Below are positions 1-64,000 of a stretch of DNA of 64,000 bases, piece after piece. Source of the DNA: Botrimarina mediterranea (GTDB lineage Bacteria > Planctomycetota > Planctomycetia > Pirellulales > Lacipirellulaceae); the NCBI RefSeq assembly GCF_007753265.1, contig NZ_CP036349.1, positions 1,893,363 to 1,957,362 of the forward strand. Direction: 5' to 3'. The position numbers were made by a program, and so were the translations under genes. Position 1 is the stretch's first letter. The number at the start of each line of letters is the position of its first letter. The notes under the pieces are model-generated. The model did not search any database and was not told the origin of the DNA. It saw only the letters and a program-made list of their open reading frames with translations.

Positions 1-553
1 CATACTTCCAGCAGCTCGCCGCCGGCAGCACCCGCATGTAACGGGCGAGCACCACGTAGTCGATCGACAGCTCGTCGCAGATGTCGATCATCGCGTCGTC
101 ATTCGGCTCGCCGGCGTCGTCGCCGATCAGCCGGAACGGGACGCCGAACTGCTCGGCCACGCCTTGCAGCTTGCGACGGTTGCTGAGGACGACGGTCGCC
201 TCGCCGCGGATTCGACCATCACGGATCGCCCGCAGCACGGCGAGCGGCGTCTCGGGCCGGTAGGTGACGCAGATCGCCAGTCGCGGCTTGCGGTTCTCTA
301 GCTTCGGTAGGTCGGGCGACCAAGTGCGGATCGACAGGCCCGTCTCTTTCGAGACGTCGACCATCGCGTCGCGGAGGTCGGCGTAGCGCGCGGGCTCGAG
401 CTCGATGCGCGTCATCATCGAGAAGACGTGCGCGTCGTCCCGGTCGTACATCTGGATCTCGGCGATGTTCGCGCCGAGTTCCGTGACCGAGTGGACGATC
501 GGGTCCGCCAGGCCGCGGTGGTCGGGGCCAACGGCAGTGATCACGGCTTGCAT
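1..553 (-). CDS. purU: Formyltetrahydrofolate deformylase (partial, 3' end outside window)
   Basis: The reverse strand reads from an ATG at 553 off the left edge. PurU hydrolyses 10-formyl-THF to THF and formate, balancing the one-carbon pool. An N-terminal ACT domain is visible (AVITAVGPDHRGLADPIV, residues 3-20, then ANIAEIQMYDRDDAHVF). The start of the formyltransferase-like domain follows (RLAICVTYRPETPLAVLRAI, then VVLSNRR and IDYVVLARYMRVLP). The catalytic C-terminal region lies outside the window. In-frame ATGs at 574 and 586 would add 7 or 11 residues; 553 is preferred because family members begin just before the ACT strand. No clear Shine-Dalgarno is visible for any of the three. The HDOD gene lies 90 bases upstream on the same strand. 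Confidence 0.88.
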   Translation of the reverse strand, partial: MQAVITAVGPDHRGLADPIVHSVTELGANIAEIQMYDRDDAHVFSMMTRIELEPARYADLRDAMVDVSKETGLSIRTWSPDLPKLENRKPRLAICVTYRPETPLAVLRAIRDGRIRGEATVVLSNRRKLQGVAEQFGVPFRLIGDDAGEPNDDAMIDICDELSIDYVVLARYMRVLPAASCWKY

Positions 554-642
554 AGTGGTGGAATCGCTTCGCATCGGGGACGGCATAAGAGATCCATTTC
601 GCCCGTCGATTCTCTGCGGGCCGACGCCTTCTGCGAAGGGGC

Positions 643-1581
643 TCAGGCAATCGCCAGCTCATGGACGTTGGCGACCGTTTCCGGCAATTCTTCCCACAGC
701 TGTCGCAGCGACAACAAGTCGAGGCCCATCGGCGTCAGGATGCCCTCGCTCGGAGCGGGCAGGCGGCGTCCTTCTAACGAACCGCGTCCGTACCGTGTCG
801 AAAGATAATTGGCGATGGTGACGACACGCACCAGCGGGACCGCCTCATCGGGGCAAGCCGCGGGGGCGTGGTGATAGTCGATCGCCGCCACGATGTCGCG
901 GGGGAATCCGCAACGCCAAGCGACGTACGCGCCTACCTGGGCGTGGTCGAACGCCAGCACATGCCGCTCGGCATTCGGAAGCGACATCCCCGACTGCATG
1001 TGAGCCAGCACCCGCGGCGCCAGGCTGTTCAGATGTTGATTGATGAACAAGAGGCCCATGTCGTGCACCAGCCCGGCGAGGTAAGCCTCTTCGGGTTGGC
1101 AAGCGTTGCAGCGGGTGGCGATCTGCCGGCTGATTGTCGCGACACACACCGAGTGGTCCCACAGCCGCTGCGGGTCGAGCAAGCCAACGGGAGTCGGCCT
1201 CCCGAAGGTCCCGCCGATCGAAATCGTTAGGGCGAGGCTGCGGACGCGTTCAATGCCTAGCAGCGTCAGCGCCGACCGCAGGTCGCCGACCGGGTTGCGC
1301 AGCCCGCAATACGCCGAGTTCACGACCTGCATCAGTCGTGCCGCGACCGCGGGGTCCGTCTCAACCACCTCCAGCAGGTCCTGTGTGTCGGCGTTCGGGT
1401 CGTCCGCGATCTGGATCACTCGCTGAGCGACCGAGGGGAGCGTGCACAAGCCCGTCAGCTGTTCGAACATCGGCTCGATCGACGGGTCGATCGCGCGCTC
1501 GCCTGACCGGAGCGACAAGCAGTGGTCGTCGGCCTCGAAGGCGGCTCGGAGCGATGGGGCAGTGGCGGAAGTCGACGACAC
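643..1581 (-). CDS. HDOD domain protein
   Basis: A 312-residue protein starting at GTG 1581. Residues about 38-235 match the HDOD fold: [20 protein letters not shown], then [19 protein letters not shown] and [15 protein letters not shown]. An HD pair survives in [12 protein letters not shown], and a second conserved patch is [12 protein letters not shown] proteins are regulatory modules linked to signalling and cell-cycle or motility control. They usually lack proven phosphohydrolase activity, so no enzymatic role is assigned. The gene is divergent from the AAA+ ATPase at 1834 and could be co-transcribed with purU downstream. No partner domain (CheY, GGDEF, EAL) is fused to it. Confidence 0.85.
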
Positions 1582-1833
1582 GGAGCAACTCTACCAGGGG
1601 TGGTGACGCACTGGATGAAGCGTAGTTCGCAACCGCGACGCCGCGCGTTCCGTGGCGTTGTGTCACGGCGGCTTTCGACCGGCCCCACGTCGCAAGTGTC
1701 GCGACCGCTACGACCGGTTCAACGGGACCCGCAATCACCGTGCCTAGTGTGCGTAAGCTCTCGACGCCTCACGGGCCCGCTCTGGCGGCCTAGATTTTCG
1801 GACGCGACTGAAACCCCGACCGGCGACCCGAAC

Positions 1834-3300
1834 ATGCAACCCGCCTCGCCCGGCAATCCACCTACCGACCAGCCCGCTAGCGCTACGCCGATGGGCGCTA
1901 AGCGGCTCGATGAGCTTCTCAATCGCATCCAGAAGCTCACCAACGAAGAGGCCAGTAGCCACCCGGCGGACGCTCGACCCCCAGCCACGCCGGCGGCGCA
2001 GCCGCTGCCGGCCGCGATGCTCGACACGCCCTCGCAACGAGCCGCTTGGTACCCCGCCGAACCGACAAGCTTCCGCGCCGCCGGCCTGTCGGAGTCGGAA
2101 GTCGAACACCTGATCCTCAAGTACCTCAACGCCCGTGCCGAGGCCTCGGGCCGCGACCTCGCCGAACAGGTGCGTCTGCCCTTCCGGCTCATCGACCCGC
2201 TGCTCCAGTCGATGAAGGACGAGCAGATGCTTGCCCATAAGGGCGCGGCGATGATGAACGACTACGTCTTCACGCTCTCCGGCGTGGGGCGTGACCGCGC
2301 GAAGAAGCTCGCCGACCACTGCACCTACTACGGCGCCGCGCCGGTGCCGCTCAAGGACTACATCGCCAGCGTCAGCGCGCAGACGATCTCTGACCAGCAC
2401 CCGACCGAAGTCGACTTGCAGCGGGCGTTTCAGGACCTGCTCATTGACGAACGGATGCTGATGCGGCTGGGCCCCGCGATCAACTCGGGCCGCGGCTTAT
2501 TCCTCTTCGGCGCGCCGGGCAACGGCAAGACGTCAATCGCCGAGCGCGTCACCAAAGCGTTCGGCGAACACATCTGGATCCCCCGCGCGCTGGGCGTCGA
2601 TGGCGAGATTATGCGCCTGTTCGACCCCAGCATGCACGAGGAGGCGCCGATCGAGGGCTCCGGCGGCCTGCTCGACGACCGCAAGCTCGACCACCGCTGG
2701 GTCCGCATCAAGCGGCCCACGATCGTCGTCGGCGGCGAGCTGACGATGGACTCGCTCGAGGTGACGCTAAACACCGTCACCAACGTCAGCGAGGCGCCGG
2801 TGCAAATGAAGAGCAACTGCGGCACGCTGGTGATCGACGACTTCGGGCGCCAGCGGATGACGACCGACGAGTTGCTCAACCGCTGGATCGTTCCGCTCGA
2901 GAAGCGCTACGACTTCTTGAACCTCTCCAGCGGCAAGAAGATCCAGGTCCCGTTTGACCAGCTGATCATCTTCTCCACCAACCTCGAACCCCGCGACCTG
3001 GTGGACGACGCGTTCCTCCGGCGGATCCCGTACAAGATCGAGGTGATCGACCCCAGCGAAGCGGCCTTCCGCAAGCTGCTGGTGATCATGGCGAAGAAGC
3101 TCGGGATTACCTATGACCAAACCGCCGTCGACTACCTCGTCGAGAAGCATTACAAGTCGGTCAACCGTCCCTACCGGGCGTGCCAGCCGCGCGACTTGCT
3201 CCAGCAGGTCGTGAACTACTGCCGATACACCAAGAGGCCGATCGTCATGTCACGGGAGAACTTCGACTTCGCGGTCGAGAACTACTTCGCGGTGATGTGA
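1834..3300 (+). CDS. Winged-helix-like AAA+ ATPase
   Basis: 488 residues from ATG 1834. The same frame is open upstream to 1522, but that part overlaps the divergent HDOD gene and lacks protein-like character. Residues about 85-190 look like a winged-helix or substrate-recognition module ([20 protein letters not shown], then [20 protein letters not shown]). The AAA+ core follows, with Walker [10 protein letters not shown] at about 226 and Walker B LVIDDFG at about 332. A likely sensor region is [20 protein letters not shown]. The family couples ATP hydrolysis to remodelling of protein or DNA complexes; the substrate cannot be read from the sequence. It is probably monocistronic: the next gene is a degraded cassette. 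Confidence 0.8.
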
Positions 3301-3302
3301 CA

Positions 3303-3335
3303 GCGGAGGGACCAGGGACCAGGGGCCAGGGATGG
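3303..3335. repeat. G-rich flank of the four-helix-bundle cassette
   Basis: A G-rich, AGGGACC-repetitive run between the AAA+ stop and the broken four-helix-bundle gene. A C-rich run of similar character occurs on the other side at 3751-3790, so the small gene sits between imperfect inverted G/C-rich flanks. The DUF559 remnant at 30.4-30.8 kb has a much cleaner version of the same arrangement. Confidence 0.45.
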
Positions 3336-3368
3336 AGGAAGCGAAGCTTGGGTGAGTAAGGGGATAGC

Positions 3369-3744
3369 GTGGGTAGCGTTAGTAGCTATCGCGATCTCGT
3401 TGTCTGGCAGCGGGGCGTTGAGCTTTGTCTGGACGTCTACCGACTCACGGCTCGGTTTCCAAAGGAAGAACGGTACGGGCTCGCTGCGCAAATGCGGCGT
3501 TGCGTCGTATCGATCCCATCCAATATCGCTGAAGCCCAACGCCCGCGACTCCACCAAAGACTACTTACGCTTCATCGCGATCGCCCGTGGCTCGCTTGCC
3601 GAGCTGGAAACACAAACGACGATCGCGAAACATTTGACCTACTTCGACGCTGAGTCCAGTAACCAACTGCTAGCGAGATGTGAGGAAGAGAGCCGCATGC
3701 TGACAGCCCTGCGAGCATCACTAGCCCGCCGGCTGCAAAGCTGA
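3369..3744 (+). pseudogene. Four-helix-bundle protein (23S rRNA intervening-sequence / S23 family), frameshifted
   Basis: A GTG at 3369 opens a frame reading SYRDLVVWQRGVELCLDVYR, then LTARFPKEERYGLAAQMRRC and VVSIPSNIAEAQ, the hallmark N-terminal half of the S23/IVP family. The second half is in another frame: ARDSTKDYLRFIAIARGSLA, then ELETQTTIAKHLTYFD, ending at 3744. Joining the halves needs removal of one C near 3540, where the family expects IAEGQARDSTKDYL. So this is a single +1 frameshift in an otherwise full-length gene (about 118-124 residues). It is either a recent pseudogene or a sequencing error. Free-standing members have no firmly known function. G-rich and C-rich runs flank the gene. 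Confidence 0.85.
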
Positions 3745-3750
3745 AGTGCT

Positions 3751-3790
3751 CTTCCCTCGCCCCTAGCCCCCAACCCCTCTCCCCTCCCCG
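3751..3790. repeat. C-rich flank of the four-helix-bundle cassette
   Basis: A C-rich run with CCCCTAGCCCC and CCCCTCTCCCC segments between the broken four-helix-bundle gene and the globin-like gene. It is the inverted counterpart in composition of the run at 3303-3335. The CCCCTAGCCCC core also appears at the DUF559 cassette (30809-30843). Confidence 0.45.
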
Positions 3791-3795
3791 ATATC

Positions 3796-4200
3796 ATGTC
3801 TCCGCACGAGATCAAGCTGGTTTGCGCATCCTGGAACGAAGCAGCGCCGGTCGCTGACACCGTCGTCCGTTTGTTCTACCGTCGCCTGTTCGAGATCGTC
3901 CCCGAGCTGCGCAGCCGCTTCCGCACTTCGATGTCGGAGCAGGGCGATCACTTGGTCGCCGCGCTGGATGAATTGACGGAGTCGCTTGTTAGCGGCGAGA
4001 CGCCCTGCGAAATCCCCGCCTCGATCGACCCGCGTTACGCCGACGCGATCGCCAAGGCCTGGACATGGACGCTCCGCCAAGAGCTCGGCCGCAAGGCGCC
4101 GATCGCCACCCGCAAGGCCTGGCGCACGATGCTCTCAACGCCAGCAGCGGCGCCGCTATACGCCGTCGCGATGGGTGAGCTCGAGCTGGCGATCGCCTGA
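3796..4200 (+). CDS. Globin-like protein lacking an obvious proximal histidine
   Basis: 134 residues from ATG 3796. The N-terminal half resembles single-domain/flavohaemoglobin-type globins: IKLVCASWNEAAP, VVRLFYRRLFEIVPELRSRF (A to C helices), then SMSEQGDHLVAALDEL (E helix). The C-terminal part also fits, with IDPRYADAIAKAWTWTLRQE as the G helix. In the F-helix window, where VHb-type globins carry the haem-ligating His about ten residues before the Y of PxHY, an ungapped alignment places Cys (TPCEIPASIDPRY). The only histidines are near residues 4 and 52. Haem binding is therefore doubtful; it could be a sensor-like or divergent globin. Its last 45 bases overlap the convergent PEP-CTERM gene. 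Confidence 0.7.
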   Translation: MSPHEIKLVCASWNEAAPVADTVVRLFYRRLFEIVPELRSRFRTSMSEQGDHLVAALDELTESLVSGETPCEIPASIDPRYADAIAKAWTWTLRQELGRKAPIATRKAWRTMLSTPAAAPLYAVAMGELELAIA

Positions 4201-5739
4201 TCGCCGGCGCCGGACGAGTGTTGCCAGGCAGGCGCCGGCCAGAAGCGTGAGCGCCGCCGGCTCGGGTAGCGCATTCGCCCCCAGCGGCCCGACGTTGAAG
4301 CTCCTGCCATAATTAGCGCGCCAGGTTTCTCGCTGCGCGGCGCCAATCGGCGCCGTGGTGGTTCCCACCGATGGATCGTTCAGAAGCGTGCCGATTGGCT
4401 GGCCAACGTTGTCACGCCACACCGTGTAGTCGGCCGCATCGACGACGCCATCGACGTTGTAGTCGCCGGGGTTTGGCGTCGGATCAGAAATCTTCGCCAC
4501 GAACGCGTCATGGTTGCCCGCGCTGGGCCCTCCCAGGCTCCCGTTGGTTGCACCCGAGAGGTAGACATTCCCAAACCCGTCAGCCGACACGCCTCGGGCT
4601 TCATCGTTGCCGACCGTTCCGAGCTGCTGCGTCCACAGGAGCGTGCCCGACGCGTCGTACTTGCTCACGAACGCGTCGTTGTTGCCCGGGTGGGTCCTTC
4701 CCAGGCTCCCCCAGGTGGATCCCGCGATGTAGACATTCCCCAACCCGTCAGCCGACACGCCATAGGCTTCATCGGAGCTGGCCGTTCCGAGCTGCTGGGT
4801 CCATTGGAGCGTGCCCGCCGCGTCGTACTTGCTCACGAACGCGTCGCCGCCGCCCGCGTTTGGCCCTCCCAGGCTCCCGGACGTGTATCCCGAGAGATAG
4901 ACATTTCCCAACCCGTCAGCCGATACGCCACGGGCTCTATCGTGTTTGACCGTTCCGAGTTGCTGCGTCCAGAGGAGTGTGCCCGCCGCGTCGTACTTGC
5001 TCACGAACGCGTCGGTGAGGCCCGCGTTGGGCCTTCCCAGGCTCCCGTTGGTTGCTCCCGAGATGTAGACATTCCCCAACTCGTCAGCCGACACGCCATT
5101 GGCAGAATCGTTGCCGACCGTTCCGAGATGCTGGGTCCACTGGAGCGTGCCCGCCACGTCGTACTTACTCACGAACGCGTTGGTGCGTGTCTCTCCCGAG
5201 ATGTAGACATTCCCCCACCCGTCAGCCGACACGCCAAAGGCACGATCGTGGTCGGACGTTCCGAGCTGCTGGGTCCATTGGAGCGTGCCCGACGCGTCGT
5301 ACTTGCTCACGAACGCGTCGGTGAAGCCCGCGTTGGGCCCTCCCAGGCTCCCATTGGTTGCTCCCGAGATGTAGACATTCCCCAACCCGTCAGCCGACAC
5401 GCCATGGGCAATATCGATGCTGACTGTTCCGAGTTGCAGGGTCCACTGGAGCGTGCCCGCCGTGTCGTACTTGCTAACGTACGCGTCGAAGTCGCCCGCG
5501 TTGGGGCCTCCCAGGCTCCCGGACGTATATCCCGAGAGGTAGACATTTCCCAACCCGTCAGCCGAAACGCCATAGGCCACATCGTTGCGGACCGTTCCGA
5601 GTTGTTGGGTCCACTCAAGCGCCACGGCATAACTGGGCAGCGGCAGCAAGAGGAGCACCAAGACAACTGCAGCGCGGGCGATCGTTGGCGTGGGCTTCAA
5701 GGTCTTCTGAGTATTCGAGGTGTCGTAACCACCGGGCAA
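4156..5739 (-). CDS. SBBP-repeat protein with dockerin-like segment and PEP-CTERM anchor
   Basis: 527 residues, probably from TTG 5739, since no in-frame ATG precedes the signal peptide (TIARAAVVLVLLLLPLPSYA). Seven SBBP repeats of about 56 residues follow, each with a GVSADGLGNVYISGATNGSL-like core and DAFVSKYDASGTLQW, predicting a beta-propeller. The third repeat is about ten residues short. Next comes a dockerin-like stretch (GDYNVDGVVDAADYTVWRDN), typical of planctomycete surface proteins. The C-terminus has the PEP-CTERM pattern: LPEP, a hydrophobic helix, then RRRR. The protein is probably exported and sorted by an exosortase, which is not in this window. Fourteen residues after RRRR are unusual and are encoded in the overlap with the convergent globin-like gene. 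Confidence 0.85.
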   Translation of the reverse strand: MPGGYDTSNTQKTLKPTPTIARAAVVLVLLLLPLPSYAVALEWTQQLGTVRNDVAYGVSADGLGNVYLSGYTSGSLGGPNAGDFDAYVSKYDTAGTLQWTLQLGTVSIDIAHGVSADGLGNVYISGATNGSLGGPNAGFTDAFVSKYDASGTLQWTQQLGTSDHDRAFGVSADGWGNVYISGETRTNAFVSKYDVAGTLQWTQHLGTVGNDSANGVSADELGNVYISGATNGSLGRPNAGLTDAFVSKYDAAGTLLWTQQLGTVKHDRARGVSADGLGNVYLSGYTSGSLGGPNAGGGDAFVSKYDAAGTLQWTQQLGTASSDEAYGVSADGLGNVYIAGSTWGSLGRTHPGNNDAFVSKYDASGTLLWTQQLGTVGNDEARGVSADGFGNVYLSGATNGSLGGPSAGNHDAFVAKISDPTPNPGDYNVDGVVDAADYTVWRDNVGQPIGTLLNDPSVGTTTAPIGAAQRETWRANYGRSFNVGPLGANALPEPAALTLLAGACLATLVRRRRSGDRQLELTHRDGV

Positions 5740-5942
5740 TCGGTGACCAGACTTGTAGTCATGGCCACCCCTTCATGTATGCGTATTCTACCGAATCGCG
5801 CGGCCGATTCCGAACACAAAGGCCAACGTTCTTCGGGCATCAAGATGATATCGCCACCATGAGGGAGCAGCCCGGGTGGCAGGGGACTTTGGCGCCCGGG
5901 ACCACCCGCGGCTAGCGCCGACGGCTCACGTTATGCGGCGCG

Positions 5943-6521
5943 CTAGCGCCCTACTGGCCGTTCCATCCCGAAGTTCAGCGGCATCTGCGGGTCGGCTTCG
6001 TCGCCGCGGCGGAGCTCTTCGAAGAGGAGGCTCGGTTGGATGTCGCGGTTGTGCTGGTACTTGCTGGCGTACTCGGTGATCTCGCCGGTGATCTCGTGAT
6101 AGAAGATTTGGCAGATCGGTACGCCCGCATAAATCCGCACCGGCTGCACCGCGAACATCTCCAGCGTCCAGTAGCCGCTGAAGCCCACGTCGCCGAAGCC
6201 AGCCGTCACGTGGACGAATAAGCCTAAACGGCCGATCGAGCTGCGCCCCTCGATCTGCGGCACGAGGTTGTGCGTCGTGGTGCGCTCCACCGTGCGCGCC
6301 AAGTAAAGCTGGTTAGGGCTGAGCACGATCCCTTCTTCGGGAATCGTCAGCCGGCGAACGCGGTTGGGCTTCGCCATGTCGAGGACGACTTCCTCGTAGA
6401 CCATCAGCTCGTCGTGCAGCGTCAGGTTGTAGCTGTTGGGGTTGAGTCGCGCGGGGTCGTAACCCTCGATGACGATGTCACCACCGAGGCGCCGCTGGAT
6501 CTCTTGGCCTGACAATATCAT
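5943..6521 (-). CDS. dcd: dCTP deaminase
   Basis: 192 residues from ATG 6521 (MILSGQEIQRRLGG), matching the usual length of about 190. The longer frame to 6671 is mostly repeat-derived low-complexity sequence. Dcd converts dCTP to dUTP, feeding dTMP synthesis; some members also hydrolyse dUTP to dUMP. Visible hallmarks are LNPNSYNLTLHDELMVYE, QIEGRSSIGRLGLFVH and TAGFGDVGFSGYWTLEM, the last carrying the catalytic Glu, plus VPICQIFYHE. A homotrimer is expected. It lies downstream of nth on the same strand, separated by a GC-rich inverted repeat, so co-transcription is uncertain. No Shine-Dalgarno is visible. Confidence 0.93.
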   Translation of the reverse strand: MILSGQEIQRRLGGDIVIEGYDPARLNPNSYNLTLHDELMVYEEVVLDMAKPNRVRRLTIPEEGIVLSPNQLYLARTVERTTTHNLVPQIEGRSSIGRLGLFVHVTAGFGDVGFSGYWTLEMFAVQPVRIYAGVPICQIFYHEITGEITEYASKYQHNRDIQPSLLFEELRRGDEADPQMPLNFGMERPVGR

Positions 6522-6593
6522 GAGGAGAGGGGGGATGGCGTTGTGGTGAGGGGGTTGCGGGGGAAGGTTCGATGCGGCGGCGTGCAGCAAACA

Positions 6594-6660
6594 GGGGCTA
6601 GGGACGGGGGACGTGGGACGGGGGAAATACAGAATCCCTCGTCCCCCGTCCCTCAGCCCC
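6594..6660. repeat. GC-rich inverted repeat (possible terminator) between nth and dcd
   Basis: Left arm 6594-6613 (GGGGCTAGGGACGGGGGACG) pairs with 6640-6660, with a single one-base bulge. The 26-base loop contains another GGGACGGGGG. The same GTCCC/GGGAC vocabulary recurs at 51436-51475, before rimO. It could terminate nth transcripts, but there is no T-run. Confidence 0.65.
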
Positions 6661-6667
6661 TCGTCCC

Positions 6668-7378
6668 TCACTCAACCCCCACCCGGGGACAAAACTTCCG
6701 CATCGAACAAACCTCGCACTTGGGCCGCCGCGCGTCGCAGACACGGCGTCCGTGATAGATCATCTGGTGGGCGAAATCGACCCACCGGCTCTTGGGCAGC
6801 AGCTCCATCAGGTCGCGCTCGACCTTTACCGGGTCGTCGTGTTCGGTCAAACCGGTCCGGCGGCTGATACGCCCGACATGCGTATCGACCACGACGCCCG
6901 AGGCGATGCCGTAGGCCGTCCCCAGCACGACGTTCGCCGTCTTGCGGCCGACGCCGGCGAGGTTGACGAGCGTCGGCATGTCCTGGGGGACCTCGCCGTG
7001 GTGATTCTCGACCAGCTCGGTGCAGCACGCCTTGACGTTCTTCGCCTTGTTGCGGAAAAAGCCGGTGCTCTTCACGTAGTCCTCGAGCTTCGCGATCGGC
7101 AGGGCCGCCAGGTCCGCCGCGGTGGGGCAATCGGCGAACAGCTTCTGGGTGACGAGGTTCACCCGCTCGTCGGTGCACTGGGCCGAGAGGATCGTCGCCA
7201 CCAGCAGTTGGACGGGCGAGTCGTACTCCAGCGCGCAAACGGCGTCCCCGTGGTCCGCCGCCAGTCGCCGCGCGACGCGACCGGCCTGAGCCTTGCGCTC
7301 GGCGAAGCCCTCCGGCGCCGGCGGGCGGGGCAAGTCGGCCCGGTCGGACGACGCAGGGCGGGCGGGGCGGGACGGCAT
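6668..7378 (-). CDS. nth: Endonuclease III
   Basis: 236 residues from ATG 7378. A bifunctional DNA glycosylase/AP-lyase that removes oxidised pyrimidines in base excision repair. The helix-hairpin-helix carries the catalytic Lys (LAGVGRKTANVVLG) and the catalytic Asp follows in GVVVDTHVGR. The C-terminal [4Fe-4S] loop is complete: C-x6-C-x2-C-x5-C in CDARRPKCEVCSMRKFC. An additional N-terminal stretch of about 25 residues, rich in Pro/Arg, precedes the core (SRPARPASSDRADLPRPPAP). The frame is open to 7474, but the ATG at 7378 is the better start. The BI-1 gene is divergent from it. Confidence 0.95.
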   Translation of the reverse strand: MPSRPARPASSDRADLPRPPAPEGFAERKAQAGRVARRLAADHGDAVCALEYDSPVQLLVATILSAQCTDERVNLVTQKLFADCPTAADLAALPIAKLEDYVKSTGFFRNKAKNVKACCTELVENHHGEVPQDMPTLVNLAGVGRKTANVVLGTAYGIASGVVVDTHVGRISRRTGLTEHDDPVKVERDLMELLPKSRWVDFAHQMIYHGRRVCDARRPKCEVCSMRKFCPRVGVE

Positions 7379-7585
7379 GTCGGTTCGGGGTCGCCAGGAA
7401 ATTGAGGCAAATCCACTACAGACATTCTGCCCTTTCGCCCCCCTGACAGCGAGCGGGTGGTCTTGCGCAGGCATTTCAGCCGAACAAGCTTGCTACGGGG
7501 CGATAGCGGTTCTACGCTTTCAGCAAGTGGCGCCGCTGTCGCCGACTTTTCGCCGCCCCTCCCCCTTTGCAAGGCAAGGATCGAC

Positions 7586-8341
7586 ATGGCCGCTGACACG
7601 CTTTCTGGCAATCCCTACGCGTCGTTTGGCTACACCGTCGCCGAGGCGGCGCCCGCCGACCGCGTCACGTTCATCCGCCGCACGTACACGCACCTGGCGA
7701 TGGCCGTCTACGCCTTCGCGGCGCTCTTGTGGGCCTACTTCCAGACCGGCTTTGCCGACTGGGTCATGCTCCAGGTACAGGCCGCGCCCTGGCTGCTGCT
7801 GGCGTCGTTCGGCGGGTTTATGGTCGTGAGCTGGGTCGCCAACCGTTGGGCGATGAGCGAGACGTCCGTCGCGAAGCAGTACGCGGGCCTCGTCGGCTAT
7901 GTCGTCGCGCAGTCGATCTTCATCCTGCCGATGCTCTGGTTCGCCCAAGACAAGACGATGCAGCTGGCGCCCGGCCAGGACGTGAACGTCATCGGCGCCG
8001 CGGGCCTGGTGACGCTCGTGATGTTCGGCGGCCTCACTGCGATCGTCTGGCTCACCGGCAAGGACTTCTCGTTCCTCGGCTACGGCCTCGGCATCGCAGG
8101 CATGGGCATCTTTGCGCTGATCGTCGCCAGCTTCTTCTTCGGCGGCCTCAACCTGGGCATTTGGTTCTCCGTGGCGATGATCGTCTTCGCTTCGGCGTAC
8201 ATCCTCTACGACACGTCGAACGTGATGCACCACTACCGCCCCACACAGCACGTCGCCGCGTCGCTGGCGCTGTTCGCCTCGGTAGCCCTGCTGTTCTGGT
8301 ACGTGCTCCGCCTGTTCATCGCCCTTTCCAGCCGCGACTGA
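7586..8341 (+). CDS. Bax inhibitor-1 (BI-1/YccA/TMBIM) family membrane protein
   Basis: 251 residues from ATG 7586, with AAGGA at 7576-7580 as a well-placed ribosome binding site. Seven hydrophobic segments can be followed, e.g. LAMAVYAFAALLWAYF, WLLLASFGGFMVVSWVA, GLVTLVMFGGLTAIVWL, FALIVASFFFGGLNLGIWF and VALLFWYVLRLFIAL. The conserved family signature near the end is present (ASAYILYDTSNVMHHY, then an FxSVALLFWYVLRLF pattern). Bacterial members are inner-membrane proteins, some with pH-sensitive Ca2+ leak activity or FtsH association. The physiological role here is unknown. A 600-base non-coding region follows. Confidence 0.92.
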   Translation: MAADTLSGNPYASFGYTVAEAAPADRVTFIRRTYTHLAMAVYAFAALLWAYFQTGFADWVMLQVQAAPWLLLASFGGFMVVSWVANRWAMSETSVAKQYAGLVGYVVAQSIFILPMLWFAQDKTMQLAPGQDVNVIGAAGLVTLVMFGGLTAIVWLTGKDFSFLGYGLGIAGMGIFALIVASFFFGGLNLGIWFSVAMIVFASAYILYDTSNVMHHYRPTQHVAASLALFASVALLFWYVLRLFIALSSRD

Positions 8342-8864
8342 GCGGTCTTGTACTAAGTCACGACGGGAACCCGTCTGAGCCGGGGGCGTGAGAGCATTTT
8401 GCATCCAACGTCGTAAGTCGAAGAACCGGACGCTAGGGCGTGCCGGCTGATCATGCTGGCTAGCACGTATTAGCCGCGGGGCCTTAGCCCCCGGTTCTTT
8501 GCCTACCGTTTGGCATAACCTCTTGATCGCCAAAGCCGTGGATAAAGACCTGCCAGATGCTCGCTAGCCCTCGAAGGGCAGCGAGATGCACTCCCCCGGT
8601 TAACTCCGGCGGCTCAGAGCCACGCGCCGGCGGGCGCAAAATCGACCCGCTGGGGCCCTCCGCCGCCGGTTCCGCCAGCGGGGCCACTGGACATGCGTTT
8701 AGATCGCTATAGAGGGCCCATGCGGGGCCTTCTTGGGCGCCGCTCAGGGTTTACCAGGGGGGTTGTTCCCGACGCAACAGAACGGCCGCTAGGGGCCTTC
8801 ACGGGGCATACCTCTGTCGGGGGGTTTGCGCCTAGGCGTATCGACTCCCATCCGTGAGCATCTT
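8342..8864. other. Intergenic region without a convincing gene
   Basis: Short open frames exist but none looks protein-like. The DNA holds small inverted repeats. GAACCGGACGCTAGGG near 8422 pairs imperfectly with a segment near 8484-8499 (CCTTAGCCCCCGGTTC). A short hairpin lies at about 8562-8584 (TCGCTAGCCCT/AGGGCAGCGA). These look like degraded relatives of the palindromic repeats elsewhere in the window. Confidence 0.5.
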
Positions 8865-8933
8865 AGCCATGGGCGGTAGCCCTCGGAGTGAAGGACGAGT
8901 TGCGCTGCACACCGAGGGCTACCGCCCACGGCT
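8865..8933. repeat. Palindromic element, GTGAAG-loop type
   Basis: Arms of 22 bases, 8865-8886 and 8912-8933 (AGCCATGGGCGGTAGCCCTCGG and its complement, one mismatch), enclose a 25-base loop beginning AGTGAAGGACGAG. The loop start resembles the GTGAAGCGGGTAC loop of the elements at 34772, 39725 and 41536, although the arms differ. It lies just past the stop of the DUF4332 gene and may also act as a terminator. Confidence 0.75.
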
Positions 8934-8961
8934 CAGACGCGACGGTTTGGCGAGGCGCGCT

Positions 8962-11900
8962 TTAGGCCACCTCGACGGCGCGCCGTTGCCGCGCGCCTTG
9001 CACCCACTGCGTGACCTCCGCCAGGTCGGGCCGCGCCGAGCCGCGTAGCGCGCGCTGGCCATCCTGCGTGTCGCAGAACGGATCGACGAACTGCAGAAGG
9101 TCGGCCGGTTTCATCCCGGCGATCTCCTCCGCCGACGTGAAGCCGCTCCCTACCAGGACCTGGGCGTCGTGGCCCCGCAGGCCCGGGATGCGGCACATCA
9201 GGCCCGACTGGTGCTGCCAAGCGACGATCGTGGCGGCGTCTACCCGCGAATCGTCGAGCCGCTCGGCGAGGTCCTCGGGGTCCGCCGCCAGCAGGTGCGC
9301 GACCGTCTCGACGCCGATCGCCTTCAGCTGCTCGGCCCGGACGGGGCCGATCGACGGCGCCGCTTCGATGTCGTGATCGACGTCGAGGTAGAAGCGTAGG
9401 CCCTTCTCTTCGGTCTTTCGCGACTGGCCCTCTTGCGACTGGCCCTTTTGCGACTGGCCGCGCGTGCGCTCGGGGCGATCACGGCGCGAGCGGCGCTGGG
9501 GGTCGTCCTCGTTGCGACGCGAGCGCTCGCCCTTCGAGCCGCGGCGGCCGGCGTTGTCGCGGATCCGCTGGCGTCGCTCGTCACGATTGCGGCGCCAAGT
9601 TTTGGCGTAGCCCGTGGAACGCCACCGCTCGAGCTCGTCGCTCGCCGCTTCGACCCACTCCTCGACCCGGTCGAGCGTGGCCCGCGTCGCGCCACGACGC
9701 TCGAGGGCGTGGCCGAGCCGTTCGGCGTTGGCGTCGGCGAGCTCTTCGACCGAGAGGATGTCGCACTCGGTGAGCAGCTTCGCCGAACCCAGGTCGAGAC
9801 CCGGCGTGAAACACACCAGCGCCAGGTGCGCTTGCCAGAGGGCGACCAACTCGGCCGTCACCTCTTCGATCTGCATCTCCTCGGCGATCGCGCTGGGGTC
9901 GCCGCCGATGAGGTCGCCGATCGTGCGGACGCGGGCGCGGGCGAACGCCTCGGCGCCGCCCGGGATGCGGACGGGGAACCGCTCGATCGCGTCGTCGACG
10001 TCGAGCAGCAGCGACCGTTCGACGGACTCTTCACGCACGACATTGTGGACGACGGGCGGCTTTGGCTCGGGGGCGACGACGGGCTTGGCAAGGACAGGCT
10101 CGGTGAGAAACGAGCCCTGCAAGTCCGCGACCGGGACGCCAAGCCCGCGCAGACGATCGAGCCCTGCGCCGTGGCGGGCGATCAAGAACACCTGCCGGCC
10201 GCGACGGGCGTAGTCGTCGAGACACGTCGCCAGGTTGGCGGCGTGGCGCTGATCGAGGTCGGCGAAGGGTTGGTCGAGCACCAGCGGGAACGCGATGTCC
10301 GAGGCGTGGCAGGCGTCGGCGAGCGCGAGCCTCAGCGCCCACGCCACGAGACGCTGCTCGGTCGGCGTCAGGTCCTGTTGCCGCACGAGGCGACCGCTGC
10401 GGTCACGGGCCTCGACGGAGCGGCCGCCGGGCGCGAGCCGCAGCTCGTTGAACTCGCCGTCGCTGAGCCGCGCGAGCACGTCCGACGCCCGCAGCGAGCC
10501 GTTCGCTGGCGTGGCCGGTTGGTCGGCGAATCGCGACAGCTCGGCCTGCAAGGCGTCGAGTTCGCGCTGCCACTGGCCGAGTTGCCCCGCGTCGAGCAGC
10601 CGCCGGCGGCGTTCGGCGACGTCACGCCGCTCACGGTCGAGCGACGCCAACTCCGCTTCGAGCACCGCCAGCTCTTCGGCATAGCGGCGGTGCTCGCTCT
10701 CGGCGCTGGGCCGGTCGTAACGCACGGCGTGGTCGGCGGGCGCCTCGGTCCAGGCGGTCCGGGCGCGGCTGCTGCGCCACAGCGTCTGGCGACGCTCCAA
10801 GAGGTGTTCGAGCTGCCGACGCAATTCGGTCTGCGACCGATCGAGCTGCGCCGCCTCGGCGATCAGTTCTTGCGTCCGCAGCGCGTGGTCCTGCTGCGCG
10901 ACGAGGTCGGCGAGCCGGGCGACGTGGCGGCCGAGCGTTTCCACGAGGGGATTCAACCGCGGGTGGGCGTCTTGGCAGACGCAGTGGGGCGAGCCTCCCG
11001 AGCGGGCGAAGCGGGCGACCTCGGCTTCGAGGTCCGCCACCAGCCGCTGGGCGACCGCGACGCTCGCGCGCTGATCGGCGAGCACCAGCTGCGGCGCCGC
11101 GTCGTCGGGGCGGACGCGCGCCAGTTCGCCACGAAGGTACGACTCACGGGCTTCGAGTTCGGCGAGCGTCGAGCGCCAGCGGGCGACCTCTTCGTCGAGT
11201 TCTTCGACCCGCGGCGCCCACTCGTCGGCGGCCTGACGCCCCTCGGCCTCGGCGGCGACGCGCGTCAGCTCTTCGTAACGCGCCCGCGCGCCGGCGGCGT
11301 CGAGTTCGTCGTTGAGCGCGCGGACGCGAAGGCGCAGTTCTTCGACGCGGTCCGCCAACTCGCTGCGTGATTCATCGAGCTCCGCCAGACGCCGATCGAG
11401 CGAGCTGCTCTCTTGGCGCCGGGTGGCGAGCAGCCCTTCGATACGCGCCGCCAACTCGTCGCGGCGGCGGAGCATTTCGTCGTAGCGACGCGGCTCGGCC
11501 GCTGCGGTGGTTGTCTCGTTGCGGCGCCGGCGTGACGCGAGGCGCGTGAACTCTTCGGCGACCGGCGCCGATAGGAGCGGCGGCAGCGGCGAGCGCTGGC
11601 CCGGCGCCGAGAAGAAGACCGCGCTGAGCACCGTGGCCGGCACGCCTTGCTGCCAATCGGCGGGGCCGAGGTTGCGGGCTTCGCTGGCCAGTTGTCCGAC
11701 GGCGGCGAGCGTCAGCTTCGACGCGCGGCGACTGCCGTTGCGGCGGAGCTTGAGGTCGCCCGCGTCGGTTGAGTTGGGAGAGACGCCGACCGTCGCTTCG
11801 CCAGCGACCCACGGAGCGCCGGCCCAGCGCACGTCCTCGGTCCCCAGCAGCAGCTCGGCCAACAGGCCGGTGACGGACCCGCTCGCATCGATCGAGTCGG

Positions 11901-11994
11901 CGCGATACGCGGCGATCCGGGGCGAGATCGACCCCAATACGCAGCCCTTCGAGCCGGGCACGTCGCCTTGGGTGACGAGTTCAACAAGCCGCAT
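8962..11994 (-). CDS. SMC/YhaN-like coiled-coil protein with degenerate ATPase motifs and two DUF4332 domains
   Basis: 1010 residues from ATG 11994. The layout follows an SMC/Rad50-type protein: N-terminal head (1-130), long Arg/Glu-rich coiled coils (about 175-530) with a break near 336-346 containing HCVCQDAH, and a C-terminal head with LTPTEQRLVAWALRLALADA and LVLDQPFADLD (571-581). Two helix-hairpin-helix DUF4332-type modules follow (about 680-790 and 885-1000), linked by a very basic segment (805-870). The position of the Walker A loop (residues 30-45, YRADSIDASGSVTG) lacks GxxGxGK[ST], and Walker B has DQ instead of DE. ATP binding and hydrolysis are therefore doubtful. DUF4332 suggests DNA binding. 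The gene stands alone between palindromes. Role unknown; a chromosome-structure or repair accessory is an inference. Confidence 0.75.
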   Translation of the reverse strand: MRLVELVTQGDVPGSKGCVLGSISPRIAAYRADSIDASGSVTGLLAELLLGTEDVRWAGAPWVAGEATVGVSPNSTDAGDLKLRRNGSRRASKLTLAAVGQLASEARNLGPADWQQGVPATVLSAVFFSAPGQRSPLPPLLSAPVAEEFTRLASRRRRNETTTAAAEPRRYDEMLRRRDELAARIEGLLATRRQESSSLDRRLAELDESRSELADRVEELRLRVRALNDELDAAGARARYEELTRVAAEAEGRQAADEWAPRVEELDEEVARWRSTLAELEARESYLRGELARVRPDDAAPQLVLADQRASVAVAQRLVADLEAEVARFARSGGSPHCVCQDAHPRLNPLVETLGRHVARLADLVAQQDHALRTQELIAEAAQLDRSQTELRRQLEHLLERRQTLWRSSRARTAWTEAPADHAVRYDRPSAESEHRRYAEELAVLEAELASLDRERRDVAERRRRLLDAGQLGQWQRELDALQAELSRFADQPATPANGSLRASDVLARLSDGEFNELRLAPGGRSVEARDRSGRLVRQQDLTPTEQRLVAWALRLALADACHASDIAFPLVLDQPFADLDQRHAANLATCLDDYARRGRQVFLIARHGAGLDRLRGLGVPVADLQGSFLTEPVLAKPVVAPEPKPPVVHNVVREESVERSLLLDVDDAIERFPVRIPGGAEAFARARVRTIGDLIGGDPSAIAEEMQIEEVTAELVALWQAHLALVCFTPGLDLGSAKLLTECDILSVEELADANAERLGHALERRGATRATLDRVEEWVEAASDELERWRSTGYAKTWRRNRDERRQRIRDNAGRRGSKGERSRRNEDDPQRRSRRDRPERTRGQSQKGQSQEGQSRKTEEKGLRFYLDVDHDIEAAPSIGPVRAEQLKAIGVETVAHLLAADPEDLAERLDDSRVDAATIVAWQHQSGLMCRIPGLRGHDAQVLVGSGFTSAEEIAGMKPADLLQFVDPFCDTQDGQRALRGSARPDLAEVTQWVQGARQRRAVEVA

Positions 11995-12153
11995 GGCGTT
12001 CCCCTCCCTAGGAATCCGCGTGACACAAGGAGCAGTATTCGGGCCGACGAAAGTCTGTGTGGATTGGTGAAGCTAGCCAAAGAGGGCCGTTTCGGCAACG
12101 GCGGCCCCCCGGCCGGATCGCTCGACGCAGGTAATAAGACTTGGACGGTTACA

Positions 12154-12253
12154 GGGAATGACGAAGCACGAATGACGAACCTGTCGGAGGGCGGCTTAAA
12201 CCCTCCGACAGGTTCGTCATTTGTCATTCGTCATTCGGATTTCGTCATTTCCC
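12154..12253. repeat. Palindromic repeat, GAATGACGAAGC type (copy 1)
   Basis: Left arm 12154-12191 and right arm 12201-12253. The central stem GAACCTGTCGGAGGG/CCCTCCGACAGGTTC is perfect; the outer part is built from short GAATGACGAA units. A second copy is at 51247-51345. It lies between the SMC-like gene and the GGDEF gene, where it could separate the two same-strand transcripts. Confidence 0.85.
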
Positions 12254-12270
12254 CTCCTGCCCGTTGCGAT

Positions 12271-13110
12271 TCAATCCCCGCTCAAGGAGGCGCCGCGTTT
12301 CTGGGCGTACATCGCCGAGTCGGCGGCGTGGAGCATCGCTTCGACGTCGTCGTAGCCGTCGGTCGAGTAGGCGACGCCGAGACTCGCCCCGAGCCGTAGG
12401 ACGAGGTCACCGATCGCGATCGGCTCGGCGATCCCTTCGATCACCCGGTCGCGGATGGGGGCGTAGGTCGCGGCGTCGTGAACGCCGTCGAGGAGGATCA
12501 GGAACTCATCGCCCCCATAGCGGCCCACCGCGTCCGCGGCGCGCACCAGTTGATGTAGCCGCGAGCCCAGCTCCGCCAGGCACTTGTCGCCGACCAGATG
12601 GCCGTGGCGGTCGTTGACGAGCTTGAAGTCCACCAGGTCGAGGAAGACCAGGGCGAAGGGCCGGCGTTGGCGGGCGGCAAACCGCTGCTCGACGGTCGCC
12701 ATGATGACGCCCCGCGCCAGGACGTTGGTGACCGCGTCGGTTTCACGGCGGGGGTCGGGGGGATTCTCGCCGCCGACGGGGGTCAGCTCCACCAGCACCA
12801 GCCGCTCGGGCGCGGATCGCCCCGGCGTTAGGGACTCTGGAGTCAGGGAACCGGGCGTCAGGGCTTCGGGTGATTGGCTGGCGCCCTCCGCGGTGGGGTC
12901 GAGAGGCCGGGTCTCCAGCCGCCAACCGTCCGGCGCCCGCCGCCCCTTGAGGAGGTCATTGGCGTCGAATCCGGTGGGGAAGAGCCCGCAGAACCGCCGA
13001 TTCGCCCACACCACTTCGCCACTGACGGGGTTGCAAACGGCGTAGGCCGCCGCGGTGGCGTCGAGGACCAGCGTGGCGAGGTCGGCGGTGGAGAGCAGGG
13101 TATTCGGCAC
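12271..13110 (-). CDS. GGDEF domain protein (diguanylate cyclase)
   Basis: 279 residues if GTG 13110 is used (MPNTLLSTADLATLVL). An in-frame ATG at 13230 would add 40 residues but crosses an AT-rich, promoter-like stretch (13145-13175). Residues 1-75 look PAS-like (AAAYAVCNPVSGEVVWANRR, FCGLFPTGFDAND), followed by a Pro/Ser-rich linker with repeated LTPxS units. The C-terminal GGDEF domain is intact: FALVFLDLVDFKLVNDRHGH, active site RYGGDEF, and an RxxD inhibitory site at PleD spacing (RAADAVGRYGGDEF). It should make c-di-GMP from two GTP with product inhibition. Being divergent from the exopolysaccharide locus, it may control its output. Confidence 0.88.
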   Translation of the reverse strand: MPNTLLSTADLATLVLDATAAAYAVCNPVSGEVVWANRRFCGLFPTGFDANDLLKGRRAPDGWRLETRPLDPTAEGASQSPEALTPGSLTPESLTPGRSAPERLVLVELTPVGGENPPDPRRETDAVTNVLARGVIMATVEQRFAARQRRPFALVFLDLVDFKLVNDRHGHLVGDKCLAELGSRLHQLVRAADAVGRYGGDEFLILLDGVHDAATYAPIRDRVIEGIAEPIAIGDLVLRLGASLGVAYSTDGYDDVEAMLHAADSAMYAQKRGASLSGD

Positions 13111-13362
13111 GGGGCTGGTGAGGATTTGGACAGTTCTGCTCGTGTTAAGAAAAAAAGAAAAGGAAAAATCGACACAACCCTTGCACTGACTATACTCGGA
13201 CCGAGCTTTGGGCGCTTCGGAAGCCCGCACGCTTGAGTGGCGTCAACCCGCGGCCTGTTTGGCGGCAGGCCGTCAACGACGCTCCTACCAACCCCCCCGC
13301 CGAATCGCTCCGGCTTTCGAGCCCCCCGCCCGCCGATTCGCCCCCTACGGTTCCCATCCGCC
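13111..13362. promoter_or_regulatory. Divergent control region between GGDEF gene and exopolysaccharide locus
   Basis: 252 bases between outward-facing genes. An AT-rich patch at about 13141-13172 (GTTAAGAAAAAAAGAAAAGG) stands out from the GC-rich surroundings, and a TATACT lies at 13189-13194. No operator palindrome was recognised. A promoter for at least one side is inferred from position only. Confidence 0.4.
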
Positions 13363-14472
13363 ATGCTCTCCGTTGTTCGCTCCTTTGTAGAGCTTACGTC
13401 AGGACGCAACCGACATCGGCTCGCCGACGGCTATCTCTTGTCCCCAGAACGTTTTGACCTCGCCGCTTCCGCCGAGCGGATGCGGGTCGACCGGAATCAA
13501 TCCGTCATCTCGCTGCTCGTTATTGAGCCGTCAGCGACCCGGAACTCGCCACGAGATATCCAGGACCTGGAACGCCTGCTGGCGGCCCGGCTCCGCTTGA
13601 CGGACACGGCCGGCTGGATGCGTGACGGTCGGCTGGGAGTGCTGCTCCCGGACACCCCCGAGTCGGGCGCCTGGAAGGTGGCCGAGGACATCTGCGACCA
13701 GTACCCCGTGGGTGAGGGCAGGCCCAACTGCGAAGTCGTTACCTATCCCGACCGCGACCGCACCGAGGGCAATCCCGCCGGCGACACCGTCCCGCCCGAC
13801 CTCGTCGGCGCGGCTCAATCGCTTGAGGGGGGCGCCGGAGACGCGCTGAGCCGTTACGACGCCTACTTCCTGCGGCCGACGCCGGCTTGGAAGCGGTCGC
13901 TGGATATCGCGGGGGCCGCGGTGGGCTTATTGGTAGCCGCCCCGGTCATTGCGCTCGCCGCCGCGGCGGTGAAGCTCTCCAGCGAGGGCCCGGCATTCTT
14001 CATCCAAGAGCGAGAGGGTTACGCCGGCCGGCGGTTCCGGATTTACAAGCTCCGCACCATGCGGCCCGACGCCGAGAAGCTCAAAGCCAGCCTCCGCTTG
14101 ATGAGCGAGCAAGACGGCCCCGCCTTTAAGATGGTCGATGATCCGCGGATTACGCCGATTGGGCGGGTCTTGCGGAAGACCAGCCTCGACGAGCTGCCCC
14201 AGCTGTGGAACGTGCTGCGCGGCGACATGTCGCTGGTCGGCCCAAGGCCGCTGCCGGTGGACGAGTCACGGGCCTGTAAGCCCTGGCAACGGCGGCGTCT
14301 GCACGTCAAACCGGGCCTGACCTGCACCTGGCAAATCCACGGCCGGAATGTGGTGCTCTTCGACGACTGGATTAGGATGGACCTGGACTACGCCGACCGT
14401 CGTAGCCCGTGGCTCGACCTCGTTCTTGTCGCCAAGACAGGGCCCTGCGTGCTGCTGCGGAAGGGACGCTGA
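13363..14472 (+). CDS. Polyprenyl-phosphate sugar-1-phosphate transferase with N-terminal cyclase-like domain
   Basis: 369 residues from ATG 13363. The C-terminal 190 residues are a bacterial sugar transferase (PF02397 type): an N-terminal hydrophobic hairpin (SLDIAGAAVGLLVAAPVIAL), then GPAFFIQEREGYAGRRFRIY, KLRTMRPDAE, TSLDELPQLWNVLRGDMSLV, GPRPLP and VKPGLTCTWQIHGRN. This enzyme starts exopolysaccharide repeat synthesis by loading a sugar phosphate on undecaprenyl phosphate at the inner membrane. Residues about 20-130 (RVDRNQSVISLLVIEP, WMRDGRLGVLLPDTPESGAW) resemble a degenerate nucleotide-cyclase/GGDEF-like fold without a GGDEF motif, perhaps a regulatory domain. It is the first gene of the locus. 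Confidence 0.92.
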   Translation: MLSVVRSFVELTSGRNRHRLADGYLLSPERFDLAASAERMRVDRNQSVISLLVIEPSATRNSPRDIQDLERLLAARLRLTDTAGWMRDGRLGVLLPDTPESGAWKVAEDICDQYPVGEGRPNCEVVTYPDRDRTEGNPAGDTVPPDLVGAAQSLEGGAGDALSRYDAYFLRPTPAWKRSLDIAGAAVGLLVAAPVIALAAAAVKLSSEGPAFFIQEREGYAGRRFRIYKLRTMRPDAEKLKASLRLMSEQDGPAFKMVDDPRITPIGRVLRKTSLDELPQLWNVLRGDMSLVGPRPLPVDESRACKPWQRRRLHVKPGLTCTWQIHGRNVVLFDDWIRMDLDYADRRSPWLDLVLVAKTGPCVLLRKGR

Positions 14473-14676
14473 AGCCGCGTGCGGGGCTGTCATCGAGACG
14501 CGTTGCCGTCGAGGCAATGTTCGAGACAACGCCGTGCGTGACCGCCCCCACCCCACCGACCCGCGTCCGGACTCGCCGCCCGGTTGCGATGCCCGCCCGG
14601 CGACCTCTTCCTTCGAGTTAAAACGCGCCCTCCCTGTATGCCTGGCATCGCGCCCTTGCCGCTGGTGGACGACGAC

Positions 14677-16077
14677 ATGAGCAATCATGCCGTACGATCG
14701 TTGTCGAACGGCCCCCAGTCGTCGGTTGCGATGACAGAGCCGGTCGAGGGTCGCCGCCTGCGAGTGCTCCAGGTCGCCCACGCCTGCCACCCGCACCAGT
14801 CGATGGAGTCACGAATCGGCTGGTACCGCGCGGTCCACGCCGCTCGCCGCCACGACGTGACGGTTCTGCACGGCGACGCCACGAACGACGCCCTGCTGCG
14901 TGACGAGGCCCAGCGCCTCGGCATCGGCGACCGGATGCACTTCGTGGGCATTGATCGTTGCGGCCTCGGGGAGTTCTTCAACCGCTGGGCGACCACCTAC
15001 TACGTCGGCTATCGGCTCTGGCACCGTTGTGCGTTCAAAGAGGCGCGGCGGCTGCACAGCGAGAAGCCGTTCGACCTCGCGCACCAAACCACCTACTGCG
15101 GCTACCGCGAGCCCGGCGAAGCCTGGCGGCTCGGCGTGCCGTTCGTGTGGGGGCCGGTCGGCGGAACGCAGGCGTTTCCGACGGCGTACCTGACCCAGCT
15201 CGCGCCGCGGGACGCCTGGATCGAGCTGTGCCGCAACGCGATCAACGCCTGGCAGCTGCGTTTCAGCCGGCGCGTTCACGGGGCAATCCGCCGAGCCTCG
15301 GTGGTGGTTGCCGCGACCCAGAAGGCCGCCGACGACCTTCGCAAGGCGACCGGCCGCATGACGCCGGTGTTGCTGGAGACGGCGCTGGATGTCCCGATCG
15401 TCCCCGCACGCGCGCCGCGTCAACCGGGCGAACCGTTGCGGATTCTTTGGTCGGGCCGGCTGCGGGCGTGGAAGACCTTGCCGTTGTTGCTCAAGGCGCT
15501 GCCGCTGTTGCCGCCGGATGTCGATTGGCGATTGCGGATTCTCGGCGTTGGTCCCAGCGAGAAGGCTTGGCGCCGTGAAGCAGAGCGACTCGGCGTCGCT
15601 GATCGCATCGAGTGGCTGGGTTGGCCCGACTATCGCTCGACGCTGCCGCACTACCAGTGGGCGGACGTGCTCGCGTTCACCAGCATGCGCGACACGTCGG
15701 GCACCGGCTTGCTGGAGGCCTTGGCTTCGGGAACGCCAATCGTCGGCGTTGATCACCAAGGCGCTGCGGACATCATGACGCCCGAGTGTGCGGTCCCAGT
15801 CGCGGTAGGCGCCCCGAAGGACACCGTGCGCGGGATGGCGGTCGCACTGACGCGGTTAGCGCGCGAGCCCGACTTGTGGCGCCGCCTCAGTGAAGGCGCG
15901 CGGGCCGTGGCGGCTGAGCGGCTCTGGGATGGGCAAGCCGACGTATTGCTGGGGTGGTATGAGTCCGCTGTGGCGCCGCTCGCTACGCCGCAAGCAGCAG
16001 CCGCGCGTGCGGCGGCCGCCGCACACCGTCCGGCGGCCGCCGCTGTCAGAACAACGAAACAACCCTCCGTCGGTTAA
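14677..16077 (+). CDS. Glycosyltransferase, GT4-like (GT-B fold)
   Basis: 466 residues from ATG 14677; ATGs at 14638 and 14731 are alternatives. The N-terminal Rossmann half holds LRVLQVAHACHPHQSMESRI and a PFVWGPVGGTQAFP loop. The C-terminal half has LRILWSGRLRAWKTLPLLLK, IEWLGWPDY and the donor-site motif TSGTGLLEALASGTPIVGVD with the E-x7-E-like pattern. It should add a nucleotide-activated sugar to the lipid-linked intermediate made by the preceding sugar transferase. The tail (last 35 residues) is Ala-rich low complexity. The Wzz-like gene follows after 24 bases, consistent with an operon. Confidence 0.9.
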   Translation: MSNHAVRSLSNGPQSSVAMTEPVEGRRLRVLQVAHACHPHQSMESRIGWYRAVHAARRHDVTVLHGDATNDALLRDEAQRLGIGDRMHFVGIDRCGLGEFFNRWATTYYVGYRLWHRCAFKEARRLHSEKPFDLAHQTTYCGYREPGEAWRLGVPFVWGPVGGTQAFPTAYLTQLAPRDAWIELCRNAINAWQLRFSRRVHGAIRRASVVVAATQKAADDLRKATGRMTPVLLETALDVPIVPARAPRQPGEPLRILWSGRLRAWKTLPLLLKALPLLPPDVDWRLRILGVGPSEKAWRREAERLGVADRIEWLGWPDYRSTLPHYQWADVLAFTSMRDTSGTGLLEALASGTPIVGVDHQGAADIMTPECAVPVAVGAPKDTVRGMAVALTRLAREPDLWRRLSEGARAVAAERLWDGQADVLLGWYESAVAPLATPQAAAARAAAAAHRPAAAAVRTTKQPSVG

Positions 16078-16101
16078 ATCGCCGAACCTGTGAGACTAAC
16101 G

Positions 16102-17676
16102 ATGCCTGCCAGCCCCAACAACGCGACGGTCTTGTCGATGGCGGAGATGCTGTTCCGTCACCGCATCAAGGTGGTGCTGATCCCGACCCTCGTCCTCGGC
16201 GTGGGTCTGGCGATCGCGCTGTTCGCGCCGCGGCAGTACAAGTCCGAGGCCAAGCTCGCCCTGCAGATGGGCCGCCAGAGCGTCAACCTCGACCCGACCG
16301 CTCAAACCGGTCAGCAGATCATCGGCATCCAGCAGCTCGGCCGCGACGCCGAGGTGATTACCGCCTTGGACCTCATCAAGAGCCGCGGCGTGATCTCGAA
16401 GGTGGTCGAGAAGCTCGGCGCCGATTACATCCTCCGAGGCGGACCCGAGGCCGAAGCAGACGACCAGCCCGCGGACGTCGTCGCTTCGTTTATCGATTCC
16501 ACCATCGGCGCCGCAGCGAACCGTGCGATCACGACGCTCAAGAGCATCGACCCGATCAGCCGAGACGAAGAAGCGGTGATCGAGATCGAGCGGAATCTGG
16601 TCGCCGACTCGGAACGCGATTCAACGCTGCTGTTGGTCAGCTACAGCACCGACACCCCGGTGGGCGCCAAGACCATCCTCGAGACGCTCATCGACGTCTA
16701 TCGCAACGAACACTTGCGAATCAACCGCAACCAAGACTCGCGGGAGTTCTTCCAGGAGCAGGAAGGGTTGATCCGTGAGCAGCTCAACGCGGCGATGGAC
16801 CGGGTCCGCCAGGCGAAGGACGAGATCGGCGTCGCCTCGGTCGACACCCGCCGCCAGAACCTCGAGAACCAGCTACAGGCGATCACGATGTCGGCGTTCG
16901 AAGCCGAATCGGATCGCAACGCCCTTGTCGCCGAGCTCAAAGACCTCAATCTCCAACTCGACTCCCTGCCCGAACGGTTGATCGCGTCGAAGAAGTCGAT
17001 CCCGAACCAGGGCGCCGACCTGCTGCGGGAGCAGCTCTACACGCTCCAGGTGAAGCAGGCCGATCTCAAGGCGCGCTACAGCAGCAGCCACCCGTTGGTG
17101 GTAGCGATCTCACAGCAGATCAACGAGGCGGAGAAGGTGGTTGATGGCCAGTCGGATGTCCGCGAAGAGACCACGGACGACGTCAACCCGCTTCATCTCG
17201 AATTGGCCCTCGCCGCCAACCAGAAGCGGAGCCAGTTGGCGAGCCTTGAGGCCAAGCTCGAGTCGCTCCGCGACCAAGACAAGACGGTCCGCGCCGACCT
17301 CGAAAAACTCAACGCCGACGCCATGCGGATCGCTCTGCTCGAACGCGAAGAGGCAGACCTCAGTCGCAAGCACACCCGTTATGTCGATAACCTCGAGCAG
17401 ACCCGCATCGACCAAGAACTCGAAGAGCAAGCCGTGTCGAGCATCAGCACGGCCCAGGCGCCGACCTTGTCGGAGAAGCCGGTGAGCCCCTCGAAGCTGA
17501 TCGTAGCGCTGGGATCGATCGTCCTCGCCTTCGCGGGCACGGCAGCGACGGTGCTCGGTCTCGAGCAGATCAGCGACAAGATCCGTGACGAACGCACGAT
17601 CGAGAAGGTGACGGGCGTTCCGGTCTTAGCGACCATCCCCGACTCGTCCGCCCACGGCCGCGTGCTTGTCTCTTAG
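16102..17676 (+). CDS. Wzz/GNVR polysaccharide chain-length / export protein (GumC-like)
   Basis: 524 residues from ATG 16102 (a GTG at 16090 is alternative). Two membrane segments flank a long periplasmic coiled coil: IKVVLIPTLVLGVGLAIALF near the N-terminus and LIVALGSIVLAFAGTAATVL near residue 475. After the first comes the typical Wzz strand (RQYKSEAKLALQMGRQSVNL). Coiled coil spans about 210-440. The C-terminus returns to the cytoplasm and ends in ERTIEKVTGVPVLATIPDS, a region that in other systems contacts or fuses to the BY-kinase. Together with the next gene it forms the usual chain-length control pair. Confidence 0.93.
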   Translation: MPASPNNATVLSMAEMLFRHRIKVVLIPTLVLGVGLAIALFAPRQYKSEAKLALQMGRQSVNLDPTAQTGQQIIGIQQLGRDAEVITALDLIKSRGVISKVVEKLGADYILRGGPEAEADDQPADVVASFIDSTIGAAANRAITTLKSIDPISRDEEAVIEIERNLVADSERDSTLLLVSYSTDTPVGAKTILETLIDVYRNEHLRINRNQDSREFFQEQEGLIREQLNAAMDRVRQAKDEIGVASVDTRRQNLENQLQAITMSAFEAESDRNALVAELKDLNLQLDSLPERLIASKKSIPNQGADLLREQLYTLQVKQADLKARYSSSHPLVVAISQQINEAEKVVDGQSDVREETTDDVNPLHLELALAANQKRSQLASLEAKLESLRDQDKTVRADLEKLNADAMRIALLEREEADLSRKHTRYVDNLEQTRIDQELEEQAVSSISTAQAPTLSEKPVSPSKLIVALGSIVLAFAGTAATVLGLEQISDKIRDERTIEKVTGVPVLATIPDSSAHGRVLVS

Positions 17677-17739
17677 TCGTCCTCAGCTGCGATCCCCCTT
17701 TCCCACCGCGCGTCCCCCGATCAAGCCACGGCCCTCACG

Positions 17740-18450
17740 ATGCACCAGGTCAACTCGATCGACGTTTACGATTCGCCCGAGAGCGTGGTCCGCCCCGTCC
17801 CTCGTCGCCGCGGCGCCGACGCGTACGACACGCTGCTGTGGCGTCTGCAACCGCGGCTCGAAGAGTCACGCGTCAAGAGCGACGGTGCGGGTTTCCTCGT
17901 GGGCGTCACGGCCTGCGACCGCAAAGCCGGCGTGAGCACGGTTGCGGCGAACCTCGCCATCCGCGCCGCCGATCACCAGATGCGTCCGGTGCTTCTGATC
18001 GACTCGGCGTGTCAACAGCCCACCGTCGGCAGGAAGTTCCGCCTGCGTGACGCCTTGGGGCTTTCCGACGCGTTGGCGGGTCGCTGCTCATTCGTTGAGG
18101 CGATCCACCAGACGAGCGTCGATGGCCTCGACGTGATGCCGCTAGGGACTGCCGGCCTAATGGACCGCGTCGGCCTCGATTGCCAGCAGGTCGAGGCGAT
18201 GATCGGCGGCCTCCGCGAATCGCACCAGATGGTTATCTTCGACCTTCCCGAAGTCAGCGAGCTGCGAAACATGCTGGTCGTGGCTCGTCAGTTGGATGCG
18301 GTCGTGCTGACGATCCGCCACGAGACGACCTCTGCCGCGATGCTCGAACGCGTCGCCGACCAACTGCAAGCGGACCGCGTCAATCTCATTGGCTCGGTGG
18401 TGACCGCGCACAAGCAGTACGTGCCGAACTGGTTGCGTCGCCGGCTGTGA
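17740..18450 (+). CDS. CpsD/CapB-like protein with mutated P-loop (probable pseudokinase)
   Basis: 236 residues from ATG 17740. The fold follows BY-kinases of polysaccharide loci: a short linker, then GVTACDRKAGVSTVAANLAI, VLLIDSACQQPTVGRKF, GLSDALAG and MVIFDLPEVSE. In BY-kinases the P-loop reads GEGKST. Here the aligned residues are K62-A-G-V65-S-T, so the phosphate-binding Lys is Val. The Walker A' DxD is replaced by DSA, and the C-terminal Tyr cluster is missing (ends VPNWLRRRL). It probably still docks on the GNVR protein but may not phosphorylate. My recollection is that GVSTVA-type variants occur in other planctomycetes, which would make this a lineage feature. Confidence 0.8.
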   Translation: MHQVNSIDVYDSPESVVRPVPRRRGADAYDTLLWRLQPRLEESRVKSDGAGFLVGVTACDRKAGVSTVAANLAIRAADHQMRPVLLIDSACQQPTVGRKFRLRDALGLSDALAGRCSFVEAIHQTSVDGLDVMPLGTAGLMDRVGLDCQQVEAMIGGLRESHQMVIFDLPEVSELRNMLVVARQLDAVVLTIRHETTSAAMLERVADQLQADRVNLIGSVVTAHKQYVPNWLRRRL

Positions 18451-18498
18451 ATCGCTGCGTAAATCTCGTTGTCACCAATTTTCCCTAGGCCCGCTGAC

Positions 18499-19800
18499 GT
18501 GTCGTTACACGCCCCGCAAACCGTTGTGGCCCGTGGGGCGACGAGTTCGGGGGGGCGGCGCGCCATTGACATGGTCCCGCGCGGCCTGTGGGTCTTCATC
18601 GATCAAGCCGTCGTCAGCCTGGCGAACTTTGCGGCGCCGATCGCCGTGGGGCGCTCCGCCGGGCAGGAAGAGCTGGGGTACTTCGTCCTCGGGTTTTCTA
18701 TCTACCTGTTCACGCTAGGCCTGGCGCGGGCGATGGTTTGGACGGCGTTCACACGCCGCACCCCGCAGCTCGACGTGGCCGATCGACCTGCCTACGCCGG
18801 CAGCGCGACGGTCCACCTGCTCGTCTTCGCCGCGGTCTCGTGCGGCCTAACGCTGCTCGTCGCTACCGGCGCGTGGGCGTTGGGCTACCGCCTTTACGCT
18901 TGGCTGCTGACGCTTGTCGGCCCTTGCGCCGCCGCGATGCTGCTGCGCGAGCACGTGCGCCGGCTCGGGCTGGCGAGGTTCGACTTCTTCGATGTCTTTC
19001 TCTTCGACGCGGTGGTGTCGATCGCCCAGGTGTTGCTACTGGTGTGGATCGCGGTGCGTGGGACCGTGTGCGCGAATGACGCATTCCTTGCTCTAGCGGT
19101 GACGTCGATGCTCGCCGTGCCGTGGCTGCTGCTGAAGAGCGGCGCCTGGCGTATCGACTGGCGCCGTGTAATTCCCGACTGGAACGAGAACTGGTCGATC
19201 ACCAAGTGGCTCGCCGGCGGCGCCACCGCGGTGCTCCTCGGCAAGGAGGGTTACAACTGGCTCCTGTCGGTGATCGCGTCCATCGCGGAACTCGGCCGGC
19301 TCGGCGCCGCGCGGGTGATCGTGCAGATGACCAACCCCTTGGTGATCGGGGTCTCGAATTATCTCGGCCCCGTCAGCGCCAAGGTTCATGCCGACAACGG
19401 CGTCGCGGGGCTCTGGCGTTACACGGTCCGCACGACCGCTGTCATGGCGTCGTCGATCGGCGCGTTTCTGTTGGGCGTCGCCGTGGTGGGCGTGCCGATC
19501 GTGCAGCTGATCTTTGGCAAAGCGGCCGAAGGCGTCACGACGCTGCTGCTCGTGACGCTGACCGCTGGACTGCTGTCCGAGGCGCTGCTGATCCCCATCG
19601 AATACGCCATGGTCAACCTCGGCCGCACGCGGCTGATGTTCAAGACGGCCATCATGCGGCTGGTGGTGAACGGGTCGATCGGCTTCGGCCTGGTTGGTCT
19701 CTTCGGCGCCGAGGCGATCGGCGTCGGCATGTTGCTGGGGAGCCTTGTGGCGCTGGCGTGGCAGTGGGCGGCCTTCGCTCAGGAGGCCCGCGATGAGTAG
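18499..19800 (+). CDS. Polysaccharide flippase (Wzx/MOP superfamily)
   Basis: About 433 residues from GTG 18499; a TTG at 18469 or ATG at 18571 are alternatives and none has a strong ribosome binding site. About twelve hydrophobic segments are visible, starting with GLWVFIDQAVVSLANFAAPI, the typical first helix of lipopolysaccharide translocases. Others are YFVLGFSIYLFTLGLARAMV, ATVHLLVFAAVSCGLTLLVA, VVSIAQVLLLVWIAV and FGLVGLFGAEAIGVGMLLGS. It should flip the lipid-linked repeat unit to the periplasmic face. Its stop overlaps the start of the next gene by 8 bases, showing translational coupling. Confidence 0.88.
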   Translation: MSLHAPQTVVARGATSSGGRRAIDMVPRGLWVFIDQAVVSLANFAAPIAVGRSAGQEELGYFVLGFSIYLFTLGLARAMVWTAFTRRTPQLDVADRPAYAGSATVHLLVFAAVSCGLTLLVATGAWALGYRLYAWLLTLVGPCAAAMLLREHVRRLGLARFDFFDVFLFDAVVSIAQVLLLVWIAVRGTVCANDAFLALAVTSMLAVPWLLLKSGAWRIDWRRVIPDWNENWSITKWLAGGATAVLLGKEGYNWLLSVIASIAELGRLGAARVIVQMTNPLVIGVSNYLGPVSAKVHADNGVAGLWRYTVRTTAVMASSIGAFLLGVAVVGVPIVQLIFGKAAEGVTTLLLVTLTAGLLSEALLIPIEYAMVNLGRTRLMFKTAIMRLVVNGSIGFGLVGLFGAEAIGVGMLLGSLVALAWQWAAFAQEARDE

Positions 19801-21226
19801 CTCCGTCGCCATGTCGGGCTTTGCTGATTTCGGTGGGTACGACGACACACCTACCGACGCCGGAAGTATCCGCTGGGGCCGCGTGTTGTGGGTCGTCGCC
19901 TTCTTCCTACCCGTCTTCTATTACATCGACCACGACGCCGAGGCGTTCGCGGGCCGGCAAGTCGCCGACGAGACCGAAGACGATATCGCCGACCAATACG
20001 TCGACGAGATCGAAGGGGGGAGCGGGCTCCGCAAGCTGGTGCTGATCACTTACGGCGTCACGGGCCTGTGGTGCCTGATGCAATGCCGCGACCGCGAATG
20101 GAACGTCCAGCGCTTCGCCGCGCTCGCGACGTGCGCGCTGATGGCGTGGATCCTGCTCAGTGTCTTCTGGTCGCTCAATCCTGGCCTGACCTTCAAACGC
20201 ATCGTCGCGTTCGGCATGGTCTTCGTCGGATCGCTCGGGTATGCCCGCCTGTTACGAGCCGACGAGTTGCTGGCTGTGTCGCTGGCGACATTCGCCCTCC
20301 TGATCGGCAACAGCTTTTTCCTGGATGTCGTGAACGGCGGCAAGCCGTGGGACCTCGACTATCGCTTCGGTGGGACGCTGCATCCCAACTTGCAATCCAC
20401 TTATTGCGCGATGCTTTGCCTGGCGGCTTACTGCACGCCTAAGAAGTACGGCAGCCAATGGGTCGCCCGGGCGTTATTCTTCATGGGAATCGTCTTGCTG
20501 ATTCAGACACAGTCGCGAACGAGCCTCTTCGCCCTGCTGGCGGCGCTGGGGATGGTGTCGCTGGTCAAGCTGTCATCGACGCTACGGTGGCAAACCGCGT
20601 TGCTGCTGTTGCTCGTCGTCTCGATCACGACCATCGCGATCGCTAGCTTCAGCGAGGGCCAGCGTAAGGGGCTCACCGAGGCCGCCCTCATGGGCCGCAC
20701 CGAACAATCCGGCACCCTCTCGGGCCGCGTGCCGCTCTGGCAAGAGCTGACGCGCTTCGCGTCGGCGCGCCCGCTGACGGGATACGGCTTCGAGTCGTTC
20801 TGGACGCCCGAGAACATTGACGCCGTGATGAGGTCCCAGAAGTGGGCCCTCCAGTCGGCGCACAACTCGTACTTTGAGACCGTGCTGCAACTCGGCCTGC
20901 CGGGCCTGGTCTTCGCGTGCGTGATGGTGCTGGCGAGCTTCAACCTGACGCAGGCCGCCTACGAGCACACCCGCGCGTCGGGCTACGCGTATATGTACGG
21001 CGTTCTCGGCTTCGGGATGGCGAATAGCCTGCTCGAGTCAAACTTCGCTAAGCTCAAGTATCCAACCGTCATCGCGTTGATCGGCGTGCTGGGCGTGATC
21101 GCCTTCTACCCAGCGAGTGACTCCTACGAGGTCCCCTACCTCAAGTTCCGCCGGCGACGAGACGCAGCGCCCTGTCGCGGCGCCGCCGGCCGGGACCATG
21201 CGAGGGAGGGCCGCCAGATTGCCTAA
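19793..21226 (+). CDS. O-antigen ligase/polymerase-like membrane protein, copy 1
   Basis: 477 residues from ATG 19793 with a perfect AGGAGG at 19781-19786. It is polytopic (about 11-12 helices) with the large periplasmic loop of Wzy/WaaL proteins: GRVPLWQELTRFASARPLTG, YGFESFW, then the signature SAHNSYFETVLQLGLPGLVF. An earlier shared motif is YRFGGTLHPNLQSTYCAM. The enzyme joins or polymerises undecaprenol-linked glycans in the periplasm. The next gene is a clear paralogue in the same order, so the pair arose by tandem duplication. The last 25 residues are basic and overlap the start of copy 2. Confidence 0.9.
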   Translation: MSSSVAMSGFADFGGYDDTPTDAGSIRWGRVLWVVAFFLPVFYYIDHDAEAFAGRQVADETEDDIADQYVDEIEGGSGLRKLVLITYGVTGLWCLMQCRDREWNVQRFAALATCALMAWILLSVFWSLNPGLTFKRIVAFGMVFVGSLGYARLLRADELLAVSLATFALLIGNSFFLDVVNGGKPWDLDYRFGGTLHPNLQSTYCAMLCLAAYCTPKKYGSQWVARALFFMGIVLLIQTQSRTSLFALLAALGMVSLVKLSSTLRWQTALLLLLVVSITTIAIASFSEGQRKGLTEAALMGRTEQSGTLSGRVPLWQELTRFASARPLTGYGFESFWTPENIDAVMRSQKWALQSAHNSYFETVLQLGLPGLVFACVMVLASFNLTQAAYEHTRASGYAYMYGVLGFGMANSLLESNFAKLKYPTVIALIGVLGVIAFYPASDSYEVPYLKFRRRRDAAPCRGAAGRDHAREGRQIA

Positions 21227-22580
21227 CGCCGCTCTCATTCCGACGACGTCCGTCGTTACCTCCCACGCTCAAGACCGATCTTGGCTGCGACTGGCGCGCA
21301 ACGTCGGCCTCGTCTTCTTTCTGGTGGCGGTCTTCGGCGCGGTCGAGCACGACACGCTCTACGCGAACGCCGCCATCACGACGATGAGCGAGAAAGAGAT
21401 CCGCGACCTGTTCATCGAGCAGATGGAGCGCGGCAACGCGCTGCGCCAAGTCGCGCTCCTCGCCTTGGGCTGCGTGGGCGTCGCTGGCATGGCGTCTTCG
21501 CGCGAAAAGCCATGGAATGTCCGCTGGAGTGTGTTGGCGCCCCTGGTCGTGTTGGTTGCCCTGTCGTGCCTCAGCATCGCGTGGACCCCGCAGCCCGTCG
21601 TGACAGCCAAACGGCTGGTCGTGTTGGCGTGCGTGCTTACCGGTTGCGCCGGCCTCGCACGAATCCTCACCCCGCGCGAGTTCCTCGGCGTTTCGCTGGC
21701 GACGCTCCTGCTCTTTATCAGCGGCAGCATTGCCGTGGACATGGCGGCGGGCGGCCGTCCCTGGTCGGGCGACTACCGCTTCGGCGGGACGCTCCACCCC
21801 AACGCTCAAGCGACCTACTGCGCGATCCTCGCCATCGCGGCGAACTGCTTGCGGCTCGGCTTCGGTCGCCGCTGGCTGAAGCTGGTGATCATCGCCGCGG
21901 CGCTGGGGCTGATCGTCCTCACCGAATCCCGCACCGGCCTGATGGCGGCCGTGGCGGCGCTGGTGTTGACATGGATGGTGAAGCTCCCACCGGGGATGCG
22001 TTGGGCCGGGTTCTCCCTCGGAATCGCCGGCGCGACGCTGCTGGTGGTCGCCTACTTCAGCGTCGGCAGCGGCGCCCGCAGCCGCGTCGTCGATACGGCT
22101 CTCTTGGGTCGCAGCCAGCAGGCCGGCTCACTGACCGGCCGTCTTCCGCTGTGGGACGAGCTGCTCGACCACGCCGCCGACAAGCCGCTGCTCGGCTATG
22201 GCTACGAGGGCTTTTGGACCGAAAAGCGCATCGCCGCGATCATGCGCAGCCAAGGATGGTCGCTGCAGAACGCGCACAACTCGTACTTCGAGATCCTGCT
22301 GCAACTGGGGTACGTCGGCCTCTTCTTGGCGATTTGGTTCTTGATTGCCGGTTCAACCACGCTCGCCGCGGCGACGACGCTCACGCGCGACCCGGGCTAC
22401 GCCTTCGCCTTCGGCGTCGTGATGTTCGGCGTGCTCAATAGCGGGCTGGAGTCGCTGTTCGTCAAGCTCCGTTACTCGCCCGTCATCGCGATGATCGGCC
22501 TCTTGATGGTCGCACTTTACTACCCGCTAACCAGCAGCGACGAGCCCGAGTCACGCCTCCCTCAACGGCGGGTGTTTTAG
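21198..22580 (+). CDS. O-antigen ligase/polymerase-like membrane protein, copy 2
   Basis: 460 residues from ATG 21198, overlapping copy 1 by 29 bases; a TTG at 21219 is the other possible start. It shares with copy 1 YRFGGTLHPNAQATYCAI, GRLPLWDELLDHAADKPLLG, YGYEGFWTEKRI and NAHNSYFEILLQLGYVGLFL. An N-terminal segment is also shared in position (EKEIRDLFIEQMERGNALRQ here, DDIADQYVDEIEGGSGLRKL in copy 1). Divergence between the copies is substantial, so they may act on different acceptors (polymerase versus ligase). The next gene begins two bases after the stop. Confidence 0.9.
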   Translation: MRGRAARLPNAALIPTTSVVTSHAQDRSWLRLARNVGLVFFLVAVFGAVEHDTLYANAAITTMSEKEIRDLFIEQMERGNALRQVALLALGCVGVAGMASSREKPWNVRWSVLAPLVVLVALSCLSIAWTPQPVVTAKRLVVLACVLTGCAGLARILTPREFLGVSLATLLLFISGSIAVDMAAGGRPWSGDYRFGGTLHPNAQATYCAILAIAANCLRLGFGRRWLKLVIIAAALGLIVLTESRTGLMAAVAALVLTWMVKLPPGMRWAGFSLGIAGATLLVVAYFSVGSGARSRVVDTALLGRSQQAGSLTGRLPLWDELLDHAADKPLLGYGYEGFWTEKRIAAIMRSQGWSLQNAHNSYFEILLQLGYVGLFLAIWFLIAGSTTLAAATTLTRDPGYAFAFGVVMFGVLNSGLESLFVKLRYSPVIAMIGLLMVALYYPLTSSDEPESRLPQRRVF

Positions 22581-22581
22581 C

Positions 22582-23634
22582 ATGAACAGCCTCCCGCGCT
22601 ATACCGACCTTCCGCCCGTCGATGTCACCGTTGTTGTCGGCAGCTACAACCGCTCAGCGATGCTCGCCGAGACGATCGACAGCCTGACGGCGCTCGACAC
22701 GTCGCTCCCCGGCGGCGGGCGATTTACCTACGAAGTCGTCGCGATCGACAACGCCTCGACCGACGACACGCAGGCCGTGCTCGCGCGCTACGCCGACCCC
22801 GCGTTGCGCGGCGCCGCCGAGCGTGTCCGCGGCTTCTACGAAAGCGAGCCTGGCGTCACTCACGCCCGTAACCGCGGGCTGCGCGAAGCGGCCGGCGAGT
22901 GGATCGCCTTCCACGACGACGACCAACGCGCCCATCCGCAGTGGCTTGCGAAGCTTCAAGAGCTCGCTCGCCGCCGCCATCTCAAGGTCGTCGGCGGCGC
23001 GGTGCATCTGTCGCTCCCCGAGGACAACATCCGCGTCCTGGCGCCTGAGTGCCGCGTTTTGCTCGGTGAAAAGGTCGGCTGGGACCAAGAGCAGCCCTAC
23101 ACGCGAAAGCGGATCCCCGGCACCAACAACCTGATGCTACACCGCTCGGTGCTTGAAGAGGTGGGCGTCTTTGACACCCGCATCACGGACGGTGGCGAGG
23201 ACGCCGACCTTTACCGCCGCGTCCGCTCGGCCGGGCACGAGGCGTGGTACACGCCCGAGGCGATCGTCTACCACCTTATCCCCAGGCCGCGGCTGGCGGA
23301 CGGCTACATGAAATGGACCGCCACCCGCCACGGCCAGCACCTGGCGTTGCGGGAGTACAAGGAATGGGGACGCGCAAAGCTCGGCGGGATGCTGATAATT
23401 CGCGCACTTCAGGCCGGTTGTAACTACTATCCGCGTTACGCCGTAGCTATCCTGTCCCAGCAGCGTGAGCAGGCCCTCGGAAAGCGGGCTCTCCTGTGGC
23501 GATCCCAGGCCTACCTTGCTCGGGCGTGGTCGCTCTTCCGCAAGGGGGACGCGGAGGCCGGCGGCCACGATGCGTCTCTCAACCTGCGTGAGGGACGCGA
23601 AAAGCTGATCCACGGCGCCTCGGGCGCCGGCTGA
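22582..23634 (+). CDS. Glycosyltransferase family 2
   Basis: 350 residues from ATG 22582, one base after the preceding stop. The GT-A fold starts with VDVTVVVGSYNRSAMLAETI, followed by VVAIDNASTDDT, ARNRGLREAAGEWIAFHDDD (the DxD metal/nucleotide site), RIPGTNNLMLHRSVLEEVGV and ITDGGEDADLYRRV with the catalytic ED. It lacks membrane segments except weakly hydrophobic stretches near the C-terminus. It probably adds one sugar of the exopolysaccharide repeat. Its place inside the tightly packed block from 18.5 to 23.6 kb argues for co-expression. Confidence 0.92.
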   Translation: MNSLPRYTDLPPVDVTVVVGSYNRSAMLAETIDSLTALDTSLPGGGRFTYEVVAIDNASTDDTQAVLARYADPALRGAAERVRGFYESEPGVTHARNRGLREAAGEWIAFHDDDQRAHPQWLAKLQELARRRHLKVVGGAVHLSLPEDNIRVLAPECRVLLGEKVGWDQEQPYTRKRIPGTNNLMLHRSVLEEVGVFDTRITDGGEDADLYRRVRSAGHEAWYTPEAIVYHLIPRPRLADGYMKWTATRHGQHLALREYKEWGRAKLGGMLIIRALQAGCNYYPRYAVAILSQQREQALGKRALLWRSQAYLARAWSLFRKGDAEAGGHDASLNLREGREKLIHGASGAG

Positions 23635-23688
23635 GTCCCCAATCCTTCCAGCGAGCGGCGGCTGCCCCTCGCCACCCTCCCTTCCTCG

Positions 23689-24534
23689 ATGCCCACCTAC
23701 GTTTCAGGCGCCGTCACTCTCGATCGTCCGGTCACGTCCGATCCAGAAAGCGATCTCGCTCCCAACGCTGTAACGCAGCCCACGATCCGCGTCGCGCTCC
23801 CCGCTTACAACGAGGCCGAAGCGCTGCTGCCGTTGCTCGAGTCGCTGCACGCGACCCTTGTGCGCGCCGGCTTGCCGCACGAGATCGTCGTCGTCGATGA
23901 TGGCAGCAAAGACGACACCGCCCTGATCGCCAGCCAGGCGTCGTTCATGATGCCAGTGCGCCTCGTGCAACACGAGCGCAACCAAGGCCTCGCCGCCGCG
24001 CTGCGGACGGGCCTCACCGACGCGGTGGATCATGCGGCGCCCGGCGACATCGTCGTCACAATGGACTCCGACAACACGCACCCCGCCGGCCTGATCCCGC
24101 GGATGCTGACGATGATCGCCGAAGGGCACGACGTCGTGATCGCCTCGCGCTTCCAGCCCGGCGCCCGCGTCATCGGCGTCCCGCTGGAACGCGTGCTGCT
24201 CAGCATCGCGGCGCGTTGGGTCTTCAAGGTCCTGCAACCGATCCCCGGCGTCCGCGACTATACGTGCGGCTTCCGCGCGTACCGCGTCGAAGCCCTCGCC
24301 GCCACGATCGAACACTACGGCCCGCGCTTCGTCAGCGAGCAGGGTTTTTCCTGCATGGTCGATGTACTGCTCAAGATGCGCCGTCTTCAAGTGAACGGCG
24401 GCCCGATCGTCATGGGCGAAGCGCCGATGATTCTGCGTTACGATCAAAAGGGCGGCGTCAGCAAGATGCGGGTCTTCCGCACCATCCGCCAAACGTTGTC
24501 GTTAGTTGCGCGCCGCACCGTCGGCGGCGCGTGA
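23689..24534 (+). CDS. Glycosyltransferase family 2, polyprenol-phosphate sugar synthase-like
   Basis: 281 residues from ATG 23689. Motifs follow dolichyl/undecaprenyl-phosphate mannose or glucose synthases: IRVALPAYNEAEALLPLLES, HEIVVVDDGSKDDT, RNQGLAAALRTGL, DIVVTMDSDNTHP, VVIASRFQPGARVIGVPLER and DYTCGFRAYR, then SEQGFSCMVDVLLKM. No C-terminal membrane anchors follow, so it resembles the single-domain DPM1 type. It could supply a lipid-phosphate sugar donor or decorate the polymer. A short GAAGCG-AAAA-CGCTTC hairpin begins at the stop codon (24532-24547). Confidence 0.9.
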   Translation: MPTYVSGAVTLDRPVTSDPESDLAPNAVTQPTIRVALPAYNEAEALLPLLESLHATLVRAGLPHEIVVVDDGSKDDTALIASQASFMMPVRLVQHERNQGLAAALRTGLTDAVDHAAPGDIVVTMDSDNTHPAGLIPRMLTMIAEGHDVVIASRFQPGARVIGVPLERVLLSIAARWVFKVLQPIPGVRDYTCGFRAYRVEALAATIEHYGPRFVSEQGFSCMVDVLLKMRRLQVNGGPIVMGEAPMILRYDQKGGVSKMRVFRTIRQTLSLVARRTVGGA

Positions 24535-24572
24535 AGCGAAAACGCTTCGCAAGGCACGGAAGCAACGATTGG

Positions 24573-24602
24573 CAGGGAGCCAGAATGCGTCAGCGCCCGG
24601 AG
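24573..24602. repeat. Half copy of the GGGAGCCGGAACGCG arm
   Basis: Thirty bases (CAGGGAGCCAGAATGCGTCA, then GCGCCCGGAG) match the left arm of the palindrome at 61501-61533 with three differences. No right arm follows. One of the three differences (C to T) creates the ATG at 24585 used as start of the next gene. Confidence 0.7.
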
Positions 24603-26030
24603 CGGCGCCAAGAGAGACCCCCGCAACCCCCTCCCGCCGTGCCCACCACCCTCCAGACCACCCCCCCCACCACGCCGCGCCCCAGCGCCAGCAACCAACG
24701 CCGCCACTGGTGCGTGGTCGGTGGCGGCATGCTCGGCCTCTCACTGGCTAACGAGCTCCAGAAACGCGGCGTCCGCGTCACGGTCCTCGAAGCGGGCCCC
24801 GAGCTCGGCGGCCTCGCCAGCCCCTGGGAGCTGCACGACGCCGAGACCGGCCGCGACGTCACCTGGGACCGCCACTACCACGTGACGCTCCTCTCCGACA
24901 CGCGGCTCCGACAACTGCTCGAAGAGATCGGCCTCGCTGAGGACATGCGCTGGATCGAAACCAAGACCGGCTTCTACAGCGGCGGCAAGATGTACTCGAT
25001 GTCCTCGACGCTCGAGTTCCTCACGTTCCCGCCGCTGCGGCTGTGGGAGAAATTCCGTCTCGGCATGACGATCTTCGGCGCGTCGAAGATCAAGAACTGG
25101 AAACGCCTCGAACAAATCTCCGTCACCGACTGGCTCCGCAAGTGGTCGGGCGCCGGCGCGTTCGAGAAGGTCTGGCTGCCGCTGCTGAAGGCGAAGCTTG
25201 GCGACGCCCACACGCGCGTCTCAGCCGCGTTCATCTGGGCCCACATCAGCCGCATGTACGCTGCCCGCCGCACGGGCCACAAGAAAGAGATGTTCGGCTA
25301 CGTCCGCGGCGGCTACCCGCGCATCCTGCAAACGCTCGCCGACACGCTCGAAGATCGCGGCGTCGAGTTGCTCACCGACGCGCCGGTAAGTGAAGCAACC
25401 GCCACAGCCGACGGCCGCGTCGCGGTAAAGCTCGCCGACGGCTCGACGATGCACTTCGACGAGGTCGCTTTCACGACGCCATCGTCCGTCATCGCCCGCG
25501 CCGTGCCCGGTCTCAGCGACGACGAGCGCGCCCGCCACCAGGGCGTCGATTACCTCGGCATCGTCTGCGCGTCGCTGCTGCTCAAGAAGCCGATCACCGA
25601 GTACTACGTCACCAATATCACTGACGGCTGGGTCCCGCTCACCGCGGTGATCGAGATGACGACGATTGTCGATCCCGAAGAACTCGGCGGCCGCTACTTG
25701 GTTTACCTGCCAAAGTATTGCCCCGCCGACGATAGGCTCTTCGACCGCACCGACGATGAATTGCGAGAAGAATGGCTTTCCGCCCTCGAAAAAATGCACC
25801 CGCACTTCTCGCGTGCCGATGTCGTCGCGATGCGCTTCAGCCGCGTTCGCAGCGTGATGGCCCTGCCAACGCTCAACTACAGCGAACGCCTGCCGCCAAT
25901 GAAGACCAGCGTCCCGGGCGTGTGGGCCGTCAACTCGGCCCACATCCTCAAAGGCAACCTCAACGTCAACGAAACGATCCAAGTCGCCGACGAAGCCCTC
26001 ACCGGGCCCCTCGCCGCAGCTCTGGTTTGA
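24585..26030 (+). CDS. FAD-dependent oxidoreductase (protoporphyrinogen-oxidase / UDP-galactopyranose-mutase-like)
   Basis: 481 residues from ATG 24585. After a Pro/Thr/Gln-rich leader of about 40 residues comes the dinucleotide fold CVVGGGMLGLSLANELQKRG with acidic strand end VTVLEAGPELGG. Family-like segments include DVTWDRHYHVTLLSDTRLRQ, PLLKAKLGDAHTRVSAAFIW, GGYPRILQTLADTLEDRGVE and a C-terminal FAD-contact region (AVNSAHILKGNLNVNETIQV). Relatives occur in exopolysaccharide clusters, but their substrate is not known. The leader begins inside a repeat-derived half palindrome; a downstream GTG near 24639 could be the original start. Its stop is followed by nested palindromes. Confidence 0.82.
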   Translation: MRQRPERRQERPPQPPPAVPTTLQTTPPTTPRPSASNQRRHWCVVGGGMLGLSLANELQKRGVRVTVLEAGPELGGLASPWELHDAETGRDVTWDRHYHVTLLSDTRLRQLLEEIGLAEDMRWIETKTGFYSGGKMYSMSSTLEFLTFPPLRLWEKFRLGMTIFGASKIKNWKRLEQISVTDWLRKWSGAGAFEKVWLPLLKAKLGDAHTRVSAAFIWAHISRMYAARRTGHKKEMFGYVRGGYPRILQTLADTLEDRGVELLTDAPVSEATATADGRVAVKLADGSTMHFDEVAFTTPSSVIARAVPGLSDDERARHQGVDYLGIVCASLLLKKPITEYYVTNITDGWVPLTAVIEMTTIVDPEELGGRYLVYLPKYCPADDRLFDRTDDELREEWLSALEKMHPHFSRADVVAMRFSRVRSVMALPTLNYSERLPPMKTSVPGVWAVNSAHILKGNLNVNETIQVADEALTGPLAAALV

Positions 26031-26039
26031 AGTCGATTA

Positions 26040-26229
26040 ACCACAGAGGCACGGAGAGCACAGAGGAAAGCACAGAGAGAAGTAAATGTAGGAGGGGTCT
26101 CCAGACCCCGATTACGGCGTCTTGGCCGAATACGGCATGGTGCGCGTAATCGGCGTCAGGAGACGCCTCCCACAAACAAATCAAATCCTTATCTCAGTGC
26201 GTCCTCCGTGCTCTCCGTGTCTCCGTGGT
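26040..26229. repeat. Nested palindromes: ACCACAGAGGCACGG outer, TGTAGGAGGGGTCTCC inner
   Basis: Outer arms 26040-26074 and 26198-26229 (ACCACAGAGGCACGGAGAGC against its complement CTCTCCGTGTCTCCGTGGT) enclose a complete second palindrome. The inner arms are 26087-26115 and 26142-26174, of the GTAGGAGGCGTCTCC family also found at 36506, 46592 and 59631. The inner element thus sits inside the loop of the outer one. Confidence 0.88.
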
Positions 26230-26251
26230 AAACTTCCTTCGCTGAACTCCA

Positions 26252-27232
26252 ATGCAGCTAGCCAGCCTTTCCCTCGACCTCGACGACAAGTGGGCGTACC
26301 TGCGCTCGCGGGGCGACGCGGCGTGGCAGGCGCGGCCGAGCTACTTGCCCGAGGTGACGCCGCGGATTGTTGATTTCCTCGGCGAGCGTGGCCTGCAATG
26401 CACGTTCTTCGTCGTTGGTGAAGACGCCGCTCGGCATGAGGGCGCCCGGGAGGTCGAGCGCATCGCCGACGCGGGGTTCGAGGTCGCCAACCACGGCGAG
26501 CAGCACCTGCCGTGGCTCGACAAGATGCCCGCCGACGAACTCGAAGCCGAGGTCGCCGCGGCGGAAGAGGCGATTTACAACGTCACGGGTCAGCGACCCA
26601 TCGGCTTCCGCGCGCCGGGGTTCTCTTGGTCGGCGGAGCTTCTCGAACTCTTAGTGCGGCGCGGCTATCGGTACGACGCGAGTGTTTTTCCGACGTTCGT
26701 TGGCCCCGCGGCGCGGTTGTATGTGAAGCTGTCGGGCTTCCGTGCCGCTAAGCCGCAAGCGGCGGACCAAACGCCTGTGCAGCGCTTCAGCTCACTCGGC
26801 GACGCGCTGCGCACGCTGCGGCCGCACCGTATCGAGACGCCCGCCGGTTCGATCGTTGAACTGCCGGTGACGACGATGCCGATCTCCCGCGCGCCGATCC
26901 ACTTCACGTACGTCTCGTTCCTCGCCCAAAAGTCCCCCGCCGCCGCGCGGGCCTACTGGCGCGCCGCGATGCGCCTCTGCCGCGTGCGCAACGTCGGCCC
27001 CTCGCTCCTGCTGCACCCGCTCGACTTCCTCGGCGAAGAAGACGAACTCCAACTAGCCTACTTCCCCGGCATGCGGCTGACTCGAAGCGTGAAACTCCAA
27101 CTCTTGAGCGATGTGCTCGCCGACCTCGCCTACAACCGACAAGTTGTGACCATCGCGGAGCACGCCGTCGGACCTACTTGGGTGAGAACTGAGACCTCGT
27201 CAAGAGAGCTTGTAAGAATGGGACGCGGATGA
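26252..27232 (+). CDS. Polysaccharide deacetylase (CE4/NodB-like)
   Basis: 326 residues from ATG 26252. The NodB fold shows the metal Asp in SLSLDLDDKWAYL (D11, D12), TFFVVGEDAARH, the metal His pair in VANHGEQHLPW, and GFRAPGFSWSAELLELLVRR (catalytic Arg/Pro region). A C-terminal His motif is LLLHPLDFLG. The absence of a signal peptide points to a PuuE/heteropolysaccharide-deacetylase subgroup acting in the cytoplasm or at the membrane. It probably de-N-acetylates the EPS or a precursor. The last six codons and the stop (27215-27232) come from the palindrome at 27212. Confidence 0.9.
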   Translation: MQLASLSLDLDDKWAYLRSRGDAAWQARPSYLPEVTPRIVDFLGERGLQCTFFVVGEDAARHEGAREVERIADAGFEVANHGEQHLPWLDKMPADELEAEVAAAEEAIYNVTGQRPIGFRAPGFSWSAELLELLVRRGYRYDASVFPTFVGPAARLYVKLSGFRAAKPQAADQTPVQRFSSLGDALRTLRPHRIETPAGSIVELPVTTMPISRAPIHFTYVSFLAQKSPAAARAYWRAAMRLCRVRNVGPSLLLHPLDFLGEEDELQLAYFPGMRLTRSVKLQLLSDVLADLAYNRQVVTIAEHAVGPTWVRTETSSRELVRMGRG

Positions 27233-27324
27233 ACGCAGATTGAAAGGATTTACGCAGATAAGTTTTTAGGTTTTTTTATCTGCGTTTATCCCTTAAATCC
27301 GCGTCATCCGTGTCCCGTTCTTAC
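27212..27324. repeat. Palindromic repeat, GGGACGCGGATGAACGC type (copy 1)
   Basis: Arms 27212-27260 (starts GTAAGAATGGGACGCGGATG) and 27277-27324 pair over about 48 bases with few mismatches; the loop is T-rich (27261-27276). A second copy is at 28280-28384. It overlaps the 3' end of the deacetylase gene and lies between it and a convergent gene, so it may serve as a bidirectional terminator. Confidence 0.88.
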
Positions 27325-27338
27325 TTTGTCAATAGTGG

Positions 27339-28253
27339 TCAACCCGCGATCAGCGGTCGCAGGACGTTCCGGCTGATCCGCAGCGACCGCTGCCGTTCGG
27401 CGAGCGATCCGGTGTACGCCTCGTCTTCGACCTCGATGCACACGGGCCCCTTGTAGCCCGCGTCGCCGAGGGCGCCGATCCACGCCCCCCAGTCGATATC
27501 GCCGAGCCCCGGCAGCTTCGCCGTCGCCCGGTCCATCGGCGGCGCCAACGATCCCACGTCGTTGAGTCGATGCGTATCGATCCGCATGTCCTTGGCGTGC
27601 GTGTGGAAGATCCGCGGGCCGAACTCGCGGATCGGCGCCACGGGGTCCATCAACTGCATACGCAGATGAGAAGGATCGTAGTTGAGCCCGAAGTTCGGCG
27701 AAGGGATCGCCTCGAACATCCGCCGCCACACGGCCGGCGAGTGGGCCAAGTTGAGCCCGAACGGCCACGTCTTCGCGTACAGCATCGGGCAGTTCTCAAT
27801 CCCAATCCGCACGCCCCGCTCCTCGGCATGCTTGATGATCGGCGGCCACACCTCAAGAAACTTGGAGAAGTTGTCGTCCATCGACAGGTACTGATTGGCG
27901 CCAACGAACGAGTTCACGCCCGACAGCCCCAGCAGCGCCGCCGCGTCGATCACCTTGTAGAGGTGCGCGATCGCCGCCGCCGCTTGCTCCGCGTCCGCCG
28001 ATAAGGGGATCGAGTAATACCCCAGCGCTGAGAACGCGACGCCGTGCTTATCGATGAGCGCCCGCGTATCGTCCGCCATCGCCTGCGTGAACGCCGTCAC
28101 GTCGAGATGCGTCACGCCCCCATACTTCCGGTCCGGCCCCCCAGGAGGCCAACAAAGCACCTCCACACAATCAAACCCCTCGCCCGCCGCAAACCGCAGC
28201 ACCTCATCGAGCGGCTGATCAGCCAGAATGGCGGAGACAAAACCAAGTTGCAT
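27339..28253 (-). CDS. Sugar phosphate isomerase/epimerase family (TIM barrel)
   Basis: 304 residues from ATG 28253 (MQLGFVSAILADQPLDEVLR). An AP-endonuclease-2/xylose-isomerase-like TIM barrel: metal-site strands are seen in FDCVEVLCWPPGG, RGVRIGIENCPML, FGLNYDPSHLRM, IFHTHAKDMRID and GPVCIEVEDEAYTG, giving the expected E, D/H, H and E ligands. Members isomerise or epimerise sugars such as inosose, tagatose or hydroxypyruvate; the substrate cannot be told here. Large paralogous sets occur in planctomycetes (family knowledge). It is bracketed by two copies of the GGGACGCGGATGAACGC palindrome. Confidence 0.9.
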   Translation of the reverse strand: MQLGFVSAILADQPLDEVLRFAAGEGFDCVEVLCWPPGGPDRKYGGVTHLDVTAFTQAMADDTRALIDKHGVAFSALGYYSIPLSADAEQAAAAIAHLYKVIDAAALLGLSGVNSFVGANQYLSMDDNFSKFLEVWPPIIKHAEERGVRIGIENCPMLYAKTWPFGLNLAHSPAVWRRMFEAIPSPNFGLNYDPSHLRMQLMDPVAPIREFGPRIFHTHAKDMRIDTHRLNDVGSLAPPMDRATAKLPGLGDIDWGAWIGALGDAGYKGPVCIEVEDEAYTGSLAERQRSLRISRNVLRPLIAG

Positions 28254-28279
28254 GGCGATCACCAGTTGAAACGTAGTAA

Positions 28280-28384
28280 GAATGGGACGCGGATGAACGC
28301 GGATTGAAGGGATGAACGCGGATCAAAAACAAAAAAGCTTATCTGCGTCAATCCTTTCAATCCGCGTTCATCCGCGTCCAATTC
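28280..28384. repeat. Palindromic repeat, GGGACGCGGATGAACGC type (copy 2)
   Basis: Arms 28280-28323 and 28341-28384 (GAATGGGACGCGGATGAACG and its complement) surround an A-rich loop. With the copy at 27212-27324 it brackets the TIM-barrel gene. It lies directly before the stop of the downstream-facing PLP enzyme gene. Confidence 0.88.
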
Positions 28385-28385
28385 T

Positions 28386-29543
28386 TCAAGTAGTAGAGAA
28401 GAGTGCGCGTTCGAGGTCGGCGATCAGGTCGTCCGCCGATTCCAGACCAATCGACAGCCGGATCAGCCCGTCGGTGATGCCCGCTTTCGCGCGGTCGGCC
28501 GGGTCGTAGGAGGCGTGGGACATGCTGGCGGGTTGCGAGATTAGCGACTCGACCGCGCCGAAGCTCACCGCGATGCTGAACAGCTGCGTGGCTTTGACGA
28601 AAGCCTTCGTCTGCGCGTCGGTCGCGTTCAGCTCGAAGGACAGCATGCCGCCGAAGGCGCCGTCCATTTGGCGCTTCGCTAGCTCGTGGCCCGGGTGCGT
28701 TGGCAGGCCGGGGTAGAGGACGCGCTTCACTTCCTTGCGTTGCGACAGCCACTCGGCGACCTTCTGGGCCGAGCGCGACTGCTCGCGTACTCGTAGTTCG
28801 AGCGTCTTCGCGCCGCGTGAGCAGAGGAACGACTCCATCGGGCCCATGATCGCGCCGGTGGCGTTCTGTAGGAAAGCGAGGTCGTCGTAGACGTGCTTCT
28901 CGCGCATCGCCAGCAGGCCGCCCATCAGATCGCTGTGGCCGCCGTAGTACTTGGTGGCCGAGTGCATAACGATATCCATGCCCAGCTCCAGCGGCCGCGA
29001 CAGGACGGGCGTCGCGATCGTGTTGTCGCACGCCGCCAGGGCGCCGTGGCGATGGGCGATCTCGGCCACTCCCTTAAGATCAATGATCGTCATCAGCGGA
29101 TTGCCAGGCGACTCGACCCACACCAGCCGCGTGTTGGGCTCGATCGCCTTCTCAAACGCCGCCAGGTCCGTGGCGTCGGCGAGCGTCACCGTCAGCCCCG
29201 CGCGGTCGGCGACCTTGTGCAACAGCCGATAGGCGCCGCCATAAAGATCGCTCGAAGCCAGGATATGATCCCCCGCCCGCAGCGAAGCGATCACGCAATG
29301 AATCGCCGCCATCCCCGTAGCAAACGCCAGCGCCCCACCCTCCGGCCCGCACCCCTCGAGCGAAGCGGCGGTCACCTCAAGAGCATGCCGCGTGGGGTTC
29401 CCGCTACGCGAGTAGTTGTACTCCCGCCACTCACCGGCGCCGGGCTGAGCAAACGTACTAGCAAAATGAACCGGCGGCACGACCGCGCCGGTGGCGGGGT
29501 CGGGTTCTTGGCCGATGTGGATAGCGCGCGTGCGGAAGTGCAT
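28386..29543 (-). CDS. Cys/Met metabolism PLP-dependent enzyme (cystathionine gamma-synthase/lyase family)
   Basis: 385 residues from ATG 29543, the family's usual length. Signature segments are HFRTRAIHIGQEPDPATGAV, NYSRSGNPTRHALE, AFATGMAAI, SSDLYGGAYRLL, WVESPGNPLM, the PLP-Lys motif MHSATKYYGGHSDLMGG and the C-terminal FSIAVSFGAVESLISQPASM. The enzyme performs gamma-replacement or beta/gamma-elimination in transsulfuration; synthase and lyase cannot be separated from motifs alone. The start ATG overlaps the stop of the upstream gene (TAATG), with GAGGAG just upstream, so translation is likely coupled. Confidence 0.92.
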   Translation of the reverse strand: MHFRTRAIHIGQEPDPATGAVVPPVHFASTFAQPGAGEWREYNYSRSGNPTRHALEVTAASLEGCGPEGGALAFATGMAAIHCVIASLRAGDHILASSDLYGGAYRLLHKVADRAGLTVTLADATDLAAFEKAIEPNTRLVWVESPGNPLMTIIDLKGVAEIAHRHGALAACDNTIATPVLSRPLELGMDIVMHSATKYYGGHSDLMGGLLAMREKHVYDDLAFLQNATGAIMGPMESFLCSRGAKTLELRVREQSRSAQKVAEWLSQRKEVKRVLYPGLPTHPGHELAKRQMDGAFGGMLSFELNATDAQTKAFVKATQLFSIAVSFGAVESLISQPASMSHASYDPADRAKAGITDGLIRLSIGLESADDLIADLERALFSTT

Positions 29544-30325
29544 TACTCCTCGCGTCCTTTACCGTGACGAAGTTTGTTAGGCAGAAATGAAGTAGCAGAA
29601 TACTGCGTCATCGGAATTAGGCCGACCTTTGTGCCCATTTGTGCAGTCAACGCAGCTTCAATAGATTTCTCGGATGACCGATCTGCGTCGCCATCAAGGG
29701 CGATCGCATATCCTTCACGAATGTGAACACGTGGGTCTAGAACCCCTGCGCCAATTTGTCTACAGAGGGCCGTTAGCTTGATCCTTTCGTATCTAGGAGA
29801 AAACTCATTCAGAAGAAGGCAAAGTCCGCTACGGTCAATAAGCAGTAATCCGTCGATGCTAGGATGGCGAAACGCTGCAGACTTAGCGACGTAGAACGCG
29901 GTAAACAAAGTGTTGTCCTGGTAGGTAGTAGCGTAAGTCGCACCGTAGAACGTATGAACGACTTGCTGCCATCGCAGGTCTTTGTCTAAGCCCGTCACCT
30001 CAATCCAAATGTAGCGAAAAGTCTCTTCATCATCCGCGCTGGATTCGATCTGTTTCGCAGCTTCGTAGATGCGTTTTGCTATGGAGTTCTTCCCATCTTG
30101 TGTCTCAGAATGTAAGACAACTTCGCCTTTGACGATTTTTTCCAGTGTTCTCTTTTCTTCGTCAAGGTCGTGGTGCTTTTGCTTGCATTCGATGAGGTAA
30201 TGGTCACCTGAGTGTGCGGCTCGGATGTCGGCAGTCTTCGAGGATCCCTCAGGTATAGCCTCGACTTCTAATCCTAGACGTTGCAGAACGCGAATTGCGT
30301 AGTCGCGTCCCTGATCAACGACCAT
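29543..30325 (-). CDS. Putative PD-(D/E)xK nuclease-fold protein, lower GC
   Basis: 260 residues from ATG 30325. Not recognised as a named family. Residues about 28-52 read SSKTADIRAAHSGDHYLIEC followed by KQK, which fits the D-x(n)-E-x-K core of PD-(D/E)xK restriction-like nucleases. The rest is mixed alpha/beta with IWIEVTGLDKDLRWQQVVHT and GLLLIDRSGLCLLLNEFSP. One 60-base line counted by hand (29941-30000) gave 53% GC, visibly lower than flanking genes, and codon use is correspondingly AT-richer, suggesting recent acquisition. It overlaps the PLP enzyme gene by one base. A DNA-cleaving or restriction role is only an inference. Confidence 0.55.
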   Translation of the reverse strand: MVVDQGRDYAIRVLQRLGLEVEAIPEGSSKTADIRAAHSGDHYLIECKQKHHDLDEEKRTLEKIVKGEVVLHSETQDGKNSIAKRIYEAAKQIESSADDEETFRYIWIEVTGLDKDLRWQQVVHTFYGATYATTYQDNTLFTAFYVAKSAAFRHPSIDGLLLIDRSGLCLLLNEFSPRYERIKLTALCRQIGAGVLDPRVHIREGYAIALDGDADRSSEKSIEAALTAQMGTKVGLIPMTQYSATSFLPNKLRHGKGREE

Positions 30326-30400
30326 TGCAGAGTTTCCATCAATTGATGTGTTAGATCTTGAGTAAGGCTACTAACGACCAGCGTCAGCGAGGTCGTTTTA

Positions 30401-30435
30401 TCCCCCTCCCTTTCAGGGAGGGGCTAGGGGAGGGT
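30401..30435. repeat. Left 35-base inverted repeat of the DUF559 cassette
   Basis: TCCCCCTCCCTTTCAGGGAG, continuing GGGCTAGGGGAGGGT, is the reverse complement of 30809-30843 with one mismatch. Each arm itself folds (CCCCTCCCTT/AGGGAGGGG). The pair frames the broken DUF559 gene. Confidence 0.88.
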
Positions 30436-30439
30436 GAAC

Positions 30440-30801
30440 CGCTCTCCGCACCGAGCAACTTCGCAATCACCTCAACGACCCCTTCCAAGTTCTCCAGCAC
30501 GTCGTCATTCCCCACCCGCAGCACCCGAAACCCCGCCGTCTCGATCACCGCATGCCGCGCCGCGTCCGCGGCATGCCGCCCCTCGTGGCTGCGGCCATCG
30601 ACCTCTGACAACCAAACCCGCCTCGATACAACAGAAATCGACTATGAACGAGCCGACCGGATACTGGCGGCGGAACTTGTGACCTGCAACTTGGCGGTTG
30701 CGGAGAGCGTACCAGAGGACTCGTTCGGGGTGGGTGGCGTTGCGGCGGAGGGTGCGTGCGTTGGTGGTTGTTTTTGGGGGGATGCGGTGGTGGTGTGGCA
30801 T
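30440..30801 (-). pseudogene. DUF559 (Vsr-like endonuclease fold) gene with a +1 frameshift
   Basis: The first frame from 30801 reads ARTLRRNATHPERVLWYALR, then NRQVAGHKFRRQYPVGSFIV and DFCCIEAGLVV, the conserved N-terminal half. The other half is in a second frame: EVDGRSHEGRHAADAARHAV, then IETAGFRVLRVGNDDVLENL and EGVVEVIAKLL. The family expects LVVEVDG, so one extra base (t at 30606 on the plus strand) separates the frames. The rest is intact, so the lesion is recent or an error. DUF559 proteins have a very-short-patch-repair-like nuclease fold and unknown function. The gene lies entirely within 35-base inverted repeats, like a cassette. Confidence 0.88.
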
Positions 30802-30808
30802 GCGTTAG

Positions 30809-30843
30809 ACCCTCCCCTAGCCCCTCCCTTAAAGGGAGGGGGA
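30809..30843. repeat. Right 35-base inverted repeat of the DUF559 cassette
   Basis: ACCCTCCCCTAGCCCCTCCC, then TTAAAGGGAGGGGGA, is the inverted partner of 30401-30435. The interval between the arms is 373 bases, just enough for one DUF559 gene. No direct target duplication outside the arms was obvious. Confidence 0.88.
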
Positions 30844-30885
30844 CTTATTCGCCGGCTTCGCCGTCGAGGATTATCCCCCGCGATT

Positions 30886-31860
30886 CTACCAGCCTTTGAC
30901 GCCGCACGCTTCCTGCGCCCGCTTCAGCGTTGCGGCGGCGCGCTCGCGGGCTTTCGCGGCCCCCGCGGCGAGGATCTCGCGCACCTCGCCCGGTTTCGCG
31001 GCCCACTCGGCTCGGCGTTCGCGCGCCGGGCCCCAGTAACGCTCCGACGCGTCGGCGAGCGCCTTCTTCACGTCGCCGTAGCCGAAGCCCCCCTTCCGGT
31101 AGACGCCTTCCCAGTGGGCGAGCTCTTCGGCGTTCGCGACGAGCTTGAGCAGGTCGAACAGCACGTCCCCCGCGGGGTCCTTCGGGTCTTCCATCGGCCG
31201 GCTGTCGGTCTGGATGCGCATGATCTGCTTGCGCTGCGCCTTTACGTCGTCGAACACGGCCAGCGTGTTGCCGTAACTCTTTGACATCTTCTCGCCGTCG
31301 GTCCCCGGCACGCGCGCCGACTGATCGAGCACTTTTCCTTTTGGCAGAACAAACGTCTCGCCGAAGTGATGATTAAAGCTCTGCGCGATGTCGCGGCAGA
31401 CCTCGATGTGCTGCAATTGATCCTCGCCCACCGGCACGACCGTCGCGTCGTAAGCGAGGATGTCGGCCGCTTGCAGCACCGGGTACGTAAAGAGCCCCGC
31501 GTCGGCCTTCAGGCCTTTGGCGAGCTTGTCCTTGTAACTGACGCAACGCTCCAACAGGCCCATCGGCGTGCCGGTCAGCAGCAGCCAGCAAAGCTCTGAC
31601 ACCTCCGGCACGTCCGACTGCACAAACATCACCGCCTTGGCCGGATCGAGCCCCAGCGCGAGCAGATCCATCGCCCCGTTAAGCGTGTACTCGCGCAGCT
31701 TCTCGTGGTCGCGCACCGTTGTGAGCGCGTGGAGGTTGGCGATGAAGTAATACGACCCGTCGTCGCACTCGTCCTGCAGCTGGATGTACTGCTGGATGGC
31801 GCCGAAGTAATTGCCCCAGTGAAACGGGCCGGTGGGTTGAATGCCGGAGAGAGCTCTCAT
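30886..31860 (-). CDS. trpS: Tryptophanyl-tRNA synthetase
   Basis: 324 residues from ATG 31860. A class I aminoacyl-tRNA synthetase charging tRNA-Trp. The HIGH-equivalent is in SGIQPTGPFHWGNYFGAI and the KMSKS loop is intact in GTDGEKMSKSYGNTLAVFD. Other family segments are YYFIANLHALTT, MFVQSDVPEVSELCWLL, YPVLQAADILAYDATVVPVG and EDQLQHIEVCRDIA. The C-terminus is Ala/Arg-rich. Its neighbours are unrelated, as is common in planctomycetes. The DUF559 cassette lies downstream and a nested palindrome upstream. Confidence 0.97.
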   Translation of the reverse strand: MRALSGIQPTGPFHWGNYFGAIQQYIQLQDECDDGSYYFIANLHALTTVRDHEKLREYTLNGAMDLLALGLDPAKAVMFVQSDVPEVSELCWLLLTGTPMGLLERCVSYKDKLAKGLKADAGLFTYPVLQAADILAYDATVVPVGEDQLQHIEVCRDIAQSFNHHFGETFVLPKGKVLDQSARVPGTDGEKMSKSYGNTLAVFDDVKAQRKQIMRIQTDSRPMEDPKDPAGDVLFDLLKLVANAEELAHWEGVYRKGGFGYGDVKKALADASERYWGPARERRAEWAAKPGEVREILAAGAAKARERAAATLKRAQEACGVKGW

Positions 31861-31895
31861 CTTGCCGCTGTCTTTAGGGGGATGGTTTTACGAAG

Positions 31896-32193
31896 AAGGA
31901 GATATGGGGATGGTCTATCGGTGCAGTGGGGGCGTGGGCGATGCGGGCCGGCGATTGGTGGTGAGCGACTACTGAGGAGATATTGGGGATGGAGCCTTTG
32001 CGGGGCAACGCGGGATGACCAAGTAGAGTGAACTAAGAATTAGTTATTCAATTCAGAACAACCCACTGATCGATGTCATTGCGCCTTGCCATTCGACCAT
32101 CTCCATTATCTCCTCAGAAGCCAGACTGCCAGCAACCGGCGGCTCGAAGTAACTCCGCGGCGTCCTTACCAAGTTGCCATCCCCACATCTCCT
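31896..32193. repeat. Nested palindromes, GGAGATATGGGGATGG type
   Basis: Outer arms 31897-31913 and 32177-32193 (AGGAGATATGGGGATGG, one mismatch) enclose inner arms 31972-31992 and 32096-32117 (CTGAGGAGATATTGGGGATGG, two mismatches). Inner and outer arms share the GGAGATAT(T)GGGGATGG phrase, so they may be related copies. The outer right arm reaches into the stop codon of pyrD. No gene was seen in this 330-base interval. Confidence 0.75.
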
Positions 32194-33169
32194 AAATCTT
32201 AAGACATAAAGTTCCAACGACTTCGCTAACGCTCGTCGCGCCTAACTCTCCTAGCGCCGCCGGTAGCGCCTCTAGCACTTCTATCGACGCTTGAGGCCGG
32301 TAGAAGTTCACGGTGCCGAGCTGCACGGCCGACGCGCCGGTGACGAGGAACTCCATCACGTCGTTGATGTTCGCGATGCCGCCGACGCCGATGATCGGGG
32401 TTTTGACCGCTTGGCTGGCTTGCCAGACGCAGCGGAGGGCGATCGGCTTGATCGCCGGGCCGCTGAGGCCGCCGACCGTGTTGGCGAGCAGCGGCTTGCG
32501 TTTGCGCCAATCGACCGCCATGCCGAGCACTGTGTTGATCAGGCTCAGGGCGTCGGCGCCGCCCGCCTCGGCGGCGCGGGCCATCGTGGCGATGCTCGTC
32601 ACGTTGGGCGTCAGCTTCGCGATGATCGGCAGGTCGGTCGCGGCGACGCACTCGCGCACCACGGCCTCGCAGAGGGCCGGGTCGCTGCCGAAGTCGACGC
32701 CCCCCGACACGTTCGGGCACGAGACGTTCAGCTCGATCGCCGCCGGTCGGAGCGAGCTATCAACGACATCGAACTTACGGACCAACTCGACGAACTCGTC
32801 GCGCGCCTTGCCGGCCACGCTGACGATGATCGGCGCGCCAACCGACGCCAGATAGGGCAGGTGGCACTCGATGAACGCGTCAACGCCGTCGTTATCGAGG
32901 CCGATGGCGTTGAGCATCCCGCCGGTCGTCTCGACGGTGCGCCACGGGGCGTTCCCTTGCCGCGGCGTGGCGGTGACGGTCTTCGGCAGGATGCCGCCGA
33001 GCCGTGAGACGTCCACGAGCGACGCCAGTTCGCGGGCGTAGCCGAACGTCCCCGAGGCGACCAGCACGGGGTTCGGCAGCCGCAGGCGACCGAGCGTGAC
33101 GGACAAGTCCACCGACGCCGGAGCGACGGGGTCCGAAGCAGGCGGAGCGGACGGGGCTTCGGGCGACAT
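32192..33169 (-). CDS. pyrD: Dihydroorotate dehydrogenase, class 1B-like
   Basis: 325 residues from ATG 33169, with a Pro/Ser/Ala-rich leader of about 20 residues. Oxidises dihydroorotate to orotate in pyrimidine synthesis, using FMN. Signature segments are [34 protein letters not shown] (the Cys-containing active-site loop of class 1 enzymes), [43 protein letters not shown] and [20 protein letters not shown]. Class 1B enzymes pair with PyrK for NAD+ reduction, but no pyrK is in this window. The stop codon lies in a palindromic repeat arm. Confidence 0.93.
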
Positions 33170-33316
33170 GCTGGCAGGAAAACGACGCGTCGGGCGGGGT
33201 AGGCGAGAGCCCAAAAGCCTACCCGGCCCGCGCGACGCGTCCTAGCGGCATAGCAATCCGGCGTCGTCCGACGCGGAGCACCTAGCCGAGAGCCAACAGC
33301 CGATGGCCGACAGACG

Positions 33317-33574
33317 TTAAAGCACCAGCCCGCTCGTGCGGTACGGCTTCATATGGCTCGGCGAGTCGAGGAACCAGACGCGTTCCCACTCGTCGAGGAA
33401 CGTGCGGAGGTCTTCCGACGTGTAGAGGAGCTGCTGAGCACGTCGGGCCGGGTCGGCCGAGTACATCGGGATCAGGCAGCCGGTGCTCGACGTGATCGTA
33501 CACGCAGCCAGCAGGCCTAAGACCCAGGCTTGAGGACGCAGAAGACGCTTGCGAAGGGGCGAGACAGGTCGCAT
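33317..33574 (-). CDS. Small lipoprotein, planctomycete-type
   Basis: 85 residues from ATG 33574, with AGGAGG about nine bases upstream (the GTG at 33583 sits too close to it). A basic N-terminus (RKRLLRPQAW), a hydrophobic stretch (VLGLLAACTITSSTGC) and a lipobox ending at Cys34 predict a lipid-anchored protein. The mature part is short: SEDLRTFLDEWERVWFLDSP, then SHMKPYRTSG. I recall similar EWERxWFLDxPSHxTPxRTHGG sequences in other planctomycetes, so it is probably a conserved lineage-specific protein of unknown function. Monocistronic. Confidence 0.75.
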   Translation of the reverse strand: MRPVSPLRKRLLRPQAWVLGLLAACTITSSTGCLIPMYSADPARRAQQLLYTSEDLRTFLDEWERVWFLDSPSHMKPYRTSGLVL

Positions 33575-33781
33575 GGGGGTCACTCCTCCTTGAGTGCGAC
33601 GCCGCGTGGGCGTCGGTAGCTTCCAGACTTAGTGGGGCTCTCTGCCGTATTCTTGTGGTCTACGGCCTCGGTCTCTTTGCGGTCGGTCGGGCTTCCGTGC
33701 TCGGTCCGGTTCGCGTTGTAGCAGTCTTAAATCGTTACAGAAAAGGCGTTTAGCGGCGGTCGATCGCCGATCAGCGGTGGT

Positions 33782-34291
33782 TCAAGTGCCCGGCGAATCG
33801 TGGGACGGGCGGTCGTAGCCGGCGTAGCTTGTCGGCGGCGATGCCTGGCCGCTGGACGACGGGCTGCTGGATGAGTGGTCGCTGGATGAATGGCCGCCGT
33901 TGGCGGACGGCGGCTGGCCGTAGCCGGGGCCTTCGCCTGCGTTGCGCTGGGCGGCAGCCTCTTCAAGGGCGGCAAGCCGCTCGCGCTCGGCGAACTCCTC
34001 GGCGGCGCGGCGTTCCAGCTCGCGGACCCGCTCCTCCATCTCTTTGCCGGGCTTGAACGTGACGACGAACTTCTCGGGAACCGAGACCTTCTCGCCGGTC
34101 CGCGGGTTCCGCGCCTTGCGGGCGGCCCGTTGCTTGACCTCGAAGACGCCGAAGTTCCGCAGCTCGATGCGACGGTCCTCGACCAGCGTCTCGACGATGG
34201 CGTCGAACGTCTTTTGGACGATCTCTTTCGTCTTGAGTTGGGTCAGGCCGATCTCATCGGCGATCGTCCTGACGATCTCTTTCTTGGTCAC
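33782..34291 (-). CDS. HU/IHF-family DNA-binding protein with Ser-rich tail
   Basis: 169 residues from GTG 34291, preceded by GGGGAG six bases upstream; an ATG at 34339 would add 16 residues but lacks a ribosome site. The HU fold fills residues 1-95: [40 protein letters not shown] and [20 protein letters not shown], the last being the DNA-binding beta arm with NPRTGE. A charged helix (95-120, [20 protein letters not shown]) and a disordered Gly/Ser/Pro/His tail follow, about 75 residues beyond a normal HU. The tail may alter DNA condensation or partner binding. Confidence 0.9.
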
Positions 34292-34771
34292 GACCGACTC
34301 CCCGGCTGGAAAGGCGTCGCCCGTCGATCGAGGTCCCATCACCGAAGGGTGGCTGAGGACCGCGTGGGTAGGCTTCGACGAACCCTTTCTAGGACCCTTG
34401 TTAGGGTTGCCTCTGTCGTCCCAAGTGTAAGTCTGGCAACGAGTAGTGTCAACATTCGCGGTCCGAACCGCTGCGACACACCGCCCCCAAACACGCCCGT
34501 TGGCGGCTTGGGGGGATCGCGGCGATGGCGACGTAAGTGACACTTGTTGAACGATTTACGGCGATTTAAGGCGTTCTCCCGACCGGCTACTTCCGCCAAA
34601 TCGGTGTAAACCCTTGCTGGATAAGCACTTCGCAACCGACGGCCGCCAGCACACGTTCCCCACGCTCGGGGCATGAAGGCGCCGTCACGATCGTTATCGA
34701 CGGCATAACCGGCAAGCTTTAGCCATCTCGCCAAAGTTTGTCGGGCGGCGATTTGCTAGCCCCGCGAGTGT
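34292..34771. other. Long non-coding leader upstream of the HU gene
   Basis: About 480 bases with no convincing gene; the open frames are shadows without protein character. The direct upstream part presumably carries the HU promoter. Less GC-rich stretches lie at 34430-34460 and 34540-34580 (CACTTGTTGAACGATTTACG). No riboswitch or classic operator was recognised. Confidence 0.4.
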
Positions 34772-34876
34772 AGGCGAGCCGTCAGCGTCAGCGCCCGGAG
34801 TGAAGCGGGTACACGCTGCGATCTTGAGAAAGCGGATCCGCGCCGCCCTCCGGTCGCTGACGCTCCCGGCTCGCCT
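34772..34876. repeat. Palindromic element, GGCGAGCC arm / GTGAAGCGGGTAC loop
   Basis: Arms 34772-34798 and 34850-34876 (27 bases, three mismatches; AGGCGAGCCG and CGGCTCGCCT at the ends). The 51-base loop begins AGTGAAGCGGGTACACGCTG. It ends six bases before the stop of the YkgJ gene, where it could terminate that transcript. Confidence 0.88.
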
Positions 34877-34882
34877 AAGCGT

Positions 34883-35317
34883 TCAAATCCGGATCACCTT
34901 CCGCCGCTCCTCGATCTCCTCCAGCGAGTGCAGTTTCCCCTTGCCGCTCCCGGGGCAGACCGCGCAGGTCTCGGCCCACGCCTTCTGGCTCCGCACGGTC
35001 GAGTCCCAGAAGGGCCACGTGCGGCACTGGCGGGGGCGGGCCTCGTAGACGCTGCACTTACGGGTCTGGGCGTCGAGCATCACGCAGTCGCCGCCAGGCC
35101 GCTCGGTGAGCGTCTTGCGGACGCCCACGGTCTCGATGTACTTGCTCTCGAACTCCTCGACCGATAGCCCGCATTGCTCGGCCATCGCCTCGATTTCGGC
35201 CTTGTTGACCCAGATGTAGCCCGACTCGCCCGAACAGCAGTCGCCGCAAGCGGTGCAGGTGAACTGCAAGCCGGCGTGGTACCAAGGGAGCGATTTTTGA
35301 GGGTCGGGCTTCGCCAT
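34883..35317 (-). CDS. YkgJ/CxxCxxCC family Cys-cluster protein
   Basis: 144 residues from ATG 35317. Four clustered Cys motifs fit the PF03692 family: FTCTACGDCCSGESGYIWV, GGDCVMLD, TRKCSVYEARPRQCRTWPFW and ETCAVCPG. These probably bind zinc or an Fe-S cluster. The function of the family is not established, although some members act as metal-dependent Cys-rich oxidoreductase-like proteins. The stop of the upstream class V aminotransferase lies 13 bases before its start, so the two genes probably form an operon, which hints at a role linked to sulfur or cluster chemistry. Confidence 0.88.
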   Translation of the reverse strand: MAKPDPQKSLPWYHAGLQFTCTACGDCCSGESGYIWVNKAEIEAMAEQCGLSVEEFESKYIETVGVRKTLTERPGGDCVMLDAQTRKCSVYEARPRQCRTWPFWDSTVRSQKAWAETCAVCPGSGKGKLHSLEEIEERRKVIRI

Positions 35318-35330
35318 GCGGGCTAGCTCG

Positions 35331-36497
35331 CTAGGTGAGGGGAGATTGGACGAACTGCCGGACGGCTTCAATAGCGGCGTCGAGGTCGCTGTCCGATGTC
35401 GTCATGCCGGGGCTGAACCGCACAAGCCCGCCTCGTGCGTCGGTGCCGAGCGCCCGGTGCAACCGCGGCGCGCAGTGTAGGCCGGCCCGGCACTCGACGC
35501 CGGCGACGCTGGCGAGCAACGACGCTAGCTCGTGGGGATCGTAGCCCTCGACCGCAAAGCTCACAACGCCCGCCTGTAAGGTGGGGTCGCTCGGCCCGTA
35601 AACCGTTGCACCCTCAATCGCCGCCAGCCCGTCTGCGAGCCGCTGCCGCGATGCGGCGATCTGCTGGCGGATCGCATCGACGCCCGTAGTGAGCACGTGC
35701 TCAACCCCCGCCGCGAGCCCGGCGATGCCCGGCATGTTGACGCTCCCCGCTTCGTAATGATCGGGCACGGTGTCGGGCATCTCGAGCCGATCACCGCCAC
35801 TAGCCGCGCCGCCGTAATGCAAGGGGCGAAGGTCCTGTTCAACGCCGGGAGCGAGCCATAGCACACCCGTCCCCAGCGGCCCCAGCAGCCCCTTATGCCC
35901 CGGCGCGGCGACGAGATCAGCGCCGAACTGCTTTACATCGATTGGAATGCGACCCATCGACTGCGCGGCGTCAACCAGTAGCCGCGCGCCGTGCGCCTTG
36001 GTCGCCGCCGCGACTGGTTCGACGGGTTGAATTGCGCCGGTGACGTTCGACGCCTGGATCATCGCGACCAGCCGCGTCTCGGGACGGATTGCGGCGATGA
36101 CCTCGTCGGCGTCAACGATGCCTCGTGCCTCGCAACCGACCCACGTCGTCTCCACGCCGTGCGACTCGCCCAACTGCTGCAATGGTCGCAGCACGGCGTT
36201 GTGCTCACAAACCGTCGCAACCACGTGATCGCCGGGCCGCACGAGCCCGAAGATCGCGACGTTCAATGAGTCGGTGCCGCCTGAAGTTAAGACCACACGC
36301 CGCGGATCACTCTCGCCGAGAAGCTTCGCCACGCCACGCCGCGCGCGATCGACCACCGCCCGCGTCTCATCGGCTGCCGAAGAAGTCCCGCGCGCGTACG
36401 AAGCCCCAACACGGCGCTGCCAATCATCGACGGCTTCGTAAACCGTTTCCGGTTTAGGCCAACTTGTTGCGGCGTTGTCGAGGTAGATGCGTGGCAT
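35331..36497 (-). CDS. Class V aminotransferase / cysteine desulfurase-like
   Basis: 388 residues from ATG 36497. Begins IYLDNAATSWPKPETVYEAV, characteristic of the NifS-like subgroup. The PLP Lys is in LVAAPGHKGLLGPLGTG. Other motifs are TSGGTDSLNVAIFGL, EHNAVLRPLQQL, ASNVTGAIQPVEP and DAAQSMGRIPIDV. A Cys at the persulfide-loop position (VECRAGLHCAPRLHRALG) supports desulfurase activity, releasing sulfur from cysteine. Members of this subgroup are often annotated simply as cysteine desulfurase family. It is coupled to the YkgJ gene downstream. Confidence 0.92.
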   Translation of the reverse strand: MPRIYLDNAATSWPKPETVYEAVDDWQRRVGASYARGTSSAADETRAVVDRARRGVAKLLGESDPRRVVLTSGGTDSLNVAIFGLVRPGDHVVATVCEHNAVLRPLQQLGESHGVETTWVGCEARGIVDADEVIAAIRPETRLVAMIQASNVTGAIQPVEPVAAATKAHGARLLVDAAQSMGRIPIDVKQFGADLVAAPGHKGLLGPLGTGVLWLAPGVEQDLRPLHYGGAASGGDRLEMPDTVPDHYEAGSVNMPGIAGLAAGVEHVLTTGVDAIRQQIAASRQRLADGLAAIEGATVYGPSDPTLQAGVVSFAVEGYDPHELASLLASVAGVECRAGLHCAPRLHRALGTDARGGLVRFSPGMTTSDSDLDAAIEAVRQFVQSPLT

Positions 36498-36505
36498 AAC
36501 TTACT

Positions 36506-36592
36506 TGTAGGAGGCGTCTCCAGACGCCGACTACGGTGTCCATTCCGAAACAGCGTGGTGCGCGTAATCGGCGTCTGGAGACGCCTCCTACA
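36506..36592. repeat. Palindromic repeat, TGTAGGAGGCGTCTCC type (copy 2)
   Basis: Arms 36506-36534 and 36564-36592 (29 bases, one mismatch). The loop (GGTGTCCATTCCGAAACAGC, then GTGGTGCGC) is very similar to that of the copy at 59631-59716. It sits between two genes on the same strand, 14 bases upstream of the aminotransferase start region. Confidence 0.92.
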
Positions 36593-36622
36593 TTGAAACC
36601 GAATTGCAAAGAGTGTTGGCCG

Positions 36623-39562
36623 TCATCCTACCGCCGCCGGCAGCGCCGCGAGCTGCGATTTCACTTCCGGCATCAATCCGTAACTCGCCGCCAGCAGCTT
36701 GATGGGGTGGATCGTTGGGATCGCCGCGGTCTGCTCCATCTGCGTTCGGCAGGCGCCGCACTCGGTGGAACCGAGTTGGTGCCTCCCGCTGCGAAGCTCG
36801 GTCAGCAGCGGCAGCCCGGCCCGCAGGCTGCTGCGATAGTTTTTACGGGCGAGGCCGTAGGTGCCCGCCATGCCGCTGCACCCCTTTTCGAGCCGAGTTA
36901 GCTTCAGTTCGGGGATCAGCCGCAACAGATTCTCGGCGGGCGAACCGATGTCGAGCGCCTTGGTGTGGCAGGGCGTGTGGTGGGCGACTTGGTACGGGAG
37001 CGGCGCGAGGTCGAGTTGTAGCCGCGCCTCGACGTGCCTGCGCCACAGGTAGTGGCAAGCCTCAAAGGTGTTTGCCGCGACGAGCTGTGCGTCTTCGTCG
37101 TCCGGGAGGATATTCAAGTACTCGTGTGTCAGCGCGAGCACCGCCGTCGGCTCGGTCGAGACGATCGCGTACCCATCGCGCACCGCTTCGGCGAGCTTAG
37201 CGACGTTCCGCGCCGCGGTGCGCCGCGCGAGTTCGAGCGCCCCTTGGCTGATCATCGCCATGCCGCTGGGGAGCTGATCACCGGGCGCGTAGAAGCCGAC
37301 CTTGTGGCGCCGCACCACGCGCTCGAAGGCCATCGCCAGCTGCGTGTCGAACGAGTTGGCGTAGGTGTCGATGAAGTAGTAGATCTTTTCGTCTTCTAGC
37401 GGCGGCTTGTGTAGCTTGCGCGTCGCGGCGTCGTGCAGGTAGGTGCGTGCCGCAAAGTCGGGCAGCTTGCGACCCGCGGCCAACCCAATCGTCTGCTCTA
37501 GCGCCCACCTCGCAGCGCCGTTGTGCATCACGAGGTTCGCCAGCCTCGGCCAGCGTGAGGCGTATTTTGCCAGCGTGTCGATGCGGGCCGACCACCAAGC
37601 GTCGCGTTGCAAGCCGTTGGTCGCGACGTAAGCGGCTTTGGCTTCGAGCATCAGCTTGGGGATATCGACCTCGGCGGGGCACTCGAGGCGGCACTGGTGG
37701 CAGTTGACGCAGAGGTCGGCGACCTTCTTCGCGTCGTCGAGCAGCAGCTCCGTGGCCGACAACTCGCCCGACAACACCCCCCGCATCAGGTTCGCCTTCG
37801 CCCGCGGCGACGCCTCTTCGCGCGGCGTGTACTTGAAGATCGGGCACATCCGGACTTCGGACCCAACGGAGCGGCAAGCGCCGCAACCGTTGCACGCCCG
37901 CGCCGCGTCGGCTGCCTCGAGCGGAGACCACTCGAGTTGCAGCTCGACCGTCTCAGGCGGCTTTGCTTGTGGCGTTGTTGGCTTCGGCGCGAGGAAGCGC
38001 TCGCGCCCGGTCGTCCGCAGCGCGTGCGTCATCCGTGCGCCGGGAGCGGGGACGATCTTGCCCGGGTTGAGAACGCCCGCCGGGTCGAGCACGTTCTTGA
38101 CGCTGCGGAAGACATTGACCAGCGGCCCATGCTGACGCGACGTGAACGGCGTACGACTCAAGCCGTCGCCGTGCTCGCCGCTGATGGTGCCGCCGAGCAG
38201 CCAGACCGTGTCGTAGAGATCGCTGGCGAGCGTTTCCAGTCGCCGCACGTCGGCGCGCGACGTCATGTCGAGGAGGGGCCGCAGGTGCAACTGCCCGTGT
38301 CCGGCATGCCCGTAAACCGATGCCGTCACCTCGCGCAGCTTGAGGGTCTCTTGCAACCGCAAGAAGAACTGCGGCAGCGCCGCCGGCGGTAAGGCGATGT
38401 CTTCGACGCCGGGCACCGCGCGCCGCACGCCCTTGAGGCCGTGCAGCGCCGACACGAGTTGCTTTGACGCCTCGGCGAAGAGCTGCCGGTCCTCGGCGGT
38501 CTCGGCGACGATCACCTCGGCCGCGAACGATTCCTCGCCACGCATCGCTTCAACGATCCGATCCATCCGCTCCATGAGCGCAGCGTCGTCGTCGGCGAAG
38601 ACTTCCACATACAAAATCGCCTCGGCCGCGCCCGACAGCAGCATCTCGAAACGCGGATCGACCTGCCGCGCGAGGCTCAACCGCCGGCGGTCGATGAGGT
38701 CGCACGCCGCCAGGCCGATCGGCAACAGGACTTGCACCGCTTCGGCGGCGAGCTCGAGGCTCGGAAACGTCAGCAGCGCCGAGCCGACCCGCTGGGGCAG
38801 CGGCGATGTGCTGAGCGTCAGTTCGGTGACGATTCCGAGGGTTCCTTCCGAACCGACGATGAGTTGCGTGAGATCGACCCAGTCATGCGTCAGCGAATTG
38901 TCGAGCGCGTAGCCGCTCGTGTTCACGCAGCCGCGCGGGATGTGCTCGCGGATCAAGTCGCGCGAGCCATCGAGCAGCCCAAACAGCCGGCCCGCCATTT
39001 CCGACGCCGTACGGTCCTCGCCCCCCGACGCATCGGTGCGCAGCGTCCGCCCGTCGCTGAGGACGACGTTCATGCCAACGATCTGCTTCCGCGCCGAGCC
39101 GTAGACCAATCGCCGGCTGCCGCTCGAATCGACGGCAGCAACGCCGCCGAGCGTCGTCACCTCGGTCATCGCCGGATCGGGACCGAAGACGCGCCCCGAT
39201 GCGGCTAGCCGGCGGTTCAGCTCGGCGTGAACGATGCCCGGCTGCACTCGCACGGTGTCGCCGTCGTCCGACAGCAGCCGGCGCATGTAGCGTGAGAAGT
39301 CCACGACGATGCCCGGGCCCAAGCAGCCCCCCGCCAGACCGCTGCCGGCGCCGCGGGCGTGGACGGGGATGGCGTTCTCGGCGGCGTAGCGAACGGTCGC
39401 TTCCACGTCGGCCGACATCCGCGGACGGACCACGACCGCGGGCGTGATCTCGTAGAGGCTGCCGTCGGTGGCGTAGAGCCACCGCGTGACATCGTCGTGC
39501 AGCACGTCCCCCGACACCTGACCGCGGAGGTCTTCAGCGATGCGGTCGGAGGGGAGAGCCAT
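36623..39562 (-). CDS. FAD-binding oxidase fused to a 4Fe-4S / CCG-domain (GlpC-like) module
   Basis: 979 residues from ATG 39562. Order: FAD_binding_4 domain (VVVRPRMSADVEATVRYAAE, PVHARGAGSGLAGGC, TEVTTLGGVAAVDSSGSRRL), FAD-oxidase C domain (about 260-520, with VYGHAGHGQLHLRPLLD and SGEHGDGLSRTPF), then ferredoxin motifs CNGCGACRSVGSEVRMCP and CVNCHQCRLECP, each CxxCxxC...CP. A C-terminal CCG-type half carries HHTPCHTKALDIG, CSGMAGTYG and STECGACRTQMEQ. This is a D-lactate/glycolate-dehydrogenase-like enzyme with its electron-transfer subunit fused, likely feeding the quinone pool. The exact 2-hydroxyacid is not deducible. Monocistronic. Confidence 0.9.
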   Translation of the reverse strand: MALPSDRIAEDLRGQVSGDVLHDDVTRWLYATDGSLYEITPAVVVRPRMSADVEATVRYAAENAIPVHARGAGSGLAGGCLGPGIVVDFSRYMRRLLSDDGDTVRVQPGIVHAELNRRLAASGRVFGPDPAMTEVTTLGGVAAVDSSGSRRLVYGSARKQIVGMNVVLSDGRTLRTDASGGEDRTASEMAGRLFGLLDGSRDLIREHIPRGCVNTSGYALDNSLTHDWVDLTQLIVGSEGTLGIVTELTLSTSPLPQRVGSALLTFPSLELAAEAVQVLLPIGLAACDLIDRRRLSLARQVDPRFEMLLSGAAEAILYVEVFADDDAALMERMDRIVEAMRGEESFAAEVIVAETAEDRQLFAEASKQLVSALHGLKGVRRAVPGVEDIALPPAALPQFFLRLQETLKLREVTASVYGHAGHGQLHLRPLLDMTSRADVRRLETLASDLYDTVWLLGGTISGEHGDGLSRTPFTSRQHGPLVNVFRSVKNVLDPAGVLNPGKIVPAPGARMTHALRTTGRERFLAPKPTTPQAKPPETVELQLEWSPLEAADAARACNGCGACRSVGSEVRMCPIFKYTPREEASPRAKANLMRGVLSGELSATELLLDDAKKVADLCVNCHQCRLECPAEVDIPKLMLEAKAAYVATNGLQRDAWWSARIDTLAKYASRWPRLANLVMHNGAARWALEQTIGLAAGRKLPDFAARTYLHDAATRKLHKPPLEDEKIYYFIDTYANSFDTQLAMAFERVVRRHKVGFYAPGDQLPSGMAMISQGALELARRTAARNVAKLAEAVRDGYAIVSTEPTAVLALTHEYLNILPDDEDAQLVAANTFEACHYLWRRHVEARLQLDLAPLPYQVAHHTPCHTKALDIGSPAENLLRLIPELKLTRLEKGCSGMAGTYGLARKNYRSSLRAGLPLLTELRSGRHQLGSTECGACRTQMEQTAAIPTIHPIKLLAASYGLMPEVKSQLAALPAAVG

Positions 39563-39724
39563 TCGTCGCGGGACGGCGGAGAGCGGGGGGAGGCGTGGAC
39601 CAGGGCCGCGGACCATGTCCCGCGATCTCTTGATTCTATCGGCGCCGCCCCCCCACCGGCGACCCGCACCGCGGGGCTTTGCGGGCCAGCGCGGTTGTAA
39701 CGCCCCTGCGTCCAGTCGGCTGTA

Positions 39725-39800
39725 GGCGAGCCGGCGATGTTAATCGTCGGTGGGAAGCGGGTACGAGGGTTCCTCCGACGATTAACATCGCCGGCTCGCC
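39725..39800. repeat. Palindromic element, GGCGAGCC arm / GAAGCGGGTAC loop
   Basis: Perfect 26-base arms 39725-39750 and 39775-39800 (GGCGAGCCGGCGATGTTAAT, then CGTCGG). The 24-base loop is TGGGAAGCGGGTACGAGGGT followed by TCCT. It is the cleanest copy of this family and lies between two same-strand genes. Confidence 0.93.
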
Positions 39801-39827
39801 GTCACTCGTAAGCTTGGGGTTCTTCCC

Positions 39828-40544
39828 TCAATTCTCACTAAACGGCGGCGGAAACCCCGCCGCGTCGCCGTCGCTGCCGTTGCCGGAGGGTCGCCTACCA
39901 ACGGCGCCCGCGTCGATCGCGCCGATCACCAGGGCCGCCCGCTTTGCCGCGTCAAACTCCGCCAGGGCGGCTTGCTTGACGTCGCGCGGCAGCGGCAGCG
40001 TGTAGGCCGCCAAGTCCGCTAGGAGGCTCAGGGGCGTGTCCTCTTCGAAGACGCGTTGCAGGGGCTCGGGCGGCACGCCGTGCGGCAGCGCGGCTCGGAA
40101 GGCCTCGACGAGCCGTTTGTGGAGGTCCACTCCCACCGGATGGCCCGCGGCGGGTTCAGTCTCTTCCACCAGCTCGGCCCGCGCCCGGCGGAACGCCAGC
40201 GGCGGCTCGAGTTCGTCGTAGACACGGATACGTGACACGCCGGCGAGCAGCACGTTGTAACGGCCGTCGTCGAGGCGGTGGTGCGTGACGATCTTGCCGA
40301 GGCAGGCGACGGGCTCGACCGGCGGGCGGCTGGCGTAGTCGATCTCCCAGCCCGGCTTGAGCACCGCCATCGCGATCAGGCCGTCGCTGTCGAGGGCGTC
40401 CCGCATCAGCTCGAGGTAGCGCTCTTCGAACACATGCAGCGGCTGGATGACGCGCGGGTAGAGCGAGGGGGCCGGGAGCGGGAACAGCCGTGCGACGCCG
40501 TCGAAGCGTTGGGGGTCGAACTCGAGGTCCAGGGGCGACGTCAT
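39828..40544 (-). CDS. Lon N-terminal-domain (LON substrate-binding) protein
   Basis: 238 residues from ATG 40544. Only the PF02190-type N domain of Lon is present: RLFPLPAPSLYPRVIQPLHV, FEERYLELMRDALDSDGLIA, PPVEPVACLGKIVTHHRLDD and GRYNVLLAGVSRIRVYDEL. No ATPase or protease domain follows; a helical part (150-215) and a Gly/Asp-rich tail end the protein. Such stand-alone LON-N proteins are widespread but lack a defined role, with substrate recognition or adaptor activity inferred. Divergent from the ImmA-like gene. Confidence 0.9.
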   Translation of the reverse strand: MTSPLDLEFDPQRFDGVARLFPLPAPSLYPRVIQPLHVFEERYLELMRDALDSDGLIAMAVLKPGWEIDYASRPPVEPVACLGKIVTHHRLDDGRYNVLLAGVSRIRVYDELEPPLAFRRARAELVEETEPAAGHPVGVDLHKRLVEAFRAALPHGVPPEPLQRVFEEDTPLSLLADLAAYTLPLPRDVKQAALAEFDAAKRAALVIGAIDAGAVGRRPSGNGSDGDAAGFPPPFSEN

Positions 40545-40744
40545 GGTTGCGTGTCGGTGAGATAGGGGCTTGCCCAACCATAGGCCAGCCGGAGCAAACC
40601 GTCACCGGGATTTCTCGGTGACAGACAGGCGGCACTGGTGCGTGGCCGTATTTGTTTGGAAATGGCCACTGGCATCGATATAATGGCCGTATGTTCACTA
40701 CCTGGATTTTGTGCCGACTGCTCCTTCACCCCTGTTGCGCCGCC

Positions 40745-41515
40745 ATGCTCACCGAAATCCCGACCGAGGAGCTCCACGCCACCCTTGACCGCTGCGCCCT
40801 GGACCTGCTGTGGGAGGCGAGCGTCGATCGCCCGCCGGTGGACGCTTTTGTGATCGCGGAAAATCTGGGGCTGGTCGTCGCGCAGGACCAGGGGCTCGTG
40901 GGCCGGGGGCGCTTCGCGCGGCTGGCGGGCGGGCGGCCGCTGGAGGCGATCCTGATTGCCGGCGAAGACCGCAGCGAACGCCGACACTTCGTGGTCGCCC
41001 ACGAGATCGGCGAGTCCCAGGCGCACCGCGTTTTTGAAGCCCTCGGCGTTGATCCGCGCGAGGCGGCGCCGTCGATGCGTGAGTCGATCGCCAACACTTT
41101 GGCGGGCCGGCTGCTCGCGCCGCGGCGGTGGCTGGTGAACCTGTGGCGCGACCTCGACGGCGATCTGCTTGAGATCAAGCACGTCCTGGCGACGGCGAGC
41201 CACGAGCTGATCGCCAGGCGGCTGCTGGAATGCGTCCGCGCCCCGCTGGTGGTGACGGTGACCGACCACGGCCGCGTCACGTGGCGGCGTTGGAACTTCT
41301 CGGGATCGCCGCCGCCAAGACTACGGCTCGAGGTCGATTGTCAGCAGTACGCCCACGAAACGGGCCAGCCAGCGTGGGGCGACGGCAGCGACGAACCCCA
41401 CAGCGCGGGCGGCGCGCCGATCGAACGGGTCCGCTGCTGGCCGATCCACGAATCGGATTGGCGGCGCGAGATCACGTTCACGGAGCTGGTGGACGCGGAT
41501 GCGGAGTGGGTGTGA
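40745..41515 (+). CDS. ImmA/IrrE-like metallopeptidase homologue with HEIGE motif
   Basis: 256 residues from ATG 40745; an ATG at 40691 would add 18 residues. Layout resembles ImmA/IrrE (M78) proteins: a short N-terminal region, PPVDAFVIAENLGLVVAQDQ, then RRHFVVAHEIGESQAHRVFE where the zinc helix is expected, and SIANTLAGRLLAPRRWLVNL. Canonical members carry HExxH; here the sequence is HEIGE, so the second His is Glu. Zinc binding and peptidase activity therefore need caution. ImmA-type proteins usually relieve repression by cleaving an XRE partner, but no XRE gene is adjacent. The C-terminal 90 residues are unassigned. Confidence 0.7.
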   Translation: MLTEIPTEELHATLDRCALDLLWEASVDRPPVDAFVIAENLGLVVAQDQGLVGRGRFARLAGGRPLEAILIAGEDRSERRHFVVAHEIGESQAHRVFEALGVDPREAAPSMRESIANTLAGRLLAPRRWLVNLWRDLDGDLLEIKHVLATASHELIARRLLECVRAPLVVTVTDHGRVTWRRWNFSGSPPPRLRLEVDCQQYAHETGQPAWGDGSDEPHSAGGAPIERVRCWPIHESDWRREITFTELVDADAEWV

Positions 41516-41526
41516 ACGCTAACCAC

Positions 41527-42384
41527 CTAGTGTGTGGCGAGCCGGCGACGTAAGTCGTCGGTGTGAAGCGAGTACCAGGGTTCCACCGACGACTCACGTC
41601 GCCGGCTCGCCGTGAATCGTGATGGCGAGTCGAAAACGCGGCTTCGACGCGTGAGACGCATCGCGGCGATCAGTGACTCGAGCAGCAGCTCGGTCGTCAA
41701 CGGTTTCCCGAGCACGTCGGCGGCGCCGAGGGCTCGGGCGGCGGCGACGGTCTCGGGTCGGGGGAAGTCGAGCAGGGCGATGACGGGGGTTTGCCCGTAA
41801 CGCCCAGCCGAACAGACGGCGGCGAGGTGGTCGGCCTCTCTACCGCTGAGTTGGGCGCCGTCCCAGAGGATCGCATCGGCGCCGGCGGCGAGCGACGTTC
41901 GCGACCAGACGGCGGCGATGTCCTCGTCGACGAGCGCGGCGATGAGGGCTTTGGCGAGCTCGCCGTCGGGCGTATCGATCCGCACGAGTTGGGGCAGCCG
42001 CGGCGGGAGCGGCGAGATCGAGTCGGCCGACAGACGTTCGAGCCAACGCCGTTGCCACGCGGGCCAGGCGTGCCAGAAGACGCGCTCGGCGCCGGGGACG
42101 GGTTTGCCGGTGCGGCCTTCGCCTTCGCACCAGACGCCGAGGAGTTGAACGAAGCGGTCGGCGCCGGCTTCTTCAAGCAGCAATTGGGCCTTGTCGGTAT
42201 CAACCAGCGGTCGCGGGCAAGCGAGCACGGTGAGGTCGATGCCGCGTTGGTCCGTGGCGGCTTCGACGAAGTGAACGTCGCGATTCAAGCGCCGCCAACA
42301 GGGCCCGATATCGTCGCCACCGGTGGGGCCGATCCAGCGGGCGGTCGGCCTGTGGACGGTCGGATTGGCGGGGGAATTGGACAT
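41527..42384 (-). CDS. Receiver-domain-like protein whose C-terminus is encoded by a palindromic repeat
   Basis: 285 residues from ATG 42384. The C-terminal third resembles a response-regulator receiver: ADAILWDGAQL (possible phospho-acceptor Asp on beta 3), TPVIALLDFPRPETVAAARA and LGAADVLGKPLTTELLLESL with the conserved Lys-Pro. The N-terminal half (GPTGGDDIGPCWRRLNRDVH and onward) is unrecognised. No output domain is present. The last about 28 residues (SRFTASRRRESSVEPWYSLH and following) are read entirely through the palindrome at 41536-41611, so the original C-terminus was probably lost or extended when the element arrived. Divergent from the MurE-like gene. Confidence 0.7.
   Translation of the reverse strand: MSNSPANPTVHRPTARWIGPTGGDDIGPCWRRLNRDVHFVEAATDQRGIDLTVLACPRPLVDTDKAQLLLEEAGADRFVQLLGVWCEGEGRTGKPVPGAERVFWHAWPAWQRRWLERLSADSISPLPPRLPQLVRIDTPDGELAKALIAALVDEDIAAVWSRTSLAAGADAILWDGAQLSGREADHLAAVCSAGRYGQTPVIALLDFPRPETVAAARALGAADVLGKPLTTELLLESLIAAMRLTRRSRVFDSPSRFTASRRRESSVEPWYSLHTDDLRRRLATH
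41536..41611. repeat. Palindromic element, GGCGAGCC arm / GAAGCGAGTAC loop
   Basis: Arms 41536-41563 and 41584-41611 (28 bases, one mismatch; GGCGAGCCGGCGACGTAAGT, then CGTCGGTG). The loop TGAAGCGAGTACCAGGGTTC is nearly the same as that at 39751-39774. It lies inside the 3' end of the receiver-like gene. Confidence 0.93.
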
Positions 42385-42641
42385 GCGGGTAAACGTGGCA
42401 AATCGGGAAAGCTGAAACGCGCAGCGTAAAGCCCACAGTATTGCCGGGCTATGGCGATTGCTGCGGCGACGGACGGTTGTTGCGGGGCGATTTCTGGATG
42501 CTGGCGCCAACATTCCCTCAAGTTCGGGGCGGCGTGCGGGAAACGCCTTGACGGGGGGCGGCGATTCTTGAAGTATCCGCCCGCTCGGTCGGAAGGATTC
42601 GACCGGCTCTTCGTCACGACGACTGGCAAGGAGGCCAGGCG

Positions 42642-44042
42642 ATGGCGCCCGGCAACGATGCCAAACTGACGCGGCTGCGCGACCTGTTGCCGGGGGCGAT
42701 CTACCTCCCGGCCGACAGCGACCCCGCGCTGACCACGGTCCGGACGGACGCCGCGGCGGTCCAGCCCGGCGACCTCTATGTCCACCTCGACCCGTTCGAC
42801 TCGACCGACGCCGAGATCGCCGTCATCCGCGGCGCCGCGGCGGTCATCACCGAACGGTTGCTGCCCGACGTGCCCGTCCCGTTGGTGCTGGTCGACGACG
42901 GCTTCGCCGCGTGCGCCGAGCTAACGGCGGCGATGGCGCCGATTCGCTCGACACTTCCCACGATTGTCAGCGTCGGCGGCGTGACGGGCGCCTGCCGAGT
43001 CGCGACGATCGTCGCCGCGATCCATGCGCATGCGGGCGAACGCGTCGGCCTGCTGACCGAATCCTGTGACGACGATGGCGAGCATTGCTTGCCTCGTGAC
43101 CAACGATCCAAAGACGCCGCGAGCCGTTGGCTCCGCCGCTGCGAACTCGGCGACGTGACGACGGCGATTGCCCAGACCGTTGCGGGCGAGCAAGCCGGGG
43201 CGACGCCGCTCGTGGCGTGCCTCGTGTCGCTGCGCTGCGACGGACTCGACAACTTGGGCCGGCCGTGTTGGGAATCGAACGCGGCGCATCGCCGTGCGGT
43301 TGTCGATTCGCTCGGCGAACTCGACGCCGGCGTGACGCTCGTCGTCAACGCCGACGACTCTGAATGTATCCGCGTCGCTTCGACTCACACGGGCCGCGTG
43401 CTGACGTTTGGCGAGTCGGGGACCGCCGACATCCGCGTCGTCCCGGTCGAGTCCCACGCCGCGGGGCAGACGCTCATTGTTGCGGTTGGTAGTGACTCGG
43501 CCTGCGTGGCGATCGGGTCGCCCGGTCGCGCCGCTCGGCGTGATGCGGCGGCGGCGATTGCGGCCGCCCTTGCCGTTGGCTTCGACTTACAGACCGCGGT
43601 GCGAGGCGTCGACCTGTCGCCGTGCGTGCCGGGCGCGCTGAGCCCCGTGCCGTGCGGGCAGGCGTTCTCGGTTTACATCGACAATGCGGTGCGGCCGACG
43701 GACCTCGCCGACGCCTTCGACGGCGCGCGGGGCAAAGGCCGCTTACTCGCAGTCGTGAAGCTGGCCGACTCGGCGATCGTCGCGCTGCGACAGTTGTCGG
43801 CGGCGTCGCAACTTGCCGACCGGGTGTTCGCTCACGGCCGCGTCGAGCTCGAGGACGACACGCCTGCTGGCGTCACGGTCGTTGAAGACCGCTTGTCGGC
43901 GATCGCCGTCGCGATTGGCCTAGCGGACGAAGGCGATTCGGTCCTCGTGGCCGGCAGTCACGACGAGAAGAGCGACCGCCAATTGATCACCAAGCTGCTG
44001 CGTCGTCGCCTGGAGTGCGAAGACCGCCGCGCGGCGGCTTGA
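42642..44042 (+). CDS. MurE-like Mur ligase homologue with degenerate P-loop
   Basis: 466 residues from ATG 42642 with a strong AAGGAGG seven bases upstream. The N-terminal part resembles MurE/MurF domain 1: VRTDAAAVQPGDLYVHLDPF, DAEIAVIRGAAAVITERLL. The C-terminal domain has the MurE-type GALSPVPCGQAFSVYIDNAV and a short KGRLLAVV segment, then DEGDSVLVAGSHDEKSDRQL. The central ATP loop, normally GTNGKT[TS], reads VGGVTGACRVAT (111-122): the catalytic Lys is absent. It is therefore probably not an active amino-acid ligase but a paralogue with a structural or regulatory role. The next coding gene is a MurG-like protein, also catalytically altered. Confidence 0.7.
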   Translation: MAPGNDAKLTRLRDLLPGAIYLPADSDPALTTVRTDAAAVQPGDLYVHLDPFDSTDAEIAVIRGAAAVITERLLPDVPVPLVLVDDGFAACAELTAAMAPIRSTLPTIVSVGGVTGACRVATIVAAIHAHAGERVGLLTESCDDDGEHCLPRDQRSKDAASRWLRRCELGDVTTAIAQTVAGEQAGATPLVACLVSLRCDGLDNLGRPCWESNAAHRRAVVDSLGELDAGVTLVVNADDSECIRVASTHTGRVLTFGESGTADIRVVPVESHAAGQTLIVAVGSDSACVAIGSPGRAARRDAAAAIAAALAVGFDLQTAVRGVDLSPCVPGALSPVPCGQAFSVYIDNAVRPTDLADAFDGARGKGRLLAVVKLADSAIVALRQLSAASQLADRVFAHGRVELEDDTPAGVTVVEDRLSAIAVAIGLADEGDSVLVAGSHDEKSDRQLITKLLRRRLECEDRRAAA

Positions 44043-44207
44043 ATTTAATTAACCAACACAACGGAGACACCCAAGTTTCATCGTCGGCCGCCGAAGATTG
44101 CGGGGTCCTAGGCGGCTACCCCCCCCGGGGTGAAACAAACAGTTCGCGGCGCCGGTGGATTCTGGGTCATCCGCCTGTCGCGGGCGTTTCACGGTGAAGC
44201 TTACGTC

Positions 44208-44246
44208 TGAACGTCGGGGCCGACGAAACCGTCGCCCCGGCGTTCA
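44208..44246. terminator. GC-rich hairpin downstream of the MurE-like gene
   Basis: TGAACGTCGGGGCCGACG (44208-44225) pairs with CGTCGCCCCGGCGTTCA (44230-44246) with one bulge and a 4-base loop. There is no T-run, so a terminator role is tentative; it may be another repeat relic. Confidence 0.5.
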
Positions 44247-44309
44247 GCGGATACAGCAGCTGGCAGCGTGCAGGCTGGGACGCTGACCGAGTTGGAAGTG
44301 TTGAGTGAC

Positions 44310-44585
44310 GGCGAGCCGGGAGCGTTAGCGACCTGAGTTGAAGTGGGCGCCCGGGTTCTGGAAGAGTGGAACCACGGATGACACGGATGAACACGGATTT
44401 GTTGTTTAGTTGAGCGAGCGAAGCGAGGCGTTGTTCCACTCCCACTTGTGGGGAGGGAGGGTGACATACGGCTCGCTTCGGTCACGACCAACAAACCATC
44501 CGTGTCTATCTGTGTCATCCGTGGTTCCATTTATTAGAACCCACGTCTCCGTTTCATCTCGGGGCGTTGACGCTTCCGGCTCCCC
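44310..44585. repeat. Triple-nested palindrome between MurE-like and MurG-like genes
   Basis: Outer, degraded arms: 44310-44333 (GGCGAGCCGGGAGCGTTAGC) and 44561-44585 (GACGCTTCCGGCTCCCC), of the GGCGAGCC family. Inside lie arms of the ACCACGGATGACACGG family, 44368-44404 and 44489-44528. Inside that is a third inverted pair, CGAAGCGAG (about 44420-44428) with CTCGCTTCG (about 44471-44479), around CTCCCAC/GTGGGGAG. With flanking sequence this fills most of the 570-base gap; no gene was seen in it. Confidence 0.78.
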
Positions 44586-44612
44586 TTTGTTGATATCGCT
44601 GGGGTATATTCG

Positions 44613-45767
44613 ATGGCTCGTGCTCCTCACATCCTGATTGCTGGCGGTGGGTCGCTGGGGAGTATTTACCCGGGGCTATCGATCGCTCGGCAGTTCCAGG
44701 AGCGGATGCCCGGGGCGCGGGTGACAATCGCGGGCGATGGCCGTGCGATTGAACGGCACACCGTGCGTGGGGCGGGGCTTCGATACTCGACGGTTCCTTC
44801 GAGCCGCTTTCCAACGTGCATGCTCGAGGCGCCGCGGTACGTGCTGCGCAATGCGGCGGGTTGGTGCGTCGCCCATTGGCTGTTGCGGGAGCAGGAGATC
44901 GATCTGGTGATCTCGCTCGGCGGGCATGCGGCGGGACCGATGGTTCGCGCGGCACGGGCGAGCGGCGTCCCCTACGCGATCGTTGAGCAAGACTGCCTCC
45001 CGTACCCGGCGACGCGCGACGCGACTCGCGACGCCAGCGTGGTGTGTCTTGCCCAAGACGAGACCGCCGCGCGGCTGCCGATGGGCGCGCCGGTGCGTTG
45101 GACCGGGCCGGTGGGTCGGCCTGGCTTTGAGGATGACTTCGGACATTGCCCTGGCGGACGCCTGCCGATGGCCGGCGACGACGGGCGGCCGCGGCTCGTG
45201 GTGCTCGGCGGTGTGGCGGGCGCGACGTCGCTCAATGAGTCGATGCCCGAAGCGATCAAGCGTCTCGGCGCCGCGGCCGCCGATTGGCAAGTCGTTCATC
45301 AGACCGGCGACGGCTGGCTCACCGCGACCGAGTCCCGCTACGCGGCCGTCGGCGTCAACGCGCTCGTGGTGACCTACATCGACGAGCTTGCCCATCTCGC
45401 TCGGTCGTCGGACCTGATCGTCTGCCGCCCGAGCGGCTCGACGCTCGCCGAGGTGTCGCTCGCCGGATTGCCGGCGGTGTTCGTGCCCGACTCACGGCGT
45501 CGCGACGGGCTGCACGAGGCCAACGCCCAGTTTGCGGCGCTCCGCACGGGCTGCCCGACCGTTAACGAGAACGACGGCGACCTCGCCGCGTCACTCGCCG
45601 GCTGCTTGCGGCCGTTGCTCGAGGACGAGGCTCGTCGCGACACGATCGCCGAGCGGCTGCGAAAAATGGCCCGCCCCGAAGCGTCGGCCCTGGTCGCGGA
45701 CGCCGTTTGCGAAGCCCTGGGCGTGCTGGCAGTCGCCGAGCCGCCGCGCCTACGCTTGGCGGCATAG
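44613..45767 (+). CDS. MurG-like glycosyltransferase homologue lacking the catalytic His
   Basis: 384 residues from ATG 44613. The GT-B, GT28-type fold is clear: ILIAGGGSLGSIYPGLSIA (G-loop 1), DLVISLGGHAAGPMVRAARA, PYAIVEQDCLPYPATR, RLVVLGGVAGATSLNESMPE and DLIVCRPSGSTLAEVSLAGL, then PAVFVPDSRR. MurG transfers GlcNAc to lipid I. Real MurG has GGTGGHxxP at loop 1, with the His implicated in catalysis; here it is GGSLGSIYP (Ser17). The donor-site RxGxxTxxE becomes RPSGSTLAE, mostly kept. Activity on lipid I is doubtful; a modified glycosyltransferase is possible. Downstream of the MurE-like gene on the same strand. Confidence 0.75.
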   Translation: MARAPHILIAGGGSLGSIYPGLSIARQFQERMPGARVTIAGDGRAIERHTVRGAGLRYSTVPSSRFPTCMLEAPRYVLRNAAGWCVAHWLLREQEIDLVISLGGHAAGPMVRAARASGVPYAIVEQDCLPYPATRDATRDASVVCLAQDETAARLPMGAPVRWTGPVGRPGFEDDFGHCPGGRLPMAGDDGRPRLVVLGGVAGATSLNESMPEAIKRLGAAAADWQVVHQTGDGWLTATESRYAAVGVNALVVTYIDELAHLARSSDLIVCRPSGSTLAEVSLAGLPAVFVPDSRRRDGLHEANAQFAALRTGCPTVNENDGDLAASLAGCLRPLLEDEARRDTIAERLRKMARPEASALVADAVCEALGVLAVAEPPRLRLAA

Positions 45768-45785
45768 TCTTCTCAAGACAAGTTA

Positions 45786-45883
45786 TTCTCCACGACGGGC
45801 ACGAAGGACACGACGAGCGTCTTGGCGGGGCACAGCTAGTCCCGAAGGCAGGCCGTCGTGTTCTTCGTGCCCGTCGTGGTGAA
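45786..45883. repeat. Palindromic repeat, CACGACGGGCACGAAGG type, with T-run
   Basis: Arms 45786-45815 (TTCTCCACGACGGGCACGAA, GGACACGACG) and 45854-45883 pair with few mismatches. The right arm is followed by CTTTTTTTCTTT, so on the plus strand it probably terminates the MurG-like transcript. Confidence 0.85.
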
Positions 45884-46014
45884 CTTTTTTTCTTTGGCTC
45901 GAGGTTGGGTGTCCGGCGGCTGGGTCGCTTTGCAAACGGGGGCGCCGGCGGTATACCGGGGGTTTTGCTGCACCCCGCCTGTTACCGTCGGCCCGTCCCC
46001 CGGGCTGCCCCGTT

Positions 46015-46404
46015 ATGCCAGTCGCTAAGAAAGCCACGACCGCCAAACGCGTTCTCCTCGTGGACGACGACGCCGAGATCATCGAGTCGCTCCGCCTCGC
46101 GCTCGAAGCCAACGGTTACGAGGTCCTCGTGGCCCGCGACGGCAACCAGGGCCTGGCGCTGACCGAGCGCGAGAACCCCGACCTGGTGATCCTCGACATG
46201 ATGATGCCCAAGCGGTCGGGCTTCTTGGTGCTCGAGCGCCTGCGCCGCACGCAGGAAGATTCGCCGCCGGTGATCATGATCACGGCCAACGAGGGGAACC
46301 GCCACAAGGCCTACGCCGAGATGCTCGGCGTGGACGAGTACCTGCGGAAGCCGTTCCCGATGGACAAGCTGCTCGAGAGCGTGAAGCGGCTGGTGGGCGG
46401 TTGA
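46015..46404 (+). CDS. Single-domain response regulator (CheY-like receiver)
   Basis: 129 residues from ATG 46015. A stand-alone receiver: acidic pair in RVLLVDDDAEIIESL, phospho-acceptor Asp in NPDLVILDMMMPKRSGF, Thr in VIMITAN and Lys in EYLRKPFPMDKLL. No output domain. It should accept phosphate from a histidine kinase encoded elsewhere; no kinase is in this window. A perfect terminator hairpin follows after nine bases, so it is monocistronic. Confidence 0.95.
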   Translation: MPVAKKATTAKRVLLVDDDAEIIESLRLALEANGYEVLVARDGNQGLALTERENPDLVILDMMMPKRSGFLVLERLRRTQEDSPPVIMITANEGNRHKAYAEMLGVDEYLRKPFPMDKLLESVKRLVGG

Positions 46405-46413
46405 GCGATTATT

Positions 46414-46440
46414 TAGCCCCCCGTCAATGACGGGGGGCTA
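46414..46440 (+). terminator. Terminator-like hairpin (TAGCCCCCCGTC family, copy 1)
   Basis: TAGCCCCCCGTC (46414-46425), loop AAT, GACGGGGGGCTA (46429-46440): a perfect 12-bp stem right after the response-regulator gene. Almost the same 33-base sequence recurs at 54811-54843 after yggU, so this is a dispersed repeat used as a terminator. Confidence 0.85.
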
Positions 46441-46591
46441 ATTGCGATGGGGGCTAGTTGCGCGACGCGGGGCCAACGGTGGGGGTGACCTCATTGTGGT
46501 TGGGAGCGTCGATCCCCCTCGATTCAGATTCGCCAACATAGTGGCTATTTCGATTCGCGACGCAGGGGCGGATCCCTTAAAATGGCAGGCC

Positions 46592-46678
46592 TGTAGGAGG
46601 GGTCTCCCGACCCCGATTCCGCGCACCACACCGATTCGGCAGGCAGCGCGTTATCGGCGTCGGGAGACTCCTCCCACA
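46592..46678. repeat. Palindromic repeat, TGTAGGAGGCGTCTCC type (copy 3, inverted)
   Basis: Arms 46592-46624 and 46646-46678 pair with a few mismatches. The loop reads in the opposite orientation to the other three copies: the GGTGTGGTGCGCG phrase is on the minus strand. The rest of the 310-base gap (46441-46591) shows no gene. Confidence 0.85.
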
Positions 46679-46716
46679 TTCTTCGTGCCACCATCATTTG
46701 ACCCCCGGGGTTCAAC

Positions 46717-47235
46717 ATGATCCGCCTGCTGCTCGTTCTCGCCCTCTGCCTCCCGTTCGCGGCAGCTCCATTGGTGGAAGTCCAGGCCGCGGAGGCCCAA
46801 CCCACCGAGGCCCAACCCACCGAGGCCCAACCCACCGAGGCTCAGCCCACCCGCGCGCGGACGCGCATCCGTGTCGAGCACACCAAGGACTCGCTCGCGA
46901 AGATCCACGAGCTGGTCGAGGAAGAGAAAGCGGTGCTGGTCGATGTCCGCACCAAGGAGGAGTGGGTGAAGGGCCGCGTCGCGGGCGCCGTGCATGTGCC
47001 TAGTGATTCCTTACGGAAGCACAGCTACGACGCGGAAAAGATCGCGAAGCGGTTGCCGAAGGACAAGCCGCTGTACCTCTACTGCCAGATCGGCATGCGT
47101 TCGAAGCAAGCCGCGGCGATCCTGGTGCGCGAGGGGTATGACGCCCGGGCGCTGAAGCCGGGGCCGGAAGAGATCGTGGAGAGCGGGGCGGGATTTGAAA
47201 TGGAGGCGGGGGAGGACGCGGTGGCAGCGGAGTAG
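46717..47235 (+). CDS. Exported rhodanese-like protein
   Basis: 172 residues from ATG 46717. A signal peptide (MIRLLLVLALCLPFAAAPLV) is followed by a five-residue tandem repeat, EAQPT, four times plus a partial copy. It is encoded by perfect to near-perfect 15-base repeats (about 46794-46850) that could vary in number by slippage. The rhodanese domain (about 55-150) has VLVDVRTKEEWVKGRVAGAV, HVPSD and the active-site loop YCQIGMRSKQAA with its catalytic Cys, so sulfur transfer is possible. The C-terminus is acidic. Probably periplasmic; substrate unknown. Confidence 0.9.
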   Translation: MIRLLLVLALCLPFAAAPLVEVQAAEAQPTEAQPTEAQPTEAQPTRARTRIRVEHTKDSLAKIHELVEEEKAVLVDVRTKEEWVKGRVAGAVHVPSDSLRKHSYDAEKIAKRLPKDKPLYLYCQIGMRSKQAAAILVREGYDARALKPGPEEIVESGAGFEMEAGEDAVAAE

Positions 47236-47290
47236 GTTTCGCGCGGAGACGCAAAGGGGGAGGACTCACGCAAAGACGCGAAGGCGCGAA
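47236..47290. repeat. Half repeat GTTTCGCGCGGAGACGCAAAG
   Basis: Starts right after the rhodanese stop: GTTTCGCGCGGAGACGCAAA, then CGCAAAGACGCGAAGGCGCG. The segment at 50344-50370 is its inverted relative, 3.1 kb away. No local partner arm is present. Confidence 0.6.
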
Positions 47291-47306
47291 GAAGAAGGCC
47301 CCTTGT

Positions 47307-48656
47307 TCAAATCTTGTCTGATTTGGTGAGGTTGCACTTTCGGCATAGGAGTTGGACGTTCTGCTCCGAGTTGCTACCACCTCGCGCGACCGGGACGATG
47401 TGATCGAACTCCAGATAGTCAGTGGCGCTGCACTCAACGCACATGCCGCCGTAGGTTTGCCAGACTCTTTGGCGAACATCTCTTGGGATGTGTCGGTTTA
47501 CGACCCCTTCGACTTTACGAGTGAGCTGTTGGCTGTGTAGTCGGAGTATGGTTGAGAACTTCTCTGGGAGTAGAGAGTAAGGATTCTGCGCGAAGTAAAA
47601 CCGAAGCTCAGGCTTATTCGCAGCGGATATCAGGATTGCCTCGCCTGAAGTTCGCCACGAAACGATCTTCGGGTAGGCGATCGGGATCGTTTTGCTCACG
47701 GATTCAAAGAGCAATCGGCTATCCGTAAGCATAATCCGCCCTTCGTGCTCGTCGATCCGATCACCATTCTTCATGCTCTTGGTGATTTGTAGTAAGCAAG
47801 GTTCGGAAACGTAGAGAAGCTCACCTGCTTTCAGATTGATGCCCACGGGGACTGGAATGGTGTCGATATGTCCGCTTTCTAGGCTTGCTCGATCTTTCAG
47901 AAGTTGGATTTCTTTTCGCAGGTAAATAGTGAACTGCGTATCGAACTCGAAGGTCGATACGAGCCATGACAAATACGTCTCCTCTTGAGGTGTTAGTACA
48001 CCGTCGGCTTTGGTGTCCGCAAGCACGTGCTCTGCAAATGACTTGCTTATCGAACGAGAAGCAGACTTCAGCTGCTCTTCCTGAATGCCAAGACTACGAG
48101 CAGAAATCCGTAGGTTGTTCCAGGTCTGCTCCTTCAGATGTCCGGTCGCGACTGCTTCGGCAAACAGCCCGCGAAGCAATCCTAGTCCTTCGCTCAATAG
48201 GTACTGCTGTACGAACTGCGGCACCGATAGGTGAAGAAAGGATGATATCTCTGAGAGGGATTGAAGCTCGACCGAAGAAAGTGATCCGTCCGCCAAGTAC
48301 TCACCGATTTTTGATCCGAAGGCGGAGACCGCAACATCTTCGCGCAACTGCCTAACTTCGCGAGCATCGAGTCGCAGTCGCTCTTCGACAAACGCGAGCG
48401 TCTTTTGCTTACCTGTGTCTGGGACACCCTCAATCCAAAATCGTTGCAAGAGCCCTTCGTAGTACTTCTTCGAGGCGACCCGGACATCCGTTACGGTGCA
48501 GTCGATCGGCTCAAGCACCTTGTCGAGATCAAACGCTCTTCGTTGAGTAGTGAAGGCATGTCCGATAGCCGAAACGAGGACTGCGACCCGTTCGTCTTGT
48601 CCTGGGTTGGCTACAGCGGCCCATGCCTTCTGGAAGAGGCCTTTGATTTTGGACAT
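47307..48656 (-). CDS. Multidomain protein ending in an HNH nuclease (TerB-like and PH-like parts), lower GC
   Basis: 449 residues from ATG 48656. The N-terminal 260 residues are helical and resemble TerB-type modules (RVAVLVSAIGHAFTTQRRAF, EHVLADTKADGVLTPQEETY, LSWLV). A beta-rich part (about 285-385; INLKAGELLYVSEPCLLQIT, GRIMLTDSRLLFE) looks like a bacterial PH/GRAM domain. The C-terminus is an HNH nuclease: RQRVWQTYGGMCVECSATDY, LEFDHIVPVARGGSNSEQN, LLCRKCNLTKSDK, with CxxC...DH...N...CxxC complete. Composition is AT-richer than the neighbours. A conditional nuclease, possibly defensive, is an inference from architecture and context. Confidence 0.75.
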   Translation of the reverse strand: MSKIKGLFQKAWAAVANPGQDERVAVLVSAIGHAFTTQRRAFDLDKVLEPIDCTVTDVRVASKKYYEGLLQRFWIEGVPDTGKQKTLAFVEERLRLDAREVRQLREDVAVSAFGSKIGEYLADGSLSSVELQSLSEISSFLHLSVPQFVQQYLLSEGLGLLRGLFAEAVATGHLKEQTWNNLRISARSLGIQEEQLKSASRSISKSFAEHVLADTKADGVLTPQEETYLSWLVSTFEFDTQFTIYLRKEIQLLKDRASLESGHIDTIPVPVGINLKAGELLYVSEPCLLQITKSMKNGDRIDEHEGRIMLTDSRLLFESVSKTIPIAYPKIVSWRTSGEAILISAANKPELRFYFAQNPYSLLPEKFSTILRLHSQQLTRKVEGVVNRHIPRDVRQRVWQTYGGMCVECSATDYLEFDHIVPVARGGSNSEQNVQLLCRKCNLTKSDKI

Positions 48657-48757
48657 AGTGGTTTCGTCCCAATCCGCTTGAGTTGACACGACGAGAGCTG
48701 GCAGCATAGTCATCTATTCGCTTCGGTCAAACCGGCGAACCTCAGACGATAAACCAA

Positions 48758-49507
48758 GTGACCGACGCCGTTCTCTTGTTGCTGTTGTTCTTGGCGGCGA
48801 TGCTCTACACGTCGGTGGGGCATGCGGGGGCTTCGGGGTATTTGGCGGCGATGGCGCTGGTGGGGCTTGCGCCGGAGACGATGCGGCCGGCGGCGTTGGT
48901 GCTGAATGTGTTTGTGGCGACGCTGGCGTCGGTGCGCTACGTGCGTGCGGGGCGGTTCTCTTGGCGGCTCTTCTGGCCGCTGGCGCTCGCCGCGGCGCCG
49001 ATGGCGTTTGTGGGGGGCGCTGTGCAGCTCCCCAGCCAACTGTTTCGGGCGCTGGTGGGCGTGGCGCTGCTGCTGGCCGCGTGGCGGCTGTGGTTGGCGC
49101 CGAAGACGCTGCCCGATGGCGATACGAAGCCGCTCGATGAAGTGCATCCGCCGCCGCTGCCCGTGGCGATTCTTTGCGGCGCCGCGATTGGTCTGGTGGC
49201 CGGGCTGACGGGGACCGGTGGCGGCATCTACCTGAGCCCGATCATCGTGCTCAGCGGCTGGGCGAGCCTGCGCACGACGGCGGGCGTGTCGGTGCTGTTC
49301 ATCCTGGTGAACTCGCTAGCGGGCCTCGCCGGCCTCGCGACGAAGGCGATCGAGTGGCCACCGCTTTTGCCGGTGTGGATCGTCGTGGTGCTGGTGGGCG
49401 GCTGGATCGGCTCGGAGCTCGGCGCCCGAAGGTTGGCGACGCCGAAGCTGCGGCGGCTCTTGGCGGTGGTGCTGGTGATCGCGGCGTTGAAGTTGTTGTT
49501 GACCTAG
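48758..49507 (+). CDS. TauE/SafE (TSUP) family permease
   Basis: 249 residues from GTG 48758, divergent from the HNH gene. Seven or eight hydrophobic helices in two homologous halves: LLLLLFLAAMLYTSVGHAGA (first half, with the GHAGASGYLA motif), LFWPLALAAAPMAFVGGAV, then second-half GAAIGLVAGLTGTGGGIYLS and SVLFILVNSLAGLAGLA. The GxGGG-type motif matches sulfite exporter/TSUP transporters of sulfite, taurine-derived or sulfonate anions. The substrate is not determined. It is followed by a hairpin and higBA. Confidence 0.92.
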   Translation: MTDAVLLLLLFLAAMLYTSVGHAGASGYLAAMALVGLAPETMRPAALVLNVFVATLASVRYVRAGRFSWRLFWPLALAAAPMAFVGGAVQLPSQLFRALVGVALLLAAWRLWLAPKTLPDGDTKPLDEVHPPPLPVAILCGAAIGLVAGLTGTGGGIYLSPIIVLSGWASLRTTAGVSVLFILVNSLAGLAGLATKAIEWPPLLPVWIVVVLVGGWIGSELGARRLATPKLRRLLAVVLVIAALKLLLT

Positions 49508-49514
49508 GTCCAGG

Positions 49515-49564
49515 TTTAGCAAAATGCGAAATTGCCCCTTGCCGCCGTTTCGCATTCTGCTAAA
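49515..49564. promoter_or_regulatory. Inverted repeat upstream of higBA (operator or TauE terminator)
   Basis: TTTAGCAAAATGCGAAA (49515-49531) and TTTCGCATTCTGCTAAA (49548-49564): 17 bases, one mismatch, 16-base loop. It is placed eight bases after the permease stop and 30 before the higB start. An AT-rich dyad at a toxin-antitoxin promoter is typical of an HigA operator; termination of the permease transcript is equally possible. Confidence 0.65.
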
Positions 49565-49594
49565 ATCGGCTTGAAGAGATCTCTGGGCGAGGCA

Positions 49595-49882
49595 ATGCGT
49601 ATCATCTCCCGCAAATCACTCCGCGAGTTCTGGGAGCGGCATCCCGAGGCGGAGGGCCCTTTGCGGGCGTGGTTCCAGGTCGTCAGTCGGACGCGTTTCG
49701 CGAACTTCGCGGAGCTGCGCACCGCGTTCCCCAGCGCCGACAAGGTCGGTCGTTTGATCGTCTTCAACATCGGCGGTAACAAATTCCGGCTGGTGGCGTC
49801 GATCCACTTCAATCGTGGGATTCTCTACGTGCGGACGGTGCTCACGCATCGTGACTACGACCAAGGCAACTGGCAGGAGTGA
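49595..49882 (+). CDS. higB: HigB-type toxin (mRNA interferase family)
   Basis: 95 residues from ATG 49595. Family segments are MRIISRKSLREFWERHPEAE, LRAWFQVVSRTRFANFAELR and VFNIGGNKFRLVASIHFNRG, ending ILYVRTVLTHRDYDQGNW. This matches the HigB_toxin group of RelE-like ribosome-dependent RNases. Toxin-first order with the antitoxin downstream is the HigBA arrangement. The stop lies four bases before the antitoxin start, ensuring coupled translation. Confidence 0.92.
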   Translation: MRIISRKSLREFWERHPEAEGPLRAWFQVVSRTRFANFAELRTAFPSADKVGRLIVFNIGGNKFRLVASIHFNRGILYVRTVLTHRDYDQGNWQE

Positions 49883-49886
49883 CAAA

Positions 49887-50315
49887 ATGGCCGCTACCAA
49901 GGCCGCCAAGGCCGGCGACGAGTATCTCGACCTGGTGGCGGCGTGCCCGCTGCGCCCGATCGTCACCGCCGCGGCGCACGGCCGCGCCCTCGCCATGGCC
50001 GGGGAACTGATGGACCGTGCACGGCTGTCGAAGGAGGCAGCTGACTACCTCGACGTGCTCGCGTCGCTCATCGAGCACTATGAGGCGACGCATGAGCCCG
50101 TCGCCCCGGCGAGCGACGCGGAACTGCTTGCGCTGTTGATGGACGAACGGGGCGTCACCGCTCGACAACTGGCCGAGGCGACCGGCGTTGTCGGTTCCAC
50201 GCTGTCGGCGGTTCGCAACGGCAAGCGGAAGCTGACACGCGAACAAGTGACACAAGTCGCCAGTTACTTTGGGGTGTCGCCAGTGGCATTTCTTTCGCCG
50301 GCAGGTACGCCATGA
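49887..50315 (+). CDS. higA: HigA-type antitoxin with XRE helix-turn-helix
   Basis: 142 residues from ATG 49887, with AGGAG at a good distance inside the end of higB. The C-terminal HTH is clear: RGVTARQLAEATGVVGSTLS, AVRNGKRKLTREQVTQVASY and FGVSPVAFL. The N-terminal 75 residues are helical (EAADYLDVLASLIEHYEATH), as in HigA antitoxins that neutralise HigB and repress the operon. The inverted repeat at 49515-49564 is the candidate operator. Confidence 0.92.
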   Translation: MAATKAAKAGDEYLDLVAACPLRPIVTAAAHGRALAMAGELMDRARLSKEAADYLDVLASLIEHYEATHEPVAPASDAELLALLMDERGVTARQLAEATGVVGSTLSAVRNGKRKLTREQVTQVASYFGVSPVAFLSPAGTP

Positions 50316-50343
50316 CTGTTGTCTGCCTCGAGCCGCACCTTTT

Positions 50344-50408
50344 CTGTGTCTCCGCGTCTCTGCGCGAAACAACTATCTCGAATGGTGGGGCGTCAGGCAC
50401 AGCCTGAC
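50344..50408. repeat. Half repeat (inverted copy of 47236) plus GTCAGGC hairpin
   Basis: CTGTGTCTCCGCGTCTCTGC, then GCGAAAC (to 50370), is the inverted relative of 47236-47256. Twenty-one bases later GTCAGGC-ACA-GCCTGAC (50392-50408) forms a hairpin between convergent genes, probably a terminator. Confidence 0.65.
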
Positions 50409-50415
50409 CTACAAA

Positions 50416-51159
50416 TCAATCGAGTGAGATCGTGCGCGCGAGGGGTTCGAGCACCGATTCGATCACGTAGTGGTCGAGCACTTCGTAGGCGACTTTCGTG
50501 AGGCCGTCGAGCGCGTCGTTGAGGGACTGGCCGGGGTCGAGGCTGCCGTAGCGGCGGGCGGTGACGTAGACGCTCAGCTGTTCTTCTTGGTACTCGCCGG
50601 TGCGGACCTGGTACGGCGTGGTGCGCGACTCGACGCCGACGCGGCACTGGGTGCGGCATTCGTCGTCGAGGGCGATCGTGACCGTCGGCTCGTACTGGAC
50701 GAACTTGGCGCCGGGGATCGTCGTGAGCCGGTCGAGGCCGGGGCAGACGCCGAGGGCCTCGGCCACGAGCTCGTTGTGGTTGCCGCGGTAGTTGAAGTCG
50801 AAGCCCCACATGAGGTCGAGGGCCTCGCAGTCGAGCGGGCTCACCGACAGCTCGTAGGGCGCGAGCTCGAGCGCTTGGCGGTGTTGCTCGAGGGCGTCTT
50901 CGATCCGCGGCGGGTTGACGTGGCCCGAGGAGAGCCGGCGGGGCTCGATCGAGCACCAGCGGTACGAGCCCTTGTCCTTGTCCTCTTCGAGGATGAAGTC
51001 ATTGCGGTCGCGGGCGTAGAAGTTCCGCATCTCTGGGTAACGCTTCTGCATCTGCTCCGCGAAGTGCAGCACGACGTCGCGGCTGCTGGGGAGCTCCATC
51101 TCGGTGCTGAGATTGACGTTGACGTAGAAGTCGTCGGAGAGCGACGCGTAACGATTCAT
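50416..51159 (-). CDS. Conserved hypothetical protein, planctomycete-type
   Basis: 247 residues from ATG 51159. No named family recognised. The start reads RYASLSDDFYVNVNLSTEME, LPSSRDVVLHFAEQMQKRYP, EMRNFYARDRNDFILEEDKD. The middle has APYELSVSPLDCEALDLMWG and FDFNYRGNHNELVAEALG; the end is helical. It is soluble, acidic, without signal peptide or membrane segment. I recall close relatives in other planctomycetes, but cannot assign a role. Divergent from rimO across a palindromic repeat. Confidence 0.75.
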   Translation of the reverse strand: MNRYASLSDDFYVNVNLSTEMELPSSRDVVLHFAEQMQKRYPEMRNFYARDRNDFILEEDKDKGSYRWCSIEPRRLSSGHVNPPRIEDALEQHRQALELAPYELSVSPLDCEALDLMWGFDFNYRGNHNELVAEALGVCPGLDRLTTIPGAKFVQYEPTVTIALDDECRTQCRVGVESRTTPYQVRTGEYQEEQLSVYVTARRYGSLDPGQSLNDALDGLTKVAYEVLDHYVIESVLEPLARTISLD

Positions 51160-51246
51160 CCGGAAGATTCGCCCGAGGGGGAGAGGTTGGCGGCAATTCC
51201 GAAGTATAGGGCGGGGCTGTGGGGGGCGTCAAAAGCGAGGAAACAG

Positions 51247-51345
51247 GGGGAATGACGAAGCACGAATGACGAATGACGAACCTGTCGGAGGGCTCCGACC
51301 GCGTCCGACAGGGTCGTCATTCGTGCTTCGTCATTCGTCATTTAG
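51247..51345. repeat. Palindromic repeat, GAATGACGAAGC type (copy 2)
   Basis: Left arm 51247-51290 (GGGGAATGACGAAGCACGAA and onward) and right arm 51302-51345 pair with some unit-length variation. The core CCTGTCGGAGGG and GTCCGACAGGG matches the copy at 12154-12253. It sits in the divergent region upstream of rimO. Confidence 0.85.
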
Positions 51346-51476
51346 GCGTTCATCTCTGTCATTTCGCGGGAAATTGCCCCCTGCTTCAGCCGCTTAACCG
51401 CTTGCCCGGAGTGTGCCTAGCTCGCCACAATAAGGGGCTTCCCCCGTCCCTCGCCCCCCCGTCCCGCGTCCCTCCT

Positions 51477-52865
51477 TTGCCCACCAACTTCACCAACGAC
51501 ATCCGTCAGGCCGACCAAGCCAAGGGACGCTACGCGTTTATCAGCCTGGGCTGCCCGAAGAACACGGTCGATAGCGAGCGGATGCTGGGGCTCTTGCAGC
51601 TCGACGGCTACGAACTGGTGGCCGACCCGGAGGGCGCCGACTTCGCGATCGTCAATACGTGTGGCTTCATTGAGGCCGCTCGCAATGAATCCTTCGCGTC
51701 GATCGACGAGATGATCGAGTTGAAGAAGGCCGGCAAGCTGCGCGGCGTGATCGTCAGCGGCTGCCTAGCGGAGCGGCAGAAAGAACTATTGCTCGAGCAT
51801 CGGCCCGAGATCGATCACTTGGTGGGCGTGTTTGGGCGTGACGAGGTGACGAAGGTTGCGGACCGGCTCTTGGGCGGGCTCGAAGAGCAGCGCCTGGTGT
51901 TCAAGCCGGCGCCGGCGCGGCCGTTGCACGACGACCAGCGGCTGCGGATCACGCCGGGACACTTCGCGTATCTCAAGATCAGCGAAGGCTGTGACCGGCT
52001 GTGTACGTTCTGCGCGATCCCGAAGATGCGCGGCAAGCACGCCACGAAGCCGATCGAAGAGGTGATCGCCGAGGCGAAGCAGCTCGCCGCCGACGGCGTG
52101 CGTGAGCTGGTCGTCGTCGCGCAGGACACGACCTACTACGGGATGGACCTGTATGGCGAGCCGCGGCTCGCGGAGTTGATCCACAAGCTCGACGAGGTCG
52201 AGGGCCTGGAGTGGGTCCGGCTGATGTACCTCTACCCGATGTACTTCAGCGACGACGTGATCGACGCGATCGCGCAGAGCAAGAAGGTCGTGCCGTACAT
52301 CGACATGCCGCTGCAACACGCCAGCGACGCGATGCTCAAGCGGATGCAGCGCCGCGTCGCCAGCGGGCCGACCCGTGAACTCGTGCAAAAGCTGCGTGAC
52401 CGCATCCCGAACCTCGTGCTGCGGACGACGTTCATCACGGGCTTCCCCGGCGAGACCGACGCAGACTTCGCGGAGCTGTGCGACTTCGTCGAGGAGTTCC
52501 GCTTCGAGCGGCTCGGCGTGTTTACTTATTCGCTCGAGCCCGACACGCCCGCGGCGCGATTGCCGAACCACCTGCCGGAAGAGATCAAGGAACAGCGCCG
52601 CGATGAGCTGATGGCGATCCAGCAGCGATTGGCGTTCGAGTGGGCCGACGCGCAGGTTGGCAAGCAGATGGAGGTGCTGATCGACAGCCCCGTGCCGGGC
52701 GAACGGGCCGCCTGGATCGGCCGCACCGCCGCGGACGCGCCGGACGTGGACTGCGTGGCGTACGTCACGGGCGAAGGTTTGCAGCCGGGCGACATCGTGC
52801 CGTGCGAAGTGGTGGCGCGGAACGATTACGATCTGGTGACCGTTGCTGTTGGGGAGCCTCGTTGA
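51477..52865 (+). CDS. rimO: Ribosomal protein S12 methylthiotransferase
   Basis: 462 residues if TTG 51477 is the start ([20 protein letters not shown]). The frame is open to 51273, but that part runs through a palindrome. RimO adds a methylthio group to the conserved Asp of ribosomal protein S12 using two 4Fe-4S clusters. The UPF0004 domain starts [20 protein letters not shown], with NTCGFIEAA and SGCLAERQ providing its Cys triad. The radical SAM CxxxCxxC is in [22 protein letters not shown]-terminal TRAM domain (about 390-460) ends the protein. A C-rich run (51436-51475) directly precedes the start, so no Shine-Dalgarno is visible. Confidence 0.95.
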
Positions 52866-52867
52866 GG

Positions 52868-53035
52868 GGAACCACAGATGGACACGGATGCACACAGATA
52901 AGAGCCCGCGAATGACGCGAATAATCGCGAATGAAATGAACTTTGATCGGATTGCCTGCAACATGATTCGCGCCTATTCGCGTTATTCGTGGGCTTAATC
53001 TTTATCCGTGTTTATCTGTGTCCATCCGTGGTTCC
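52868..53035. repeat. Nested palindromes: ACCACGGATGG outer, GCCCGCGAATGACGCG inner
   Basis: Outer arms 52868-52902 (GGAACCACAGATGGACACGG) and 53000-53035 (CTGTGTCCATCCGTGGTTCC). Inside its loop are inner arms 52904-52933 and 52965-52994 (GCCCGCGAATGACGCGAATA), the same family as 59548-59622. The outer right arm carries the GTG start of pgsA. Confidence 0.9.
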
Positions 53036-53638
53036 AATTCGGAAGTCCCCCTAGGGAAGCTGAGCGATCCGCCGAACGCGATTACCGCTTCGCGGCTCGT
53101 GGTGACGGTGGCCTGCTTTGTGTGTTTGTCGCTTGGTTGGTACCGCGCGGGCCTCGTGGCGTTTGTGCTCGCTGCGGCGACGGACTGGGCGGATGGTTAC
53201 TGGGCGCGGCGGTGGGGGCCGATCACGAAGCTGGGCCGCGTGCTCGATCCGCTGGCGGACAAGCTGCTGATCTGTGGCGTTTACATCTATCTGGCGGCGA
53301 TCCCCGACTCGCGCGTGCTGCCGTGGATGACGGTGCTGATCCTCGCGCGCGAGTTCGTGGTGACGACGCTGCGGGCGATGGTGGAGTCGGCGGGCGGCGA
53401 CTTCTCGGCGGTGTGGATCGGCAAGTGGAAGTTCACGTTGCAGGTGATCGCCGCGGCGCTCAGCCTGCTCTACGTGTCGCCATGGCGGACGGCTGGCTGG
53501 CCGACGCCGGTGACGCTGGGCGCGGGACTCGTTGACGCGTTCGTGTGGGCGATGCTGATCGTGACGGCGATCTCGGGGGTGACGTACACTCGTGCGGCGA
53601 TCGCGGCGATGCGGTCGAGTCAGCCGACCTTGGAATGA
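53018..53638 (+). CDS. pgsA: CDP-diacylglycerol-glycerol-3-phosphate 3-phosphatidyltransferase-like
   Basis: 206 residues from GTG 53018, the only plausible start before the first helix; it lies within a palindrome arm. The CDP-alcohol phosphotransferase motif is complete: DWADGYWARRWGPITKLGRV, LDPLADK (D-x2-DG-x2-AR-x8-G-x3-D-x3-D). Five or six membrane helices follow (LLICGVYIYLAAIP, FTLQVIAAALSLLYV, FVWAMLIVTAISGVTY). PgsA makes phosphatidylglycerolphosphate, the precursor of PG and cardiolipin. The CPBP gene starts three bases after the stop, indicating an operon pgsA-CPBP-yggU. Confidence 0.9.
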   Translation: MSIRGSNSEVPLGKLSDPPNAITASRLVVTVACFVCLSLGWYRAGLVAFVLAAATDWADGYWARRWGPITKLGRVLDPLADKLLICGVYIYLAAIPDSRVLPWMTVLILAREFVVTTLRAMVESAGGDFSAVWIGKWKFTLQVIAAALSLLYVSPWRTAGWPTPVTLGAGLVDAFVWAMLIVTAISGVTYTRAAIAAMRSSQPTLE

Positions 53639-53641
53639 ACG

Positions 53642-54499
53642 ATGCCTGTCGGCGTTTCCCCCTTTTGGCAGAGCGCTTTCCCGACGCTGACGCTGCTGAC
53701 GGCGTTGGTGGTAGCGTCGGCGTGGTATGGAGCGGTGCGGATCGCTTCAGGAAAACCGGTGATTGAGTCGCGAGGTCGGCGCCGTGTGCCGTGGGGCGCT
53801 GAGAGCTTGGTGCTTGCGGCGGTCATGCTCCTCGGCTCTCTTGCCAGCCTGCTTCCTCGTTCTGAGGCCTACGAGTCGCCAAAGATTGACCTAACGTCGG
53901 CGGCGGGCCTCGGCTTAACGTGGTTCTTGATGGCTGGCTTCGTGATTCTGTGGATTCGTGTTACCTACTCCACGAAGCGGAGCGACTTTGGATTGCCTCG
54001 CTCGGCCGCCGAGGCCGGCCGCGACGTGGTGCTCGGCGTAGGGGCGTGCTTGGCGATGCTCGTGCCCGTTTATGTGGTTCAACTACTGCTAGTGATGGTG
54101 ATCGGTTTGCCGTCGAGCCATCCGACCATTGAGCAACTCCTCACCAACCCAACGTTGGAAACAATCGTCGCTGCCGCGTTGATGGCGGTGGTGATCGCGC
54201 CGCTGTTCGAGGAGCTGGCGTTCCGTGTGCTGCTGCAAGGTTGGCTCGAGCGGATCGGCGGACGCCGGGCGTGGTGGCCGGTCTTCGTCAGTGCGGCGCT
54301 GTTCGCCCTGGCGCACTCGGGTCAGGGGTGGGCGCCCGTGCCACTGGCGGTGCTCGCCGCGGGGATCGGGTACGTTTATCGGCAGACACACCGGCTCGTG
54401 CCGATCGTCGCGATGCACATGGCGTTCAACGCCCTGGGGCTCGCCATGGCGATCGCGACGGGAGGGCAAGCCGACGTCGTTCCGCCGCCGGCGCCATGA
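53642..54499 (+). CDS. CPBP (CAAX/Abi) family intramembrane metalloprotease
   Basis: 285 residues from ATG 53642. Polytopic. The conserved protease motifs are present: EExxxR in APLFEELAFRVLLQGWLE, FxxxH in LFALAHSGQGWAPVPLAV and a final HxxxN in IVAMHMAFNALGLAMA. Members process prenylated or other membrane proteins, or act in bacteriocin self-immunity; the substrate is unknown. Middle gene of an operon: three bases after pgsA, four-base ATGA overlap with yggU. Confidence 0.92.
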   Translation: MPVGVSPFWQSAFPTLTLLTALVVASAWYGAVRIASGKPVIESRGRRRVPWGAESLVLAAVMLLGSLASLLPRSEAYESPKIDLTSAAGLGLTWFLMAGFVILWIRVTYSTKRSDFGLPRSAAEAGRDVVLGVGACLAMLVPVYVVQLLLVMVIGLPSSHPTIEQLLTNPTLETIVAAALMAVVIAPLFEELAFRVLLQGWLERIGGRRAWWPVFVSAALFALAHSGQGWAPVPLAVLAAGIGYVYRQTHRLVPIVAMHMAFNALGLAMAIATGGQADVVPPPAP

Positions 54500-54816
54500 G
54501 CGACACGGTTCAATCGACGGTAGAGGCGGCAGCCGAGGGCGTCGTGATCCGCGTCCGCGCCCAGCCGGGCGCCCGCCGCAACGGCGTGACGGGCGTGCGC
54601 GAAGCGGAGTTGTGCGTCGCGGTGACGGCGCCCCCCGACAAGGGACGCGCGAACGACGCGATCGTTAAGGTCGTAGCAAAATCCATCGGCGTGCCCCGCA
54701 CCCGGGTCAAGATTCTCAGCGGCGAGACGAACCGTCATAAGCGGTTGGCGGTCGATGGCGTGACGGTGGTGGGTGTCGTCGATGCGTTGCGCGCGGTGCT
54801 TGGTCTTCGCATTTAG
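54496..54816 (+). CDS. yggU: DUF167/YggU family protein
   Basis: 106 residues from ATG 54496, overlapping the previous stop (ATGA). Family segments are GVVIRVRAQPGARRNGVTGV, LCVAVTAPPDKGRANDAIVK and SIGVPRTRVKILSGETNRHK, the highly conserved core. Small alpha/beta protein of unknown function, widespread. Its TAG stop lies in the terminator hairpin that closes the operon. Confidence 0.93.
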   Translation: MSDTVQSTVEAAAEGVVIRVRAQPGARRNGVTGVREAELCVAVTAPPDKGRANDAIVKVVAKSIGVPRTRVKILSGETNRHKRLAVDGVTVVGVVDALRAVLGLRI

Positions 54817-54843
54817 CCCCCGGTCAATGACGGGGGGCTAAAT
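54811..54843 (+). terminator. Terminator-like hairpin (TAGCCCCCCGTC family, copy 2)
   Basis: ATTTAGCCCCCGGTC (54811-54825), loop AAT, GACGGGGGGCTAAAT (54829-54843), one mismatch. It contains the yggU stop codon. Same sequence family as 46414-46440. Confidence 0.85.
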
Positions 54844-54965
54844 GCGAGTGGCAAGGTCCCGCGACGGGGCGCCGCGTTGCTGGTTTGAAGATTGCCGCCT
54901 ACGATCATTGCTCTCGAACGATACGCCACTGCCTCCCTCCTAACGGCTCCCTCGCCCGCCCGCCG

Positions 54966-56255
54966 ATGACTCACCGATTGGTCCGATTGGGCCGTTTCAC
55001 GTTCCTGGTGCTGCTGACGCTAGTGGCTTGCGGCGTCATGTGGTGGTCGAGCCGCAAGACCGACGAGGCCGACGCGATCGCCGCCGCGGCCGACGTGGCG
55101 CCGCCGGCGTTGGCGGCTCAGCCGCGGACGCTGGTGCAGGCCCTGGCGGTCGAGCCAGCGGTGCATGATGTGGTGGTCCGCTACAGCGGCAAGATCCAGG
55201 CGTGGGAGACTTACTCGCTGGGCTTCGAGGTCGCAGGCCGCGTGGCGTCGCTCGGAAAGAACGCCCAGGGGGAACCGCTCGACGACGGCGACCGGGTCGA
55301 GAAGGGCCAACTGCTCGCGCGGCTCGATGACCGCATCTTCCGGGCGCGGGTGGCCGAGGCGGTCGCGAACTTCGAGATGGCGGCTTCCGATGTCGAACGC
55401 GGCCGGCGGGCGCGCGACGTGATCACCGAGGCCGAGTTCCAAACCTTGGTCACCTCCCGGGCGCAGGCGCAGGCCGCCCAGGAGATCGCGGAGAAGAACC
55501 TCGACGACTCGCTGCTGACTTCGCCGATCAACGCCACGATCGCGCGGCGGATGGTCGAGGCGGGCGAAACCGTCGCCGCCAACGAGGTCGTTTACGAACT
55601 CGTCGAGAACGATCGCCTGCGACTGGTGGTCAACATCCCCGAAGCGCGGGTGCGGGAGCTTGAACTACGCCGCCGGCAAGTCGCCGAAGCGCAGGCAAGC
55701 GGCAGCTCTGATCCAGAGGGGGGCGTGTTCCGCGCCCGAGTGCAGCTCGAGGGGAAGGACCTCTATGGCAAGCAATGGGCGCCGATCGACGCGGAGGTCT
55801 ACCGCATCGCCGAGCGGGCCGACCCGGCGACGGGGCTCTTCGAGGTCGAGGTGGCGATCGACAACCGCGCGGGACTGTTGCGCCCCGGCATGGTGGCGAC
55901 CGCGGGCATCGTCACCGACCGGGTGCTCGCCTATGCGGCGCCCGAGGCGGCCGTACTGTTTCGGCAGGGACAGACGTACCTCTACACGATTGAAGATGAC
56001 CCCGCGGCGATGCCCGTGATGTTCTGGGAAGTCGGCGAGTCGCAAGTGCAACGAGCGCGGCGGGTCGAACTGTCGCGTTGGATCGACCAGGGGGAGACGA
56101 TCCTGCTGCCGGTGGACGCGGTGGACCTGTCGGCAGTCGTCGTACGCGGGCAGGAACGCCTGCGTGATGGGCAGTTGGTGAGGATGGTGGAACCGAAGGA
56201 CGCCGGCGCCGAGATCACCCGAGCCAGTGCCACGACAGACAAGCAGCGACTGTAG
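54966..56255 (+). CDS. RND efflux periplasmic adaptor (MFP/HlyD family)
   Basis: 429 residues from ATG 54966. An N-terminal membrane anchor (FTFLVLLTLVACGVMWWSS) is followed by the lipoyl half-motifs (RYSGKIQAWETYSLGFEVAG, RVASLGKNAQGEPLDDGDRV, EKGQLLARLDDRIFRARVAE), an alpha-hairpin (about 130-190), the second lipoyl half (SPINATIARRMVEAGETVAA) and beta-barrel/membrane-proximal domains. It links the inner-membrane pump encoded next to an outer-membrane channel, which is not found here. The pump gene starts 62 bases downstream. Confidence 0.93.
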   Translation: MTHRLVRLGRFTFLVLLTLVACGVMWWSSRKTDEADAIAAAADVAPPALAAQPRTLVQALAVEPAVHDVVVRYSGKIQAWETYSLGFEVAGRVASLGKNAQGEPLDDGDRVEKGQLLARLDDRIFRARVAEAVANFEMAASDVERGRRARDVITEAEFQTLVTSRAQAQAAQEIAEKNLDDSLLTSPINATIARRMVEAGETVAANEVVYELVENDRLRLVVNIPEARVRELELRRRQVAEAQASGSSDPEGGVFRARVQLEGKDLYGKQWAPIDAEVYRIAERADPATGLFEVEVAIDNRAGLLRPGMVATAGIVTDRVLAYAAPEAAVLFRQGQTYLYTIEDDPAAMPVMFWEVGESQVQRARRVELSRWIDQGETILLPVDAVDLSAVVVRGQERLRDGQLVRMVEPKDAGAEITRASATTDKQRL

Positions 56256-56317
56256 AACCCAAGTACGATTGCACGGCGCGGTTTCTAACGCTCAACGAAC
56301 CAAACTGCTAACCACGC

Positions 56318-59300
56318 ATGAAGATTAGCGATGCGGCAATCGATCGGCCTCGGATGGTGTTCGTTGGGACGCTGCTGGTGCTGCTGTTGTCGCTGTACGC
56401 CGCGTTCTACACCCCGGTGCAGTTAGGACCGGCGATCACCAAGGCGGTGGTGCTGGTGGCGATCCCTTACCCGGACGCCAAGCCGACCGAGAGCGAGAAC
56501 GAGATCGTCCGCAAGGTCGAGGAAGCCCTGACCGAATTGCAGGGCGTCGATTTCATCGCCTCGACCAGCACGCGCGGCTCGGCGGTGACGCAGGTGATCT
56601 TTCTCGACGGCGTGACGCCCGACGAGGGCCGCCGTGAGGTAAAGGACCTCATCGACCGGGTGCGGAACGAGTTCCCCGCCGGGCGCGAGGTGCAGCCGTT
56701 CGTCACGGACATCGACTTCGAGAACCTGCCGCTGATGCTGCTCAATATCCGCGCGCCGAAGGGGTTCGACGAGCGGACGCTGAAGGTGATCGCCGAAGAC
56801 GTGCAGGAGCAGATCGAAACCGTCGATGGCGTCGCGAACACGCAGCTATTCGGCGGCAAAGAGCGAGAGCTGCAGGTGAACGTCGATCCCGACCTCGCCC
56901 ACGAGTACGGCGTCACGCTGCCGCAATTGCGGCAGGCCCTCGGCGCCTTCCACGCCAAGCTGCCGGCGGGGGCGTTCGAGACCAGTGACTTCAACCGCTC
57001 GGTCCGCAACGAGACGAAGCTCCGCGGCGTGGACGACATCGCCGAGGCTGTCGTCCGCAGCGACGGCGGTCGCGTCGTGCGCGTCAAGGACGTGGCCGAG
57101 GTGGTGGACGGCTACCGGCGGGTGCTCAACTCGGCCGAGTTTGACGGCGACGCGGGCGCGGTGATCATCGTCAACAAAGAGTCGGGCATTAACACGCTCG
57201 GAGCCGCCCAGATGGTGAAGGCGATGGTCGTCAATCTGCGCGAGCAGTACCCCGACCTGCGCTTCGACACGACGCGCGACGCGTCGGCCGAGATCTGGGT
57301 GATGTTCCGCGTGCTGGGCTCGAGCGCGATCTTCGGCGCTATGCTCGTGCTGGTGATCCTCGCCTGGACGATGGGCCTGCGGATGTCGGTCCTGGTGCTG
57401 ATTGCGATCCCGTTCAGCATGGCGGTGGCGCTGCTGTTCCTGTACTTCGCGGGGATCCCCGTCTCGAACATGGTGGTGTTCAGCTTCATCCTCGTTTTGG
57501 GGATGGTGGTGGACGGCGCGATCATTGTGGCCGAGAACATCCACCGACACATCGAGCGTGGTGAAGACCCCGTCCACGCGGCGAAGGTCGGCATCGAGGA
57601 GGTGGGCGTTCCGGTGATCGCCGCCGACCTGACGACGGTCGCCGCGTTCCTGCCGATGTTGCTGGTGCCCGGCATCATGGGCGATTTCATGGGCGTCATG
57701 CCCAAGGTCGTGAGCGTCGCACTGATCGGCTCGATCGTAGTCGATCACTTTGTGATCCCCACGCTGGCAGCACGGTGGTACCGGAAACGCGAGATCGAGC
57801 ACGCACCGGTCGTCGGCGTCGACGGCGTCGCGCTGCGGGTGCGGCCGAAGCTCGACCCGTTCACGCGCGCCTACGCGGCGACGCTGCGGATGGCGTTAGA
57901 GAATCGGGCCTTCGTGTTGGTGTGGATGGGGATTGCCTGCTGGGGCGCCGGCCTCTTGATCGGGCACTTGGGATTCAAGTTTTTCCCGACCAGCGACCGC
58001 GGGCAGTTCATCGTCAAGTACGAGTTGCCGCTGGGTTACAGCATCGATCAAACGCTCGCCGCGTCACGCGTCATCACCGAACCGCTCGATCGCTGGGCGA
58101 AGACCGGGGCGCTGCAGCACTACGTCACGTCGGTCGGCTCGTCGGGCGCGCTGGCGATGCGTGTCGATGAAGACGCCGCCGCGGGGCCGGAGTTTGGCCA
58201 GGTGCAAGTGCAGATGTTGCCGCCGATGGACCGCGACATCTCCCAGGCCGACGTCATCCACTACTTGCGTGAGAACATCCAGCCGGTTCCGGGGATGAAG
58301 TTCTCCGTGGAGGAAGTCGAGGACGGCCCGCCCGGCGGCGCCGATGTGTCGGTGCGGATCACCGGCAACGACATCGATCAGCTCGGCGCCATCGCCCAGC
58401 AGATCAACACCCGACTCGAAAAGCTCGAGGGCACGACCGACGTTTCAACCGACTACCGTCCCGATGCACCCGAGCTGGTGGTCGAGCCGAAGTCAGACAT
58501 CATCGGTCTGTTCGGCATGACCGACGCCATGGTTGCCGAGGCGGTGCAGATCGCGATTGCCGGCGACAACCGTATCCAGGTCACGCTCGACGACGAGGAC
58601 GTCGATCTGCGGATCCAGTTGGCGCCCGAGTTCCAACGCAGCCCCCGTGACCTGAGCCGAGTCATCCTCACCGGCGCCGGCGGCCAGCAGACCTCGATCG
58701 GCTCGGTCGCCGAGCTGAGCCGCGACACGGGCCTCTTCAGCATCAACCGCTACGACCGCAACCGAGCCGTCGTCGCCAAGTGCGACGTCAACGAGCCGGT
58801 AACTCCCGATCAAGTCTTTTCACGGCTCTCGAAAGAAATCCTTCCCGAGTTGGGCTTCAAGCCGATCGAGGGGGCCCCGAAGACGCTCGAGGGTTTCAGC
58901 ACGGCGTACATCGGCGGCTCAGCGACGCCCGCCGAGGGCTTGCAAGCCGAGTTCGCCGGCGAGAACGAGGAACGCGACAAGAACTTCGCTTACCTCTTGT
59001 GGAGCATGTTGCTCGCGGTGGTGTTGATCACGGCGATTCTGGCGATCCAGTTCAACAGCTTCCGGCAGAGCGCTGTCGTGATGACGACCGTGCCGATGTC
59101 GTTTGTCGGCGTCGTGCTCGGCATGTGGGTGTGCGATTTCCCGTTCAGCCTGGCGACGTTCATCGGCCTCGTGAGCCTGACGGGCATTGTCGTCAACGAC
59201 GCCATCGTGCTGGTGGACTTCACCAACCAAGCCCGCGCACGCGGCATGGGCGTCAATCACGCGCTGCTCGAGGCGGGCATCAACCGTTTGCGGCCTGTCT

Positions 59301-59539
59301 TGTTGACGACCGTCACGACGATCGGCGGACTATTGCCGCTGATGCTTAACATCTCCGGCGGCGCCGAGTTCTGGCAGCCACTCACCGGCGCGGTGGTGTT
59401 CGGGCTGGCGTTCGCGACGATCCTGACGCTGGGAGTAATCCCGTGCTGCTACAGCCTGTGCTACCACCGCCCAACGTTAGCCGAGGGAGGAGTGTTCGCC
59501 GGCTTTGTGGCGATCGCCTACATGGCGGCGACGTTCTAG
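56318..59539 (+). CDS. RND family efflux transporter, inner-membrane pump
   Basis: 1073 residues from ATG 56318, the normal RND length. Twelve membrane helices in two halves with two large periplasmic loops. TM4 carries the proton-relay Asp in [20 protein letters not shown]; the second Asp of AcrB is Gly here, as in many HME-like and HAE-like pumps. TM10 shows [20 protein letters not shown]. Other motifs include [20 protein letters not shown] at the porter domain and [21 protein letters not shown] tripartite drug, metal or lipid efflux system is expected with the preceding adaptor; the substrate is open. A palindrome after the stop probably terminates it. Confidence 0.95.
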
Positions 59540-59547
59540 TTTCAGTT

Positions 59548-59622
59548 GCCCGCGAATGACGCGAATACCCGCGAATGAAATATCCAGAAATTCATTCGCG
59601 CTAATTCGCGTCATTCGCGGGC
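59548..59622. repeat. Palindromic repeat, GCCCGCGAATGACGCG type
   Basis: Arms 59548-59579 and 59591-59622 (32 bases, three mismatches), loop 11 bases, then CTTCTTTTA. It likely terminates the RND operon. It is the same family as the inner element at 52904-52994. Confidence 0.92.
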
Positions 59623-59630
59623 TTCTTTTA

Positions 59631-59716
59631 TGTAGGAGGCGTCTCCGACGCCGATTCCGTTCTCCATTCCGAAAACACTTTGGTGCGCGTAATCGGCGTC
59701 GGAGACGCCTCCTACA
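59631..59716. repeat. Palindromic repeat, TGTAGGAGGCGTCTCC type (copy 4)
   Basis: Perfect 26-base arms 59631-59656 and 59691-59716 (TGTAGGAGGCGTCTCCGACG, CCGATT). The loop (TCCATTCCGAAAACACTTTG, GTGCGCGT) matches 36535-36563. It follows directly on the preceding palindrome, side by side rather than nested. Confidence 0.93.
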
Positions 59717-59802
59717 GATTGGCTGGGACGCTTGTCGAAGCGGCTCGCTTGGCGTTGAATCAGGGGCGTCCCGCCTGCACGCCCTCCCTCCGGAGCCCCG
59801 CC

Positions 59803-60807
59803 ATGACGATTCATGCCTACGCCGCTGCTGGCCCTGACGCCCCGTTCGAGGCGTTTGAATTCGATCCGGGCCCGCTCGGCTACGACCAGGTCGAGATCGC
59901 GGTCGAGTACTGCGGCATCTGCCACAGCGATTTGAGCATGCTGAAGAACGACTGGGGGATGACCCAGTACCCGTTCGTCGGCGGACACGAGGTCGCTGGC
60001 AAGATCGTGGCGCTCGGCGAGGGGGTGAAGGGTTTAGAGGCTGGCCAGCGTGTTGGCGTCGGTTGGACTTCGGGGTCGTGCCTGCGGTGCGACCAGTGCC
60101 TGTCGGGTTATCAAAACCGCTGCCCCGACGCCGAGGGGACGATCGTGGCGCGACACGGCGGGTTCGCGGATCGCGTCCGCGCTCAGGCGGCGTGGGCGAT
60201 TCCGGTCCCTGATGGCGTCGATCTGGCAGATTGCGGGCCGCTGTTCTGCGGCGGGCTTACCGTGTTTGGGCCGTTTGTCGAGAACAACATCAGCCCGACG
60301 GACCGCGTCGCGGTGGTCGGGATCGGCGGGCTGGGGCATATGGCGATTGGCTTCGCCCGGGCGTGGGGATGCGAGGTGACCGCATTCAGCACGTCGCCCG
60401 ACAAAGAAGCGGAAGCCCGCGAAATGGGCGCCCACCACTTCCTCAACACCCGTGACGCGTCGCAGCTAGCGGCCGCCGCGGGGAGCTTCGACATGATCTT
60501 GGTGACGGTGAACGTCGCCCTCGACTGGGACGCGTACGTCGCCGCCCTGCGTCCCGGCGGGAAGTTGCACCTGGTGGGGGCGGCGGAAAAAGTCTCGGCG
60601 ACGGTCTTTCCTCTAATCTTGGGCCAGAAGGCGATCACCGCCTCGCCGACGGGAGGGATTGTCACCGCCCGCAAGATGATTGAGTTCTGCGACCGCCACG
60701 CCCTCAAGCCGACGATCGAAGAGTTCCCGATGAGCGAGATCAACGCAGCGTTCGAGCACCTGGAGTCGGGCAAGGCCCGGTACCGCATCGTCCTGGCGGC
60801 GGGCTAG
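59803..60807 (+). CDS. Zinc-dependent alcohol dehydrogenase (cinnamyl/YahK-like, MDR family)
   Basis: 334 residues from ATG 59803 with CGGAG about nine bases upstream. The catalytic zinc site is in VEYCGICHSDLSML and VGGHEVAGKIV; the structural zinc lobe is complete in SGSCLRCDQCLSGYQNRCPD. The Rossmann motif is VAVVGIGGLGHMAIGFARAW. The nearest family group reduces aldehydes with NADPH (YahK/CAD-like). The frame upstream to 59680 runs through a palindrome and is not used. Probably monocistronic. Confidence 0.93.
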   Translation: MTIHAYAAAGPDAPFEAFEFDPGPLGYDQVEIAVEYCGICHSDLSMLKNDWGMTQYPFVGGHEVAGKIVALGEGVKGLEAGQRVGVGWTSGSCLRCDQCLSGYQNRCPDAEGTIVARHGGFADRVRAQAAWAIPVPDGVDLADCGPLFCGGLTVFGPFVENNISPTDRVAVVGIGGLGHMAIGFARAWGCEVTAFSTSPDKEAEAREMGAHHFLNTRDASQLAAAAGSFDMILVTVNVALDWDAYVAALRPGGKLHLVGAAEKVSATVFPLILGQKAITASPTGGIVTARKMIEFCDRHALKPTIEEFPMSEINAAFEHLESGKARYRIVLAAG

Positions 60808-60878
60808 GGGTATACTTTGGTCCCACCACCTACCCCACCTCGCGACTCTCTCGCAACAAAAAGCGCGCAAGTAAAAAG

Positions 60879-61472
60879 ATGATTGAAATCCCCGCCGGCA
60901 CGGCTGGCTTGGTGTTCGACTGTGACGGCACGCTGGTTGACTCAATGCCGCTGCACACGCTGCTGTGGGACGAATGCCTGTTGCCCTTCGGCGTGAAGCT
61001 GCCGAAGGGCTTCATTGACGTGCACGCCGGCAAGCCGACCGACATTATCCTCGACATCATCAACACCGAGCACGGCGTGTCGATCGACGCGCTGGAGTTT
61101 CTCGACGCGAAAGAAGGCCGCTTCCGCGAGCGGCTCAGCGAGGTCGGCGCGATCGAGCCGGTGGTCGAGACAGCGCGGCGCTACCGCGGCGTGCTGCCAA
61201 TGGCGGTGGTGTCGGGTGGTTGCCGGCTGAACGTCGTCGGCGCCCTCGAAGGGATCGGCGCGCTCGACTGGTTCGACGTGATCCTGACGGCCGACGACCC
61301 GATCGCTCCGAAGCCGGCCCCGGACCTGTTCCTCACCGCCGCGAAGATGATGGGCGTCGAGGCGAAGAAATGCCACGCTTTCGAAGACGCCGACGCAGGC
61401 CTGCAAGCGGCGCTGGGCGCTGGGATGACGGTGACCGACGTGCGGATTGTGCTTGCGAACGAAGCGGCCTGA
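60879..61472 (+). CDS. HAD-superfamily phosphatase (beta-phosphoglucomutase-like)
   Basis: 197 residues from ATG 60879. HAD motif I is GLVFDCDGTLVDSMPLHTLL, motif II MAVVSGG, motif III with Lys in DDPIAPKPAPDLFLTAAKMM and motif IV in CHAFEDADAGLQAALGAGM. The cap domain is helical (about 20-85). The YqaB/beta-PGM subgroup acts on sugar phosphates such as fructose-1-phosphate. Substrate not determined. A palindrome downstream probably ends the transcript. Confidence 0.93.
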   Translation: MIEIPAGTAGLVFDCDGTLVDSMPLHTLLWDECLLPFGVKLPKGFIDVHAGKPTDIILDIINTEHGVSIDALEFLDAKEGRFRERLSEVGAIEPVVETARRYRGVLPMAVVSGGCRLNVVGALEGIGALDWFDVILTADDPIAPKPAPDLFLTAAKMMGVEAKKCHAFEDADAGLQAALGAGMTVTDVRIVLANEAA

Positions 61473-61500
61473 AGCACGATCAACTTCGACTTGGAATAAT

Positions 61501-61602
61501 CAGGGAGCCGGAACGCGTTAGCGCCCGGAGTTGCGTCGGGTACACGCTCAGCTTAGCGTCTCTCCGCTTCAACTCTGGGTGCTAACGCGTTCCGGCTCCC
61601 TG
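61501..61602. repeat. Palindromic element, GGGAGCCGG arm / CGGGTACACGCT loop
   Basis: Arms 61501-61533 and 61570-61602 (33 bases, two mismatches; CAGGGAGCCGGAACGCGTTA). The loop (CGTCGGGTACACGCTCAGCT) shares GGGTACACGCT with the loop of the element at 34772. It lies between convergent genes. Confidence 0.92.
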
Positions 61603-61632
61603 TCGCTTGGCGTGGCGAGCTGTGTCGAGTCG

Positions 61633-62112
61633 CTATTCCTCAAACGCGATTTCGAGGATCTTGAACTTGTTGACGCCGGCCGGGACTTCGACCTCGGCGG
61701 TGTCGCCAACCTTCTTGCCGATCAGGCCCTGGGCGAGCGGGCTGGTGACGTTGATCTTGCCCTCATCGAAATCCTCTTCGCCGGCGCCGACGAGCGTAAA
61801 CTGCTCGGTGTCGCCGAAGTCGAGGTCTTTGACCGTCACAGTGCAGCCGAAAACGACTTCGTCCTTGGGCAGTTTCGACATATCGACGATCTCCGCGCGC
61901 GAGAGCTTGTCCTTCAGGTAGTTGATCTTGGCCTGGAGCATCCCCTGCGACTCGCGGGCGCCGTGGTACTCGGCGTTCTCCTTGAGGTCTCCCTCGGCGC
62001 GGGCGTCGGCGACGCGCTGCGACACTTCCGGCATCTTCACGTTCTCGAGATCGTCGAGTTCGGCCCGCAACTTGTCGTAACCGACGCGGGTCATGGGGAT
62101 GATGTCGGACAT
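61633..62112 (-). CDS. greA: Transcription elongation factor GreA
   Basis: 159 residues from ATG 62112, the family length. The N-terminal coiled coil bears the acidic tip [20 protein letters not shown], which enters the RNA polymerase secondary channel to stimulate cleavage of backtracked RNA. The C-terminal FKBP-like domain has [20 protein letters not shown] and ITSPLAQ-type [20 protein letters not shown]. Likely transcribed alone: a terminator separates it from the zinc-ribbon gene upstream. Confidence 0.97.
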
Positions 62113-62171
62113 GGAAGTGGGGACAGTCTAGGGGTTGAGGACGGTGGACGCGGGGATTTCCCGTTTCGCTA

Positions 62172-62205
62172 TGTAAAAGAAGCAGGGCCCGTGGGGGGCC
62201 CTGCT
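62172..62205 (-). terminator. Rho-independent terminator of the zinc-ribbon gene
   Basis: On the minus strand AGCAGGGCCC-CCCAC-GGGCCCTGCT (62181-62205) is followed by TCTTTTAC. A 10-bp perfect GC stem with a T-rich tail, it lies between the zinc-ribbon gene and greA. Confidence 0.75.
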
Positions 62206-62251
62206 GTTGGGTCGGTATTGTTTCAGCTTTGAGAGGGGAAGTAAAGGCGCG

Positions 62252-62351
62252 TGGCGAGCCGGGAGCGTGAGCGACCGGAGTTGCGGCGCGGAAAAGCGCG
62301 GCGAACTGAAGTACCTGCAACCCTCCGGTCGCTCACGCTCCCGGCTCGCCA
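62252..62351. repeat. Palindromic element, GGCGAGCC arm
   Basis: Perfect 29-base arms 62252-62280 and 62323-62351 (TGGCGAGCCGGGAGCGTGAG, CGACCGGAG). The 42-base loop has its own hairpin (GCGGCGCGGAAAAGCGCGGC region) and CTGAAGTAC. It lies in the 340-base gap before greA; the rest of the gap shows no gene. Confidence 0.92.
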
Positions 62352-62455
62352 TCCACGGAGTGGTGAATGGCTTTCGCGGGGTGAACGCCATTTCCTGACG
62401 GGCGTGGCTCAAACGCTGCTTTTCCCTTAGCCCCTGACCCCTCAACACTTCAAAC

Positions 62456-63163
62456 CTACTCCGGCAAATACAACAGCACACCGCAGGATTTGCAGAAGAC
62501 GGGTTTTGACGCCCGGAGGTCGGCTTGCATTTGTAGCGTGGTCGATTGGCCGCAGCCTTGGCAGACGCCCTCTTCGCAGGGGGCGAGGCCCTCGGCGCCT
62601 TTGCGATCGACGACGCGGCGGTAGTCGGCTTTGAAGTCATCCGGCAGTGCTTTCTCAGCGACAGCGAGGTCGGCTTCGAGACGAGCCACCTCTGCCTTGA
62701 GGACTTCGGTGTTGGCGGCGACGTTCGTCTCGACTTTCTTGAGCTCGGCTTGGCCGGCGGCGAGGCGTTCCTCATGACGGTGGACTTCGGCGGCGGTCTC
62801 GTCGATGCGGCCGAGGAGTTCAAGCGTCTCGTCCTCGAGGACGCTAGCCGCCATCCGCGCCGCGGCAATCTGTTCCTGAAAGGTGTGGTATTCCTTGTTG
62901 CTCTTGGCGCTGTTGAGCTGGTTCTCCCAGTTGGCGATTTTGTCCTCCTGGGCCTTCACGTCCAGCTGCTTGCGGTCGGCGGCCTTGCGGGTGTCGAGCG
63001 ACAGCGCCTTCGCGGCGTCGAGGGCCGCTTCGAGTTGAGCGACGCTCCCCTTGTGGGCGGTGATCTGCTTCGGCCCACGGTCGAGCCGCCCCCGCAAGTC
63101 GGAGAGCTGGCTGTGCAGCCGGTGCAACTCGCGCAGGGCGGCGGCGGTGACGGACGATGACAT
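62456..63163 (-). CDS. Coiled-coil protein with C4 zinc ribbon (CT398/DUF164-like)
   Basis: 235 residues from ATG 63163. Residues 5-180 form long alpha-helical coiled coils (LRELHRLHSQLSDLRGRLDR, ELKKVETNVAANTEVLKAEV, ARLEADLAVAEKAL). The C-terminal zinc ribbon has four Cys: CEEGVCQGCGQSTT and VFCKSCGVLLYLPE. The Chlamydia homologue CT398 is reported to interact with sigma-54 and secretion components; whether that holds here is unknown. It is downstream of rpoD on the same strand but separated by two palindromes. Confidence 0.88.
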   Translation of the reverse strand: MSSSVTAAALRELHRLHSQLSDLRGRLDRGPKQITAHKGSVAQLEAALDAAKALSLDTRKAADRKQLDVKAQEDKIANWENQLNSAKSNKEYHTFQEQIAAARMAASVLEDETLELLGRIDETAAEVHRHEERLAAGQAELKKVETNVAANTEVLKAEVARLEADLAVAEKALPDDFKADYRRVVDRKGAEGLAPCEEGVCQGCGQSTTLQMQADLRASKPVFCKSCGVLLYLPE

Positions 63164-63273
63164 ATTGGAAAAGGTCGGGTAGCGGAAGCGGGTGCAGGGC
63201 TCTTTAGGGTTATGCGGCGCTGGCGGCGGGGTGGCAAGCCCCGGGGACGGGGTTGGTCCCGCGTTTGACAGCA

Positions 63274-63340
63274 AGCCCACGACGCGAGTCGTGGGAGGGA
63301 AGCGGGCGCCAGGGCACTCCCACGACTCGCGTCGTGGGCT
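63274..63340. repeat. Palindromic element, AGCCCACGACGCG arm / GGAAGCGGGC loop
   Basis: Perfect 24-base arms 63274-63297 and 63317-63340 (AGCCCACGACGCGAGTCGTG, GGAG). The loop GGAAGCGGGCGCCAGGGCA parallels the GGAAGCGGGTACGAGGGTTC loop at 39753, although the arms differ. Confidence 0.92.
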
Positions 63341-63384
63341 CACGGACTATCGGTACAGTGTGTCTGTCGCGCCACTAGAAAGCA

Positions 63385-63422
63385 CCCGGGGCCGGCGACG
63401 CGATCGCGTCGCCGGCCCCGGG
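63385..63422 (-). terminator. Perfect GC-rich palindrome after rpoD
   Basis: A 38-base perfect palindrome without loop, centred on CGCGATCGCG (arms CCCGGGGCCGGCGACGCGA). On the minus strand it is followed by TGCTTTCTAG. Position suggests termination of rpoD; the missing U-tract makes the mechanism uncertain. Confidence 0.65.
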
Positions 63423-63451
63423 GTTGTTGGTCAACAGCAACGTTCAAGCAC

Positions 63452-64000
63452 TCACGCCGCTTCTTGCAGCGTGTCGGCCTCGTCGTCGATCGGATCAATC
63501 ACGAAGCCTTCGACCTCCGGCGCCTCGGGGACGAAGCTTGCGAGCATCCCGCTACGGACTGGGTGCTGGAGTTTTGCAACGGCCTTGGCCTCGATCTGGC
63601 GGACACGCTCGCGCGTCACCTTGAAGATCCTACCGACCTCTTCCAGCGTGTAGCTGTAGCCGTCGGCGAGGCCGTAACGCAGGCGGATGATCTCACGCTC
63701 GCGGAAGGTGAGCGTCTTGAGCAGCTCTTCGATGCGCTCACGTAAGAGGCCGTTGTTGGCGAGCTTCGACGGGTTGTCGGTGCCATGGTCTTCGACGAAG
63801 TCGCCGAAGGAGCAGTCGTCGCCGTCGCCGACGGGGCGGTCGAGGCTCACCGGATGACGGCCGATGTCGAGCACGCGTTCGGTCTCTTCGATCGACACCT
63901 CTGCGGCGATCGAAATCTCCTCGTAGCTAGGCTCTCGGCCCAACTCCTGCTGGAGCTTCTTCGCCGTATTGCGCAGCTTGGTGAGCACGTCGATCATGTG
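63452..64000 (-). CDS. rpoD: Primary RNA polymerase sigma factor, C-terminal part (5' end outside window)
   Basis: At least 182 residues, continuing upstream beyond the right edge (the ATG at 63997 is internal: HMIDVLTKL corresponds to the HMIETINKL region of sigma-70). Region 3 is KLQQELGREPSYEEISIAAE; region 4 is LTFREREIIRLRYGLADGYS, YTLEEVGRIFKVTRERVRQI, EAKAVAKLQHP with the complete helix-turn-helix recognising the -35 box. A 30-residue acidic extension follows region 4 (EVEGFVIDPIDDEADTLQEA). It directs transcription of housekeeping genes. Confidence 0.93.
   Translation of the reverse strand, partial: HMIDVLTKLRNTAKKLQQELGREPSYEEISIAAEVSIEETERVLDIGRHPVSLDRPVGDGDDCSFGDFVEDHGTDNPSKLANNGLLRERIEELLKTLTFREREIIRLRYGLADGYSYTLEEVGRIFKVTRERVRQIEAKAVAKLQHPVRSGMLASFVPEAPEVEGFVIDPIDDEADTLQEAA

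Follow-up and report, generated by a model that had tools for sequence, protein, structure and literature searches.

Nested palindromes upstream of a murG-like gene in Botrimarina mediterranea and the placement of palindromic elements in hairpin loops

In a 64,000-nt stretch of the Botrimarina mediterranea genome, hereafter the window, three palindromes lie one inside another between a Mur-ligase-like and a murG-like gene. The question raised by this locus is how such an arrangement came about and whether the loops of hairpins are places in which palindromic elements preferentially settle. Such a hairpin-tip insertion rule, if true, would be measurable in any genome. Palindromes of the CACGGAT, CACAGAG and CACGAAG types are abundant in this genome, and in several phyla they occur next to GxxExxY genes; no named owner is given for them in the literature searched.

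The nest and its setting upstream of murG

The nest at 44310-44585 is real (Table 1). When 44367-44530 is excised in silico, the outer arms close into a hairpin with 50-nt arms and a 12-nt loop, and the middle element thus occupies the outer tip loop. The score of this outer hairpin, 18.5, compares with a mean of 7.6 and a maximum of 12.25 among 300 dinucleotide shuffles, and with values of at most 13.0 across 150 Markov sequences. The middle element measures 163 nt and is crossed only by an antisense ORF of 109 aa. The innermost 83 nt likewise form a hairpin (score 14.25 against a shuffle mean of 6.05, equalled by 0 of 300 shuffles), for which no further genome copy was found at E<=0.01 among the 40 of 145 candidates scored; it is therefore a hairpin, but is not established as an inserted repeat. 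The first-pass annotation had described three palindromes enclosed in one another, a geometry that is borne out; successive insertion has support at just two of the levels, no other copy of the third having been found. It had also placed the greatest decay in the outer arms, and arm identity indeed rises inward, from 72% in the outer palindrome to 85% in the middle one and 14 of 16 positions in the innermost, whose arms are merely 16 nt long.

Table 1. Coordinates of the nest, of its neighbouring genes and of other concentric palindromes, as positions of the window
Feature	Position	Strand	Remark
Mur-ligase-like gene, upstream of the nest	42642..44042	+	sub-threshold Pfam match
Outer palindrome, left arm (GGCGAGCCGGGAGCG family, REPIN-like)	44310..44359	+	gapped hairpin once the middle element is excised
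Outer tip loop, left remainder	44360..44366		7 nt
Middle palindrome, left arm	44367..44406	+	three CACGGAT units
Innermost hairpin, left arm	44416..44431	+	no other copy among the candidates scored
Innermost hairpin, right arm	44468..44483	-	14/16 matching
Middle palindrome, right arm	44490..44529	-	34/40 matching
Outer tip loop, right remainder	44530..44535		5-6 nt, depending on cut placement
Outer palindrome, right arm	44536..44585	-	36/50 positions matching
murG-like gene, downstream of the nest	44613..45767	+	
CACAGAG-type host palindrome	26037..26232		loop holds a GTAG-type REPIN (26087-26174)
Concentric arms of one motif (GGAGATATnGGGGATGG)	31885..32205		read as a single element with doubled arms
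CACGGAT-type host palindrome	52868..53035		loop holds a GCGAAT palindrome (52903-52995)

The nearest named relative of the MurG encoded in the window is that of Botrimarina colliarenosi (76%), and that of B. hoheduenensis matches at 45%. At the orthologous murG site, the nest is absent from all three congeneric genomes compared, in which a conserved upstream stretch runs nearly straight into murG; the spacing from this stretch to murG is 47 nt in genome G001 as against 369 nt in the window. Of these four genomes, that of the window alone carries the nest.

The DNA upstream of murG shows a feature of its own. Positions 44067-44253 form a structured stretch that is conserved in six of the six Pirellulales loci aligned and consists of a closing helix (AAGTTTCATCGT/ACGGTGAAGCTT) followed by a terminator-like hairpin, with both sides changed in at least one sequence for 14 of the 58 predicted pairs. 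This stretch is possibly an undescribed RNA; a search of 43900-44800 against Rfam returned three matches, each far under the gathering score.

Loops, arms and flanks of host hairpins

The placement of palindromes relative to one another was counted over 2.864 Mb (49%) of the 5.87-Mb single-contig genome, the window included. This sequence contains 877 inverted repeats, whereas third-order Markov sequence of 1.2 Mb contains 8, which rules out a chance origin; the repeats fall into 35 families of at least three members. Each of 563 compact elements was excised, its flanks were joined and a gapped host hairpin was sought at the junction, a design by which insertions into arms are detectable as well as those into loops. 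An ungapped version of the arm test (54 in loops and 4 rescued in arms, of 563) missed the host of the nest itself and was replaced by the gapped one. A naive nesting count, with 65 pairs in loops and 16 outside in 2.06 Mb, was discarded since composites and same-family arrays inflate it. The final count uses a score of at least 15 and drops same-family pairs, 20 composite rows (families 9/8), six CAGGATTATGCA MITE rows, three ACCGCCAAG/ACAGGAT rows and five rows with a residual loop above 120 nt; flank pairs visible from both sides were merged, which leaves 11.

Relative to a hairpin of another family, 35 elements lie in the loop, three in an arm and 11 in the flank, i.e., within 15 nt outside. 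Uniform insertion simulated with the same pipeline (1361 insertions) yielded 450 loop, 284 arm and 489 flank placements, and the corresponding expectation is 18.0, 11.4 and 19.6 (chi-square p 2.4e-6). Nesting thus exceeds what density predicts, which was the check that the first-pass annotation had called for. The expectation was drawn from simulation instead of raw lengths since arm insertions are frequently misread, 181 of 651 simulated ones as loop and 149 of 651 as flank; the simulated hosts were isolated elements with loops of at most 60 nt, and the ratio leaves out 95 missed hosts, three missed guests and 40 far-flank calls. The 35 nests span 25 host x guest family pairs from several classes, and the ratio of loop to arm to flank is 25:3:8 when each pair is counted once (p 2.4e-4).

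With the guest removed, many host loops fall within the range of their family, e.g., 9-64 for ACCACAAAGG against quartiles of 16/20/38, and some are longer than usual, such as those of GTAGGGTCCGC (44-146 against 42/51/54), the comparison set in each case retaining occupied copies. The proposal that hairpin tips are preferred targets is supported by the excess of loops; against it, insertions are not significantly centred within loops (n=25, KS p 0.085), and complete GxxExxY elements lie inside host hairpins in none of 11 cases (13 tried, two of them lacking ungapped arms). A strict hairpin-tip insertion rule is not proven.

Similar two-level nesting had been reported at three further places in the window, of which 26040 and 52868 stand (Table 1). 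At 31896, the outer and inner arms share the GGAGATATnGGGGATGG motif, and the structure is therefore better read as a single element with doubled arms. Within the genome, two nested blocks do behave as fixed units, and both are excluded from the count: CGCGCAGAGACG enclosing ACTCACGCAAAG is copied as one unit, about 290 nt long and made of two concentric palindromes (20 rows in 2.864 Mb), and an ACAGGAT palindrome within ACCGCCAAG arms is found in three counted rows, with more copies observed. Such recurrence, seen within one genome, partly bears out the second objection that the first-pass annotation had raised against its own reading, namely nested blocks kept as single units across species. 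Since part of the nests are copied as entire units, there is no single clean insertion rule. Examples of the CGCGCAGAGACG/ACTCACGCAAAG-type unit are located at positions 684966 and 565007 of the genome. In two other genera (loci L179 and L189), apparent three-level nests were seen by eye, in which CACGGAT arms are outermost and enclose a CACAAAA/CACGAAA-type palindrome around a CGCAAAG type, or a GGAGGCGTCTCC-type REPIN.

We consider it probable, with some reserve, that a REPIN-like outer element came first and that an unrelated miniature then entered its tip loop, as one case of a genome-wide loop pattern. The outer element would belong to those palindromes whose proposed movers are Y1 (RAYT) transposases, and the second, unrelated palindrome would have entered its 12-nt tip loop later. 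In its complete form, this second element would consist of an arm, a gene for a GxxExxY PD-(D/E)XK nuclease and the inverted arm, with about three 9-10-nt units in each arm. Palindromes of several families would settle in this manner in the loops of other families and seldom in their arms. Whether a hairpin forms on single-stranded DNA or as part of a cruciform, its arms would be double-stranded and its tip alone single-stranded, and single-strand enzymes, such as HUH/Y1 proteins and possibly a RecB/Cas4-like nuclease, may insert at the tip; loops would then be favoured because only the tip offers a single strand. The three insertions into arms and the 11 elements in flanks count against this reading.

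Insertion might instead be uniform, with arm insertions lost or decayed because they break a palindrome that is needed for termination or mobility, an explanation that we regard as unlikely. It would agree with the presence of just three arm cases, and two composites have spread as units, which implies that a guest in the loop leaves its host copyable. Insertions into the flank spare the host too, yet loops outnumber flanks (35 vs 11, p 9e-5; 25 vs 8 family pairs, p 1e-3), and the nests are mostly single-copy combinations. Survivorship may thus account for the scarcity of arm insertions, but not for the excess of loops over immediate flanks.

Capture, in which unit-repeat arms are added around an existing hairpin or mobilise the DNA that they enclose, would make the outer element potentially the younger one. 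Unit-repeat arms do surround varied cargo, including GxxExxY genes, REPINs and other palindromes. However, the outer arms of the nest at 44310-44585 are more decayed than the middle ones (72% vs 85%), the outer element is REPIN-like and lies outside the unit-repeat class, and residual loops are frequently ordinary in length, all of which makes capture quite improbable. That every nest is one conserved multi-palindrome unit is scarcely credible, since this holds for CGCGCAGAGACG/ACTCACGCAAAG (20 rows) and several ACCGCCAAG/ACAGGAT copies, but 44290-44610 has only partial matches elsewhere in the genome and no second full 276-nt nest among the 40 of 145 candidates scored, its site is empty in three congeners and 25 family pairs are represented among the 35 nests.

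Nesting of this kind has a direct precedent in REP dimers within palindromes (PMC3733652): many GTAG-15 dimers lie inside long palindromes in A. variabilis, and cases are also described in T. roseum and H. neapolitanus. Those cases involve one REP family and one target type per species, whereas 25 host x guest pairs are seen here and, unlike in that work, the rates for arm, loop and flank are compared. The REP-targeting insertion sequences IS1397, ISKpn1, IS621 and ISPpu9 likewise move into palindromic units as their chosen targets; as far as the available part of PMC1525189 describes them, each encodes a transposase of its own and none is a palindromic miniature, and the 163-nt middle element contains no transposase gene.

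Families of the outer and middle elements

The outer element consists of two short inverted repeats that form a hairpin, as is typical of a REPIN, and its family is multi-copy, with at least 54 matches listed in its own genome (40 of 132 candidates scored). Among the matches listed for other genomes, 18 are in G001, three in G003 and none in G002. The inverted pair of short repeats and the high copy number resemble the REPIN/RAYT system, for which the part of PMC3116915 consulted proposes one small gene family as the mover. Five Y1 transposase matches are present in the genome, none of which is flanked by the family of the outer element; one (L002) lies between GTAG-type REPINs and two (L003 and L004) between other repeats, and around the remaining two (L001 and L005) there are no repeats within 300 nt. 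The GTAG end tag, which defines GTAG REPs only, is absent from the outer family, which starts GGCGAGCC, and is present in the TGTAGGAGGCGTCTCC family.

The arms of the middle element have 12 exact pattern matches in their own genome, and the broader CACGGAT-type family comprises 55 inverted repeats in 2.864 Mb, i.e., dispersed copies that carry no gene. Of 43 genomes from the bacterial family, 9 contain the exact arm pattern, and the linkers between its units vary freely. In genome G039, perfect 38-nt CACGGAT arms surround a GxxExxY ORF (TIGR04256 4.6e-35; PF13366 1.7e-32). The loci at which CACGGAT arms flank a GxxExxY gene are L182 (score 39), L167 (21) and a contig of a viral collection, L211 (17). 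Exact CACGGAT arms surround none of the six GxxExxY genes of the own genome, among which the nearest is L204, with CGCAGAT/CGCGGAT units.

Inverted arms of short units nevertheless surround all six PF13366 genes of this genome and span at least five unit families (ACCACAAAGG, GCGAAT/CACGAAT, CGCCAAG, CGCAGAT/CGCGGAT and GGGATGTTGG). At the same score of at least 16, such arms occur around 9 of 1499 like-sized ORFs and 2 of 1500 random segments. GxxExxY loci collected elsewhere by protein search carry inverted unit-repeat arms in 6 of 10 cases, namely in Sphingomonas, Gemmatirosa (one of two copies), Bernardetia, Bacteroides finegoldii and two viral-collection contigs; at the armed Gemmatirosa copy, whole palindromes flank both sides. 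Arms are lacking at the other four, from Fusobacteria, Treponema (score 11.5), Persicobacter and the second Gemmatirosa copy. Arms scoring at least 16 are found at 15 of all 21 GxxExxY loci, or at 12 of 16 without L182, L167, L174, L178 and L181, which are a biased sample as they were found by arm search; the set of 21 does not include a Prevotella plasmid record and one further place in Gemmatirosa. When left flanks are paired with the right flanks of other loci across all 21, 7 of 420 combinations reach this score. At L178 and L181 (genome G010), an entire CACGGAT palindrome stands on just one side of the GxxExxY gene.

Six aligned GxxExxY proteins share G27, E30, Y33, D70, K82, Q94 and Y98, which we take to be PD-(D/E)XK motifs of the RecB/Cas4-like type. 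With the GxxExxY alignment as query, a sequence search of the PDB gave nothing at E<=1, and two GxxExxY genes were recovered from viral contigs; a single-protein query recovered none from the latter. Among phages, the matches were two records of a single halovirus. The middle palindrome appears to be a gene-less miniature of GxxExxY elements, and we infer from the sequences that the GxxExxY protein may mobilise the arms. Unlike in the REPIN/RAYT system, as set out in the part of PMC3116915 consulted, the middle arms are made of three 9-10-nt units and the gene encodes a PD-(D/E)XK nuclease instead of a Y1/HUH transposase. The link between gene and arms is provisionally new: no report of it was found in the open-licence PMC literature, where GxxExxY occurs in two papers, in one of them as a passing mention, and six exact arm strings do not occur in the open-licence PMC papers searched.

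A parallel class around four-helix-bundle genes

The genome contains seven PF05635 matches at six places, four of which fall within the 2.864 Mb analysed. Arms of seven-base-like units (AATGACG, AATGACC, GGCGCTAGTT and others) surround three of these four; the fourth, at 3390-3705 of the window, is a broken, frameshifted four-helix-bundle gene with only degenerate G-rich seven-base arms (score 11.25). To these four were added 11 plasmid loci, ten of them from cyanobacteria and the eleventh from Gemmatirosa, in records picked for organism spread among 34 with four-helix matches. Inverted arms are present at 12 of the 15 loci at a score of at least 14 and at 11 of 15 at a score of at least 16, as against 12 of 210 and 11 of 210 mismatched flank pairs, respectively. 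The plasmid locus L224 is counted as a miss: seven-base arrays stand to either side of the gene, but their orientation is direct instead of inverted.

We infer that the arms of four-helix loci may be tied to the cyanobacterial heptamer repeats (STRR). More broadly, and tentatively, the CACGGAT, CACAGAG and CACGAAG palindromes could be gene-less miniatures of an undescribed class of mobile element that is moved by the RecB/Cas4-like GxxExxY nuclease and not by a transposase; the parallel class of four-helix genes with seven-base arms would then explain the old cyanobacterial heptamers, and both classes may spread partly via single-stranded hairpin tips, which would produce nests of the matryoshka kind. 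If the gene link is true, the palindromes would find their owner among two small families, the GxxExxY nuclease and the four-helix bundle, and two families that have no assigned role would become candidate mobility genes.

REP dimers in palindromes, REP-targeting insertion sequences and S23p ORFs between inverted repeats are already in print. In the available part of PMC4990558, the 23S rRNA intervening sequence with its S23p ORF is likewise a small four-helix-bundle gene between terminal inverted repeats, with a 28-bp stem in Coxiella, and an origin by transposition has been proposed for it. Unlike this intervening sequence, the ten annotated plasmid four-helix loci lie among protein genes and not in 23S rRNA, and their arms are seven-base arrays. 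Arrays of seven-base units similar to the four-helix arms are described as heptameric repeats, GGGAATC in Xanthomonas and Nostoc (PMC4692102) and TAACTGA in Beggiatoaceae (PMC4679880), which are not tied to a four-helix gene in the portions of text examined. The portion of PMC4692102 examined reports about 70 pairs of GGGAATC in inverted orientation in Xanthomonas and generally no association of the Xanthomonas and Nostoc heptamers with mobile elements.

Some of the four-helix genes on cyanobacterial plasmids are located inside CRISPR operons, between cas6 and cas4 at L219 and L224 and between cas10 and a Cmr3 gene at L223.
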